A stretch of DNA of 44,422 nucleotides from Acidobacteriota bacterium (lineage in GTDB: Bacteria > Zixibacteria > MSB-5A5 > GN15 > FEB-12), in NCBI GenBank assembly GCA_035529075.1, contig DATKXK010000017.1, forward strand, positions 1-44,422, written 5' to 3'. Shown piece after piece: positions 1-44,422 of the stretch. The notes beneath the pieces are model-generated. The model did no database searches. It was not told the DNA's origin and saw nothing but the letters and a program-made list of their open reading frames with translations. The position numbers and the translations under genes are program-made. Position 1 is the stretch's first letter; each line of letters begins with the position of its first letter.

Positions 1-1
1 T

Positions 2-1174
2 GACAACTGTGAGACGGCCTACAATCCGGGTCAGGAGGACGGCGATAGTGACGGCTTCGGCAACGCCTGCGACAACTGCGAGGTTGACTACAATCCGGGC
101 CAGGAGGACGGCGACGGTGATGGTGTCGGCAACGCATGCGATAATTGTTCATCTGACTACAATCCTCTTCAGGAGGACCTGGACGGGGATGACGCAGGCG
201 ACGCCTGCGACAACTGTGTTGATGCGCCCAATCCGAACCAGTCGGATTATGACGGTGACGGAGCCGGTGACGCGTGTGATCCGTGCACGGATACGGATGG
301 AGACGGGTACGGCAATCCGGGGTATCCGGCGAACACGTGCGAGTTGGACAACTGTCCGGGCGACTACAATCCGGATCAGGCGGACGCGGACGGTGACGGT
401 ATAGGAGACTTGTGTGACGCCTGCACGGACCTGGACGGGGACGGGTATGGTGATCCGGGGTACGGGGCCAATACGTGCGCCCAGGACAACTGTCCCGGGG
501 AGTACAATCCGGATCAGGCGGACAGTGACGGGGACGGCCTCGGCAACGCCTGTGACAACTGTGAGGCCGCTTACAACCCGGGCCAGGAAGACGGAGATAG
601 TGATGGTATTGGCAACGCCTGCGACAACTGTGAGGTTGATTACAACCCTCTTCAGGAGGACGTAGACGGGGATGACATAGGAGACGCCTGTGACAACTGT
701 GAGGCCGCTTACAACCCGGGCCAGGAGGACGGTGACGGTGACGGCTTCGGCAACGCCTGCGACAATTGTTCATCTGACTACAATCCTCTTCAGGAGGACC
801 TGGACGGGGATGACGCAGGAGACGCGTGCGACAACTGTGTCGATGTGTCCAATCCGAACCAGTCGGACGCGGACGGTGACGGAGCCGGTGACGCGTGTGA
901 TCCGTGCACGGACAAGGACGGGGACGGGTTTGGCAATCCGGGGTATCCGGCGAACACGTGCGAGGTGGACAACTGTCCGGGCGACTACAATCCCGATCAG
1001 GATGACGCGGACGGCGATTTGGTAGGCGATTTGTGTGACAACTGTCGTGATTCGGTGAACACGAACCAGCACGACGGGGACGGCGACGGTTATGGTGATG
1101 CCTGTGACAACTGTCCCGATGATTACAACCCCGACCAGACCGACAGCGACGGCAACGGGGTCGGTGACATATGC
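2..1174 (+). repeat. 17 tandem 69-bp thrombospondin type-3 units with a 621-bp super-repeat
   Basis: Seventeen in-frame 69-bp units run without gaps from base 2 to 1174. Three of them (units 5, 7 and 14) are a variant beginning D-P/A-C-T-D with GYGNPGY-like cores. Units 2-5 (71-346) and units 11-14 (692-967) match almost base for base in the same order, 621 bp (nine units) apart. This implies block duplication rather than only single-unit expansion. The array continues beyond the window edge. Confidence 0.9.
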
Positions 1175-2032
1175 CAGACCTGCTGTCGTGGGCTTACTGG
1201 AAACGTTACCGGAGACGAGGAGGGGGGAGTAAGCATTGCTGATGTCACGATGCTGGTCATATACCTGTTCATAGATCCCAGTTATGAGCCGGTGTGTCTG
1301 GACGAAGCGAACACGGACGGTCTTGACGCTATTGACATCGGTGACCTTACCGCCCTGATCGACTACCTGTTCATCTCCCAGGAGCCGCCGGTGCCGTGCG
1401 GTGCCGTGGGCGAGCAATGGGTCAAGGTTGACCACGTGAACGGGACGCGCATTGACGCAATGCAGACCGGTGTGCCCATTACGTTCTACCTGCGATTCAT
1501 CAATGCGACCGCGGACACAATGGTTGCCTTCGATCACGGGTTTACCATATACTCCACCGACGGAGCGCAATGGGATACGGTGGCGATAGAGGCGTTGCAG
1601 GCCGACTGGCCCGAGCGCTTCGACTTCGTAAATCAGGTCCAGTACTGGAACGTTACCGGCGCTGATGCTGACACGGTGCGTGTAGCCGGCCTCAGCTTCT
1701 TCTTTCAGCCTGACGGCGGTGCCGGCCTGACGCCCGGATTCAATGCTCTCACGTACTCCGTGACCATCGGCCCGATCCCTCCGGAGTCGCACGGCCGTAC
1801 GATCTGCCTCGATTCCTGCTGGTATCCGGAAGGAACCAACTCATGGATGTGGGCTCCCGCGGTCGGCGGAATAATCGGACCCGAATGGGACGGCCCGCGC
1901 TGCTACCGCATCGACTCTACGCTGCAATGCGCACCGGGAGATTTGGGCAGCCCCGACGGCCAGGCGGCGGTGAAGGAATCCCGCCCGCCCGTGCCGGAGG
2001 TCCGGCAGCCCGCGGGGAGGACAAGACAGTAG
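2..2032 (+). CDS. Secreted thrombospondin type-3 repeat / dockerin-like protein (5' end outside window)
   Basis: The reading frame is open from base 2, so the start codon and any signal peptide lie upstream; 676 residues are visible. Residues 1-391 are 17 tandem calcium-binding thrombospondin type-3 units of 23 residues (DNC..YNP.Q.D.DGDG.G.AC). A Cys-rich dockerin-like pair of F-hand segments follows (VSIADV and IDIGDL, about residues 400-465). The C-terminal ~200 residues form a beta-rich domain with Cys/Trp signatures (TICLDSCW, WMWAP), which also occurs at the N terminus of the protein encoded at 34821-37475. No FlgD-like sorting domain is present: the protein ends in a Pro/Arg-rich tail. 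Likely role is a calcium-stiffened surface or extracellular protein (inference). It is convergent with uvrA, with a hairpin terminator between them. Confidence 0.85.
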   Translation, partial: DNCETAYNPGQEDGDSDGFGNACDNCEVDYNPGQEDGDGDGVGNACDNCSSDYNPLQEDLDGDDAGDACDNCVDAPNPNQSDYDGDGAGDACDPCTDTDGDGYGNPGYPANTCELDNCPGDYNPDQADADGDGIGDLCDACTDLDGDGYGDPGYGANTCAQDNCPGEYNPDQADSDGDGLGNACDNCEAAYNPGQEDGDSDGIGNACDNCEVDYNPLQEDVDGDDIGDACDNCEAAYNPGQEDGDGDGFGNACDNCSSDYNPLQEDLDGDDAGDACDNCVDVSNPNQSDADGDGAGDACDPCTDKDGDGFGNPGYPANTCEVDNCPGDYNPDQDDADGDLVGDLCDNCRDSVNTNQHDGDGDGYGDACDNCPDDYNPDQTDSDGNGVGDICQTCCRGLTGNVTGDEEGGVSIADVTMLVIYLFIDPSYEPVCLDEANTDGLDAIDIGDLTALIDYLFISQEPPVPCGAVGEQWVKVDHVNGTRIDAMQTGVPITFYLRFINATADTMVAFDHGFTIYSTDGAQWDTVAIEALQADWPERFDFVNQVQYWNVTGADADTVRVAGLSFFFQPDGGAGLTPGFNALTYSVTIGPIPPESHGRTICLDSCWYPEGTNSWMWAPAVGGIIGPEWDGPRCYRIDSTLQCAPGDLGSPDGQAAVKESRPPVPEVRQPAGRTRQ

Positions 2033-2070
2033 GCTGTTCAACCTCGCTCTTGTTCGAGAGGTGATAAAAA

Positions 2071-2110
2071 CCGGCCGCCCCGCCGTGGTGCAGGGCGGCC
2101 GGTTCTGTTT
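2071..2110. terminator. Bidirectional intrinsic terminator between the TSP3 gene and uvrA
   Basis: A 10-bp perfect GC stem (2071-2080 with 2093-2102) has a 12-nt loop and is followed by TTCTGTTT. On the other strand the stem is followed by TTTTTA (complement of 2065-2070). It lies between two converging genes and can serve both. Confidence 0.85.
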
Positions 2111-2145
2111 AACGTTCTTTCACGCCCGGGCCGGCCGGCGCGTAG

Positions 2146-5004
2146 CTACCAGTTCTGGAGCACCCCTTTGAGAAACTGCCCGGTGTATGAACTCTTCGTC
2201 TCGGCAATTGCTTCCGGTGTCCCCGTGGCCACAATTCGGCCGCCGTCGTCGCCTCCCTCCGGGCCGATGTCGATAATCCAGTCGGCCGTCTTGATTACGT
2301 CCATGTTGTGTTCGATCACGAGCACACTGTTGCCGCGGTCGACCAGTTCGGCGAGCACTTTAAGGAGCATCTTGATGTCCTCGAAGTGCAGCCCGGTCGT
2401 GGGCTCGTCGAGGATGTACAGCGTCTTGCCGGTGGCGACCTTGGAGAGTTCGGCGGCCAGTTTTACGCGCTGGGCTTCACCTCCGGACAGGGTCGTCGCC
2501 TGCTGCCCGAGGTGAATGTAGCCGAGCCCGACATTGGCCAGCGTAAGCAGCTTCTTCTTGATGCGCGGGACATTCTCGAAAAAGGTGAGCGCTTCCTCGA
2601 CCGTCATGTCGAGAACGTCGGCAATCGTCTTGCCCTTAAACGTCACTTCCAGAGTTTCCCGGCTGTAGCGTTTGCCCTTGCAGACTTCGCAGGGGATGTA
2701 GACGTCCGGAAGGAAATGCATCTCGATCTTTATAATGCCGTCGCCTTCGCAGGCCTCGCAGCGGCCTCCCTTGACGTTGAATGAGAAGCGTCCCGGCAGG
2801 TAGCCCCGGGCCCTGGACTCCGGCAGCGACGAGAACAGTTCGCGGATAGGCGTGAAAACTCCCGTGTAGGTGGCCGGATTGGAACGCGGCGTGCGGCCGA
2901 TCGGCGACTGATCGATATCGATCACCTTGTCAACGTGCTGCATGCCGAGGATCTTCCCGTAGGGCAGGGGCATCGTCCGGCTGCTGTAAAAGTGCCGCGC
3001 CAGGATCCGGTACAAAGTCTCGTTTATCAGCGTTGACTTCCCGGAGCCGGAAACGCCGGTGACGGCGACGAGCAGGCCCAGAGGTACGTCTATGTCGACT
3101 TTCTTGAGGTTATTGCCGGCCGCACCCCGCAGGCCGATTGAGAACCCGTTGGAGGTACGCCGCGAGGCCGGCGTTTCGATGCGTCTGGTGCCGGCCAGGT
3201 ACTGGCCGGTGATCGAAGCGCGGCAGGCCTTGATGTCCCTGGGCTTGCCCGTGGCCACGACCCGGCCGCCGTGCAGTCCCGCCCCCGGCCCGAGGTCGAT
3301 GACCCAGTCGGCGCTCTCGATCGTTTCCCGGTCATGCTCGACGACCAGGACGGTATTGCCGATATCCCGCAACTCGGTCAGCGTGTTCAGCAGCTTCCGG
3401 TTGTCGCGCTGGTGCAACCCGACCGACGGCTCGTCGAGAATGTACAGAACGCCGACCAGGCGGGACCCGATCTGCGTGGCCAGGCGGATACGCTGGGCCT
3501 CGCCCCCGGACAGAGTGGACGCAGCGCGGCTGAGCGTCAGGTAGTCCAGGCCGACGTCGCACAGGAACCCCAGGCGTCCTCGGATCTCCTTGAGTATCTG
3601 GCGTGCGATTGTCTGCTGCCTCTTGGAAAGGTTTACCTTCCTGAAAAAGGTCGCCGCCTGCTTGATGGACATGTCGGCGACGGAATCGATTGTCTCGCGG
3701 TCGATAATCACCGACAGCGCTTCGGGGCGCAGCCGGGCGCCGTGGCAGGCCGGGCAGTTGGTAATCGACATGTAGTTCTCGATCCACAGGCGAACACCGC
3801 TCGATTCCGTCTGCCGGTAACGGCGCTCCAGGTGAGGGATGACTCCTTCGAATCTTGCCCGGTAAGTCCCGGAACCCTTCGTCTTGCCCGAAGTATGTTC
3901 GTAGGCAAACTGGATTTCGTCCTTAGCGGAACCGTACAGGAGGACCTTCTGCACTTCACCGGGGAGCTTCTTGAACGGCGTGGAAAGTTTGAATCCGTAA
4001 TGGTTGGCCACGCCTCTGATCATGTAGCGGTACCAGTTGGCCATTTCCGCGCCCCCCCAGGGCTGGATGGCTCCCTCGCTGATCGACAGCGACCGGTTCG
4101 GGACCACCAGTTCCGGCATGATCTCCATCCTCTGCCCCAGCCCGTCGCAGGTCCGGCACGCGCCGTAGGGGGAGTTGAACGAGAACAGGCGCGGGCTGGG
4201 CTCCTCGTAGCTGATATTGCAGTTCAGGCAGGCGAACTGCTCCGAAAACAACAGGTCCTTGCCCTTGATGTTGACCAGAACCGTTCCCTGGGCCATCTTG
4301 AGCGCCGTCTCAACGGAGTCGGCCAGACGCCGTTTCGACTTGACCTTTACCACCAGCCGATCCACGACGGCCTCGACGGTGTGTTTCTTCTTCTTGTCCA
4401 GGCTGATCTCGGAGTCGGAATCCACAACCTGTCCGTCCACGCGGAGCCGGACAAAACCCTCCCGCCGGGCCTGCTCGATGACTTCCCGGTGTTCCCCTTT
4501 CTTGCCGCGCACGAGCGGGGCCAGAACCATCAGGCGCGTGCCTTCCTCGAACGTCAATACCGAGTCGACAATCTGCTCCACCGTCTGCTGTGTGATCGGC
4601 TGGCCGCACTTGGCGCAATGGGGAACGCCGATACGGGCAAACAGCAGCCGGAGGTAATCGTAGATCTCAGTAATGGTCCCCACCGTCGACCGCGGATTTT
4701 TCGGGGTGCCCTTCTGCTCAATCGAAATCGCCGGCGACAGCCCTTCAATGAGGTCCACGTCCGGTTTCTCCATCAGGCCGAGAAACTGGCGGGCGTAGGC
4801 CGAGAGGGATTCCACGTACCGGCGCTGACCTTCGGCGTAGATGGTGTCAAAAGCCAGGGAGCTTTTTCCTGAACCGGACAGCCCCGTAATCACGGTGAGC
4901 GAGTTGCGCGGAATCGTGACGTCGATGTTCTTGAGATTATGCTCGCGGGCCCCCTTTATGTACAGGCACAGTTCGTTGGTTTCGTTGCGGCCGGCGTGTT
5001 TCAT
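2146..5004 (-). CDS. uvrA: UvrABC excinuclease subunit A
   Basis: This is the damage-recognition ATPase of nucleotide excision repair; an UvrA dimer loads UvrB at lesions. The protein is 952 residues, normal for the family. It shows the duplicated ABC architecture: Walker [10 protein letters not shown] at residues 41-49 and GVSGSGKST near residue 650, with two LSGGEAQR signatures. Zinc-binding Cys pairs are visible (CLNC/CRTC in the first half, CEAC/CEVC in the second). The start [11 protein letters not shown] precedes the conserved [10 protein letters not shown] block by about 16 residues, which fits. It is a stand-alone gene converging on the thrombospondin-repeat gene. No uvrB or uvrC is in the window. 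Confidence 0.98.
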
Positions 5005-5031
5005 GGTTTCCCCGCCAAAACGGTAACCCGT

Positions 5032-5060
5032 AGTATAGCCAAGACCGGCTCACAGATAAA
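5032..5060 (-). promoter_or_regulatory. Possible uvrA promoter
   Basis: Reading the minus strand, TATACT (complement of 5032-5037) lies 17 bp downstream of a weak -35 TTTATC (complement of 5055-5060), about 28 bp upstream of the uvrA ATG. The -10 is good and the -35 poor. No LexA-type box is evident. Confidence 0.35.
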
Positions 5061-5153
5061 GGGCAAATCGGTGATGGAGGGTCGCTTTCTTGGCGGCAGG
5101 CAGGGTACCGTTCAGGCGCCGTTCCCGGGAACGGCGCGGGCCGGTGAAAGCGC

Positions 5154-5181
5154 TTGACAGGGTTTTTCGCCCCCCTACATT
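5154..5181 (+). promoter_or_regulatory. Sigma-70-like promoter of the methyltransferase gene, nearly leaderless
   Basis: TTGACA (5154-5159), a 16-bp spacer and TACATT (5176-5181). The predicted transcription start is near 5188, only about 3 nt before the ATG at 5191, so the mRNA would be almost leaderless. This position also argues against the upstream GTG at 5182 as the start codon. Confidence 0.65.
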
Positions 5182-5190
5182 GTGGGCACC

Positions 5191-5796
5191 ATGCGTGACC
5201 CTCACCAGGAATTCTTCGACGGTCTGGCGGCCGAGTGGGATCTCCAGTTCACTGCCGAGGATCTCGAACGATTGTCCCACATTGTTGGCATGCTTGACCT
5301 TGAGGAGGGGATGGACGTTCTGGACCTGGGTTGCGGGACCGGTGTTCTTTTTGACCTGGTGCGCCGCCGGATCGGAGCCGACGGTACCGTTACCGGTGTA
5401 GACTTCTCGATTCAGATGGCCAGGGTGGCCCATCGCAACTTCTCGTTTGCCAATGTCAACGTAGTTGATGCCGATGCTTCGGCGTTGCCTTTCGGAGATT
5501 CCACGTTTGACCTGAGTATTTCTTTTTCAGCTTTTGCGCATTTCGCCAATCAGCAGAGGGCGCTGCTTGAAGCCAGGCGGGTCCTCAAACCCGGCGCCAG
5601 GTTTCATATCATCCACCTGATTTCGTCAAAGGAGCTTTCCGATCTGCATCGACAGATCGGTGGGGCCGTTGCGCATGACGCCCTGCCGGAACGGGAAGAG
5701 ATGGACCGAATGTTCAACGCCAGCAGCTTCACCGATGTCAGGATAGAGGACCACCCCGGGCTTTATCTGGCCTCAGCCATGGTTGGCCAGGTCTGA
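5191..5796 (+). CDS. Class I SAM-dependent methyltransferase
   Basis: A 201-residue protein of the Methyltransf_11/25 type. Motif I is VLDLGCGTGVLFD, followed by an acidic residue ending strand 2 (GVDFS) and the post-I segment DADASALPFGDSTFDL, all typical of SAM binding. The C-terminal third has the LLEARRVLKPGARF motif of this family. The substrate cannot be read from the sequence. The ATG at 5191 is preferred over the GTG at 5182 because the latter overlaps the predicted -10 element. An ECF-type membrane transporter subunit follows after 23 bp and is probably cotranscribed, hinting at a metabolite or cofactor link (inference). Confidence 0.85.
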   Translation: MRDPHQEFFDGLAAEWDLQFTAEDLERLSHIVGMLDLEEGMDVLDLGCGTGVLFDLVRRRIGADGTVTGVDFSIQMARVAHRNFSFANVNVVDADASALPFGDSTFDLSISFSAFAHFANQQRALLEARRVLKPGARFHIIHLISSKELSDLHRQIGGAVAHDALPEREEMDRMFNASSFTDVRIEDHPGLYLASAMVGQV

Positions 5797-5819
5797 TTCT
5801 GACGGCCCGCAGCACAACC

Positions 5820-6353
5820 GTGTCTCCATATTCAACATCCTCGCGCGCTCTGTGGCTCACCCACAGTGCTCTGTACCTGGCCCTGGCGTTGGTGCTGCCG
5901 GTCGGATTCCACGCCCTTGGCCTGGGAGGTCGCATATTCCTGCCCATGCACATAACGGTCCTGTTGGCCGGCTTCCTGGCCGGCCCTGCGAGCGGTCTGG
6001 TCGTGGGTCTCCTTGCCCCCGGTCTCTCCCATCTTGTTACCGGCATGCCGCCGTCGTATGCCGTGCCCCTGATGTCACTGGAACTGCCGGTGTACGGTCT
6101 CATAGCAGGCCTGGCCTACATCCGCCTGGGGCTGAATGTCTACATCGCGCTCCTGATTGCCATCGTCTTCGGGCGCGTAATGTTCGGGATCGGGATGCTC
6201 CTGTTGGGGCTGTTTATGGAATTACCTTACAGCGTGGCCTTCTTCTTTTCGTCCGCCGGTCCGATCGTCACCGGACTGCCCGGGCTGGCTATTCAAATCG
6301 TTATTGTCCCGGTGCTGGTGGCGGCCGTAAGGCGGCGCCGCTCCGACCGGTGA
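5820..6353 (+). CDS. ECF transporter S component (substrate-binding membrane subunit)
   Basis: A 177-residue, very hydrophobic protein with about five to six membrane segments. The signature PMHITVLLAGFLAGP followed by GLLAPGLSHLVTGMPP is characteristic of ECF-family S components, which capture vitamins or other micronutrients and dock to an EcfAA'T energising module. No EcfA or EcfT gene is in the window, so it must share a module encoded elsewhere. The start is a GTG 23 bp after the methyltransferase stop. No riboswitch is visible upstream, so the vitamin is unknown. The tail is basic (RRRRSDR) and cytosolic. Confidence 0.8.
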   Translation: MSPYSTSSRALWLTHSALYLALALVLPVGFHALGLGGRIFLPMHITVLLAGFLAGPASGLVVGLLAPGLSHLVTGMPPSYAVPLMSLELPVYGLIAGLAYIRLGLNVYIALLIAIVFGRVMFGIGMLLLGLFMELPYSVAFFFSSAGPIVTGLPGLAIQIVIVPVLVAAVRRRRSDR

Positions 6354-6411
6354 AGGGCGGGGCCGTTCTGGGGCGGGATCAGCTGACGGTGACGTCCCGC
6401 GTGCGGTTGTC

Positions 6412-6606
6412 CTACCCCTGAAAGCCGGCCGCCTGATGAGAGCCGTCGCAGTACGGTTTGTTTTTCGAGTGTCCGCAACGGCACAGGGCGAACTTGCCCT
6501 TCTTCGTTTCCGTGCTTTCGTCAGGCCTGGAAATCTCCGCCTCTTCGCACTCCACAAACGCCGGGCCGTTCCGGATCAGTTTGATTTTGATTTTTCCTGG
6601 GTCCAT
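6412..6606 (-). CDS. CDGSH-type iron-sulfur protein
   Basis: A 64-residue protein with one CDGSH [2Fe-2S] site. Ligands Cys42, Cys44, Cys53 and His57 have the spacing C-x-C-x8-C-x3-H of the mitoNEET family. The motif reads CRCGHSKNKPYCDGSH. Such small bacterial proteins are thought to be redox or cluster-transfer proteins; the exact role is unknown. The N-terminal KIKLIRNGP segment is common in bacterial members. There is no membrane anchor. It lies about 200 bp downstream of the receiver gene on the same strand and may be its own unit. Confidence 0.92.
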   Translation of the reverse strand: MDPGKIKIKLIRNGPAFVECEEAEISRPDESTETKKGKFALCRCGHSKNKPYCDGSHQAAGFQG

Positions 6607-6805
6607 GAGAATCCTCTTGTGTCGGCGGCAGTATATGTCTTCCCAACAGCGCCGTCAACCGGCAAGGAGGATCTCAAAGTCCGATGGTGGCGTCTGTGGT
6701 TGGCCCTGCCTTACCGACATGCGGACCGGCCCGCGAGATTGCGCGGAACCTGCCGCCGTGGCTGAGACAGTATTGGGGGTTTCAGTCCTGCGAAGGACCG
6801 GGCGA

Positions 6806-7162
6806 TCAGAGCAACGTGTTGAGCAGCTTCTCGATATCGGACATCATCAACGGTTTGCCCAGGAAGCCGTCCGGTTTCAGATATCCTGCCTGGGACTGCA
6901 ATTCGTTGACGGAGTACCCCGATATGAGTACCACGGGTAGTTTCGGGTACCGGTTCTTGACCTCCTGGACAAGCTCCATTCCGCTCATGTTGGGCATGCG
7001 CATATCCGTGATTACCATTGAAAAGGCCCCCTTTTCAAGCTCTTGGAGTGCCTGGGCTCCTCCAGAGGCGCGAACGGATTCGTAATCAAAGACCTCGAGC
7101 ATTTCCGATAGCAAAGAGGACATGTTTGGATTGTCGTCAACGATGAGAATCTTCTTGCCCAC
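6806..7162 (-). CDS. Stand-alone response-regulator receiver domain (CheY-like)
   Basis: A 118-residue single receiver domain with no output domain. The acidic pocket is Asp9-Asp10, the phosphorylated residue is Asp53 (ITDMRMP), the switch Ser/Thr is in LISGYS, and Lys103 lies in GKP. All functional residues are present, so it should accept phosphate from a histidine kinase; none is encoded nearby. The start is GTG with an SD (GGAGG) 7 nt upstream. It follows hflX by 47 bp on the same strand and may be cotranscribed with it. Confidence 0.92.
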   Translation of the reverse strand: MGKKILIVDDNPNMSSLLSEMLEVFDYESVRASGGAQALQELEKGAFSMVITDMRMPNMSGMELVQEVKNRYPKLPVVLISGYSVNELQSQAGYLKPDGFLGKPLMMSDIEKLLNTLL

Positions 7163-7209
7163 AACTGTACCTCCAGTCCGGGTATCGGCAGAAAATCGGC
7201 GAAACTGAA

Positions 7210-8316
7210 CTACTTCCTGCCCCGGAGGTACAGGTTGGAGGCCGCGATGATCTCGGCTTTCAGCTCGTCGATTCCGGTACGTTCCGTTGCGGATACGGCG
7301 AACTGCCTGGCCCCGTCAAGCGGCGGCGGGAGAAAATCGGGAGTAACGTCTATCTTATTGTAGATCATGATGTACGGGATGGCACTGGCCCCGATCTCTT
7401 CGAGTACCTCGTGAGTTTGCCTGATTTGGTCTTCGAATCGTTCGTCAGAGCAGTCGACGCAATGCAACAGCAGGTTGGCCAGGTTCACTTCCTCCAGCGT
7501 CGACTTGAAGGATTCGACCAGTTGGTGCGGCAGTTTCTTGATGAAGCCGACCGTGTCCGAGAACACGACCCGGCAGGGGTAACCCGACGACATAATCCGA
7601 GTCGTGGAGTCAAGGGTCGTAAACAGCTTGTCTTCGATTCGGACGTTGGCCCGGGTAAGCAGATTGAACAGCGTCGATTTGCCTGCGTTCGTGTAGCCGA
7701 CCAGGGCCACCTTGAACAACTCCTGTCGCCTTTTGCGCTGGATCGCCCGCTGGGTGTTAAGCCGGACGAGCTTATCCTTGAGGTAGGCGATCTTCTTTCT
7801 GACCCGGCGGCGGTCGATCTCCAACTGCGTCTCACCGGGTCCCTTCGCTCCGATACCACCGTATTGCCGGGAGAAGTGAACCCAGGCGCCCGTCAGTCGC
7901 GGCAGCGTGTATTCCAGTTGCGCCAGCTCTACCTGTAGTCTGGCCTCGGCGGTTCTGGCCCGCGTCGCGAATATGTCCAGGATGAGAATCGGCCGGTCGA
8001 TCACTTTGGCCTCGAGTTCACGCTCGAGGTTGCGCTGCTGAGCAGGCGACAGCGGATCATCGAAAACAACGCAGTTGCCTCCGATATCCTCAAGTTGCTC
8101 CCTGAGCTCCCGTACCAACCCCTTCCCGATGTAGAAAGCCGCGTCCGGTCTCGGCCTTGTCTGGACGCGCGTGGCAGCGACAGTTCCGCCGGCTGACAGG
8201 GTCAACAGAGCGAGCTCCTGCAGGGAATCCGCTACTTCGCTGCGTTTCCTGGAATTGCGCGCCAGACCTACCAGGATTGCCCGTTCCGATTCGGGCTTGC
8301 CGTATTCGATACTCAT
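7210..8316 (-). CDS. hflX: GTPase HflX
   Basis: A ribosome-associated GTPase that splits or rescues stalled 70S ribosomes. The protein is 368 residues. The N-terminal HflX domain contains the VFDDPLSPAQQRNLE motif and then KGPGETQLEIDRR. The G domain has G1 GYTNAGKST, G3 DTVGFI and G4 NKID. The short C-terminal region ends near LRGRK. The start chosen is ATG at 8316 (MSIEYGKPESER); the frame stays open upstream to 8430 but the extra 38 residues are not family-like. It is divergent from the ornithine cyclodeaminase homologue, across 107 bp that contain a run of nine G. Confidence 0.95.
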   Translation of the reverse strand: MSIEYGKPESERAILVGLARNSRKRSEVADSLQELALLTLSAGGTVAATRVQTRPRPDAAFYIGKGLVRELREQLEDIGGNCVVFDDPLSPAQQRNLERELEAKVIDRPILILDIFATRARTAEARLQVELAQLEYTLPRLTGAWVHFSRQYGGIGAKGPGETQLEIDRRRVRKKIAYLKDKLVRLNTQRAIQRKRRQELFKVALVGYTNAGKSTLFNLLTRANVRIEDKLFTTLDSTTRIMSSGYPCRVVFSDTVGFIKKLPHQLVESFKSTLEEVNLANLLLHCVDCSDERFEDQIRQTHEVLEEIGASAIPYIMIYNKIDVTPDFLPPPLDGARQFAVSATERTGIDELKAEIIAASNLYLRGRK

Positions 8317-8423
8317 CTCTCTAAAGATAAGCCCATCTGGCGGCTTTTCCAATCCGATAGTGCGTCGGCGGGGGGGGGCGGACCCGCAGTCAGCTTGCCT
8401 TGAGACATGCCGATAACCGGTGT

Positions 8424-9632
8424 ATGCCACAGATTGAGAAGACCATAAATACCGAGGGGCATCTGATCGACTCCGGCCTGATGAGCCGGATATTCGATGC
8501 CATCATAGCGGACGGCGGCAACTTCGAGGTTCTCGATTTCCAGATAGGCCGAAACAACCAGGAGTTCTCGCGGGCGTCACTGAGAGTGAGCAACGATGAT
8601 CCGTTGGCCATGAACACCATCCTTCTCAAGCTGTCTGCTCTCGGCTGCCAGATCGACGTCGATGAAGAGGTGGCTCTCAGGGAGGCCCCTGTCGACGGCG
8701 TCGTCCCGCCCGATTTTTACAGCACTACGAACTACCAGACTTCCGTCAGGGTTGACGGCCGCTGGGTGCCGGTGCAGGGTATCCGGATGGACGGTGTCGT
8801 TGTCGTCGGTGACTCCGGCGCGGTGGTGAAGAAGTTCCGCGACGTGCGCCGGGGTGACCGGATCGTCTGCGGGCTGTCGGGCGTCAGGGTGAGACCGGAC
8901 TACGTGGAGCGCGACCGTGCCGGCTTTGCCTTCATGTCGGGTGAAGTTTCGTCTGAGCGCAAAGTGCGCCTGGTGGTCGACCGCGTGGCCGAACTGATCA
9001 GGGACGGAGCCGGCAAGGTGGTTTGCGTGGCCGGACCGGTCGCCGTGCACACGGGCGGTTCCGGCAACCTCGCCGACCTCATCCGCCACGGGTACATCCA
9101 CGCGCTGCTGGCCGGTAACGCCATCGCGGTGCACGACGTCGAGCTGGCCCTGTACGGCACTTCCTTGGGCATCGATCTGGCCACCGGCAGCCCGGTCGAG
9201 ACGGGCCACCGCAACCACCTGCGCGCGATCAACGAGGTGTGCCGTGCCGGATCACTGGCGGAGATGGTCAGGCAGGGAACACTGCAAAGCGGCGTCATGC
9301 ACGCGGTCATTCAAACCGGAATCCCTTTCTGCCTGGCGGGGTCGCTTCGGGACGACGGTCCGCTGCCGGATACCGTCACTGACATGAACGAGGCGCAGGA
9401 CCGGCACGCCCGCATTCTCGAGGGCGCCGGCATCGTGCTGATGCTCTCATCTATGCTGCATTCGATTGCCGTCGGCAACATGATCCCGGCGGAGGTCCTG
9501 ACCATCTGCGTCGACATCAATCCTGCCGTCGTCACTAAGCTGAGGGATCGCGGTTCCCACCAGACCATCGGCGTTGTCACCGACGTCGGCCTGTTCCTGC
9601 ACCTGCTCGCCGATCGGCTGCTGAAAAGCTGA
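8424..9632 (+). CDS. LOR/SDH-domain protein of the TIGR00300 family (archaeal-type ornithine cyclodeaminase homologue)
   Basis: A 402-residue protein that I recognise as the stand-alone TIGR00300/LOR-SDH conserved family. The N-terminal domain has GHLIDSGLMSRIFD. The middle has RGDRIVCG and FMSGEVSSERKV. The C-terminal Rossmann-like half has VAGPVAVHTGG and HALLAGNAIAVHD, then HSIAVGNM and VCVDINPAVVTKL. Archaeal members and the C-terminal part of cyanobacterial AgrE/ArgZ-type proteins are reported to convert ornithine to proline with an NAD-type cofactor; I infer the same here. No arginine or proline genes are next to it. The start is ATG 8424, with no clear Shine-Dalgarno; a TTG at 8400 is an alternative. 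Confidence 0.75.
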   Translation: MPQIEKTINTEGHLIDSGLMSRIFDAIIADGGNFEVLDFQIGRNNQEFSRASLRVSNDDPLAMNTILLKLSALGCQIDVDEEVALREAPVDGVVPPDFYSTTNYQTSVRVDGRWVPVQGIRMDGVVVVGDSGAVVKKFRDVRRGDRIVCGLSGVRVRPDYVERDRAGFAFMSGEVSSERKVRLVVDRVAELIRDGAGKVVCVAGPVAVHTGGSGNLADLIRHGYIHALLAGNAIAVHDVELALYGTSLGIDLATGSPVETGHRNHLRAINEVCRAGSLAEMVRQGTLQSGVMHAVIQTGIPFCLAGSLRDDGPLPDTVTDMNEAQDRHARILEGAGIVLMLSSMLHSIAVGNMIPAEVLTICVDINPAVVTKLRDRGSHQTIGVVTDVGLFLHLLADRLLKS

Positions 9633-9659
9633 GGCCGGCCAGAAGAGCCTGGCGCGGCC
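9633..9659. terminator. Hairpin between converging genes, no U-tract
   Basis: GGCCGGCCAG (9633-9642), loop AAGAGC, then CTGGC-g-CGGCC (9649-9659): a 10-bp stem with one bulged G. It sits immediately after one stop codon and 16 bp before the end of the opposing gene. There is no T-run on either strand, so intrinsic termination is uncertain. Confidence 0.45.
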
Positions 9660-9674
9660 CGGCGACAAGCGGCT

Positions 9675-11888
9675 TTATCTCTTCTTCACCTTGTCCTTTG
9701 ACAGCACGCTGAAGAATTCGTTGAAGATCAGCTCCTTCGGCTCGGTCGGGAACGGTCCCAGCGTGAACCGGTCGGTCGGGCCGGACACCTCACGGCGAAC
9801 GTAGCTCGACCCGCCGTCGACGTCCTGGACGCGCATGATAATCGGCATCCTGAACTCGGGGCCGACGCCGTCGGTGGCGACGTCCACACTGATTCCGTAC
9901 CCGTCCTCTCCCCCGTCGATGCTGTACTCGACCTTGTACTCGGGGAGGTTTCGCCCGTACAGCCAGTGATGGAAGAACCAGTCGAGGGATCCGCCGTAGG
10001 CTTGCTCGGCGAGGTCAACGACGTCGCGATTCGTAAAGTCCCGGCCGTTGGCCAGACCGGAGAGGGTACGGATGAACTCCAGGAAGGTACGGTCGGAGCG
10101 CGTCTCGAGGTCGTACATGAGATACCGGAGCATGTGCAGGATCCAGGCGCCCTTGGCCGTGCGGTTGTTGGAATGCATGCGCCTGCCGGAAGCGAGGGGA
10201 AGGTCGTCGTTGTTCTCGACCTCAGTGTAAACGTAGTTGCGGCGCCTGCCCATCTCGCCGAAAAACACGTCGTAGCCCATCGCGTCGCCGACATACATCA
10301 GGCTCAGGTAATCCGGTACGGCATCAAGAACCCAGTACTCCCGGTCGGTCACCGGACGGGCCAGGGGTCCGAACCATTGCCGGGCAGCGGCCTTACCGGC
10401 TACCATGTGTATCCCCCCGGTTTCGTCCTGCAGGCACTGTACCTGAGATACCTCCATCAGGCCCGGCATGGCCAGGGTGCTTTCAGGGTAGACGAATACC
10501 TGGAAGGTGGCCGGCGGCATGCCGAGACGTCCGGTCACGAAATTGAACGCGCCGAGAACGGCGGGACGATAGATCTCGTCGGGTATGAAGCACCGGTTGC
10601 GACTCTTGCTGAGGTGGCCCGACTTGACGAAGTTGACCGAGATGCCTATGTCGCTGACCTCCGGGATAGTATCAAAACCGGCGGCGTACGGCTGGAACTG
10701 GAAGTTGGTGTACGGCTCTGCCGGGGCTACCTCGAACTCCATGCGTCCCCCGCCGACGTCGGTCAGTTCCCCCATTGCCGGCATGATGTAGTTGTATCCC
10801 TTGGGCACGTTGAAAGTCAGATGGACGGGCGCCGGAGACTGGTCCGCGACGAACGGCAACGGAATGCCGTAGTCCTTTCCATGATACCACAACCGAAAGA
10901 CAATGGTGTCTCCCTTGAAAACGTACTGCGGCAGAATGACACCGATAAACGTGAAATCGCCGCGCCGGTGGTAATCCACCGGCCGGCCCTGGTAGTGCAT
11001 GGAGTCAAGCTTCAAATTGTAATGCAGAAACAGGGAAACAAAGCGCAGGCTGTCGGCAGTGACACTGAGTTCGATGTCCGCCTCCGCTTCATCAACCAGC
11101 TTGCCGTCGAGCCCGGCCATGGTCAGCCTCGCCTCGCGGCGCAGCATGGTCGTTGGAAACTGAACGTCCGAAACCCGGGAGTCCTCGGTAATCCCGCGTT
11201 CCATGCGTTGCAGGACGGCACCATCGGTCAGGACTACGTCACCGCCCTCGTGTTCGTAGGCTATGATGACCTGCTCCGGGCGATTGGGATCGTATGAAAA
11301 AACGTAGCGGTCGAAGTCGGCCCAGAAGTAGCCGTCCTCGCCGCGCTCGTAATGTGATCGAAGGAGTTGGAAGAGGTTGTCGTAGGCGTGCATAACCACC
11401 GGCTTGAAGAAGAATTCCCCCTGCTTGGAATTCTCAAAATCACGCCACGGAAGTCCCGTCGGCTCGAACGCGAATCGCTCGCGCACCTTTAGGTCGAAAT
11501 CGTCGGCCATGTGTATGAAGCAGACGCTGAAGTCCTGGTTGACGGCGCTGTCGCCCGAGCAGAAAAGCAACGATTGCCGTTCGGTGTGGACCGGCACGTC
11601 CATGCGGGCGTTTCCTTCACCCACGAAGATGGCGGTCGTCGGCCGGCCCTGGACGTGCCGAAGAAGATACAGCTTGCCCTTGGTGAAGGTGAACGTGGCA
11701 ATGTCCTTTTGGTATACGAAATCACTGATTTCGGCCAGTTCAGCCGGCGGTTTCCGCTGCAGATCCGTCAACAGCCGGTCGTAGTTCGCCGTGAACTCCT
11801 CGAAGAAGCCTGACTGGCCGTTGACGGCCGCGGCCAGCGCTGCCCAGGCGAGCGTCAGCCCGCATACGATCCAAATCTGCCTTTTCAT
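9675..11888 (-). CDS. Secreted M1-like (gluzincin-fold) peptidase homologue with a destroyed zinc site
   Basis: A 737-residue protein with a signal peptide (MKRQIW, then a hydrophobic stretch to about residue 24). The C-terminal half has the layout of M1 aminopeptidase-like proteins. Where active enzymes have HEXXHQWFG this protein reads KAAARQWFG (Lys499, Arg503), and the third zinc ligand Glu, 18 residues later, is Asp522. All three metal ligands are therefore replaced while the flanking QWFG and the X18 spacing are kept. It is probably a non-catalytic exported protein, for instance peptide-binding or scaffolding (inference). The frame is intact, so it is not a decayed gene. A strong GAGGAG Shine-Dalgarno precedes the ATG. 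It lies 63 bp downstream of the P-loop ATPase gene, in one likely operon. Confidence 0.75.
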   Translation of the reverse strand: MKRQIWIVCGLTLAWAALAAAVNGQSGFFEEFTANYDRLLTDLQRKPPAELAEISDFVYQKDIATFTFTKGKLYLLRHVQGRPTTAIFVGEGNARMDVPVHTERQSLLFCSGDSAVNQDFSVCFIHMADDFDLKVRERFAFEPTGLPWRDFENSKQGEFFFKPVVMHAYDNLFQLLRSHYERGEDGYFWADFDRYVFSYDPNRPEQVIIAYEHEGGDVVLTDGAVLQRMERGITEDSRVSDVQFPTTMLRREARLTMAGLDGKLVDEAEADIELSVTADSLRFVSLFLHYNLKLDSMHYQGRPVDYHRRGDFTFIGVILPQYVFKGDTIVFRLWYHGKDYGIPLPFVADQSPAPVHLTFNVPKGYNYIMPAMGELTDVGGGRMEFEVAPAEPYTNFQFQPYAAGFDTIPEVSDIGISVNFVKSGHLSKSRNRCFIPDEIYRPAVLGAFNFVTGRLGMPPATFQVFVYPESTLAMPGLMEVSQVQCLQDETGGIHMVAGKAAARQWFGPLARPVTDREYWVLDAVPDYLSLMYVGDAMGYDVFFGEMGRRRNYVYTEVENNDDLPLASGRRMHSNNRTAKGAWILHMLRYLMYDLETRSDRTFLEFIRTLSGLANGRDFTNRDVVDLAEQAYGGSLDWFFHHWLYGRNLPEYKVEYSIDGGEDGYGISVDVATDGVGPEFRMPIIMRVQDVDGGSSYVRREVSGPTDRFTLGPFPTEPKELIFNEFFSVLSKDKVKKR

Positions 11889-11951
11889 AATGTCTCCTCA
11901 GTAATCAGCAGCAATGTTCTCAAAAAGACGCACCTACAGGGGTTTCGTGCA

Positions 11952-12497
11952 TTACGTCGTGCGCTCCACGCAGCCGTCCAGGACCTCGATGATCCGTTTG
12001 AGTTTGGCCTCCATGTCGCGGTTCGCACGGATGAAGTGATAATCCGGGTGACCCTTCCAAACCTCTCGAATCGCCTGCTCGATCGCCAGCGCATCGTCGA
12101 TCGGTTCCCGTCGAACTTCGTCCCCCGAGTAGTACTCTTCGCCCAGGGCCGCCGAACTTTCCAGCTGAATGACCGAGGTGTATCGCGCGTACTCGGCGGC
12201 GAGAGTGGTGCCGACGTCGTCCCGCGTCTCGGGATGGAACGCAAACGCGTCGGCGGTACCGCGGTCGGTGATGAACGGTTTATCCTTGAGGGCCGACTCC
12301 CGGGCGACCTGCCGGTGGTAGATAGCGACATGGAACGCGGCCCGGTCGGCCCGATAAGCCGGGTTTTCCCGAAGCAACTTCCTCGCAAGCTCCTCCAGGA
12401 AGACAAAATCACCGAAACGAGGATCGGCCTGAAGCCGGTTCATGAGTTCAGTCTTCCCGGATCCGGGAGCCCCGGTTATGACTATGCGTATGGGCAT
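11952..12497 (-). CDS. P-loop ATPase of the AAA_28 / NadR-kinase-like type
   Basis: A 181-residue soluble protein. Walker A is GAPGSGKTE (residues 9-17) and a nucleoside-kinase-like segment TDRGTADA occurs near residue 80. Overall it resembles the AAA_28 / Ttd14-like family of small ATP-binding proteins related to NadR kinase and thymidylate kinase. The substrate is unknown. The ATG is only about 7 nt downstream of the predicted transcription start, so the message would be nearly leaderless. The M1-like gene follows on the same strand. Confidence 0.75.
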   Translation of the reverse strand: MPIRIVITGAPGSGKTELMNRLQADPRFGDFVFLEELARKLLRENPAYRADRAAFHVAIYHRQVARESALKDKPFITDRGTADAFAFHPETRDDVGTTLAAEYARYTSVIQLESSAALGEEYYSGDEVRREPIDDALAIEQAIREVWKGHPDYHFIRANRDMEAKLKRIIEVLDGCVERTT

Positions 12498-12510
12498 AAG
12501 TGTTCACAAC

Positions 12511-12539
12511 AATCTATTTTGGCCCTGCCGGAGTGTCAA
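12511..12539 (-). promoter_or_regulatory. Sigma-70-like promoter of the ATPase / M1-like operon
   Basis: On the minus strand, TTGACA (complement of 12534-12539), a 17-bp spacer and TAGATT (complement of 12511-12516). The predicted start is near 12504, about 7 nt from the ATG at 12497. Confidence 0.65.
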
Positions 12540-12551
12540 GTTACGAATAGG

Positions 12552-12580
12552 TTGAGTTGGTGCCGTTTTTTGAGTATCAT
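12552..12580 (+). promoter_or_regulatory. Probable promoter of the M24 peptidase operon
   Basis: TTGAGT (12552-12557), a 17-bp spacer and TATCAT (12575-12580). The predicted start is near 12587, directly before the GGAG (12589-12592) that serves the GTG start at 12600. It is divergent from the ATPase promoter, within 102 bp. Confidence 0.5.
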
Positions 12581-12599
12581 AAACGTCCGGAGCACGGCA

Positions 12600-13772
12600 G
12601 TGGACATCGAAGCGATCCAAGCATACCTGGTGGAACACGACCTGGACGGCTGGCTGATGGCCGATTTCCACGGCCGCAATGACATCGCCGTGAGCATGCT
12701 GCGGCTCGGCGGTGTCCTGACGCGGCGTTCTTTCTATTTCATCCCTGACCGGGGTGAACCGGTTGCGCTGGTCCATGCGGTCGAAACGGGGAAGTTTCGC
12801 GGCCTGTCCGGCCGTGTTATCATCTACTCGGGGTACGGGCAACTTGAACACGAGTTGCAATCCATCCTTGACCGGAAGGCGAGAATCGCCATGGAGTATT
12901 CTCCGAGCGGTCGTCTTCCCTACGTCGGTTTGGTCGACGCCGGCACCGTGGAACTGGTCCGTCGGCTGGGCGTACAGATAGAGTCGTCAGCCGATCTGGT
13001 AGCCTCGTTCCAGGCGCGCCTCACCCCCGAGCAGGTGGCGGCTCACCGCATCGCCGCCCGCAACCTGGTAGAGATCAAGGACACGGCCTTCTCGTACGTT
13101 GCCGAGGCCGTGCGCGCCGGAAAGTCCATTACCGAGCACGACGTTTGCTCCTTCATCAAGGAACGTTTCGCCGAGTATGACATGCATACTGCCTCCGGGC
13201 CGATCTGTGCCGTGGACGGACACGCCGGCGATCCGCACTACGAGCCGACCGCAGAACATTGCGCCGGCATCGGCCCCGGGCAGCTCGTGCTTATCGACAT
13301 GTGGGCACGAATCAATACCGAACTGTCGGTCTATGCGGACATCACGTGGATGGCCTATACGGGTGCACGGCAGGACGTGCCGTCGAAGTTCCAGGACATC
13401 TTCTCCGTCCTCAGGCGCGCGCGCGACGCCGCGGTGGCGTTCCTGAGCAAAAATCTCGTCGCGCGGCCCGTCCTCGGCTGCGAAGTGGATGACGTTTGCC
13501 GGGGCGTGATCGAGGCCGCCGGCTACGGCCGGTACTTCACGCACCGCACCGGCCACTCGATCACCACTTCCGAGCATGGTTCGGGTCCGAACATTGACAA
13601 CCTCGAAACGGAGGATCGACGAAAACTCCAGCGGGGGCATCTCTTTTCGATCGAGCCCGGCATTTACATGACGGACTGCGGGTTCCGGACGGAGATAAAC
13701 GTGCTCGTCAGTCACGAGGGCTGCGAGGTGACAACGCTGCCCCTGCAGCACGACATCCTTCCCCTGCTCTGA
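12600..13772 (+). CDS. M24 family metallopeptidase (Xaa-Pro aminopeptidase-like)
   Basis: A 390-residue protein: an N-terminal creatinase-type domain (about 1-135) followed by a pita-bread catalytic domain. All five dinuclear-metal ligands can be assigned: Asp in VLIDMW, Asp in YADITW, His in the RTGHSITTSEHG region, Glu in SIEPGIYM and Glu in RTEINV. It probably removes N-terminal residues preceding proline from peptides in the cytoplasm. The open frame extends back to 12036 across the divergent promoter and the ATPase gene. The GTG at 12600 has GGAG 7 nt upstream and a matching promoter, so it is the start. It is followed after 1 nt by the NUDIX gene. Confidence 0.88.
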   Translation: MDIEAIQAYLVEHDLDGWLMADFHGRNDIAVSMLRLGGVLTRRSFYFIPDRGEPVALVHAVETGKFRGLSGRVIIYSGYGQLEHELQSILDRKARIAMEYSPSGRLPYVGLVDAGTVELVRRLGVQIESSADLVASFQARLTPEQVAAHRIAARNLVEIKDTAFSYVAEAVRAGKSITEHDVCSFIKERFAEYDMHTASGPICAVDGHAGDPHYEPTAEHCAGIGPGQLVLIDMWARINTELSVYADITWMAYTGARQDVPSKFQDIFSVLRRARDAAVAFLSKNLVARPVLGCEVDDVCRGVIEAAGYGRYFTHRTGHSITTSEHGSGPNIDNLETEDRRKLQRGHLFSIEPGIYMTDCGFRTEINVLVSHEGCEVTTLPLQHDILPLL

Positions 13773-13773
13773 G

Positions 13774-14340
13774 ATGTACGTCACCGACGAGATGATCAGG
13801 CGCATGGAGCGCCTCTATGGGGTCCCCGGCCGTGCCTCGTTCGCTTTCGAGGTCTCCCGGCGGGAGTTCGACCGCATCCGGTTTTCGCAACGCAACGGCC
13901 GCAATCATGACGTCACTCTCTACATAAGAAAGGGCGACAGGCTGGCTGTGAATGCAAAGCCGTTTTATCCCCCGGGGCTCTACCGGGCGCCGTCCGGCGG
14001 CCTGGAACCGGGAGAAGATTTCCATGACGGCATTCGCCGCGAGGTCACCGAAGAGGTGGGCTGCGAAATCCGGCTTGACCGCTTTGTGCTGCGCACTGCG
14101 GCGACGTTCACTCACGGTGACGAGCACATTGACTGGAGGTCATTCGTGTTCACGGCTGATTACGTCCGGGGTGACTTTCGGTTCACGGACACCCGCGAGA
14201 TCGCAGAAGTCCGGCTTGCACGCTGGGCTGACTTTGACACCTTCGGCAGGATCATGCGTCAAAGCGACGTAGGCGGCTTGCACTACCGGGCGGCGCTGCA
14301 CGAAGAGGTTGAAAGACTCGTTTGCGGGGACCGCAAGTGA
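13774..14340 (+). CDS. NUDIX hydrolase
   Basis: A 188-residue protein with an intact Nudix box at residues 75-96: G-x5-E (GGLEPGE), x7, then REVTEEVG. It cleaves a nucleoside diphosphate linked to another moiety, with Mg2+ or Mn2+; the substrate is not predictable. A ~60-residue N-terminal extension with many Arg and Phe precedes the Nudix fold. The ATG follows the M24 stop by 1 nt and the stop overlaps the murJ start, so it is translationally coupled on both sides. Confidence 0.88.
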   Translation: MYVTDEMIRRMERLYGVPGRASFAFEVSRREFDRIRFSQRNGRNHDVTLYIRKGDRLAVNAKPFYPPGLYRAPSGGLEPGEDFHDGIRREVTEEVGCEIRLDRFVLRTAATFTHGDEHIDWRSFVFTADYVRGDFRFTDTREIAEVRLARWADFDTFGRIMRQSDVGGLHYRAALHEEVERLVCGDRK

Positions 14341-15911
14341 GCTCCCGGCTTCTCAAGCAGTCTCTGCTGGCGGCGTCGGCCGTTACCATCGTTGCGGGCA
14401 TACTCGGCCGGCTGTTCGGCTACACCCGCGAGGCGATCGTGGCGGGTTATTTCGGCACCAGCGGGACGTTCGACACCTTCATTCTGGCCTCCACGGTGCC
14501 GGAATTCGTGGCCGGCATTCTGTTCGCCGCGATACCGACCGCCGTCGTCCCGTGGCTGAATTCCGTCTGCAAATCGTCGCCCGAACAGGAAGCGTCACTC
14601 TTCCGGCGGGGGCTGGCCGTGTTCGGGATTGTCTTCGGCTCGCTCGCTGTTCTTATCTTCATCTTCCGGGCGCTGATCCTTCAGTGGCTGGCGCCCTTTC
14701 TCGGAGCGGATCAAACGGCTCTGGGCGTGTCCCTGATGGGGATTCTGGCCTGGACAGTGTTCTTTCGCGGGCTCGAGGCCTACTTCCGGGGCTGGCTTTA
14801 CGGCAAGAAGCACTTTGTCATTCCCTCGATCTCCCCGTTTGTAATGAACGCGGCCGTCGTGGGTTGCGTTCTGCTGCTGTACGGCAGACTGGACATCCAG
14901 GCTCTGGCCATCGGCTGGCTGGCCGGAGCGGTGATGTTGTTTTGCGTCAACGGCGCCTTCGTGCTGACCCTGCTCGGGCCGTCCCAGCCGGCGAGCCGTG
15001 CCGGAGTTCACGTTTCTGCGTTGCTGAGGCTCGCCCTGGCCGTAGCCGTCATCGAGTCGGTCTCTCTGGCCTATCCGGCGGTGGATCGGTTCCTTGCGGC
15101 CAGGTATCTCGGAGAGGGTCAGATTGCCGCCCTGAGATACGCGGTGTTTCTCACTCAACTGGCCCCGGGAATACTCGTGGTTACGTTCTCGCTGGCCGCT
15201 TTTCCGTGGATAACCGAGATGTCCGCACCCTCGCAGCAGGACAGGTTGCGGGAATTGTACCGGCACTCCGTGCGGGCGATATTGTCCGTCATGGTTCTCG
15301 TGGCGGCCGCGATGGTTCTGTTCTCTCAAGACATTGTCAGAATCGCATTTCAGCGCGGCGCGTTTGACGCGGCATCATCGCACCTGACGGCCACTGCCTT
15401 CCGCTACTATGCCCTCGGGATCCTTCTGTATTCAGTGTACATTTACCAGATGCGGTTTTACTACGCCCGCCGGGCTATGGTGCGTTTGGGGATGATACTC
15501 TTGTTCATGCTCCTGGTGAAAGTGGGGGCAAGCATGCTCCTGGTCCGCCCCCTCGAGCACGACGGCCTGGCCCTGGCCACGTCCGTGGCCTGGCTTGTCG
15601 GGTTCCTGGTCATGAGCGTAGACCTGGCCCGCACGTTCGGGCTTAAGGTGGCTCGAGAGGATACCCGACTGCTGGCTAGGCTGGTTCCGATTATCGCGCT
15701 GGTTGTTGTTTTCTGGGCAGCAGTTGGCCGCGCGTGGCCCGCGAACGATATGGCGCCGTTGCTGTGGCAGTTTCTCCGCCTGGCAGTCATTGCCGCTGCG
15801 GGCGCCGGTATATACTTCGGGCTGGGAGTCGCACTGGGAATACCTGAATCGCAGCGGATTGTCAGCTTCGTCAGGTCGCGCTTCGGCGGCGCCGGGGGGC
15901 CGGGGCGATGA
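14337..15911 (+). CDS. murJ: Lipid II flippase MurJ (MviN family)
   Basis: A 524-residue polytopic membrane protein of the MOP superfamily with about 14 transmembrane segments. The N-terminal motif GRLFGYTREAIVAGYFGTS is the MurJ hallmark around TM1-TM2. It moves lipid II across the inner membrane for peptidoglycan synthesis. The start is GTG at 14337, which overlaps the NUDIX stop (GTGA) and has GGGG about 8 nt upstream; the TTG at 14322 is less likely. The C-terminal end overlaps the glycosyltransferase ATG (ATGA), so the two are coupled. A role with the neighbouring glycosyltransferase in envelope polysaccharide export, rather than lipid II, is possible. Confidence 0.88.
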   Translation: MSSRLLKQSLLAASAVTIVAGILGRLFGYTREAIVAGYFGTSGTFDTFILASTVPEFVAGILFAAIPTAVVPWLNSVCKSSPEQEASLFRRGLAVFGIVFGSLAVLIFIFRALILQWLAPFLGADQTALGVSLMGILAWTVFFRGLEAYFRGWLYGKKHFVIPSISPFVMNAAVVGCVLLLYGRLDIQALAIGWLAGAVMLFCVNGAFVLTLLGPSQPASRAGVHVSALLRLALAVAVIESVSLAYPAVDRFLAARYLGEGQIAALRYAVFLTQLAPGILVVTFSLAAFPWITEMSAPSQQDRLRELYRHSVRAILSVMVLVAAAMVLFSQDIVRIAFQRGAFDAASSHLTATAFRYYALGILLYSVYIYQMRFYYARRAMVRLGMILLFMLLVKVGASMLLVRPLEHDGLALATSVAWLVGFLVMSVDLARTFGLKVAREDTRLLARLVPIIALVVVFWAAVGRAWPANDMAPLLWQFLRLAVIAAAGAGIYFGLGVALGIPESQRIVSFVRSRFGGAGGPGR

Positions 15912-16996
15912 TCCTCTATCTTGAATTCCTCTCTGCCGGACGTCGCGGGGGAGAATTGTACCATCGTCACCTCCACTCCTTCCTGGCCTCCGGATACCCC
16001 GATCTGGTACCCGGGGAACTTGGCCCTCCCCCCGTGGAAACATCGTCCCGGCTGACGCGGGCCCGGTATGCCCGGGAACTGGTGCGACGAAATGCCCCAC
16101 GGCTTGTGGTCAGTGACATCTCGTCTGCCGTGGTGAATCTACCGGCGGTTCGTCAGCTCAAGCGCGGCTCCGGGAAGCTGCTGCTGGTTGTCCAGAGCGC
16201 GCGGCCGTCACTGTCCAGCCGCACCTGGCTGAAGCGACGGCTGGTCCGCCGGGCCGAGAACTACCTTCTCAGAAACGCCGATATTGCCGTCACCAACAGT
16301 CGCTTCACTGCCGGCTTGGTGCGGAAGGCCGGGCGCCCCGACATACCGGTTATTGTGGCCAGTCCCGGCCTGGAGGTAAGCCGGTCGTGCGATTCCGGGC
16401 CTCGGACCGCCGACCGGGACGGCGTTGTCCGCCTCCTGTACGTCGGAGAATGCTCACGTATTAAGGGACTCATTTACCTGATCCGCGCGATGCCGCAGTT
16501 AGGCCGTGTGGACGTTGTCCTCGACGTTGCGGGCGGCACGGAGCAGGAACCGTATCATATGCGCGCGATCCAGGCCCTCATCGACCGTCTCGGACTCCGG
16601 CAACGGGTTACTTTCCAAGGCTTTGTCGACCGCGAGCGGCTCCATGATCTCTACCGGCGGAGTTCCCTGCTCGTGATGCCGTCGCTGTCCGAGGGCTACG
16701 GCATGGCGCTGGCTGAGGCACTTTGTTTCGGCCTGCCGGCGGTAGTCACAAGGGTCGGAGCCGTCCCGGAGATGGTGACCGACGGCCTGACGGCGATCGT
16801 GGTGCCTCCCGCCGACGCGCCGGCTCTGGCCGGAGCCATTGACACACTTCTGAACGACCCGGAGCTTTACCGGACGATCAGCCAGGCTGGTCAGAAGCGG
16901 GCGCAAAGCCTGTCCACGTGGGCAGACTTTTCCTCTACGCTGGAACAGGAACTCCTGCCGCACGTGGACCCGATCTTAGGTGGCGCTCGGACGTAG
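15908..16996 (+). CDS. Glycosyltransferase family 4 (group 1)
   Basis: A 362-residue GT-B enzyme. The C-terminal Glycos_transf_1 domain shows VRLLYVGECSRIKGL, then EGYGMALAEALCFGLPAVVT with the E-x7-E type catalytic/nucleotide-binding pair, and GAVPEMV. The N-terminal acceptor domain is short and diverged. Donor and acceptor sugars are unknown. The start overlaps the murJ stop by 4 nt. Its link to a MurJ/MviN-type flippase suggests cell-envelope glycan assembly (inference). It is the last gene of the run that begins at 12600. Confidence 0.88.
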   Translation: MILYLEFLSAGRRGGELYHRHLHSFLASGYPDLVPGELGPPPVETSSRLTRARYARELVRRNAPRLVVSDISSAVVNLPAVRQLKRGSGKLLLVVQSARPSLSSRTWLKRRLVRRAENYLLRNADIAVTNSRFTAGLVRKAGRPDIPVIVASPGLEVSRSCDSGPRTADRDGVVRLLYVGECSRIKGLIYLIRAMPQLGRVDVVLDVAGGTEQEPYHMRAIQALIDRLGLRQRVTFQGFVDRERLHDLYRRSSLLVMPSLSEGYGMALAEALCFGLPAVVTRVGAVPEMVTDGLTAIVVPPADAPALAGAIDTLLNDPELYRTISQAGQKRAQSLSTWADFSSTLEQELLPHVDPILGGART

Positions 16997-17122
16997 GGGC
17001 GCGACGAGACTGCGGCGAGGCCGGACAAGCGTTTGAAAAGCCGGGAACGAACCGGGTCATGTGCGTTGTTATGGTCCTGGCGCTCCGGCAGGCGATCGGG
17101 CACGGGGATGTCTATAATTCCC

Positions 17123-17150
17123 TTGACCGTATGGTTTATTTGGGTATATT
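17123..17150 (+). promoter_or_regulatory. Sigma-70-like promoter of the rpmH operon
   Basis: TTGACC (17123-17128), a 16-bp spacer and TATATT (17145-17150). The predicted start is near 17157, giving a 23-nt leader with AGGGA before the rpmH ATG at 17180. Confidence 0.7.
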
Positions 17151-17179
17151 GTCGGGCTAATTTAGCAACAGGGAAAACG

Positions 17180-17332
17180 ATGAAGAGAACGTTTCAGCCG
17201 TCAAACCGCAAGCGGTTAAATGACCACGGTTTTCGCAAGCGCATGGCGACCAAGGGTGGTCGTCGGGTGCTGGCGCGACGTCGAGCCAAGGGAAGGAAGA
17301 GACTGGCGGTAGTTATTGCCCGAAAGCGGTAA
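17180..17332 (+). CDS. rpmH: 50S ribosomal protein L34
   Basis: A 50-residue, very basic protein beginning [12 protein letters not shown], the invariant L34 start, with [16 protein letters not shown]. Compared with the usual 44-46 residues it has a slightly longer basic C terminus ([11 protein letters not shown]). The frame is open upstream to 17033, but the ATG at 17180 with AGGGA in front is the family start. It opens the conserved rpmH-rnpA-yidD-yidC-mnmE-mnmG-rsmG-parAB cluster. No dnaA lies upstream, unlike many bacteria. Confidence 0.98.
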
Positions 17333-17660
17333 ACTCCCCCGAAGCTGCAGCCTGAAAAGTCGGTCGGAAATCTCCGAGATTTTGAAAAACGGCCGTCGCT
17401 TACCGGGGAATTGTTTTGCAGTTGTGTGGCAGCCCTCGGACCGCTTTAAGTTTGCGGTTCTGCTTTCCCGCCGTCACGGGCCGGCCATCCGCCGAAACCG
17501 GATTAAACGGCTGTTTCGCGAGGCAATTCGCCTGTCTAGGACGCGGCTGACGCGGTCCGTGAAGATGGTGGTTTTCCCTGAAGTGACCGACGAGGAACCG
17601 GAACTGAACCGGATCAGAACCGATGTCTGCCGGGTTTTTCAAGAGCTTAGCGCTGAGTGA
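17316..17660 (+). CDS. rnpA: Ribonuclease P protein component
   Basis: The protein subunit of RNase P, which helps the RNA subunit trim the 5' leader of tRNA precursors. It is 114 residues. The RNR signature [13 protein letters not shown] and the [12 protein letters not shown] strand are visible. The first usable start is a TTG at 17316, immediately after an in-frame TAG and overlapping rpmH by 17 nt. No good Shine-Dalgarno is seen, so translation may be coupled to rpmH. The 3' end overlaps yidD by 38 nt. Confidence 0.93.
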
Positions 17661-17889
17661 CAGATCAGTCTCGCTGCTTGTGGCCTATCCGCTTATCGCT
17701 GCAATCTACGTCTATCGCTGGACGTTTTCGCCGCTGATCGGTAACAGTTGCCGTTTCTGGCCCACCTGCTCTCTCTACGCCCAGCAGGCTCTTCGAAAAC
17801 ACGGGGCATTTCGCGGCAGCCTGATGACCGTCAAGCGTCTGCTGCGGTGCCACCCGTGGCATGAAGGTGGGTACGATCCGGTTGAGTAA
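17623..17889 (+). CDS. yidD: Membrane protein insertion efficiency factor YidD
   Basis: An 88-residue protein with the family core: IYVYRWTFSPLIGNSCRFWP, then TCSLYAQQALRKHG and CHPWHEGGYDPV. The conserved Cys residues of the CRFWPTCS and LLRCHPW motifs are present. It has an N-terminal amphipathic membrane-associating stretch and is thought to assist YidC-dependent insertion. The start ATG lies 38 nt inside rnpA; yidC follows after about 50 bp. Confidence 0.95.
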   Translation: MSAGFFKSLALSDRSVSLLVAYPLIAAIYVYRWTFSPLIGNSCRFWPTCSLYAQQALRKHGAFRGSLMTVKRLLRCHPWHEGGYDPVE

Positions 17890-17940
17890 GCGTGGTTGCA
17901 CCGAGGGACGGGAATCTCCGAACTGACAAGGAAGCCTGCG

Positions 17941-19671
17941 TTGGACAAAAAGACTCTACCCATTGTCATACTGCTGGTGATCATTATCCTCTTCTACTGG
18001 CAGATCCTGCAGTTCTTCGGCTTCGTCGAGCCTGCCAAGGAAGCGGCCGAACCTCCCGCGGAGCTCGACACCACCTCGCAGCAGGCCCCCGCTCTGGAAG
18101 GGAGTCCGGAAAGCACCGCCAAGCCGCAGGTAGAAACGCCCGACGCCTTAGCACGGCCGCCGGCACAGGCTGAACAGGCGGTCACGCCCACTGCCAATAC
18201 AGTTTCTGCGGACATCGTCATCATTAAAACGGCGAAGTACACGGCGGCACTCTCGACTTCGGGCGGCGGACCGTTGTCCATTGAGCTGCGTGAGTATGCA
18301 TATCGAGACGGCCGCCCGATAGAAATGCTTCCCGGCGCAGTGGAGGCAACCCCGGACGCGAGGTTCTCCGATGACTCCTTTAGCACTTCGTCGCTGCACT
18401 ACCGGTCAAGCCTCGAGCCGCGCACCTACGACGTCGCCGGCGCGCCCCTGGAACTTGCCTATACCTACCGCTCGGCCGAGGGTGGAGAGATAGTCAAAAC
18501 GTACGTATTCTATCCGGATCAGTACCATTTCGACCTGCGTCTCCAGGTGAACCACAATGAGACATTCGGCTTTGAACGCTTCTATACGCTGATGTGGAAC
18601 ACGTCCCTGGGCGTCACGGAGCCGGACACAGAGACGGACTACGGTGCGATGGAAGCGGTGGCTATGCAGTCCGGTTCGCGCGTGAAACTTGATGACTTCG
18701 ACGACGGACTTCTCAACCAGCGCGCCGACGGCAGTGCCGCCTGGGCAGGCCTGAGAGCGAAGTACTTCGCCGCCGTCATGATTCCGCAGGACAGGGAAGC
18801 TGAGGCGGTCGTGGCCCAGGGCAGAAAACTGCAGGTCGAGACTCGCAACGGTCAGGTCGAGGGACGGGAGATTATCGCCGGCATGAGAATGCAGGTCGGA
18901 GCGGCCACCAGCATCGACGATAACTTCAGGGTGTTTGTCGGGCCGCTTGATTACACTCTCATGTCACGCTACGGAGTGGGGCTGGAGGACATGCTGGGGA
19001 TCGGGACCACGCCGGTCGTCGGGTGGATCATCAAGCCGTTCGCCATCGCCATCATCTGGCTGCTTCCGAGAATGTACTCGGTTGTCGCCAACTACGGGTT
19101 CGTGATCATCCTCTTCGCGCTCCTCGTCAAAATAATTACACTGCCCCTTTCCATGAAGTCGTTCAAGTCGATGAACGCCATGAAAGAACTGCAACCGAAG
19201 ATTGAGCAGCTCAAGGAGAAGTACAAGAAGAACCCGCAGGCCCTGAACAAGGAAATGATGTCGCTGTACAAGAAGCACGGTGTGAATCCGGTCTCCGGTT
19301 GCCTGCCGATCCTGCCCCAGATGCCGCTCTTTTTCGCTCTGTTCTCCGTGTTCCGTTCGACGATTCTCTTGCGGGACGCTCCTTTTGTCTGGTTCATCAG
19401 CGACCTGTCCAGAGGAGCCACCGGCCCGACGGATCCCTATATCATTCTGGTCGTACTGATGGTCGCGACGCAGTTTATTTCGCAGAAGCTGACGATGGCC
19501 ACGAATCAGCAGAACAAGATGTTTCTCTATATCATGCCCGTGTTCATGGGTTTCATTTTCTACCGGTTTGCCGCCGGTCTAGTGCTGTACTGGACGTGCT
19601 TTTCCTTCTTTTCCCTGCTCGACTATGTGGTGTTCAAGCGCAGGAAGGCCACTGCGGTTCGCGCGGCGTGA
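17941..19671 (+). CDS. yidC: Membrane protein insertase YidC
   Basis: A 576-residue insertase of the Gram-negative type. It has an N-terminal anchor (LPIVILLVIIILFYW), a Pro/Ala/Glu-rich linker, a large periplasmic beta domain (about 75-345), and a C-terminal five-TM Oxa1 core with MKSFKSMNAMKELQPKIEQL and PILPQMPLFFALFSV. It inserts and folds inner-membrane proteins alone or with SecYEG. The start is TTG at 17941 with AAGGAAG 6 nt upstream; the earlier TTG at 17896 lacks such a site. The large periplasmic domain supports a diderm envelope. mnmE follows after 3 nt. Confidence 0.97.
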   Translation: MDKKTLPIVILLVIIILFYWQILQFFGFVEPAKEAAEPPAELDTTSQQAPALEGSPESTAKPQVETPDALARPPAQAEQAVTPTANTVSADIVIIKTAKYTAALSTSGGGPLSIELREYAYRDGRPIEMLPGAVEATPDARFSDDSFSTSSLHYRSSLEPRTYDVAGAPLELAYTYRSAEGGEIVKTYVFYPDQYHFDLRLQVNHNETFGFERFYTLMWNTSLGVTEPDTETDYGAMEAVAMQSGSRVKLDDFDDGLLNQRADGSAAWAGLRAKYFAAVMIPQDREAEAVVAQGRKLQVETRNGQVEGREIIAGMRMQVGAATSIDDNFRVFVGPLDYTLMSRYGVGLEDMLGIGTTPVVGWIIKPFAIAIIWLLPRMYSVVANYGFVIILFALLVKIITLPLSMKSFKSMNAMKELQPKIEQLKEKYKKNPQALNKEMMSLYKKHGVNPVSGCLPILPQMPLFFALFSVFRSTILLRDAPFVWFISDLSRGATGPTDPYIILVVLMVATQFISQKLTMATNQQNKMFLYIMPVFMGFIFYRFAAGLVLYWTCFSFFSLLDYVVFKRRKATAVRAA

Positions 19672-19674
19672 ACG

Positions 19675-21069
19675 ATGTGCCCGAGAAAAAAGAAGTCCTT
19701 CCCTGATAATGACACGATCGCAGCCGTTATAACTCCTCCCGGAGAGGGGGGCGTCGCCGCACTGCGCCTGGCCGGGAGGAAAAGCAGGGCGCTTCTTGAA
19801 AAGTTCTTTGTCGGTTCCCGCGGGCCCGTGACCTTCAAGCCGTTTACCATGCGCTACGGCACGTTCGTCACGGCCGAGGGTGAGACGCTTGACGAGGTTA
19901 CGGCCGTGTATATGCCGGCCGGCAAGTCGTACACCGGTCGGGAACAGGTCGAGATTTTCTGCCACGGAGGCCGCCAGATCGTGCGGATGATACTCAGGGT
20001 CCTGATCGAGGCCGGTGCCCGGCCGGCCGAACCGGGCGAGTTTACACGCCTGGCTTTTCTTAGCGGACGCATCGACCTGGCCAGGGCCGAGGCGGTGGCC
20101 GAGATTATCGCCGCAAACACCGAAACCTCGTTTCGAGCCGGCCGGGAGCATCTTCTCGGGGGATATTCGCAACATATCGAGGAAATCCGCAGCCGACTGG
20201 TTGGCCTGCTTGCCGAGGTCGAGGCCGGCATTGACTTTATAGAGGATGATATCGAACCGGCTGACCCGACCGACCTCGTGGCTGAAGTTGACGCCGTTCG
20301 TGAGAGAGTCAGCAGGCTGTTGGACACATACAAGGGCGGTCGCATCATCAACGAAGGATTACGCGTGGTGATCGGGGGTCGTCCGAACGTAGGTAAATCA
20401 TCCCTATTTAATATGCTATTAAGACACGAGAGAGCACTGGTTTATCCGACCGCGGGAACGACCAGAGACTACCTCTCGGAGTGGATCGACGTGGACGGCG
20501 TGGCCGTGAACCTGATTGACACGGCCGGCCTGAGACAGGCCGGAGCCGCACTGGAGATGCAGGGTCAAACGCGAGCGCGGGAACTGATGAAAGGAGCGCA
20601 TCTGGCACTCTGGGTAGTCGATCTTGCCAAACGGAACTGGAGAAAACTGCTGCAAGTGGATCTAAAGAGTCTGCCCAAAATACCTATCTTGTTAGTGGGA
20701 AACAAGATAGACATATCACCGCCTGCCTCTACGGAAACCTTTCGCGCCATGAGGGATGCCGTTGCTCTCTCCTGCCTGACGGCTGACGGCGTTGATCATC
20801 TGAAAGCCGGGCTGGCCGACCGCATTGATGTCATTATGCCGGATCTGACATCGGGGCTGGTGGTGACGTCGGCTCGTCACCAGCGAAAGCTCTCCCGGTC
20901 GCTGAAGAACCTCAAGAGCGCTCGCAGGAAGCTGGCCGGAAACGAGACACCGGAGCTGACTGCCTTTGACCTTCGGCAGGCGATTTCGGACCTTGACGAG
21001 ATAACCGGACGGGTATATACGGAACAGGTTCTCGACAGTATATTCTCGCGATTCTGCATCGGCAAGTGA
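19675..21069 (+). CDS. mnmE: tRNA modification GTPase MnmE
   Basis: A 464-residue GTPase that works with MnmG to install the carboxymethylaminomethyl group on wobble U34 of certain tRNAs. It has an N-terminal tetrahydrofolate-binding domain (DTIAAVITPPGEGGVAALRL), a helical domain, and an inserted G domain with G1 GRPNVGKSS near residue 232, then GTTRDYL, DTAGLR and NKID. The C terminus is FCIGK, carrying the conserved Cys. It is the fifth gene of the cluster. A 178-bp gap follows before mnmG, the only sizeable break up to parA. Confidence 0.98.
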   Translation: MCPRKKKSFPDNDTIAAVITPPGEGGVAALRLAGRKSRALLEKFFVGSRGPVTFKPFTMRYGTFVTAEGETLDEVTAVYMPAGKSYTGREQVEIFCHGGRQIVRMILRVLIEAGARPAEPGEFTRLAFLSGRIDLARAEAVAEIIAANTETSFRAGREHLLGGYSQHIEEIRSRLVGLLAEVEAGIDFIEDDIEPADPTDLVAEVDAVRERVSRLLDTYKGGRIINEGLRVVIGGRPNVGKSSLFNMLLRHERALVYPTAGTTRDYLSEWIDVDGVAVNLIDTAGLRQAGAALEMQGQTRARELMKGAHLALWVVDLAKRNWRKLLQVDLKSLPKIPILLVGNKIDISPPASTETFRAMRDAVALSCLTADGVDHLKAGLADRIDVIMPDLTSGLVVTSARHQRKLSRSLKNLKSARRKLAGNETPELTAFDLRQAISDLDEITGRVYTEQVLDSIFSRFCIGK

Positions 21070-21124
21070 TCCGCACTTCTCACCCGAGCGCTGATCGGAT
21101 CGGGCAGTTCAACGGGAAAAAGCG

Positions 21125-21153
21125 TTTAGCTTCAGCCAGCGATTGTGTATATT
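21125..21153 (+). promoter_or_regulatory. Possible mnmG promoter
   Basis: TATATT (21148-21153) is a good -10; the -35 at 17-bp spacing (TTTAGC, 21125-21130) is weak. The predicted start near 21160 coincides with the parS-like palindrome at 21161-21176. Confidence 0.4.
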
Positions 21154-21160
21154 TAACCTC

Positions 21161-21176
21161 CGTTTCACGTGAAACA
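21161..21176. other. parS: parS-like centromere site 1 (upstream of mnmG)
   Basis: The 16-mer CGTTTCACGTGAAACA differs from the canonical parS TGTTTCACGTGAAACA only at the first base. It lies in the mnmE-mnmG gap at the predicted transcription start, about 2.6 kb from parA and 3.4 kb from parB. Confidence 0.85.
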
Positions 21177-21247
21177 GGCCGGTGGAAGCGTGAGATTGGG
21201 ACAGATTCGATGCAGTTCACCGGCCAGGCGAGAGCAGTTCTGAGCAG

Positions 21248-23119
21248 ATGAGAGTGACGGATTTCGACATTGTGGTCATTGGTGGCGGTCACGCCGGAGT
21301 CGAGGCCGCTCTTGCGGCCGTCCGCATGGGCAGCACTGCGGCTATCGTTACGATGGACGCACGAAAACTGGCCCTGATGTCCTGTAACCCGGCTGTCGGG
21401 GGCATAGGCAAGTCTCAGCTGGTTAAGGAGATCGACGCCCTGGGCGGGTTGATGGGCCAGGCCATTGATGCTACCGGCATCCAGTTCCGTCGCCTGAATC
21501 TCTCGCGCGGGCCGGCAGTCTGGTCAACAAGAGCGCAGGCTGACCGTCTGGCGTATAGTCGGTACGTGGTCGAGTACTGCGCCCGGCAAAAGAACCTTGA
21601 CGTGCTCGAGGGCGAGGTCACCGACCTGATCGTCGCGGACGGCCAATTCACAGGCGTCCGAACCGCGGAAGGTACGATAGTAAGTTGCCGGGCGGCGATC
21701 ATAGCCACCGGGACCTTCCTGGGCGGGCTCATTCATATCGGAAAGAAGAAAATCCGGTCTGGTCGCAACGGAGAAAGAGCCGCGTACAGGCTGTCAGAGT
21801 CGCTGCAAGAACACGGTTTCCGATTGGGCCGACTCAAGACCGGCACGCCGCCGCGCCTTGACGGTGACACTATCGACTGGTCCCGATGTCAGATCCAGCC
21901 GGGCGAGGTGCCCATTCCGTTTTTTTCCTGTCGTTCAAAACGCCGCAGTTTTGCCCAGACGCCGTGTCATTTGACTTATACTTCGTTGCGGACAAAAGAG
22001 ATAATATCTGCGAACTTCCATCGGTCGCCCATCTTCTCCGGTCAGATAAGATCGATTGGGCCCAGATACTGCCCTTCCATCGAAGACAAGTTCTACCGAT
22101 TCGCTGACAAGCTCAAGCATCACATCTTCCTCGAGCCTGAGGGTAACGGCACCAGCGAGATCTATCCCAACGGCTTTTCGACCGCTCTGCCCGAGGAAAT
22201 CCAGCGGCGGGCTATCAGGACGGTGGTGGGCCTCGATCGGGCTGAGATCACAAGACCGGGGTATGCCATAGAGTATGACTACTGCCCGACTTACCAGATC
22301 AAGCCCTCGCTGGAGAGCCGACCCGTCGGCGGGCTGTTTCTGGCCGGCCAGATAAACGGCACCTCGGGATACGAAGAGGCTGCCGCCCAGGGACTCATGG
22401 CTGGCTGTAACGCTGTGCTATACATTAATAAGGAACCGCCCTTCATCCTGGACCGCTCTGAAGCCTATATCGGGGTTCTGGTAGATGATCTTGTAACGCA
22501 CTCTATTACAGAGCCTTACAGAATGTTCACTTCGAGGGCGGAGTATCGTCTTGCCCTGCGTGAAGATAATGCCCGTGACAGGTTGTTCGAGCATGCGGAG
22601 CGTCTCGACCTGATCGACAGGAAGGAATATCTCGGTTTCCGCCGCCTGCAGGAGCTTACGGAAAGAGAAATGACCACCCTGAGAAAAACCACCGTGAGCG
22701 TCAGTGATCTGGGGGAAGTCGGCCGAAGGTTCACCAGGAAGGAAAAGGTCACCTTCGAAGCTCTTCTCAAGCAGCCCGGAGTGGGCATTCCCGAGTTGCT
22801 GCCTTTACTGATCGCTCATGACGGCCGGTTTTCCCGCGACCGGGAGGTTCTCGAACGTGCCGCGGTCCGGATCCGCTTTAAGGGGTATATCGACAAGCAG
22901 CAACGTGAGATAGACAAGTTCAAGAGGCTTGAAGCCGAGACTATTCCGGAAGATTTTGGCTGGAAGTCGCTGGGTGGTCTGAAGCGGGAAGCGCTGGAGA
23001 AGCTCGATCGTTACCGCCCGCGTTCACTGGGACAGGCCGGACGCATAGAGGGTGTCACGGCTGGCGACCTTGCCGTTCTCTCGGTACACCTGAAAAAACA
23101 CAAGGCGCTTCGCTCATGA
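21248..23119 (+). CDS. mnmG: tRNA uridine-5-carboxymethylaminomethyl modification enzyme MnmG (GidA)
   Basis: A 623-residue FAD enzyme, partner of MnmE in U34 modification. The dinucleotide-binding motif GGGHAGVEAA is near residue 12. Family motifs MSCNPAVGGIGKSQL, GTFLGG, LKTGTPPRL and LFLAGQINGTSGYEEAAAQG follow. The C-terminal helical MnmE- and tRNA-binding region contains RPRSLGQAGRIEGVT. Length is standard. The ATG has only a weak Shine-Dalgarno. The stop overlaps the rsmG start (ATGA). The parS-like site upstream may place its transcription under ParB influence (inference). Confidence 0.98.
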   Translation: MRVTDFDIVVIGGGHAGVEAALAAVRMGSTAAIVTMDARKLALMSCNPAVGGIGKSQLVKEIDALGGLMGQAIDATGIQFRRLNLSRGPAVWSTRAQADRLAYSRYVVEYCARQKNLDVLEGEVTDLIVADGQFTGVRTAEGTIVSCRAAIIATGTFLGGLIHIGKKKIRSGRNGERAAYRLSESLQEHGFRLGRLKTGTPPRLDGDTIDWSRCQIQPGEVPIPFFSCRSKRRSFAQTPCHLTYTSLRTKEIISANFHRSPIFSGQIRSIGPRYCPSIEDKFYRFADKLKHHIFLEPEGNGTSEIYPNGFSTALPEEIQRRAIRTVVGLDRAEITRPGYAIEYDYCPTYQIKPSLESRPVGGLFLAGQINGTSGYEEAAAQGLMAGCNAVLYINKEPPFILDRSEAYIGVLVDDLVTHSITEPYRMFTSRAEYRLALREDNARDRLFEHAERLDLIDRKEYLGFRRLQELTEREMTTLRKTTVSVSDLGEVGRRFTRKEKVTFEALLKQPGVGIPELLPLLIAHDGRFSRDREVLERAAVRIRFKGYIDKQQREIDKFKRLEAETIPEDFGWKSLGGLKREALEKLDRYRPRSLGQAGRIEGVTAGDLAVLSVHLKKHKALRS

Positions 23120-23721
23120 TCCTGCGGAGCAGCCAGCTTACGTTCGATATCGAAGCCGTACTCCGGCAGCACGACCCCGCCTGTGCCCGTCATCGCTACT
23201 TTGCCGAGCTCATGAAAGAGAACGAGCGGCTGAACCTTGTTTCACGTGAAACATCGCCGCGCGATCTGGACCGGCTGATGGCCGAATCGCTTCTTCCACT
23301 GGCTGTTCTGTCGAGCCCGGTACAGCGGTATCTTGACATTGGCTCCGGCGGGGGTTTCCCGGCTGTCCCGTTTCTCATGTGCGGTGTCGTGGGTCCCCAG
23401 GCCGTGCTTGTGGAACGAACGCAAAAGAAAGCCGCCGCTCTGCGGCGCATCATGCTTGCCCTGGACCTTAAGGCCCACATCATGGCTTCCTCATTTGAGC
23501 AGACCGACTTCGCCGACCGGTTCGACCTGGTGACGGTGCGCCTGGTCAGGCTTACGCCGGCCCTTCTGGCTCGTATCCGCACGGTCCTCAGCTCAGGCGG
23601 ACGGCTCGTGTACTATGCCACTCCCAAGTTTGAATGTGACGACGACCTTGTTCAGACGTTCACCTATTCCGCAGGTAACGCCCACACAGTCAAGAGCTTC
23701 ACGGTGTTTAGCAAGGCATAG
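23116..23721 (+). CDS. rsmG: 16S rRNA (guanine527-N7)-methyltransferase RsmG (GidB)
   Basis: A 201-residue SAM-dependent methyltransferase of 16S rRNA G527. The family motif ERLNLVSRE lies near residue 40, motif I is LDIGSGGGFPAVP, and VERTQKKAAALR follows. The codons for VSRET contain a perfect parS sequence at 23238-23253, so the DNA serves both as code and centromere. Translation is coupled to mnmG by a 4-nt overlap. A gap of about 85 bp separates it from parA. Confidence 0.96.
   Translation: MILRSSQLTFDIEAVLRQHDPACARHRYFAELMKENERLNLVSRETSPRDLDRLMAESLLPLAVLSSPVQRYLDIGSGGGFPAVPFLMCGVVGPQAVLVERTQKKAAALRRIMLALDLKAHIMASSFEQTDFADRFDLVTVRLVRLTPALLARIRTVLSSGGRLVYYATPKFECDDDLVQTFTYSAGNAHTVKSFTVFSKA
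23238..23253. other. parS: parS centromere site 2 (inside rsmG)
   Basis: TGTTTCACGTGAAACA is a perfect 16-bp palindrome identical to the canonical parS used by ParB/Spo0J. It is embedded in the coding sequence of rsmG, 0.57 kb before parA and about 2.1 kb from site 1. Confidence 0.95.
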
Positions 23722-23740
23722 GGAGACCGCGAAGTTTTTG

Positions 23741-23769
23741 TTGCTTCACCGGTGCTCCCGGGATACTAT
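23741..23769 (+). promoter_or_regulatory. Possible parAB promoter
   Basis: TTGCTT (23741-23746), a 17-bp spacer and TACTAT (23764-23769), about 37 bp before the parA TTG start. It lies in the short gap after rsmG, so parA may also be read from upstream. Confidence 0.45.
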
Positions 23770-23805
23770 GTGCTCACGGTCACGTCGAATAGCAAGGAGC
23801 GTTAT

Positions 23806-24564
23806 TTGAATAAGATCATGGCCATTGCCAACCAGAAGGGTGGGGTGGGAAAAACAACCACGGCCGTCAACCTCAGTTCCTGTCTGGCGGCCGCAGAACA
23901 GCGCACGCTACTGGTTGACATGGATCCCCAGGCCAATTCAACCAGCGGCGTCGGCCTGGACAAGAACAACATAGACATATCAGTCTATGATGTGCTGATC
24001 GGGCACAAGGGTATCCGGGACGCAGTAAGGACAACAGAGCTCCAGTATCTCAACATTGTGCCGTCATCGATCTCGCTGGTGGGCGCCGAGGTCGAGATGA
24101 TCAACCTGATGTCCCGTGAGATGCGGCTGAAGAAGGCTCTTGGCAGCATCGTCCAGGAGTACCAGTACATCATCATCGATTCCCCGCCGTCACTGGGGCT
24201 GCTTACCGTCAACACGCTGACGGCGGCAGACTCTGTCATCATACCCATTCAGTGTGAATACTACGCCCTGGAAGGGCTGGGTCAGTTAATGAACACCATA
24301 CGACTGGTGCAGAGGCATCTGAACGCCAAACTGACGATCGAGGGCGTCCTTCTTACCATGTATGACGGCAGACTGAACCTTTCCAGGCAGGTGTCGGCGG
24401 AGGTGCGCAGGCACTTCGATGACAGAGTGTACGAGACGGTGATCGCACGCAACGTGCGTCTCTCCGAAGCGCCGTCGTTCGGCAAGCCGATTATCCTGTA
24501 CGATATCCTGTCCACGGGGGCGGAGAACTACCTGGCCCTGACAAAGGAGGTGATGGCTTCGTGA
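23806..24564 (+). CDS. parA: Chromosome-partitioning ATPase ParA (Soj)
   Basis: A 252-residue deviant-Walker ParA. The motif KGGVGKTT is at residues 11-18, the Walker B region reads IIIDSPPSLG, and DMDPQANST contains the A' aspartate. It forms ATP-dependent DNA-bound gradients that move ParB-parS complexes and may regulate DnaA. The start is TTG at 23806 (MNKIMAIANQKGG) with AAGGAG 6 nt upstream. The open frame reaches 23752, but that N terminus is not family-like. Its stop overlaps the parB GTG. Confidence 0.97.
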   Translation: MNKIMAIANQKGGVGKTTTAVNLSSCLAAAEQRTLLVDMDPQANSTSGVGLDKNNIDISVYDVLIGHKGIRDAVRTTELQYLNIVPSSISLVGAEVEMINLMSREMRLKKALGSIVQEYQYIIIDSPPSLGLLTVNTLTAADSVIIPIQCEYYALEGLGQLMNTIRLVQRHLNAKLTIEGVLLTMYDGRLNLSRQVSAEVRRHFDDRVYETVIARNVRLSEAPSFGKPIILYDILSTGAENYLALTKEVMAS

Positions 24565-25409
24565 GCAAAGTTGTACTCGGCAAGGGGCTCGACGCGTTGA
24601 TTCCGGGCGGCGGCCCGGCCTCGGGCGAGCAGGCGAAATACAGAATGGTTACCGTTGATGAGATCGCCCCGAATCCCATGCAGCCCAGACACGATTTCGA
24701 TGAAGAACGCCTCGCCGAACTCGCCGAATCGTTCAGGCAGAACGGCATACTCCAGCCGCTCATTGTCAAGAAGAACGCTTCGGGCTACGTCATCATCGCC
24801 GGGGAGCGTCGCTACCGTGCGGCTCGCATGGCCGATATGACAGAGGTCCCCGTGCTCGTAATGAACGACGTCGAGGACCATCGCATGCTGGAGCTGGCCT
24901 TGATCGAAAACATCCATCGCAAAGATCTTAACCCCATAGAAACGGCGCAGGCCTACCGGCGGTTGATCACTCAATGCGGCCTGACGCAGAACGAACTGGC
25001 GGTTCGTGTCGGCAAGAGCCGCGCGGCTATCGCCAACCAGATGAGGCTCCTGTCGCTGCCGGTGCCCATCCAGCGGATGATCTGCTCGGAGGAACTCACC
25101 GAGGGTCATGCCCGCGCCATCCTGGCTGTCGAAGGCGAAGCTAAGATGCTCGAACTGGCGCGGCAGATCGTGGCTGACCGGCTCAGCGTGCGGGAGGTGG
25201 AGCGGCAAACGCGCAGGAAGAAACGCGGCCGTCGTCTGCCGCGTCGGCCCAGCCCGGCGGTGGCTGAGATCGAGTCCCGACTCAAACAGATGCTGGCTAC
25301 TTCGGTCAGGATCATTCCCGGAAGCAAGCGGGGCCGTATCGAGATTGAATACTACGGCGAGGATGATCTTGGCCGCCTGTGGGAGTTGTTGCGGAGGATC
25401 AGCCCATAA
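24561..25409 (+). CDS. parB: Chromosome-partitioning protein ParB (Spo0J)
   Basis: A 282-residue CTP-dependent sliding clamp that loads at parS. The N-terminal box begins GKGLDALIPGGGP. The CTP-binding motif reads AGERRYRAARMA. The LIENIHRKDLNPIE segment and a helix-turn-helix (LTQNELAVRVGKSRAAIANQ) recognise parS. The C-terminal dimerisation domain is present. A basic stretch RRKKRGRRLPRR lies in the linker. It starts with GTG overlapping the parA stop. Both parS sites in this window are within 3.5 kb. Confidence 0.97.
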   Translation: MSKVVLGKGLDALIPGGGPASGEQAKYRMVTVDEIAPNPMQPRHDFDEERLAELAESFRQNGILQPLIVKKNASGYVIIAGERRYRAARMADMTEVPVLVMNDVEDHRMLELALIENIHRKDLNPIETAQAYRRLITQCGLTQNELAVRVGKSRAAIANQMRLLSLPVPIQRMICSEELTEGHARAILAVEGEAKMLELARQIVADRLSVREVERQTRRKKRGRRLPRRPSPAVAEIESRLKQMLATSVRIIPGSKRGRIEIEYYGEDDLGRLWELLRRISP

Positions 25410-25411
25410 TC

Positions 25412-26191
25412 ATGGCGCGCGGCAAATACGTTACAGTCATGCTTGTGCCCGACGGCACCGACGCCCGCACGGGGTTCCGCATCCGCCGCTGGCTGCTCAA
25501 GACGATATTGATTACCATCGGCGCTATACTGGCCGGTATCGTTGTCTTCTTCCTTTTCTACGGTAAGGTTCTGACGCGTGCCGCCATAACCGAAGCCGTG
25601 ATGAAAGAAAACGAGGACTTGCGCCGATACCGATACAAGGTAGGCTTGCTGGAACAGAACCTAGAGCAGGCGCGGGAAGTGGTCAGCAGGCTGGCCGGCA
25701 TGGCGGGGATCGACTACGAGTTTCCCGAGCTGCCGAGTGATTCCACGATTTTCGCCCAGCTGGACAAGACCGGAAAAGCTATCGTGGCACGATCGACCAC
25801 CCGCGACTGGACGTTGCCCGAAGGATTGCCGATACAAGGATTCATCACCCAGGAGTTCGAGGTTGAGGATCAGGATCACTTTCATCCCGGAGTGGACATC
25901 GTTTGCGCCGTCGGCACGCCCGTGCTGGCCACGGCCAGCGGGGTGGTTGCGTACGCCGACTACGATTCCACATATGGCCACATGGTGGTCCTGAAACACA
26001 GTGACAGCGTGGTCACGATCTATGGTCATAACAGCGAGCTGCTCGTTTTACCCGGCCAGGCAATCCTGGTGGGAAGCCGGATCGCGCTGTCCGGAAGCAC
26101 GGGTAAATCGACGGCACCGCACCTGCACTATGAAATCAGGGTAAATGATGAACCTCTAAATCCGCTGGAAAACCTGTATGAAAAAAAATAA
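25412..26191 (+). CDS. M23 family zinc endopeptidase, membrane-anchored
   Basis: A 259-residue protein: a short cytosolic N terminus (MARGKYVTVMLVPDG), one transmembrane helix (about 31-52), a coiled-coil-like region (about 60-100) and a C-terminal LytM/M23 domain. The zinc ligands are intact: His and Asp of HPGVD near residue 158, and the last HxH (HLHYE) near residue 237. It is expected to cut peptidoglycan cross-bridges in the periplasm. The ATG at 25412 is chosen because MARGKY is the usual start of this family; the frame is open to 25379 within parB. It follows parB by 2 nt and overlaps the bactofilin gene by 14 nt, suggesting coordinated segregation and cell-wall remodelling. Confidence 0.9.
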   Translation: MARGKYVTVMLVPDGTDARTGFRIRRWLLKTILITIGAILAGIVVFFLFYGKVLTRAAITEAVMKENEDLRRYRYKVGLLEQNLEQAREVVSRLAGMAGIDYEFPELPSDSTIFAQLDKTGKAIVARSTTRDWTLPEGLPIQGFITQEFEVEDQDHFHPGVDIVCAVGTPVLATASGVVAYADYDSTYGHMVVLKHSDSVVTIYGHNSELLVLPGQAILVGSRIALSGSTGKSTAPHLHYEIRVNDEPLNPLENLYEKK

Positions 26192-26603
26192 CAACAGTGA
26201 GGTAGACCTTCATATGAACACGATTGTCGGAAAGGATACGATCATAACCGGTACCCTTGATATCAAGGGAGCCTTGCGCGTCGACGGCACGGTCAAGGGC
26301 AAGATTATTTGCTCCGACTGCGTGACGTTGGGTGCGACCGGTCACGTCGAGGCTGACATCGAGGCTAATACCGCCATTGTGGCCGGACACATGGTCGGGA
26401 ATATCCAGACGTCCGAGAAGATCGAGTTGCAGGCCAAGTGCGAAATGGATGGCGACATTCAGACCAAGTCACTGGTGATCGAACAGGGGGCGGTCTTTTG
26501 CGGCGCCTGCAACATGAAGGACTCAAAGCCGGACCTGGGGTTCCTTCCCAAGCCGGCCGAGCAGCCCGAGCCGCTTGTGACGAGCAAGAAGAATCTGGAG
26601 TAA
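26178..26603 (+). CDS. Bactofilin family cytoskeletal protein
   Basis: A 141-residue protein with the bactofilin (DUF583) beta-helical core. Repeated six-residue turns run from about residue 17 to 110, for example VGKDTIITGTLDIKGALRVD and GHVEADIEANTAIVAG. A Pro/Glu-rich unstructured tail follows. Bactofilins polymerise without nucleotide and often recruit M23 peptidases or ParAB-associated machinery; the 14-nt overlap with an M23 gene fits. Two Cys residues (GKIICSDC) occur early in the core. It is the last gene before the oriC-like region. Confidence 0.95.
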   Translation: MKKNNNSEVDLHMNTIVGKDTIITGTLDIKGALRVDGTVKGKIICSDCVTLGATGHVEADIEANTAIVAGHMVGNIQTSEKIELQAKCEMDGDIQTKSLVIEQGAVFCGACNMKDSKPDLGFLPKPAEQPEPLVTSKKNLE

Positions 26604-26721
26604 TCCACAGTCTTTGCCGCTCTGTGGAAAAACCCGGGCCATTGTGGATAATAGCACAACTGTTTGTGCGGTCAAATCTTACGTGATTCGCATCCAAGAC
26701 TGACCGGGTCGCTTATCCACA
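26601..26721. other. Cluster of four DnaA-box-like 9-mers
   Basis: Two perfect TTATCCACA boxes: 26643-26651 on the minus strand and 26713-26721 on the plus strand. Two have one mismatch: TAATCCACA at 26601-26609 (plus) and TTTTCCACA at 26623-26631 (minus). Orientation is + - - +, and boxes 1 and 2 form an inverted repeat. Confidence 0.8.
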
Positions 26722-27034
26722 TTCTCTCGTCCTGGTTAACTTTTTGTTCTGAAAAACGTTAGCAAGGCTGTGTTGATTGTTGAATTCCGTGCTGCCCCCT
26801 AAGTTGCTGTCTTACAGACAAATACGACAGCCGGATGGCTGTTCGGCGGTGGTCGCTCGTCCTCGGGGGCTTTTTAGCGGTCACGGCTGATGCTCGGCTT
26901 TGGAGCTTGCGCTCGGACGGCCTGCGTTAATATATTTACAGTCAATGAGATAGCAGGCTGTCTCGGGGCGTCAACGGATCCTGATAACATTTACTGCGCC
27001 CGAACAGCCGGCGAGTGATTCATCGGAGGATTTG
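26604..27034. other. oriC: Candidate replication origin (oriC), 431-bp intergenic region
   Basis: This is the longest gap in the rpmH-to-moxR block and holds no plausible gene. It contains the DnaA-box cluster, then a locally AT-rich stretch after the last box (about 26735-26762), a 6-bp hairpin ACAGCC-GGAT-GGCTGT (26827-26842), and an AT-rich patch GTTAATATATTTAC (26927-26940). parS sites and parAB lie 1.2-5.5 kb away. The moxR Shine-Dalgarno GGAGG is at its right end. Origins commonly sit near mnmG/rsmG/parAB. The all-plus orientation of the genes on the left means they would be transcribed toward the origin, which is a caution. Confidence 0.65.
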
Positions 27035-28048
27035 ATGTCATCTGTCGATTCCAGGTCTGACCTGAGTGCCGTCGAAGAGCTGCACGAGGTGTATCGCCAA
27101 ATCAAGCAGGAAATCGCCAAGGTCATAATCGGCCAGGAGAAGGTCATCGAGCAATTGCTCATCTCCCTGTTGTCGTCCGGTCACTGTCTCCTGATCGGAG
27201 TCCCGGGTCTGGCCAAGACGTTGCTGATATCGACCCTGGCCCGGATTCTCAATCTCGAGTTCAATCGCATACAGTTTACGCCGGATCTGATGCCGTCGGA
27301 TATCACCGGCACGGAAATCATCGAGGAGGACCACGCCAGCGGCAAGCGTCACTTTCGCTTTGTCAAGGGTCCGGTTTTCGCCAACATTATTCTGGCCGAC
27401 GAGATCAACCGAACGCCTCCCAAGACGCAGGCGGCGCTCCTTCAGGCTATGCAGGAGCACGAGGTAACCGCGGCGGGCCAGACGTACAAGCTGGACGAAC
27501 CGTTTTTTGTGCTGGCAACGCAGAATCCGATCGAGCAGGAAGGTACCTACCCCTTGCCGGAGGCGCAACTGGATCGCTTCATGTTTGATGTCATGGTTGA
27601 CTATCCGGCTCCGAATGAAGAGCGCGAGATTGTCAAGACGACAACCGCCGTGCAGTCCTATGACCTGGACCGGGTGCTCTCGGCGGATCAGATCGTGCGG
27701 TTTCAGGAGCTTGTTCGACGGGTGCCCGTTTCGGATCACCTGGTGGAGTACGCGGTCAATCTCGTTCGCACCACCCGACCCCACGATCCGGCCGCCCCTG
27801 AATTCGTAAAGAACTGGGTCAACTGGGGTGCCGGCCCGAGAGCCTCTCAGTATCTTATCCTTGCCGCCAAGACGCGCGCTATCCTCGACGGCCGCCCGAC
27901 GCCGGGCCCTGACGACGTCCGTTTTGCCGCTTACCCCGTTCTTCGCCACCGCATCGTCACTTCGTTTAACGCCGAGGCCGACGGTGTGGACAGCATGGAG
28001 TTAATTCGCCGCATCCTTGATGCCATCAGCGTGCCGACCGCCGCATGA
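27035..28048 (+). CDS. MoxR family AAA+ ATPase
   Basis: A 337-residue AAA_3/MoxR ATPase. Walker A is GVPGLAKT, Walker B is ILADEINR followed by PPKTQAALLQAMQEHEVT, and the AAA lid domain closes the C terminus. MoxR proteins act as chaperone-like ATPases with von Willebrand-A partners; the DUF58 gene two positions downstream is the expected partner. The ATG at 27035 has GGAGG 5 nt upstream. It is the first gene right of the oriC-like region. Confidence 0.95.
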   Translation: MSSVDSRSDLSAVEELHEVYRQIKQEIAKVIIGQEKVIEQLLISLLSSGHCLLIGVPGLAKTLLISTLARILNLEFNRIQFTPDLMPSDITGTEIIEEDHASGKRHFRFVKGPVFANIILADEINRTPPKTQAALLQAMQEHEVTAAGQTYKLDEPFFVLATQNPIEQEGTYPLPEAQLDRFMFDVMVDYPAPNEEREIVKTTTAVQSYDLDRVLSADQIVRFQELVRRVPVSDHLVEYAVNLVRTTRPHDPAAPEFVKNWVNWGAGPRASQYLILAAKTRAILDGRPTPGPDDVRFAAYPVLRHRIVTSFNAEADGVDSMELIRRILDAISVPTAA

Positions 28049-28087
28049 GTCGAGGCAAGGCATTCAGAAGCGGCATTCAAGTTCAGG

Positions 28088-28741
28088 ATGGAAAGCGAGG
28101 CCATGATTAACGGGTTACGTCTTGCAGCTCTTCCCGGCTACGCCAGGTTGTTCGTAGCCTTGTTCACGGCCCTTGTGTTGTGTGTTGTACTTTCGGCGGT
28201 GTGGCTGTTCATGGCCGACGAGGGACGGGAGGGATGGAATTGTTATCGGGCTGACACGACCGAAGTAGATGAGGCGGAGATCGCCGACGACATAGACGAG
28301 ATCGAGTCCGACAGTGCCTCCGTGCGGGCGCCGATCTGGGATACGGAACATGCCGGTGAGGACCAGCCGTTCGACAGCTCTGAACTTCAGGCCGTGCTTG
28401 AATATGCGACCTTACCCGAGGCCGATGAGTCGGACGAAGGCGGAGAAAACGCAGTGATGGACGATGTCCGCCTTGCTCACGCGCGTGCCGGTCGTCTGAC
28501 CCTGCTGTTTTTCGGTGTTGGCCTGGTCTATCTGTTTTCATCGGCCGGCGCCGGGACCAAGAAAGTCGTGTACTGGGTTTTCGGCCTGTCCATCCCGGTG
28601 TACGCCGCAGGACTGAGCGCCCGGCAGGTTCACTGGATATTCGACGCCGCGCTCGCGGTGAGCGGCGCCGCGATTCTCCTGGTCATTCTGTATATGGCAG
28701 TGCGCATCTTCAGGGATCTCGCCTCAAAGGGCGCGATGTAG
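28088..28741 (+). CDS. Unknown membrane protein between moxR and the DUF58 gene
   Basis: I do not recognise a family for this 217-residue protein. One membrane segment lies at about residues 17-43. A ~90-residue acidic, poorly ordered extracytoplasmic or cytoplasmic region (rich in Asp, Glu and Ser) follows. Three more membrane segments (about 139-152, 160-178 and 187-208) precede a short basic tail. The start may be ATG 28088 or ATG 28103 (MINGLRL), the latter with GAGG close by; neither has an ideal Shine-Dalgarno. Its place in the operon suggests it anchors or regulates the MoxR/DUF58 pair (inference). Confidence 0.75.
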   Translation: MESEAMINGLRLAALPGYARLFVALFTALVLCVVLSAVWLFMADEGREGWNCYRADTTEVDEAEIADDIDEIESDSASVRAPIWDTEHAGEDQPFDSSELQAVLEYATLPEADESDEGGENAVMDDVRLAHARAGRLTLLFFGVGLVYLFSSAGAGTKKVVYWVFGLSIPVYAAGLSARQVHWIFDAALAVSGAAILLVILYMAVRIFRDLASKGAM

Positions 28742-28743
28742 CC

Positions 28744-29643
28744 ATGCCGGCCGATTACCGCCAATACCTGCAGCCGGAGACGGTTTCCAAACTCAAGGGG
28801 ATGGAACTGCGCGCCCGGATGGTCGTGGAAGGCTTCATCGCCGGTCTGCACAAGTCACCGTACCACGGGTTTTCCGTCGAGTTTGCCGACTACCGCCAGT
28901 ACATGCCGGGCGACAACATCCGGGATATCGACTGGAAGGTCTACGCGAAAACGGACCGCCACTACATCAAGCAGTACGAGGAAGAGACCAATCTGAAAGC
29001 CTACCTGCTGCTGGATTGTTCGGCGTCGATGGCCTACCGTTCGGGGGATCGCATGGCCAAGCTCGACTACGCCGGTCTGGTTTGCGGCGCCCTGTCGTAC
29101 ATGATGCTTCGCCAGCGCGACGCGGTGGGGCTGGTCACGTTTGATGAGCGCATCCGTCGCTACATCCCTCCCCGGTCGAAATCCGGCCACCTGCACGTGC
29201 TGCTGAGCGAAGTGGCCAACCAGCGGCCGACCGATCGGACGAACGTGGCCGCCGCCCTGCACGAAATGGCTGAACGCATCAAGCGGCGCGGGCTCGTGAT
29301 TGTCCTGTCTGATCTGCTTGACGACGCCGGGGAGATCATCTCGGGGCTCAGGCATTTCCGGTACAACCGGCACGAGGTCATCGTTTTTCACATCCTCGAT
29401 CCTCGTGAACGCGATTTCAGGTTCGGCGGCGAAGCCGTCTTCAGGGACATGGAAACCGGTGAGGAACTGTCGACCTCGCCGTACCAGATCAGGAAACACT
29501 ACGCCCGTCGGGTCAGGGAGTTCACGGACGAAATCGCCGGCGCCTGCCGGCAGTCGAACATCGACTTTCACCCCATCGACACGGGCACGCCGTTCGACAA
29601 GGCGCTGTATGCGTTTCTGGCCAAACGGGAGCGGTTGTACTGA
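28744..29643 (+). CDS. DUF58 domain protein with a von Willebrand A-like fold
   Basis: A 299-residue soluble protein. The DUF58 signature FADYRQYMPGDNIRDIDWKV is at about residues 46-65. A MIDAS-like DCSAS motif (LLLDCSASM) occurs near residue 90. These proteins pair with MoxR ATPases in Bat-like operons. No transmembrane segment is visible, unlike many DUF58 proteins, and the neighbouring membrane protein could supply it. The start follows the previous stop by 2 nt. It is convergent with the flavodiiron gene, with no obvious terminator in the 47-bp gap. Confidence 0.93.
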   Translation: MPADYRQYLQPETVSKLKGMELRARMVVEGFIAGLHKSPYHGFSVEFADYRQYMPGDNIRDIDWKVYAKTDRHYIKQYEEETNLKAYLLLDCSASMAYRSGDRMAKLDYAGLVCGALSYMMLRQRDAVGLVTFDERIRRYIPPRSKSGHLHVLLSEVANQRPTDRTNVAAALHEMAERIKRRGLVIVLSDLLDDAGEIISGLRHFRYNRHEVIVFHILDPRERDFRFGGEAVFRDMETGEELSTSPYQIRKHYARRVREFTDEIAGACRQSNIDFHPIDTGTPFDKALYAFLAKRERLY

Positions 29644-29690
29644 GGCCCCGTTCTCCCGCGACTACGGTACGTGATCAATGAACGCTGTGT

Positions 29691-30881
29691 CTACTTGCCT
29701 TCCGTGAAGAACTGCGCCACCCTGGAAGCATACTCGGACAGTGCCGCCATGTCGTCTTCCGAGGGGACCAGGCGCGCCCGGTAGTTCTCTTCGAACACCT
29801 TTAGTTTCAGCCCGGCCAGCCGCTCGGCGACGAGCTTTATTCCCTCGCCTCCCCAGCCGTACGAGCCGATGACGGCGGCCTTCTTGCCGGTGCGGTCAAC
29901 CGTCGAGAACAGGTTAAGCAGGTCCCAGGTCGGTTTGACGGCGTCGCCGTTGAACGTCGGCGTGCCGATCACGACCGCCCTGCTCGCTTCAATCATGTCG
30001 CGGGCATCATCGGCCGGGCAGGTCGTCAGGTCCGCCAGCGAGATCTCAAACCCGTGCTTTTGCAGATGGTCGGCCATGGTCTCGGCCAGCCGCCCGGTAT
30101 TACCATAATTGGAGGCGTAGAACACCGCCACGCGGTTGCCTCCCGAGGCTCTGTCCGCGCTCCACTGGCGGTACTTCTCGATGTACCGGCGCGCGTCCGT
30201 GCGGTACACCGGGCCGTGCGACGCGGCCAGGATGCCTGCGTCCAGCCCGTCGAGCTTGGCCAGGTTCCGGCGCACGAAGCCGGAGAACGGCCGCATGATG
30301 ACGTCCCAGTAGTAGTGTACCTCGTGATCGAGGTCGACCGAGAGCTCGTCGGCGAAAATTGAATCGGCCGCGACGTGCGCCGCAAAGCCGTCGTTGGAAA
30401 ACAGGACGCCGTCTTCGGCCAGGAATTCCATCATCGTATCCGGCCAGTGCATGTACGGCATGGTCTTGAAACGAAGCGTCTTGCCCTCGAGGTCGATGAC
30501 GTGATCGTCCTTCACGCCCGTGACGTCGGCCTCGGCGTTAATGATGTTTTGCACAAACGGTACGGCCGGCGCCGCGCAGATGAGCTTGATGTCCGGGTTT
30601 TCCCCCAGCAGCGCCAAGACGGCCCCGGAATGGTCCGGCTCCGTGTGATTGACCACCAGGTAGTCGATCTCTTCAACCGGCACGATCTGCCGCACGTTGG
30701 CAAGAAAGTCGTCGGCAAACTGCTGCTTGACCGTGTCAATGAGGGCGACCCGCCGGCCCTTTACCAGGTACGCGTTGTAAGTCGTGCCGTGTTTCGTTTC
30801 CATGACGATGTCAAACGTCCTGAGGTCGGGATCCTTCACCCCCACCCAGTAAACGTCGTCCGCAATCTGTATGGCGCTCAT
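29691..30881 (-). CDS. Flavodiiron protein (FprA-type A flavoprotein)
   Basis: A 396-residue protein with an N-terminal metallo-beta-lactamase-like diiron domain and a C-terminal flavodoxin domain. Diiron ligands are visible: HTEPDH, then His in MPYMHWPD, Asp in FSNDGF and His in ASHGPV. The FMN loop reads YASNYGNTGR. Flavodiiron proteins reduce O2 or NO to protect anaerobes, fed by rubredoxin or similar; no rubredoxin domain is fused. ATG 30881 (MSAIQIADDVYWVG) is preferred, with GGAGG 9 nt upstream, over the longer frame from 30923. A TATACT -10-like box (complement of 30913-30918) is present without a good -35. Confidence 0.95.
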   Translation of the reverse strand: MSAIQIADDVYWVGVKDPDLRTFDIVMETKHGTTYNAYLVKGRRVALIDTVKQQFADDFLANVRQIVPVEEIDYLVVNHTEPDHSGAVLALLGENPDIKLICAAPAVPFVQNIINAEADVTGVKDDHVIDLEGKTLRFKTMPYMHWPDTMMEFLAEDGVLFSNDGFAAHVAADSIFADELSVDLDHEVHYYWDVIMRPFSGFVRRNLAKLDGLDAGILAASHGPVYRTDARRYIEKYRQWSADRASGGNRVAVFYASNYGNTGRLAETMADHLQKHGFEISLADLTTCPADDARDMIEASRAVVIGTPTFNGDAVKPTWDLLNLFSTVDRTGKKAAVIGSYGWGGEGIKLVAERLAGLKLKVFEENYRARLVPSEDDMAALSEYASRVAQFFTEGK

Positions 30882-30990
30882 TGTCGTCAGCCTCCATGTC
30901 AAAAGTACGGCAAGTATAGCCAATAGTGTCAGTGAGACAGGCAGTCGGAGAGTGTAACGTCTTTCGGACCGGCCGGGTTCGCCCCTGGCA

Positions 30991-31899
30991 TCACTGCGTC
31001 AGGAACTGAACGATCAGATCAGTCGCGGCGGACTCGTCGTCGGGCAGGGGGATAACCCGAAGCTTCTCGGGGCTGGAAAGCTCGATCAGCCGCTCGTACG
31101 TCCGGTCCTCGAGGAATTGCGCGTCGGCCAGGACGAGTGAGATGCTGGCGGCCGGCCTGATATCGTCCAGCTTGCGGTACGGCACCGCGTAGCTGGAGCG
31201 GATTTCGTACCACCACCAGAAGATGGAGCGGAAGAAGGGCAGCCAGAGCATATTGCGCTCGCTTCTATAGACATCGATCATCCGCCCGGTGGTCAGGTAA
31301 GGATTGACCGCCACCACGCGGTCGATTCTTTCTTCCTCGAGTGCCGCCAGCAGGGCGGCATCCCCTCCCAGCGACCAGCCCACGGCGCAAATCGGGCGCA
31401 CGGCTCGGTCGCGGATATCAAGGTACGCGATGATCTCCTCGAGGTCGCTGGCCTCCAACTGGCCGTCGCCGTGGTACTTTCCCCCGGACAGGCCGGATGC
31501 CCGCAGATCGAAGGTCATTACTGCAAAGCCCGAGTCCACAAGAGAACTGGCCAGGGGAAGCCCGGCCGTCCGATCCGTGCGCTCGTCATGCAGCAAAATA
31601 ACCGTACCGCGAACGGAGTCGCCGGTAAAGGCCCCGCCGGTCAGGTAGACACAGGCAAGTTTCGTCAGCCCGTCGGCCTCCACGTGAAACGTGTCGACCC
31701 GAAGCCCGGCCGCGAGAAACGGTTCGGCGTCGTTGACGGCCAGTGAGTCCGGGTTGAAATCGCCGATGTTGTCGCGCCCCATCACCACCTTGGTTCGGTT
31801 CAGCGGGTAGATGACAAGGCCAGTCAGCAGGATACCTACCACGAGCAGGAACACAACAACCTGAACAATGTCCTTTACGGTCTGGGATTTCTTGGCCAT
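30991..31899 (-). CDS. Membrane-anchored alpha/beta-hydrolase-fold protein lacking an obvious catalytic His
   Basis: A 302-residue protein with one N-terminal transmembrane helix (about 12-32) and an extracytoplasmic or cytosolic alpha/beta-hydrolase domain. The nucleophile elbow GWSLGG is present, as are the RASGLSGG and HDERTDR oxyanion-side segments. The likely acid is Asp in LADAQF. Where a catalytic His is expected near the C terminus the sequence reads IPLPDDES; no His occurs in the last third. It may be inactive or use an unusual triad. The start is ATG 31899, 25 nt from a good promoter. Confidence 0.8.
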   Translation of the reverse strand: MAKKSQTVKDIVQVVVFLLVVGILLTGLVIYPLNRTKVVMGRDNIGDFNPDSLAVNDAEPFLAAGLRVDTFHVEADGLTKLACVYLTGGAFTGDSVRGTVILLHDERTDRTAGLPLASSLVDSGFAVMTFDLRASGLSGGKYHGDGQLEASDLEEIIAYLDIRDRAVRPICAVGWSLGGDAALLAALEEERIDRVVAVNPYLTTGRMIDVYRSERNMLWLPFFRSIFWWWYEIRSSYAVPYRKLDDIRPAASISLVLADAQFLEDRTYERLIELSSPEKLRVIPLPDDESAATDLIVQFLTQ

Positions 31900-31930
31900 C
31901 GGCTCATCCGACTCCGTGAGTCAAGCGGTC

Positions 31931-31958
31931 ATATTACGTAGTCGCAACGTCAAGTCAA
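31931..31958 (-). promoter_or_regulatory. Sigma-70-like promoter of the alpha/beta-hydrolase gene
   Basis: On the minus strand, TTGACT (complement of 31953-31958), a 16-bp spacer and TAATAT (complement of 31931-31936). The predicted start is near 31924. Confidence 0.6.
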
Positions 31959-32170
31959 CCTCAAAATGCACCGGTCGACAAGTCGGGCAGCCCAAATCAC
32001 CGGCCGCCGGCACTTTTGAGCAGCGTTTCGGTCCGGCGTGTCGCAGGAGACCGCCCCACGCGCGTCGGCAGGAAGACTCCGAATCTACAGACCGATCTTC
32101 CGATTCAGCTCCCCTGGCTCGAGACCCGATACGCGCATATGGCCGTCCTGTTCGGTTAGCTGTAGGTTCG

Positions 32171-32206
32171 CGTGCTCCCATGTCGAAATCGGGACACGGG
32201 AGCACG
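32171..32206. repeat. Inverted repeat A (first copy)
   Basis: Arms CGTGCTCCC (32171-32179) and GGGAGCACG (32198-32206). An inner TGTC/GACA pair follows after one mismatch, with loop GAAATCGG. The same arms recur 135 bp to the right. Confidence 0.75.
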
Positions 32207-32305
32207 AGAGCAAGGAACCGCCAGAGCAGCGCAACTGCCTGAAGGTAGACATTTTAACAAGTTCCAGCGGTCGACACGGAGCTGGATTTGCCGGTAATTG
32301 GGTGC

Positions 32306-32342
32306 CGTGCTCCCGATTTTTAAGATCAATTCCGGGAGCACG
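32306..32342. repeat. Inverted repeat A (second copy)
   Basis: Arms CGTGCTCCCG (32306-32315) and CGGGAGCACG (32333-32342), a perfect 10-bp stem with an AT-rich 17-nt loop. It shares its arms with the copy at 32171-32206. Confidence 0.75.
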
Positions 32343-32479
32343 CAGCCGGGAGCTGCCGCAGCGGTCAGCCGGGCAAAGGCTGCCAGAGGGGACAACCAAC
32401 TGCATGCGGTCTGGCGGCTTTGGGCCCTGGCGGGCGGTTTGCGCATCCAGGGCCGGCGGGGCATAATCGGGTGCCGATT

Positions 32480-32534
32480 TTGTGAACGCCGGTGCACCGG
32501 CAACGGCGGCTGTCGCCGGCCCCCCTGTTCACAA
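32480..32534. other. Nested inverted repeats able to form a three-way junction
   Basis: Outer arms TTGTGAAC (32480-32487) and GTTCACAA (32527-32534) enclose a perfect 14-bp palindrome GCCGGTGCACCGGC (32488-32501) and a second hairpin CGGCG-GCTGT-CGCCG (32504-32518). The strand and function are unknown. Confidence 0.6.
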
Positions 32535-32609
32535 TTTGTACAATCCGTTGCACTCTGCGGCACGGTTGCGAGCAAACGCGTCGCCGACACGTCAGCCCGA
32601 CGCTTTGAG

Positions 32610-32632
32610 GTGCCGCAATCGTTCAGCGGCAC
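32610..32632. repeat. Hairpin in the non-coding tract
   Basis: GTGCCGC (32610-32616) and GCGGCAC (32626-32632), a perfect 7-bp stem with a 9-nt loop and no U-tract. Confidence 0.55.
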
Positions 32633-32872
32633 GGGTGTTGCTCTGGAGGTCTTGCGAATCGTTTCTGGCAAGAGTTCGGACCGCGCCGGTCCCGACATGG
32701 GCGTGAAAATCCACGTTTCCCTGGAGACTGGCCCGACGCCCGGCCGACGATTGCCCTGGAAGATCCTTCAGTCGAGGAAAGGTGATCGAGACAAGAGCAA
32801 CCTGCTAGTAACTTATAACTGCTCGGCAGCCGGGGAATCTCTAAATTCTTTGAGAAATCTCGATTTTTGGTA

Positions 32873-32901
32873 TTGACAATACCGGGTGTCGGGACTATAT
32901 T
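32873..32901 (+). promoter_or_regulatory. Strong sigma-70-like promoter of the surface-protein block
   Basis: TTGACA (32873-32878), a 17-bp spacer and TATATT (32896-32901): the best promoter in the window. It lies 353 bp before the next ATG, so the mRNA would have a leader of about 345 nt. Confidence 0.75.
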
Positions 32902-32907
32902 GACTCT

Positions 32908-33253
32908 CGGATGGTAGGTGGAACTTCTGCAGAGTAGTCGAGAACCTCAGACAAGGCGTGTTACGACTTTTTCGTTACTAGCCACTTTCCGACAGACTTT
33001 AGATAGTCAGTGTGAGTACTTCGATCTCGGGTTGGCAGAGGGGGCCGCTTGAGGTGTACTAGCAGGTTACTTTCTGACGTACAATTGTTAACGGTGTAAG
33101 ACCATAGTTTGATTCCGGTGCCAGGGCATCTTGTCCAACGTCCGCGTTGGCTGGATGTCAGCCGGCTGAATGTGTGGTTTGCCTTGAACCGTTCTGAGCG
33201 TCGGAGCAAGGGACAGTGACCAGCGACGTCTTAATGCGAAGAAGGAGGTACCT
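32908..33253 (+). other. Long 5' leader (about 345 nt) of the dockerin protein gene
   Basis: Between the promoter and the ATG at 33254. It contains a hairpin CCAACG-TCCG-CGTTGG (33135-33150) and a 12-bp palindrome TCAGCCGGCTGA (33158-33169), and ends in the ideal Shine-Dalgarno AAGGAGGT (33242-33249). No known riboswitch motif was recognised. The small frames inside look random. Confidence 0.5.
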
Positions 33254-34489
33254 ATGCCGAGCGGCTCGAAGTTTACGCCGTATCGCGTTGCCATCGAAGT
33301 ACTGCTGACGGTATTGCTTGTATCCACGGCGGCGTTTGGCCCCCAGGCGCTTGCCCAGGCTCCCGAATTTTCGATCGAGGGGCTTGATGCGCCTCCTGAA
33401 CTGATTATTGAGGTCGGGGATACGATCGGGCATTCCGGTCAGAAGAATTCCGTCATCACCGTCTTTATGACCAACACCTTTGACAGCGTCGTTGCCTTCG
33501 AGCTTCTGCTCAGGATAGGCAATCGTGAGATCTGCGAGTTCCAATCCGACTCGGCTACAGTGTATGACACGACGTGGTGGCTCTGCTCGGGGTGGGACGG
33601 ACCCACCTGCACCTCCTACGTGGCGTCCGACTACGAAACCACCTACTGGGTATGCGACTCCGTCGAGGCCGAGATCTGCGTGGACTCCTCACAAGTGCCG
33701 GTGGACAGCGCCTGGGAGTGGTTCTGGGTTGCCGACTCCATGCTCGTCGATACCGTCGAGGTGGTCGTGGGCAGTATCGAGACCGAAGGTACCCTTATTG
33801 AGGGTTGGGAGGAAGTATCTTCCCGCTCGGTTATTCGCGAGGGAGAGGACATCAAGGTCACGGCGCAGGCCGATCGACTGACGATTCCCGGCACGACTCC
33901 CGGGATTCCGCCCCAGCAGGGCGGTGTCCTGTTCCGCCTGCTGGCCGACATCAAGAATCTCGACCCTGAGGATACGCTCCGGACGTCGGCCATCATCCCC
34001 GATCCCTGGAAACAGCATTTCAGCTTCTCGGACCCCGACGGCAACGGGCTGGGCGAGTCGGATTCCCTGGTCGTTGACACCGATTACTATCATTGTGAAT
34101 CCTGGGTTCCGCCGGACTATACGACCTGCTCCCAGTGGGTAAAGGTCTTCCCCTGGGAGGAATACGATTCCATGGCGATCAATACCGACACCGTCTTTTA
34201 CATCGATTTTGAAAAGACCTGGCTGTTCAACGGCTCAATCAACGTGCTTTCCGGCGTCTGCGGCCAGCTCGACGGTGATCTTGCGTACGAGATCGATATC
34301 GGCGACCTGACGTTTATGATCGCGTACCTGTTTCTTGACGGTGAGGCGCCGGAGCCGATGGGTATCGCCAATATGGATTGCAGCGCGGACGGCGTCGTCG
34401 ACGTCGGTGACCTCACGTACTTCATACGGTACCTCTTTATGGAGGGGGACCCGCCCGGAGGTGACCCGGCGTGCCCGGAGTGCCAGTGA
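33254..34489 (+). CDS. Secreted protein with a C-terminal dockerin-like domain
   Basis: A 411-residue protein with a signal peptide (hydrophobic 12-28, cleavage near ALA-QA, residues 34-36). The central beta-rich, cohesin-like region (about 40-330) is interrupted by two aromatic/Cys-rich segments at about residues 100-149 and 276-308 (for example WWLCSGWD and YYHCESW). The C terminus (about 338-405) is a duplicated dockerin-type calcium-binding motif: IDIGDLTFMIAYLFL and VDVGDLTYFIRYLFM. There is no FlgD-like sorting tail, so it may be held at the surface through its dockerin or simply secreted (inference). An excellent Shine-Dalgarno suggests high expression. Confidence 0.82.
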   Translation: MPSGSKFTPYRVAIEVLLTVLLVSTAAFGPQALAQAPEFSIEGLDAPPELIIEVGDTIGHSGQKNSVITVFMTNTFDSVVAFELLLRIGNREICEFQSDSATVYDTTWWLCSGWDGPTCTSYVASDYETTYWVCDSVEAEICVDSSQVPVDSAWEWFWVADSMLVDTVEVVVGSIETEGTLIEGWEEVSSRSVIREGEDIKVTAQADRLTIPGTTPGIPPQQGGVLFRLLADIKNLDPEDTLRTSAIIPDPWKQHFSFSDPDGNGLGESDSLVVDTDYYHCESWVPPDYTTCSQWVKVFPWEEYDSMAINTDTVFYIDFEKTWLFNGSINVLSGVCGQLDGDLAYEIDIGDLTFMIAYLFLDGEAPEPMGIANMDCSADGVVDVGDLTYFIRYLFMEGDPPGGDPACPECQ

Positions 34490-34820
34490 CGCCGGGGTAA
34501 GGATTGACGTATTCGAGACTGTAAACATAGCGCGGCCGACCCGCCCGGGGCCGGCCGGAGGACACACACGAAGAAAAGATTGCCCCAAAAGGCAATCCCG
34601 GTAATAAACAACTTAATGGAAAGGAAAGGAGGACGGCAAAAAGAGGTATATTGCACGCGCTCAAAGTCAAAGGCTTTGGCAATCTTTGCTCATGAGTCGG
34701 TGCTGGAGAAAGGTGGTGGCTCTCCTTTTCAGCCAGTCAGGCTCGGTGGTCCGAGGGGGGCCAGAAGGATTGTTAAAGATGGTACAAGTATTATTACTAA
34801 CAAAGTAACAGGAGACTAAA
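34490..34820 (+). other. 331-bp intergenic leader before the next surface protein
   Basis: No gene seen. It contains a hairpin GATTGCC-CCAAAA-GGCAATC (34578-34597) without a U-tract. A TATATT at 34647-34652 lacks a clear -35, and a weak TTGTTA-N16-TATTAC pair occurs at 34770-34797. The AGGAG Shine-Dalgarno for the 34821 ATG closes the region. Confidence 0.45.
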
Positions 34821-37475
34821 ATGAATCGACTTTCAGTCTTCGTAGCTCTCGCTCTTGTTCTTTGCTTTGGGCTTGCATACGGTCAGACCGAAGTTAGTTT
34901 TGAGTCCGTGACTGGCGAGTGGAATGTCGACACTCTGCAAGCTGGTCTGGAGCATCACATCTTCATGAAGACGACCAACATCGGAAGCTACTGCCACTAC
35001 AACATCACCAATGGCTTCAAGGTGTATTCCGAGGACGGCGCCGAGTGGCTGCTACCGTATGTTGACACCACGTTCGATTCTACGTTCAACCTGATTGACG
35101 TGGGTCCGCCGCCGGTGTTTGAGACGGTCGTGGATACGTTTGTGATGCACTCCAAGGCGGACCCGGCCCTTGTGGCGCTGTATGACAAGTTCTTCATCAA
35201 CGAGTATGGTGTTGATGGACTGCTTGCCGACAGCACCGCATATGCCGGTGTCGGTCTGGACAAGAACAAAGGTATCTATGATGGCTGGGACGCTACGTCC
35301 TTCGAAGTCATCATCCAGAGTCGTATCGCGGACCACGGCAAGCACATTTGCATCGATTCAACCTGGACCCCGCCAGGTGGCACCTGGAAATGGGCGGCCC
35401 TGACTCCGGGCTTCCCGGATATCCTTCCGGGCTGGTCCGGTATCAAGTGCTGGGTCATCTACGAAGTGCCGGATCTCCCTCCGGAGATCGTCAACTGCAA
35501 TGATCTCGACAACTATGAAGAGTCTCATTGCGAGGTGCTTACCCGTACCTTCGTTGCTGTGGATCCGGATTCAGATCCCGCTAACATCGAGTACGAGCTT
35601 GCTGACGGCCCCGGCGGTATCGACCCGGTCACTGGTGTGTGGAGCTGGAACACTGCTCCGCAGACGTACATCGGCACTATTACGGTCCATGCTAAAAACA
35701 CGCTTGGGCCTAACACTGACTGGGGTCCGGACTGTGAGATCAACATCGAGGCCACTAATGCAGGCCCGACCATCACCGGCGGATGTGGTGTCAACACCAC
35801 TGTCCAGACTGGTGAGCTCAAGTCGGTCCTGTTGACGGCCGATGATGACTGCGACGGCAAGGTTTGGACTGTCCCCAGCACGGGCGGCGCTATCGGCGTT
35901 GTCTCTGTTGTGGACGGCCTGGTGTCGTACACCCCGGATGACGCGGATGCCTTGCTGGCTCAGCCGATCGTCTTCACGGTCCAGGTTTCTGATGGTCTGC
36001 TCACCGATGACTGCACCATCAGCTGGAACGTGATTGCCGGTGCTCCTTATATCGTCAAGATCGAGAAGGAAGAAGGCCCGACGGGCGATGGTGTGCCCCA
36101 GGGTCAGTTCACCACTGTCGACGTGACGCTTGAGGGCATCGACATCAACCAGGGTATCGGCGGCTTCAACCTGCTGATTGCGTACGACGCTACGGCGTTG
36201 TCCTTCCAGCAGGCGAAAGAGGGTCAGATCTATGTAGATTGCGGTTGGGAGTATTTCACCTACCGTTACGGTCCTGACGGCAACTGCGGCAACGGCTGCC
36301 CATCCGGTCTGCTCCGTGTGGTCGGCATTGCCGAGACCAACAATGGCCCGTATCATCCCGGCTGCGCTGTCCCGACCCCGTTCGTCAACGGGCTGCCGGT
36401 TACGCTGACCCAGCTGATCTTCCTGGTCAGCAACGACAGGCTTTATGAGTGCATGTACGTGCCGATCCGGTTCTTCTGGATCGAGTGCGGTGACAACACC
36501 CTGTCGAACTTTGATGGTACCGAGCTGTACATCTCTGCGAAGGTGTACGATTTCGACAACGCGGATCCCATCAACAGCTTCGCAGTGGAGTTCCCCACCT
36601 ACCTCGGTGCCCAGGAAGAGTGCCTGGTTGGCGACAAGGTTGCGCCGATTCCGAATGTAGACTTCTACAACGGCGGCGTTGACATTATCTGCAGCGTGGA
36701 CATTGACGCTCGTGGTGACATTAACGCAAACGGCTGGGCGAATGAAATCGCCGATGCGGTGATGTTCAGTAACTACTTCGTCAATGGTCTGGGTGCCTTT
36801 GCTGGTCACCCGGAAGCCTCGATTGCAGCTTCTGACGTCAATGCTGACGGCCTTCCGCTTTCGATCGCCGACCTGGTGTACCTGATCCGTGTCGTGGTCG
36901 GAGACGCCATGCCGTATCCGAAGGTGAATCCTGAGGCTGCCACCTACATGCATAATCCTGCCACGGGCGTTGTCTCGGTTGACTCCGAGATGGGCGCTGC
37001 GTTCTTCCAGGTGGCCGGTCAGGTGACGCCTGATCTGCTGGCACAGAACATGGAGATGAGCTACCGCTTTGACGGCACCAACACCCGTATCCTGGTCTTC
37101 AGCACCGAAATCGGTGAGACCTTTGCGGGTGGCGTGATTGCCGTTGAGGGCGACATCATCACCGCGGAAATGGCCAGGTACGATGGCACGCCGGTCTCGG
37201 CCAAGCCGGTTCCGGCTGACTACAGCCTGGCGCAGAACTATCCGAACCCGTTCAACCCGACCACCATGCTGGCCTTCGATCTGAAGAATGCCGGCGAGTG
37301 GTCAGTCACCATCTACAACGTGACCGGTCAGGTCGTCAATGTCCTTTCCGGCTACGATGAAGCTGGTACTGTAACAGTTGAGTGGGATGCCTCCTCACTG
37401 GCTTCTGGCATCTACTTCTACAAACTCGAAGCAGGTGACTTCAGCGCCACGAAGAAGGCGGTTCTGCTGAAGTAA
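34821..37475 (+). CDS. Secreted multidomain surface protein with cohesin-like, dockerin-like and FlgD-like sorting domains
   Basis: An 884-residue protein with a signal peptide (cleavage after about residue 21, AYG-Q). Residues 25-225 form a domain shared with the C terminus of the protein at 2-2032 (NGFKVYSEDGAEW, HICIDSTW, WKWAA). Two Ig/cadherin-like domains follow (about 225-410), then a cohesin-like domain (about 426-606), a dockerin-like pair (about 627-700, SIADLVYLIRVVV) and the C-terminal NYPNPFNPTT FlgD-like domain (about 796-884), ending SATKKAVLLK. CGT is the most used Arg codon here, unlike neighbours rich in CGG and CGC, hinting at high expression. It is likely exported and surface-attached. 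Confidence 0.85.
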   Translation: MNRLSVFVALALVLCFGLAYGQTEVSFESVTGEWNVDTLQAGLEHHIFMKTTNIGSYCHYNITNGFKVYSEDGAEWLLPYVDTTFDSTFNLIDVGPPPVFETVVDTFVMHSKADPALVALYDKFFINEYGVDGLLADSTAYAGVGLDKNKGIYDGWDATSFEVIIQSRIADHGKHICIDSTWTPPGGTWKWAALTPGFPDILPGWSGIKCWVIYEVPDLPPEIVNCNDLDNYEESHCEVLTRTFVAVDPDSDPANIEYELADGPGGIDPVTGVWSWNTAPQTYIGTITVHAKNTLGPNTDWGPDCEINIEATNAGPTITGGCGVNTTVQTGELKSVLLTADDDCDGKVWTVPSTGGAIGVVSVVDGLVSYTPDDADALLAQPIVFTVQVSDGLLTDDCTISWNVIAGAPYIVKIEKEEGPTGDGVPQGQFTTVDVTLEGIDINQGIGGFNLLIAYDATALSFQQAKEGQIYVDCGWEYFTYRYGPDGNCGNGCPSGLLRVVGIAETNNGPYHPGCAVPTPFVNGLPVTLTQLIFLVSNDRLYECMYVPIRFFWIECGDNTLSNFDGTELYISAKVYDFDNADPINSFAVEFPTYLGAQEECLVGDKVAPIPNVDFYNGGVDIICSVDIDARGDINANGWANEIADAVMFSNYFVNGLGAFAGHPEASIAASDVNADGLPLSIADLVYLIRVVVGDAMPYPKVNPEAATYMHNPATGVVSVDSEMGAAFFQVAGQVTPDLLAQNMEMSYRFDGTNTRILVFSTEIGETFAGGVIAVEGDIITAEMARYDGTPVSAKPVPADYSLAQNYPNPFNPTTMLAFDLKNAGEWSVTIYNVTGQVVNVLSGYDEAGTVTVEWDASSLASGIYFYKLEAGDFSATKKAVLLK

Positions 37476-37496
37476 GTCATTGATTTGACTAACGAT

Positions 37497-37528
37497 ATCC
37501 CTGGAGAGGTGAATTCCTCTCCGGGGAT
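37497..37528 (+). terminator. Strong hairpin downstream of the 34821 gene
   Basis: A 13-bp stem with one G-T pair (37497-37509 with 37516-37528) and a 6-nt loop, 21 bp after the stop codon. It is followed by TCATAACC rather than a U-tract, so it could be a terminator or an mRNA-stabilising hairpin. Confidence 0.6.
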
Positions 37529-38025
37529 TCATAACCGGAGGGAGGACGACTGACCTTAGGATTTGCTAACGACCGTAGTTGGAGAGTTTGACCGTAGGAT
37601 CTAGTGATGGATGACCAGAGTACTAGCCGCCAGCGTACTGATACGCTTTCGTCAGGTCATCCTTTTTGTTGTTTGAGTTCGTGTACCGTCCGGTTCGCAG
37701 CCGATGTGCATTCCATTGCACTGTTGCGCACCAGCCCGGGCCGGGATACACGCTTTATGGTTACCTCACCTTACTTCTCACAGGTCGCTGCAAGGGGAAC
37801 TGTATCGTCAGGTTGTTAAGAGTCGATGCAAATAGCGGGTGAATTCCGATAACCCTTTGGAGTTCTGACGCTTATAAGGACATAGTCAGAACCGATTCGG
37901 CCCGAAGCCGACCGACAAAAACCGACTCCAGGATGGACTCAGATTGTCGGAATAGGAAAGATATTCCGGTCTGATTATTGCTCGACCGGAAGCGGAGAAA
38001 TCTGCTAAGCAGTGTTTGGGAGTTT
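37529..38025 (+). other. Roughly 500-bp region before the next surface protein
   Basis: No convincing gene: the 71-codon frame at 37604-37819 has no Shine-Dalgarno or recognisable motif. It has an inverted repeat GGAATA-GGAAAGA-TATTCC near 37951-37969. No clear TTGACA/TATATT promoter was found, although one is expected here. It is probably a long leader plus promoter. Confidence 0.4.
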
Positions 38026-40461
38026 ATGAATTCGAGGTACTATAAAGCATTACTGGGCACTATTCTGCTGATCCTTTTTGCCGGTTCGGCCTCAGCCCAA
38101 TATGACCCTTTCGGTACCACCGATCTGGTCTACATTGATTCGGCTGAGGCCGGTCCGGGAGAGGACGTTTCGGTCCGGTTCCTGGTCCGAAACGACGAAA
38201 AGCTCGGATCTCTCTCCATACCAATCACTTACAATCCCTCGCTGCTCACCCTCCGCAGCATCGACTTTTCCGGCTCTCGCGTCGATTACATCGAAAACAA
38301 AATTACCAAGCCGGAGGAAATCAAGGATATCGACGGCCATTTCGTTGTGGCCGTCATCCAGATTCTCGAAGATCCGATTGGCGCCGGCGACGGTGCCGTT
38401 TTCACCGCGACTTTCAAGGTGGCTGACTCCGCTGTTCCCGGGACGGTCACGACAATAGACTCGCTGTACTATCCCCCGGGAGGCGATCTGGTGCTGGTAG
38501 GGTTCGATGATGCCACCATCATCCACCCTGCTTTTGTGCCCGGCAAGGTGGTCGTGGGCGGCCCCAATCGGGCTCCTGTCTTTGACGCTATTGAAAAGCA
38601 CTATGTTCTGGAAGGAGATACGCTGGACCTTGAAGTGGCAGCGGCGGATCCGGATGGCGACAAGCTGATTATAGCCGTTACGTCCAAGCCCGCCGGAGCC
38701 GCTTTTGTCGATCACGGCGACGGCAGCGGCTGGCTGATCTGGTCACCCGGTTTTGTAGGCCCGAATTCCGCAGACGGCTCCCCGTTCGAACTGGCCTTCT
38801 GGGCCAGCGACGGTAACCTTTCGGCTCAACAGCAGGCTGTCGTGGAGGTAGTTAACCGGAATCGTGCTCCCGTGATAAGTGCTCCGGCCGAGGTTGAGAT
38901 CACCGCCGGCGGCAGCCTTTTCTTCACCGTCAGCGCCGCCGATCCCGATTTTGAGACGGTCTCCTGGGCCTGGGCGAGTTCCCTGTCCGGTGCCGCATTT
39001 GACGGCGACAATCCCGGCCAGTTCAGCTGGACGGCGCCCATTACCGATTCCGGGACGTCCGTCGTCACGTTTATCGCCAGCGATGCGCACGGCTTTTCGG
39101 ATACCGCCCTCGTTACGGTAACGGTGCACGCGGCGCCCGTCTATTCGCTGCGGCTGGACACCATGGAGGTCTACCCGGGCGACATTGTTGACTATCACGT
39201 GCAGTTGGGCAATATGCTGCCGGTCAGCGGCTTCAACGTTCTGTTTAACTACGATCCGGCCACGCTGACGCTTCTGGACCTGACCAAGGAAGGTACCCGG
39301 GCGGACGGCTTGGAGTACTACTCGATCACCTATGATGACAACGGTATCGCCGGCAACGTTCGTATCATCGGCGTTGCCGATCAGGGCGGCGGCACGCCGC
39401 CGCTTGCGGCCGGTGATGGAGCGATCGCTCTGGCGAAGATCCGGGTGACGGGCAACCTGGCCTACGCCGGGATGACCATCCCGATCCGTTTCCGTTTTCT
39501 CGACATCTATACCAGGGACGACAACACGCTGGCCGATTCGTCCGGCGAGAAGATCGAGCAGGATGACATTATTTACGAGGACGGCTGGATCGCCATTGCC
39601 GGCCTGGATCACGTTCGGATCGGTGACATCAACCTCAATGGGCTGGCGGCGGAGATCAGCGACGTTATTTACTTTACGAATTACTTCATTGACCCGCAGA
39701 CCTATAGCTTCAATGCGTTGCAGTATGCGAATTCCGACGTCAATCGTGACAATATCGTTGCCAGCGTCTCCGATCTGGTGGCGCTGATCAACATGTTGAT
39801 AGCCGGCCAGGCCGGCAAGCCTGCATCGACAGAGGACCTTGACGGTACGGTGATGATCCGCAAGGATAGTGACCGCACGGTGCTGGCGTATGAAACCGAT
39901 TTTGCGGTTGGCGGGCTGTTTATCTCACTGGAGGCCGGCGAAGGCACGGAAGTCGAAGCACTCGACGTTGTCAAGGACAACATGACGCTGGATTTCCGGG
40001 AGGAAGGCGGCGAAATCAGGTTTATCATGTACAGCCTGAACGGCGACGTGCTGCCGGCGGGATCGCACGACCTCTTCGCGCTCGAGGGGGCCGGCGAAGT
40101 GCAGATTTCAGTAGTCGACCTGGCCTCGGCGGACGGCCGGCACGTGTCGGTGGCTGTCCAGAAGGAGACCGGCGACCTCCCGGTGGACTTCGCCTTGCGC
40201 CAGAACTACCCCAATCCCTTCAATCCGACAACGAGTATCGGCTTCCAGGTGCCCGCGCCGAGCAACGTGCGGCTCGTCGTGTACAACGTCCTGGGCCGCA
40301 GTGTAAAGACACTTCTGGACAAGGAATTTCCGCGGGGCACCTACACGGTGACCTGGGACGGCACTGATGAGTCCGGCCGGCCCGCGGCCTCGGGCGTGTA
40401 CCTGTATCGCCTGGAGTCCGCGGACGTATCGCTCTCGCGGAAGATGGTGCTTTTGAAATGA
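38026..40461 (+). CDS. Secreted surface protein: two cohesin-like domains, Ig/cadherin-like domains, dockerin-like pair, FlgD-like sorting domain
   Basis: An 811-residue protein with a signal peptide (cleavage SASA-Q, about residue 24). Domains in order: cohesin-like 1 (about 25-180), two cadherin/Ig-like domains (about 185-370), cohesin-like 2 (about 370-525, beginning LRLDTMEVYPGDIVD), a dockerin-like pair (about 530-596, IGDINLNG and SVSDLVALINMLIAG), and the NYPNPFNPTT domain (about 720-811) ending SLSRKMVLLK. ATG 38026 follows GGGAG closely; the frame is open to 37978 but the signal peptide fits 38026. The next gene follows after 61 bp and is probably cotranscribed. Confidence 0.85.
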   Translation: MNSRYYKALLGTILLILFAGSASAQYDPFGTTDLVYIDSAEAGPGEDVSVRFLVRNDEKLGSLSIPITYNPSLLTLRSIDFSGSRVDYIENKITKPEEIKDIDGHFVVAVIQILEDPIGAGDGAVFTATFKVADSAVPGTVTTIDSLYYPPGGDLVLVGFDDATIIHPAFVPGKVVVGGPNRAPVFDAIEKHYVLEGDTLDLEVAAADPDGDKLIIAVTSKPAGAAFVDHGDGSGWLIWSPGFVGPNSADGSPFELAFWASDGNLSAQQQAVVEVVNRNRAPVISAPAEVEITAGGSLFFTVSAADPDFETVSWAWASSLSGAAFDGDNPGQFSWTAPITDSGTSVVTFIASDAHGFSDTALVTVTVHAAPVYSLRLDTMEVYPGDIVDYHVQLGNMLPVSGFNVLFNYDPATLTLLDLTKEGTRADGLEYYSITYDDNGIAGNVRIIGVADQGGGTPPLAAGDGAIALAKIRVTGNLAYAGMTIPIRFRFLDIYTRDDNTLADSSGEKIEQDDIIYEDGWIAIAGLDHVRIGDINLNGLAAEISDVIYFTNYFIDPQTYSFNALQYANSDVNRDNIVASVSDLVALINMLIAGQAGKPASTEDLDGTVMIRKDSDRTVLAYETDFAVGGLFISLEAGEGTEVEALDVVKDNMTLDFREEGGEIRFIMYSLNGDVLPAGSHDLFALEGAGEVQISVVDLASADGRHVSVAVQKETGDLPVDFALRQNYPNPFNPTTSIGFQVPAPSNVRLVVYNVLGRSVKTLLDKEFPRGTYTVTWDGTDESGRPAASGVYLYRLESADVSLSRKMVLLK

Positions 40462-40522
40462 TCCGCAATGTGCCTGATGAAATGAGAAAGATGTACGATT
40501 AATATACCGAGGTAGCGAGACG

Positions 40523-43225
40523 ATGAGACGTTTGAAAATTCCTATCCTGACGGCTTTGATACTTCTGGCGTTTACCGGTCTGTCCCGAGCACAGGACCAC
40601 CTGGGCTGTGATGATCTGACCAAATCGACTATCGATACGGTCCGTGTGGTCTCCACGGAGGGCAAGCCGGGTGAGATAGTTGACATGCCGATCAGAATGA
40701 AAAACGACTCCATCTGTACGGCTTTCCAGATTCTGATACAGTTTGACACGACCTGGCTGACGCCGGTGTTCATCCGGGACTCAACCTGCTCGGAAGCTGA
40801 TACGCTGGGCAACTGCATTGTCTGGAGTGTCGACAGCAATTTTGTCGACTACGTTATTCACGATCCCCGTTTTCTGAAGACCGACACGTCCGGTCCGTTC
40901 AATGACATAATAGACACGGTCACGAATTTCACGGCTAGCTTCTTCCAGGGCAAGGAGGATGTAATAGCGTGCAACTTCCTGCCGCAGTTTACCAAGATTG
41001 ACTCGTTGGCGGGCGGGGCTGACGCCATCTTCTCGCTCAGGTTCATGGTGGACGAGAACATGCCGCATCATGCGCTGGCGGAATTCATACTCTTCGAAAT
41101 CGATATCTTTGTTGTCGATAGCCCCCTGGGCATCCCCGACACAACGTACTTTGACGGGTGCAATTCCACCCAGCTGACCACGGCGTGGTTCACCGGGGTG
41201 GAGACGCAGACGTTCCAGGTGTTTCCGACCACCAATACGAGCACGCCGATGTTCTTCCGCGCCGACACGGGCTTTGTCCCGACGGACGATCCGACGATCT
41301 CGCTTACGGCTTTCCCGACCACGGTGTCACCCGGCGGCCAGTCCAATCTCAACTGGCTGGCGACCAACGCCGATACGGTTATCCTGTACGGTCCGTCCAG
41401 CGCGGTTCTTCTCGCTACGCCAACGATGAGCGGCACGTTCCCGGTCACCCTGCCGACGACCGAGGGCAGCTACCAGTACTCCGCCACGGCCAAGCAGAAC
41501 ACGGGGAAGACGGCGACGAGCTACGCCACCGTCACGGTATCCGCGGGGGGCGGTGGAGACGGCCCGGTGATTACGTTCGTTCCGGCGGATGTCTCCTACC
41601 GGATTAACCAGGGCGAGACCGTTTCGTTCACGGTCGAGGCAGCGGAGGGCGACGGTGATCAGGTGACTCTGACGGCCAGTTCGCTGCCGAACAACGCCGC
41701 GTTTGCTCCAACCAACCCGGTGATCGGGATCGGGTCCGTTTCGGGGACGTTCAGTTTCACGCCCGATTTCAACCAGGAGGGATCGTTTGTCGTCAGTTTC
41801 ACGGCCGAGGACAAGGACGGCTCGACCACCCGGTCGGTGACTATTATGGTCGACAAGCTGCAGGTTGACCGCCTGTTCTCCACCTCGGCGCCGGGGCAGA
41901 AACCCGTCGGCGGCCTGCGCGGAACGGGCGGCATCTATTTCCCGATCAACCTGGTCACCTCGAAGACGGTCTACGGCGTGCAGTTTGACATGCTGTACCC
42001 TTCGACCATCGTGACCGTCGATTCGTTTGTCACGACCGGCCGAATCCCCGAGTACGTCGTCTATGACAACATCGGCCAGGTGCCGGGAGAAGTGCGGGTG
42101 CTCGCCTTCGGCCTTGCCAACGAGCCGGTCGGCTCCGACACCACCACCGCCATCCTGTGGGCGGTGATGACCCTCGACGAAGACGCCGTCCCGTGGTCGA
42201 CGCACACCATATACCTCCAGAACGGCCGGGAATCGGTCAGTCCTGACCCGAATATCGGATCGCTGCCCCTGGTGACGGATTCGGGGGTTGTCGAGATAGA
42301 CAACCCGGGTGACGTGAACCTGGATAAATTTATCGACGTCGACGACGCCGTGGGCATAGTCTCCTCCATCATTGAGACGTTCTTGCTCACGAGGCGTCAG
42401 TTTGACGTGGCTGATGTCATCGAGAACGACTCGGTCAACGTCTTTGACCTGGTCGGTGTCGTGAACCTTATATATGGTATACCCCTGGCCCCGTCGCCGA
42501 CACCGTCCTTCCCGGGTGACACGGCTCTTATTCTGCTCGCTTTTGAAGACATGGCCCGGGGCTCCTCGGACATTGTCACGGTCGCCTCGGAGGGGATCCC
42601 GGAACAGTTAGCCGGTGTCCAGCTTGAAGTGAGTTACGATCCATCGGCGGTCAGCCTGGGGGCGCCGAGTCTGACTCGGGACAACGAAAGGTTCGCCCTC
42701 AGTTACAAGGACAACGGCAACGGCAGGATGACAATCGTCCTGTACCACATGGCCCCGCTGAAAACAGACGAGTTGATCCAGGCGGGCGGGGCTGATCTGG
42801 TGTACATACCGGCAATCGCGCGCACTGATATCAAGTCCGGCGACAGAACCAGGATTCGCGTTACGGACGCCATGCTCTCCACGGCTTCGGCGGCGTCCGT
42901 CAATGTTAGCGGCGTTGACCGCTCGGGCATATCCGGCCTGCCCGGCACCTTTGTCCTGGAGCAAAACTACCCGAACCCGTTCAATCCCGAAACCAGGATC
43001 GCCTTCTCCCTGTCGCACGCGGCACACGTCAAGCTGACGATCTTTAACGTTCTTGGCCAGCATGTCAGGTCACTCATTGACGGTCCGATGGACACCGGCG
43101 AAGAACACGAGGTTGTCTGGGATGCCACCGATGATCTCGGCCGACGAGTCGCCAGTGGCATCTACCTGTACCGGCTGAAGGTGGGTGACGAGAACCAGAC
43201 CAAGAAGATGCTGTTCCTTAAGTAG
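40523..43225 (+). CDS. Secreted multidomain surface protein with dockerin-like and FlgD-like sorting domains
   Basis: A 900-residue protein with a signal peptide (MRRLKIP, hydrophobic core, cleavage near residue 23, SRA-Q). It has an N-terminal cohesin-like domain (about 30-230), an Ig-like domain (about 250-345), a cadherin-like domain (about 350-445), a second cohesin-like domain (about 455-590), a dockerin-like pair (about 593-655, GDVNLDKFIDVDDAVG), a third cohesin-like stretch (about 665-795), and NYPNPFNPET at about 812 leading to KKMLFLK. GAGGT lies about 9 nt before the ATG. The following gene starts within about 20 nt, so they form one operon. Confidence 0.85.
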   Translation: MRRLKIPILTALILLAFTGLSRAQDHLGCDDLTKSTIDTVRVVSTEGKPGEIVDMPIRMKNDSICTAFQILIQFDTTWLTPVFIRDSTCSEADTLGNCIVWSVDSNFVDYVIHDPRFLKTDTSGPFNDIIDTVTNFTASFFQGKEDVIACNFLPQFTKIDSLAGGADAIFSLRFMVDENMPHHALAEFILFEIDIFVVDSPLGIPDTTYFDGCNSTQLTTAWFTGVETQTFQVFPTTNTSTPMFFRADTGFVPTDDPTISLTAFPTTVSPGGQSNLNWLATNADTVILYGPSSAVLLATPTMSGTFPVTLPTTEGSYQYSATAKQNTGKTATSYATVTVSAGGGGDGPVITFVPADVSYRINQGETVSFTVEAAEGDGDQVTLTASSLPNNAAFAPTNPVIGIGSVSGTFSFTPDFNQEGSFVVSFTAEDKDGSTTRSVTIMVDKLQVDRLFSTSAPGQKPVGGLRGTGGIYFPINLVTSKTVYGVQFDMLYPSTIVTVDSFVTTGRIPEYVVYDNIGQVPGEVRVLAFGLANEPVGSDTTTAILWAVMTLDEDAVPWSTHTIYLQNGRESVSPDPNIGSLPLVTDSGVVEIDNPGDVNLDKFIDVDDAVGIVSSIIETFLLTRRQFDVADVIENDSVNVFDLVGVVNLIYGIPLAPSPTPSFPGDTALILLAFEDMARGSSDIVTVASEGIPEQLAGVQLEVSYDPSAVSLGAPSLTRDNERFALSYKDNGNGRMTIVLYHMAPLKTDELIQAGGADLVYIPAIARTDIKSGDRTRIRVTDAMLSTASAASVNVSGVDRSGISGLPGTFVLEQNYPNPFNPETRIAFSLSHAAHVKLTIFNVLGQHVRSLIDGPMDTGEEHEVVWDATDDLGRRVASGIYLYRLKVGDENQTKKMLFLK

Positions 43226-43246
43226 GGCACCGGGAGGAATATGACA

Positions 43247-44422
43247 ATGACATGGACGAAACGGATAATCCTCACCTTCGGGTTGCTGCTGATGTCTGCC
43301 GCGGTTTCGGCGCAGATAGCCCTTCCGGAACTCGATCCCATCGGCAACAAGTCAACCGATGAGAACCAACTGCTGACATTCGGTGTCTCGGCCAGTGATG
43401 GCGACGAGACAATCCCGGTGCTCACGACTTCGACTCTTCCGACCGGGGCCTCATTCATAGACAATCTTGACGGTACCGGTACGTTTAGCTGGACGCCTGA
43501 TTTCACTCAGGCCGGCGACCACCCCGTCACCTTCTATGCAAGCGACGCTGTGACGCCCGATGTGGATTCGGAACTCGTGACCATCACGGTCAATCAGGTC
43601 AACCTGCCGCCGGTGCTGGCTTCGATAGGTGCCAGGTCAAGAGATGAAGGGCAGTTGCTGACATTCGGTGTCTCGGCGACTGATGCCGACGCGACAATCC
43701 CGGTGCTTACGACCTCGACTCTGCCGACCGGAGCCTCATTTATAGATAACCTTAATGGCACAGGGACGTTTAGTTGGACGCCTGATTTCACTCAGGCCGG
43801 GGACCATTTTGTCACGTTCTACGCCACCGACGATAGCGCTGCTGTTGACTCGGAGATCGTGACGATCACGGTCGGCCAAGTGAACCTTGCGCCAGTGCTG
43901 ACGGCTATCGGTCCCAGGTCAACCGATGAGAACCAGTTACTGACGTTCGGTGTCTCGGCGACCGATGCCGACGTGACAATCCCGGTGCTCACGACTTCGA
44001 CATTGCCGACCGGCGCCTCATTTATAGACAACCTTGACGGTACCGGGACATTCAGCTGGACGCCTGACTATACCCAGGCCGGCGACCACTTTGTCACGTT
44101 CTACGCCACTGACGACAGCGCCGCGGTTGATTCTGAAATTGTTACGATCGCGGTCGGCCAGGTGAATCTGCCGCCAGTGCTGGCTTCGATAGGCGCCAGG
44201 TCAATAGATGAAGGGCAGTTACTGACATTTGGCGTCTCGGCGACTGATGCCGACCTGACAATCCCGGTGCTTACGACCTCGGCATTGCCGACCGGAGCCT
44301 CATTTATAGATAACCTTAATGGCACAGGGACGTTTAGTTGGACGCCTGATTTCACTCAGGCCGGTGACCATTTTGTCACGTTCTACGCCACCGACGATAG
44401 CGCGGCGGTTGACTCTGAAATT
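43247..44422 (+). CDS. Secreted protein of tandem Ig/cadherin-like repeats (3' end outside window)
   Basis: The frame runs open to the last base; 392 residues are visible. A signal peptide (hydrophobic core LTFGLLLMSAAVSA, then Q) is followed by four near-identical 94-residue domains beginning LP-x-L and containing LLTFGVSA, PTGASFIDNL, GTGTFSWTPD and QAGDH.VTFYA. This is the putative-Ig (He_PIG/cadherin-like) type, typical of long adhesins. ATG 43247 has GGAGG 9 nt upstream; ATG 43241 is in frame but too close to it. It is cotranscribed with the gene before. More repeats and probably a C-terminal sorting domain lie beyond the window. Confidence 0.85.
   Translation, partial: MTWTKRIILTFGLLLMSAAVSAQIALPELDPIGNKSTDENQLLTFGVSASDGDETIPVLTTSTLPTGASFIDNLDGTGTFSWTPDFTQAGDHPVTFYASDAVTPDVDSELVTITVNQVNLPPVLASIGARSRDEGQLLTFGVSATDADATIPVLTTSTLPTGASFIDNLNGTGTFSWTPDFTQAGDHFVTFYATDDSAAVDSEIVTITVGQVNLAPVLTAIGPRSTDENQLLTFGVSATDADVTIPVLTTSTLPTGASFIDNLDGTGTFSWTPDYTQAGDHFVTFYATDDSAAVDSEIVTIAVGQVNLPPVLASIGARSIDEGQLLTFGVSATDADLTIPVLTTSALPTGASFIDNLNGTGTFSWTPDFTQAGDHFVTFYATDDSAAVDSEI
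43322..44422 (+). repeat. 282-bp tandem repeats in an alternating A-B-A-B pattern
   Basis: Units begin at 43322, 43604, 43886 and 44168, each 282 bp; the fourth is cut by the window end. Units 1 and 3 share variants such as STDENQ and DNLDGTG. Units 2 and 4 share DEGQ and DNLNGTG and are almost identical at the DNA level. The effective repeating unit is therefore 564 bp. Confidence 0.9.

Follow-up and report, generated by a model that had tools for sequence, protein, structure and literature searches.

A conserved, probably exported M1-fold protein without a zinc site in one family of Zixibacteria

The window, that is, the whole 44,422-nucleotide stretch of DNA analyzed here, encodes a protein that resembles M1 zinc peptidases and carries other residues at every position of the zinc motif. 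Such a locus raises the question of whether the protein belongs to the M1 family at all and, if it does, whether it is a decaying copy, a peptidase with a displaced metal site, or a protein kept for another task.

Gene, domains and M1 homology

The preliminary description had read an intact frame of 737 residues with a strong ribosome site and a promoter. The frame is indeed intact on the minus strand, with its ATG at 11888, a stop codon ending at 9675 and GAGGAG at a spacing of 5 nt ahead of the start codon. The promoter claim stood in part: a promoter-like site is present (10/12 matches), but it lies upstream of the P-loop gene and not directly upstream of the pseudo-peptidase gene. It is the sole such site on the minus strand and constitutes weak evidence, since the scan found two sites where 1.0 was expected; its position fits a two-gene transcription unit. 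The genome of the window (G000) comprises 3.04 Mb and is an estimated 100% complete. The gene-level and domain-level features are as follows:

9675-11888, minus strand: gene of the pseudo-M1 peptidase homologue, 737 aa plus stop codon
11894-11899, minus strand: Shine-Dalgarno sequence GAGGAG, read directly from the sequence
12511-12539, minus strand (12539 to 12511): promoter-like site TTGACA-17-TAGATT
11952-12497, minus strand: small P-loop protein of 181 aa (PF13521, AAA_28), operon partner directly upstream
11817-11888, minus strand: predicted signal peptide, residues 1-24 (end approximate)
11151-11816, minus strand: N-terminal domain, residues 25-246
10599-11150, minus strand: region of the M1 N-terminal beta domain, residues 247-430 (borders approximate)
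9939-10598, minus strand: region of the M1 catalytic domain, residues 431-650, ligands lost
9678-9938, minus strand: C-terminal beta domain, residues 651-737

Searches of Pfam, NCBIfam and the PDB with the window protein as a single sequence returned no matches; the M1 assignment could therefore be confirmed only with a family profile, and the preliminary description had drawn it from the motif pattern alone. When a profile of 38 clade members was compared with solved structures, the best match was Taf2 (PDB 6hqa; E 2e-10, residues 444-663), followed by puromycin-sensitive aminopeptidase and then by tricorn-interacting factor F3. PF01433 was matched by 17 of the 38 orthologues (best E 1.6e-6), the window protein itself not being among them, and hhalign aligned the clade end to end with a sister subfamily that has an intact HEXXH (100% probability, E 3e-66, 657 columns). 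A Foldseek search with the predicted model gave M1 aminopeptidases as all of the best 50 matches listed (best E 1.6e-13). This AlphaFold2 model, built from five sequences, is of low confidence overall (pLDDT 54, pTM 0.46) and better C-terminally, where blocks from residue 491 to 720 mostly have pLDDT values of 54-90; a separate model of the N-terminal domain was poor (pLDDT 48). Together, the profile, profile-profile and fold results establish M1 homology over nearly the full length. Both the fold and the detectable sequence homology that place a protein in the M1 family (clan MA, gluzincin) are present, and the refuting case named in the preliminary description, a predicted fold unrelated to gluzincins, did not arise.

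Of the 48 orthologues, 46 begin with a hydrophobic segment, as read from their sequences; it usually ends in an A-x-A-like site, which a conserved S/E-F-F-K-F stretch directly follows. The pseudo-peptidase is thus probably exported by a signal peptide. The N-terminal domain that follows shows the strongest conservation within the clade, its mean entropy being lower than that of the catalytic domain, and hhalign showed that a homologous region exists in the intact sister. The beta domain after it was likewise delimited by hhalign with the sister. The catalytic-domain region largely coincides with the match to the Taf2 structure and has predicted helices with pLDDT of about 50-90, and the C-terminal domain, for which mainly beta structure is predicted (pLDDT 77-90 as far as residue 720), aligned to the end of the sister protein.

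The former active site and its fate in the family

The residues at and near the former active site are located as follows:

10380-10394, minus strand: K499-AAA-R503, replacing HEXXH
10368-10379, minus strand: Q504-W-F-G507, core kept after the lost motif
10323-10325, minus strand: D522, replacing the third zinc ligand, Glu
10158-10160, minus strand: T577, replacing the catalytic Tyr
10590-10592, minus strand: C433, first half of a predicted clade-specific disulfide
10434-10436, minus strand: C485, second half of the predicted disulfide

The sister sequence RAHEVAHQWWG...WLSEG pairs column for column, without a gap in the motif, with AGKAAARQWFG...WVLDA of the window protein, so that K499-AAA-R503 stands opposite HEVAH. 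This alignment upholds the initial observation that HEXXH-X18-E has been replaced at exact spacing by K499-AAA-R503...D522 while QWFG is kept. The zinc ligands and catalytic Glu of HEXXH-X18-E are thus occupied by K499, A500, R503 and D522, and the catalytic Tyr of Y-x-K-G-A by T577. HEXXH was found at this site in none of the 48 long orthologues of the clade. At the first His position, 13 residue types occur (entropy at the 97th percentile), with His kept in three members; the catalytic Glu column holds A, Q, S, E, G or M, with Glu kept in seven; and Arg predominates at the second His position (30 members), where His occurs once. The column of the third ligand, E in 19/19 other sequences, contains D in 24 clade members, E in eight and nine further residues, and that of the catalytic residue, Tyr in 17/19 others, has Tyr in 0/48. 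The clade as a whole has therefore lost the three zinc ligands together with the catalytic Glu and Tyr.

Where the intact sister is invariant (H, E, H, E), the columns of the clade have become variable, and residues around them are fixed or nearly so: Q504, W505, G507, W519, R570, H585, M586, R588 (HMLR) and E628. Within QWFG, Q is kept in 47/48, W in 45/48, F in 44/48 and G in 46/48 members. This combination indicates that constraint acts on the shell but not on the pocket. It had been asked whether KAAAR...D is a conserved variant; the family search rejected it as a new motif, because the ligand columns vary, the letters are a local outcome and only the absence of the site is conserved. The exopeptidase motif GXMEN is also lacking, both in the window protein (PGLMEVSQ) and in the intact sister (PGFLHLG), so the whole subfamily departs from other M1 proteins at this point.

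Orthologues, full-length or partial, were found in 52 of the 54 genomes of the window's family, fragments counted, and full-length relatives at 42-68% identity in most of them. A search of 132 genomes from the phylum, most of them MAGs that differ in completeness, gave matches below 1e-40 outside the family in G071 only, whose protein has an intact HEXXH; the comparison beyond Zixiibacteriota was a near-relative scan. In a tree built without the five catalytic columns, the clade members form one branch (SH-aLRT 100), which shows that the clade has a single origin. The stem is long (1.8-2.0 changes per column), which makes it uncertain where the clade arose relative to the sister subfamily.

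The gene is under strong purifying selection, as the preliminary description had supposed: whole-gene dN/dS was 0.11-0.145 in six close pairs with unsaturated dS (0.20-0.46), and the 38-sequence alignment has 48 invariant columns and a mean column identity of 54%. Nearly all full-length copies are open, and a few are broken or split (G016 with one TAG, G024, G014). The idea of a single decayed copy among relatives with a normal HEXXH was rejected, as all 48 long orthologues lack the motif. The protein thus combines the M1 fold, the loss of the catalytic residues and maintenance by selection that characterize a pseudo-M1 homologue. In the single-contig genome G014, the pseudo-peptidase lies in two pieces about 845 kb apart (loci L039 and L076), one covering query residues 21-177 and adjoining the P-loop gene and the other covering 138-737, through either rearrangement or assembly error.

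The intact sister subfamily was detected in 72 of the 132 phylum genomes at E <= 1e-30, a few of them via pseudo-clade members. At this threshold, no close intact sister was found in G000 or in the well-assembled genomes G022, G023, G028 and G029, in which the pseudo-peptidase is kept; a role as obligate partner of this sister was therefore rejected. The window's genome encodes four other M1-domain proteins (PF01433), all of which keep HEXXH. Two loci in this genome (L002:433-2760 and L003:1060-3153) encode active-looking M1 peptidases (HELSH) with C-terminal dockerin-like repeats. In the window itself, positions 344-2032 (plus strand) encode many D-x-D-x-D-G calcium-type repeats, resembling thrombospondin type 3, and a dockerin-like segment.

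The sister subfamily has itself produced further dead copies: one in three species of genus g30, L049 and L106. The g30 copies (L047:3313-5541, L098:1086-3668, L099:1336-3264; e.g. RANLVARQWWG...WLTES) have N-L/M-V-A-R, keep the Glu ligand and were derived separately from the pseudo-clade. They carry a long insertion before the YRKGA motif and, in two of the three species, lie in tandem with an intact HEXXH copy. L106:1641-4178, from a different family (f3, genome G072), encodes an M1 homologue without HEXXH (TTYAARQWFG...WLETG) that adjoins an opposite-strand ORF with HELAHQWWG. In G111, L100:2162-13884 holds five tandem M1 genes of the intact sister type.

Clade-specific gains and the P-loop gene

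At 55 positions the clade is near-invariant where the sister is not; 31 of these fall in residues 25-246, against 17 expected by length (binomial p 9e-5). The clade has also acquired a pair of cysteines. Of the 48 members, 44 have both C433 and C485 and four have neither, no member having one alone; both are absent from all 19 other sequences. This co-variation gives a Fisher p of 5e-6 when phylogeny is ignored, and the lineages without the pair number three and are separate on the tree. The simplest reading of the co-occurrence is that C433 and C485 form a disulfide. In the predicted secondary structure, C433 precedes the first helix of the catalytic domain and C485 lies just before the former HEXXH helix. 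The bond would help to hold the former metal-site region together, and it may have taken over the structural role of zinc.

The preliminary description had also placed the gene in an operon with a small P-loop ATPase gene, and the adjacency is conserved. The P-loop protein matches PF13521 with 70.6 bits (cut-off 27; E 2.3e-19) and has the Walker A sequence GAPGSGKT, as expected of AAA_28 proteins; G9, P11, S13 and K15 are conserved in at least 95% of 39 sequences, and a DRGT motif is also conserved. Its gene was found in 45 genomes of the window's family and in 0/78 others. In 43 of the 45 it lies immediately upstream of the pseudo-peptidase gene and is read in the same direction, the two exceptions being on different contigs, and the gaps are mostly roughly 40-140 bp. 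The P-loop gene is absent while the pseudo-peptidase is kept in genus g20 (except G031, and leaving the incomplete G036 aside), G013 and G019, and G043 has neither gene. The P-loop protein was therefore rejected as an obligate partner, and the pair is best regarded as a conserved but not obligatory unit. As the P-loop protein has no signal peptide, the two proteins would be expected to lie on opposite sides of the membrane; it would thus probably act as an active small-molecule kinase or NTPase in the same pathway as the pseudo-peptidase rather than in one complex with it.

A degraded remnant of the P-loop gene with an in-frame TGA was seen in G001 (L079:3507-3674), upstream of an intact pseudo-peptidase gene. 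On the plus strand of the window, an ORF at 12036-13772, whose true start is probably well inside, matches M24 Xaa-Pro peptidase/aminopeptidase models in its C-terminal part, and many relatives retain this gene close to the pseudo-peptidase. A minus-strand ORF at 12987-13805 runs antisense to the M24-like gene and was discarded for that reason.

Possible function and relation to known M1 proteins

The M1 fold, the absence of HEXXH and the dN/dS values support the initial interpretation of a maintained, non-catalytic pseudo-peptidase, and it is very likely that the protein does something other than cut proteins. Our best explanation, to which we assign a probability of roughly 0.6, is that it is an exported, zinc-free M1-fold pseudo-peptidase with an extra N-terminal domain that would serve as a binding or scaffold protein. 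The retained M1 shell and the strongly conserved N-terminal domain would bind an extracytoplasmic partner, either a peptide or a protein, and the protein may act as a scaffold or chaperone-like adaptor. A more specific version seems to us doubtful: a disulfide in place of the zinc site, an exported peptide or protein receptor whose function resides in the N-terminal domain, and a two-gene unit with a family-specific P-loop kinase.

The main rivals of a binding or scaffold role are a new enzymatic activity and a regulatory role toward a distant M1 protein. An activity gained through other residues, whether of the M1 shell or of the N-terminal domain, would agree with the concentration of clade-gained residues in that domain, many of which are polar or charged (Y59, K61, D62, R77, R82, D132, H167, D170, R182, E212). 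However, the domain has no Pfam or NCBIfam match and no recognized catalytic signature, and its homologue in the intact sister belongs to an enzyme whose active site is elsewhere, so we consider such an activity unlikely. We give no more credence to a regulator or decoy that acts on an active M1 peptidase of its own cell. Candidate partners are available in the four HEXXH-bearing proteins of the window's genome, and genus g30 has a tandem pair made up of a dead copy of separate descent and an intact one; according to a review, pseudopeptidases sometimes regulate active cousins (PMC11266112). Nevertheless, the absence of the close intact sister from the five genomes named above shows that it is not an obligate partner, and the remaining M1 proteins of G000 are distant.

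It is very improbable that the protein is still a metallopeptidase with zinc held by other residues or shifted ligands. The scattered clade members that keep the catalytic Glu or one of the His residues, and the invariance of H585, could be read in its favor, but no ligand column shows a conserved His, Glu or Asp replacement, the Tyr is lost too, and H585, which does not vary in the intact sister either, is thus not a new ligand. Freely drifting ligand columns and the few broken or split copies might instead suggest a decaying pseudogene that keeps its frame by chance. With nearly all full-length copies open, a dN/dS of about 0.12 and 48 invariant columns, conservation and selection refute this reading and leave it practically no probability.

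An old, nearly universal and probably exported dead M1 family exists in one bacterial lineage beside an intact sister and separate inactivations, which together form a natural series for the conversion of a peptidase fold into a binding protein. The C433/C485 pair offers a testable replacement of zinc by a disulfide, and a protein that was blank in single-sequence Pfam and NCBIfam searches now has a homology class. To our knowledge, catalytically dead M1 homologues are mostly eukaryotic (TAF2, Tma108), and among open-access papers no description of bacterial M1 pseudo-peptidases or of Zixibacteria aminopeptidases was found.

TAF2 of TFIID, the best PDB profile match of the clade, is itself an M1 fold without a catalytic site. 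Unlike the bacterial, probably exported window protein, it is a much larger subunit of a eukaryotic nuclear transcription factor. The yeast M1 homologue Tma108, according to the same review (PMC11266112), probably works by binding through its substrate pocket rather than by cutting; it differs in keeping all active-site residues but one and in associating with nascent chains on ribosomes. The M1 aminopeptidases (PepN, ERAP1/2, PSA) share fold matches, QWFG and the C-terminal core with the window protein, which lacks their zinc ligands, catalytic Glu and Tyr. The intact Zixiibacteriota sister (e.g. L044, RAHEVAHQWWG...WLTEG) has a similar length and a similar domain order, including the N-terminal domain, but it keeps HEXXH-X18-E and the Tyr and is without the C433/C485 pair.
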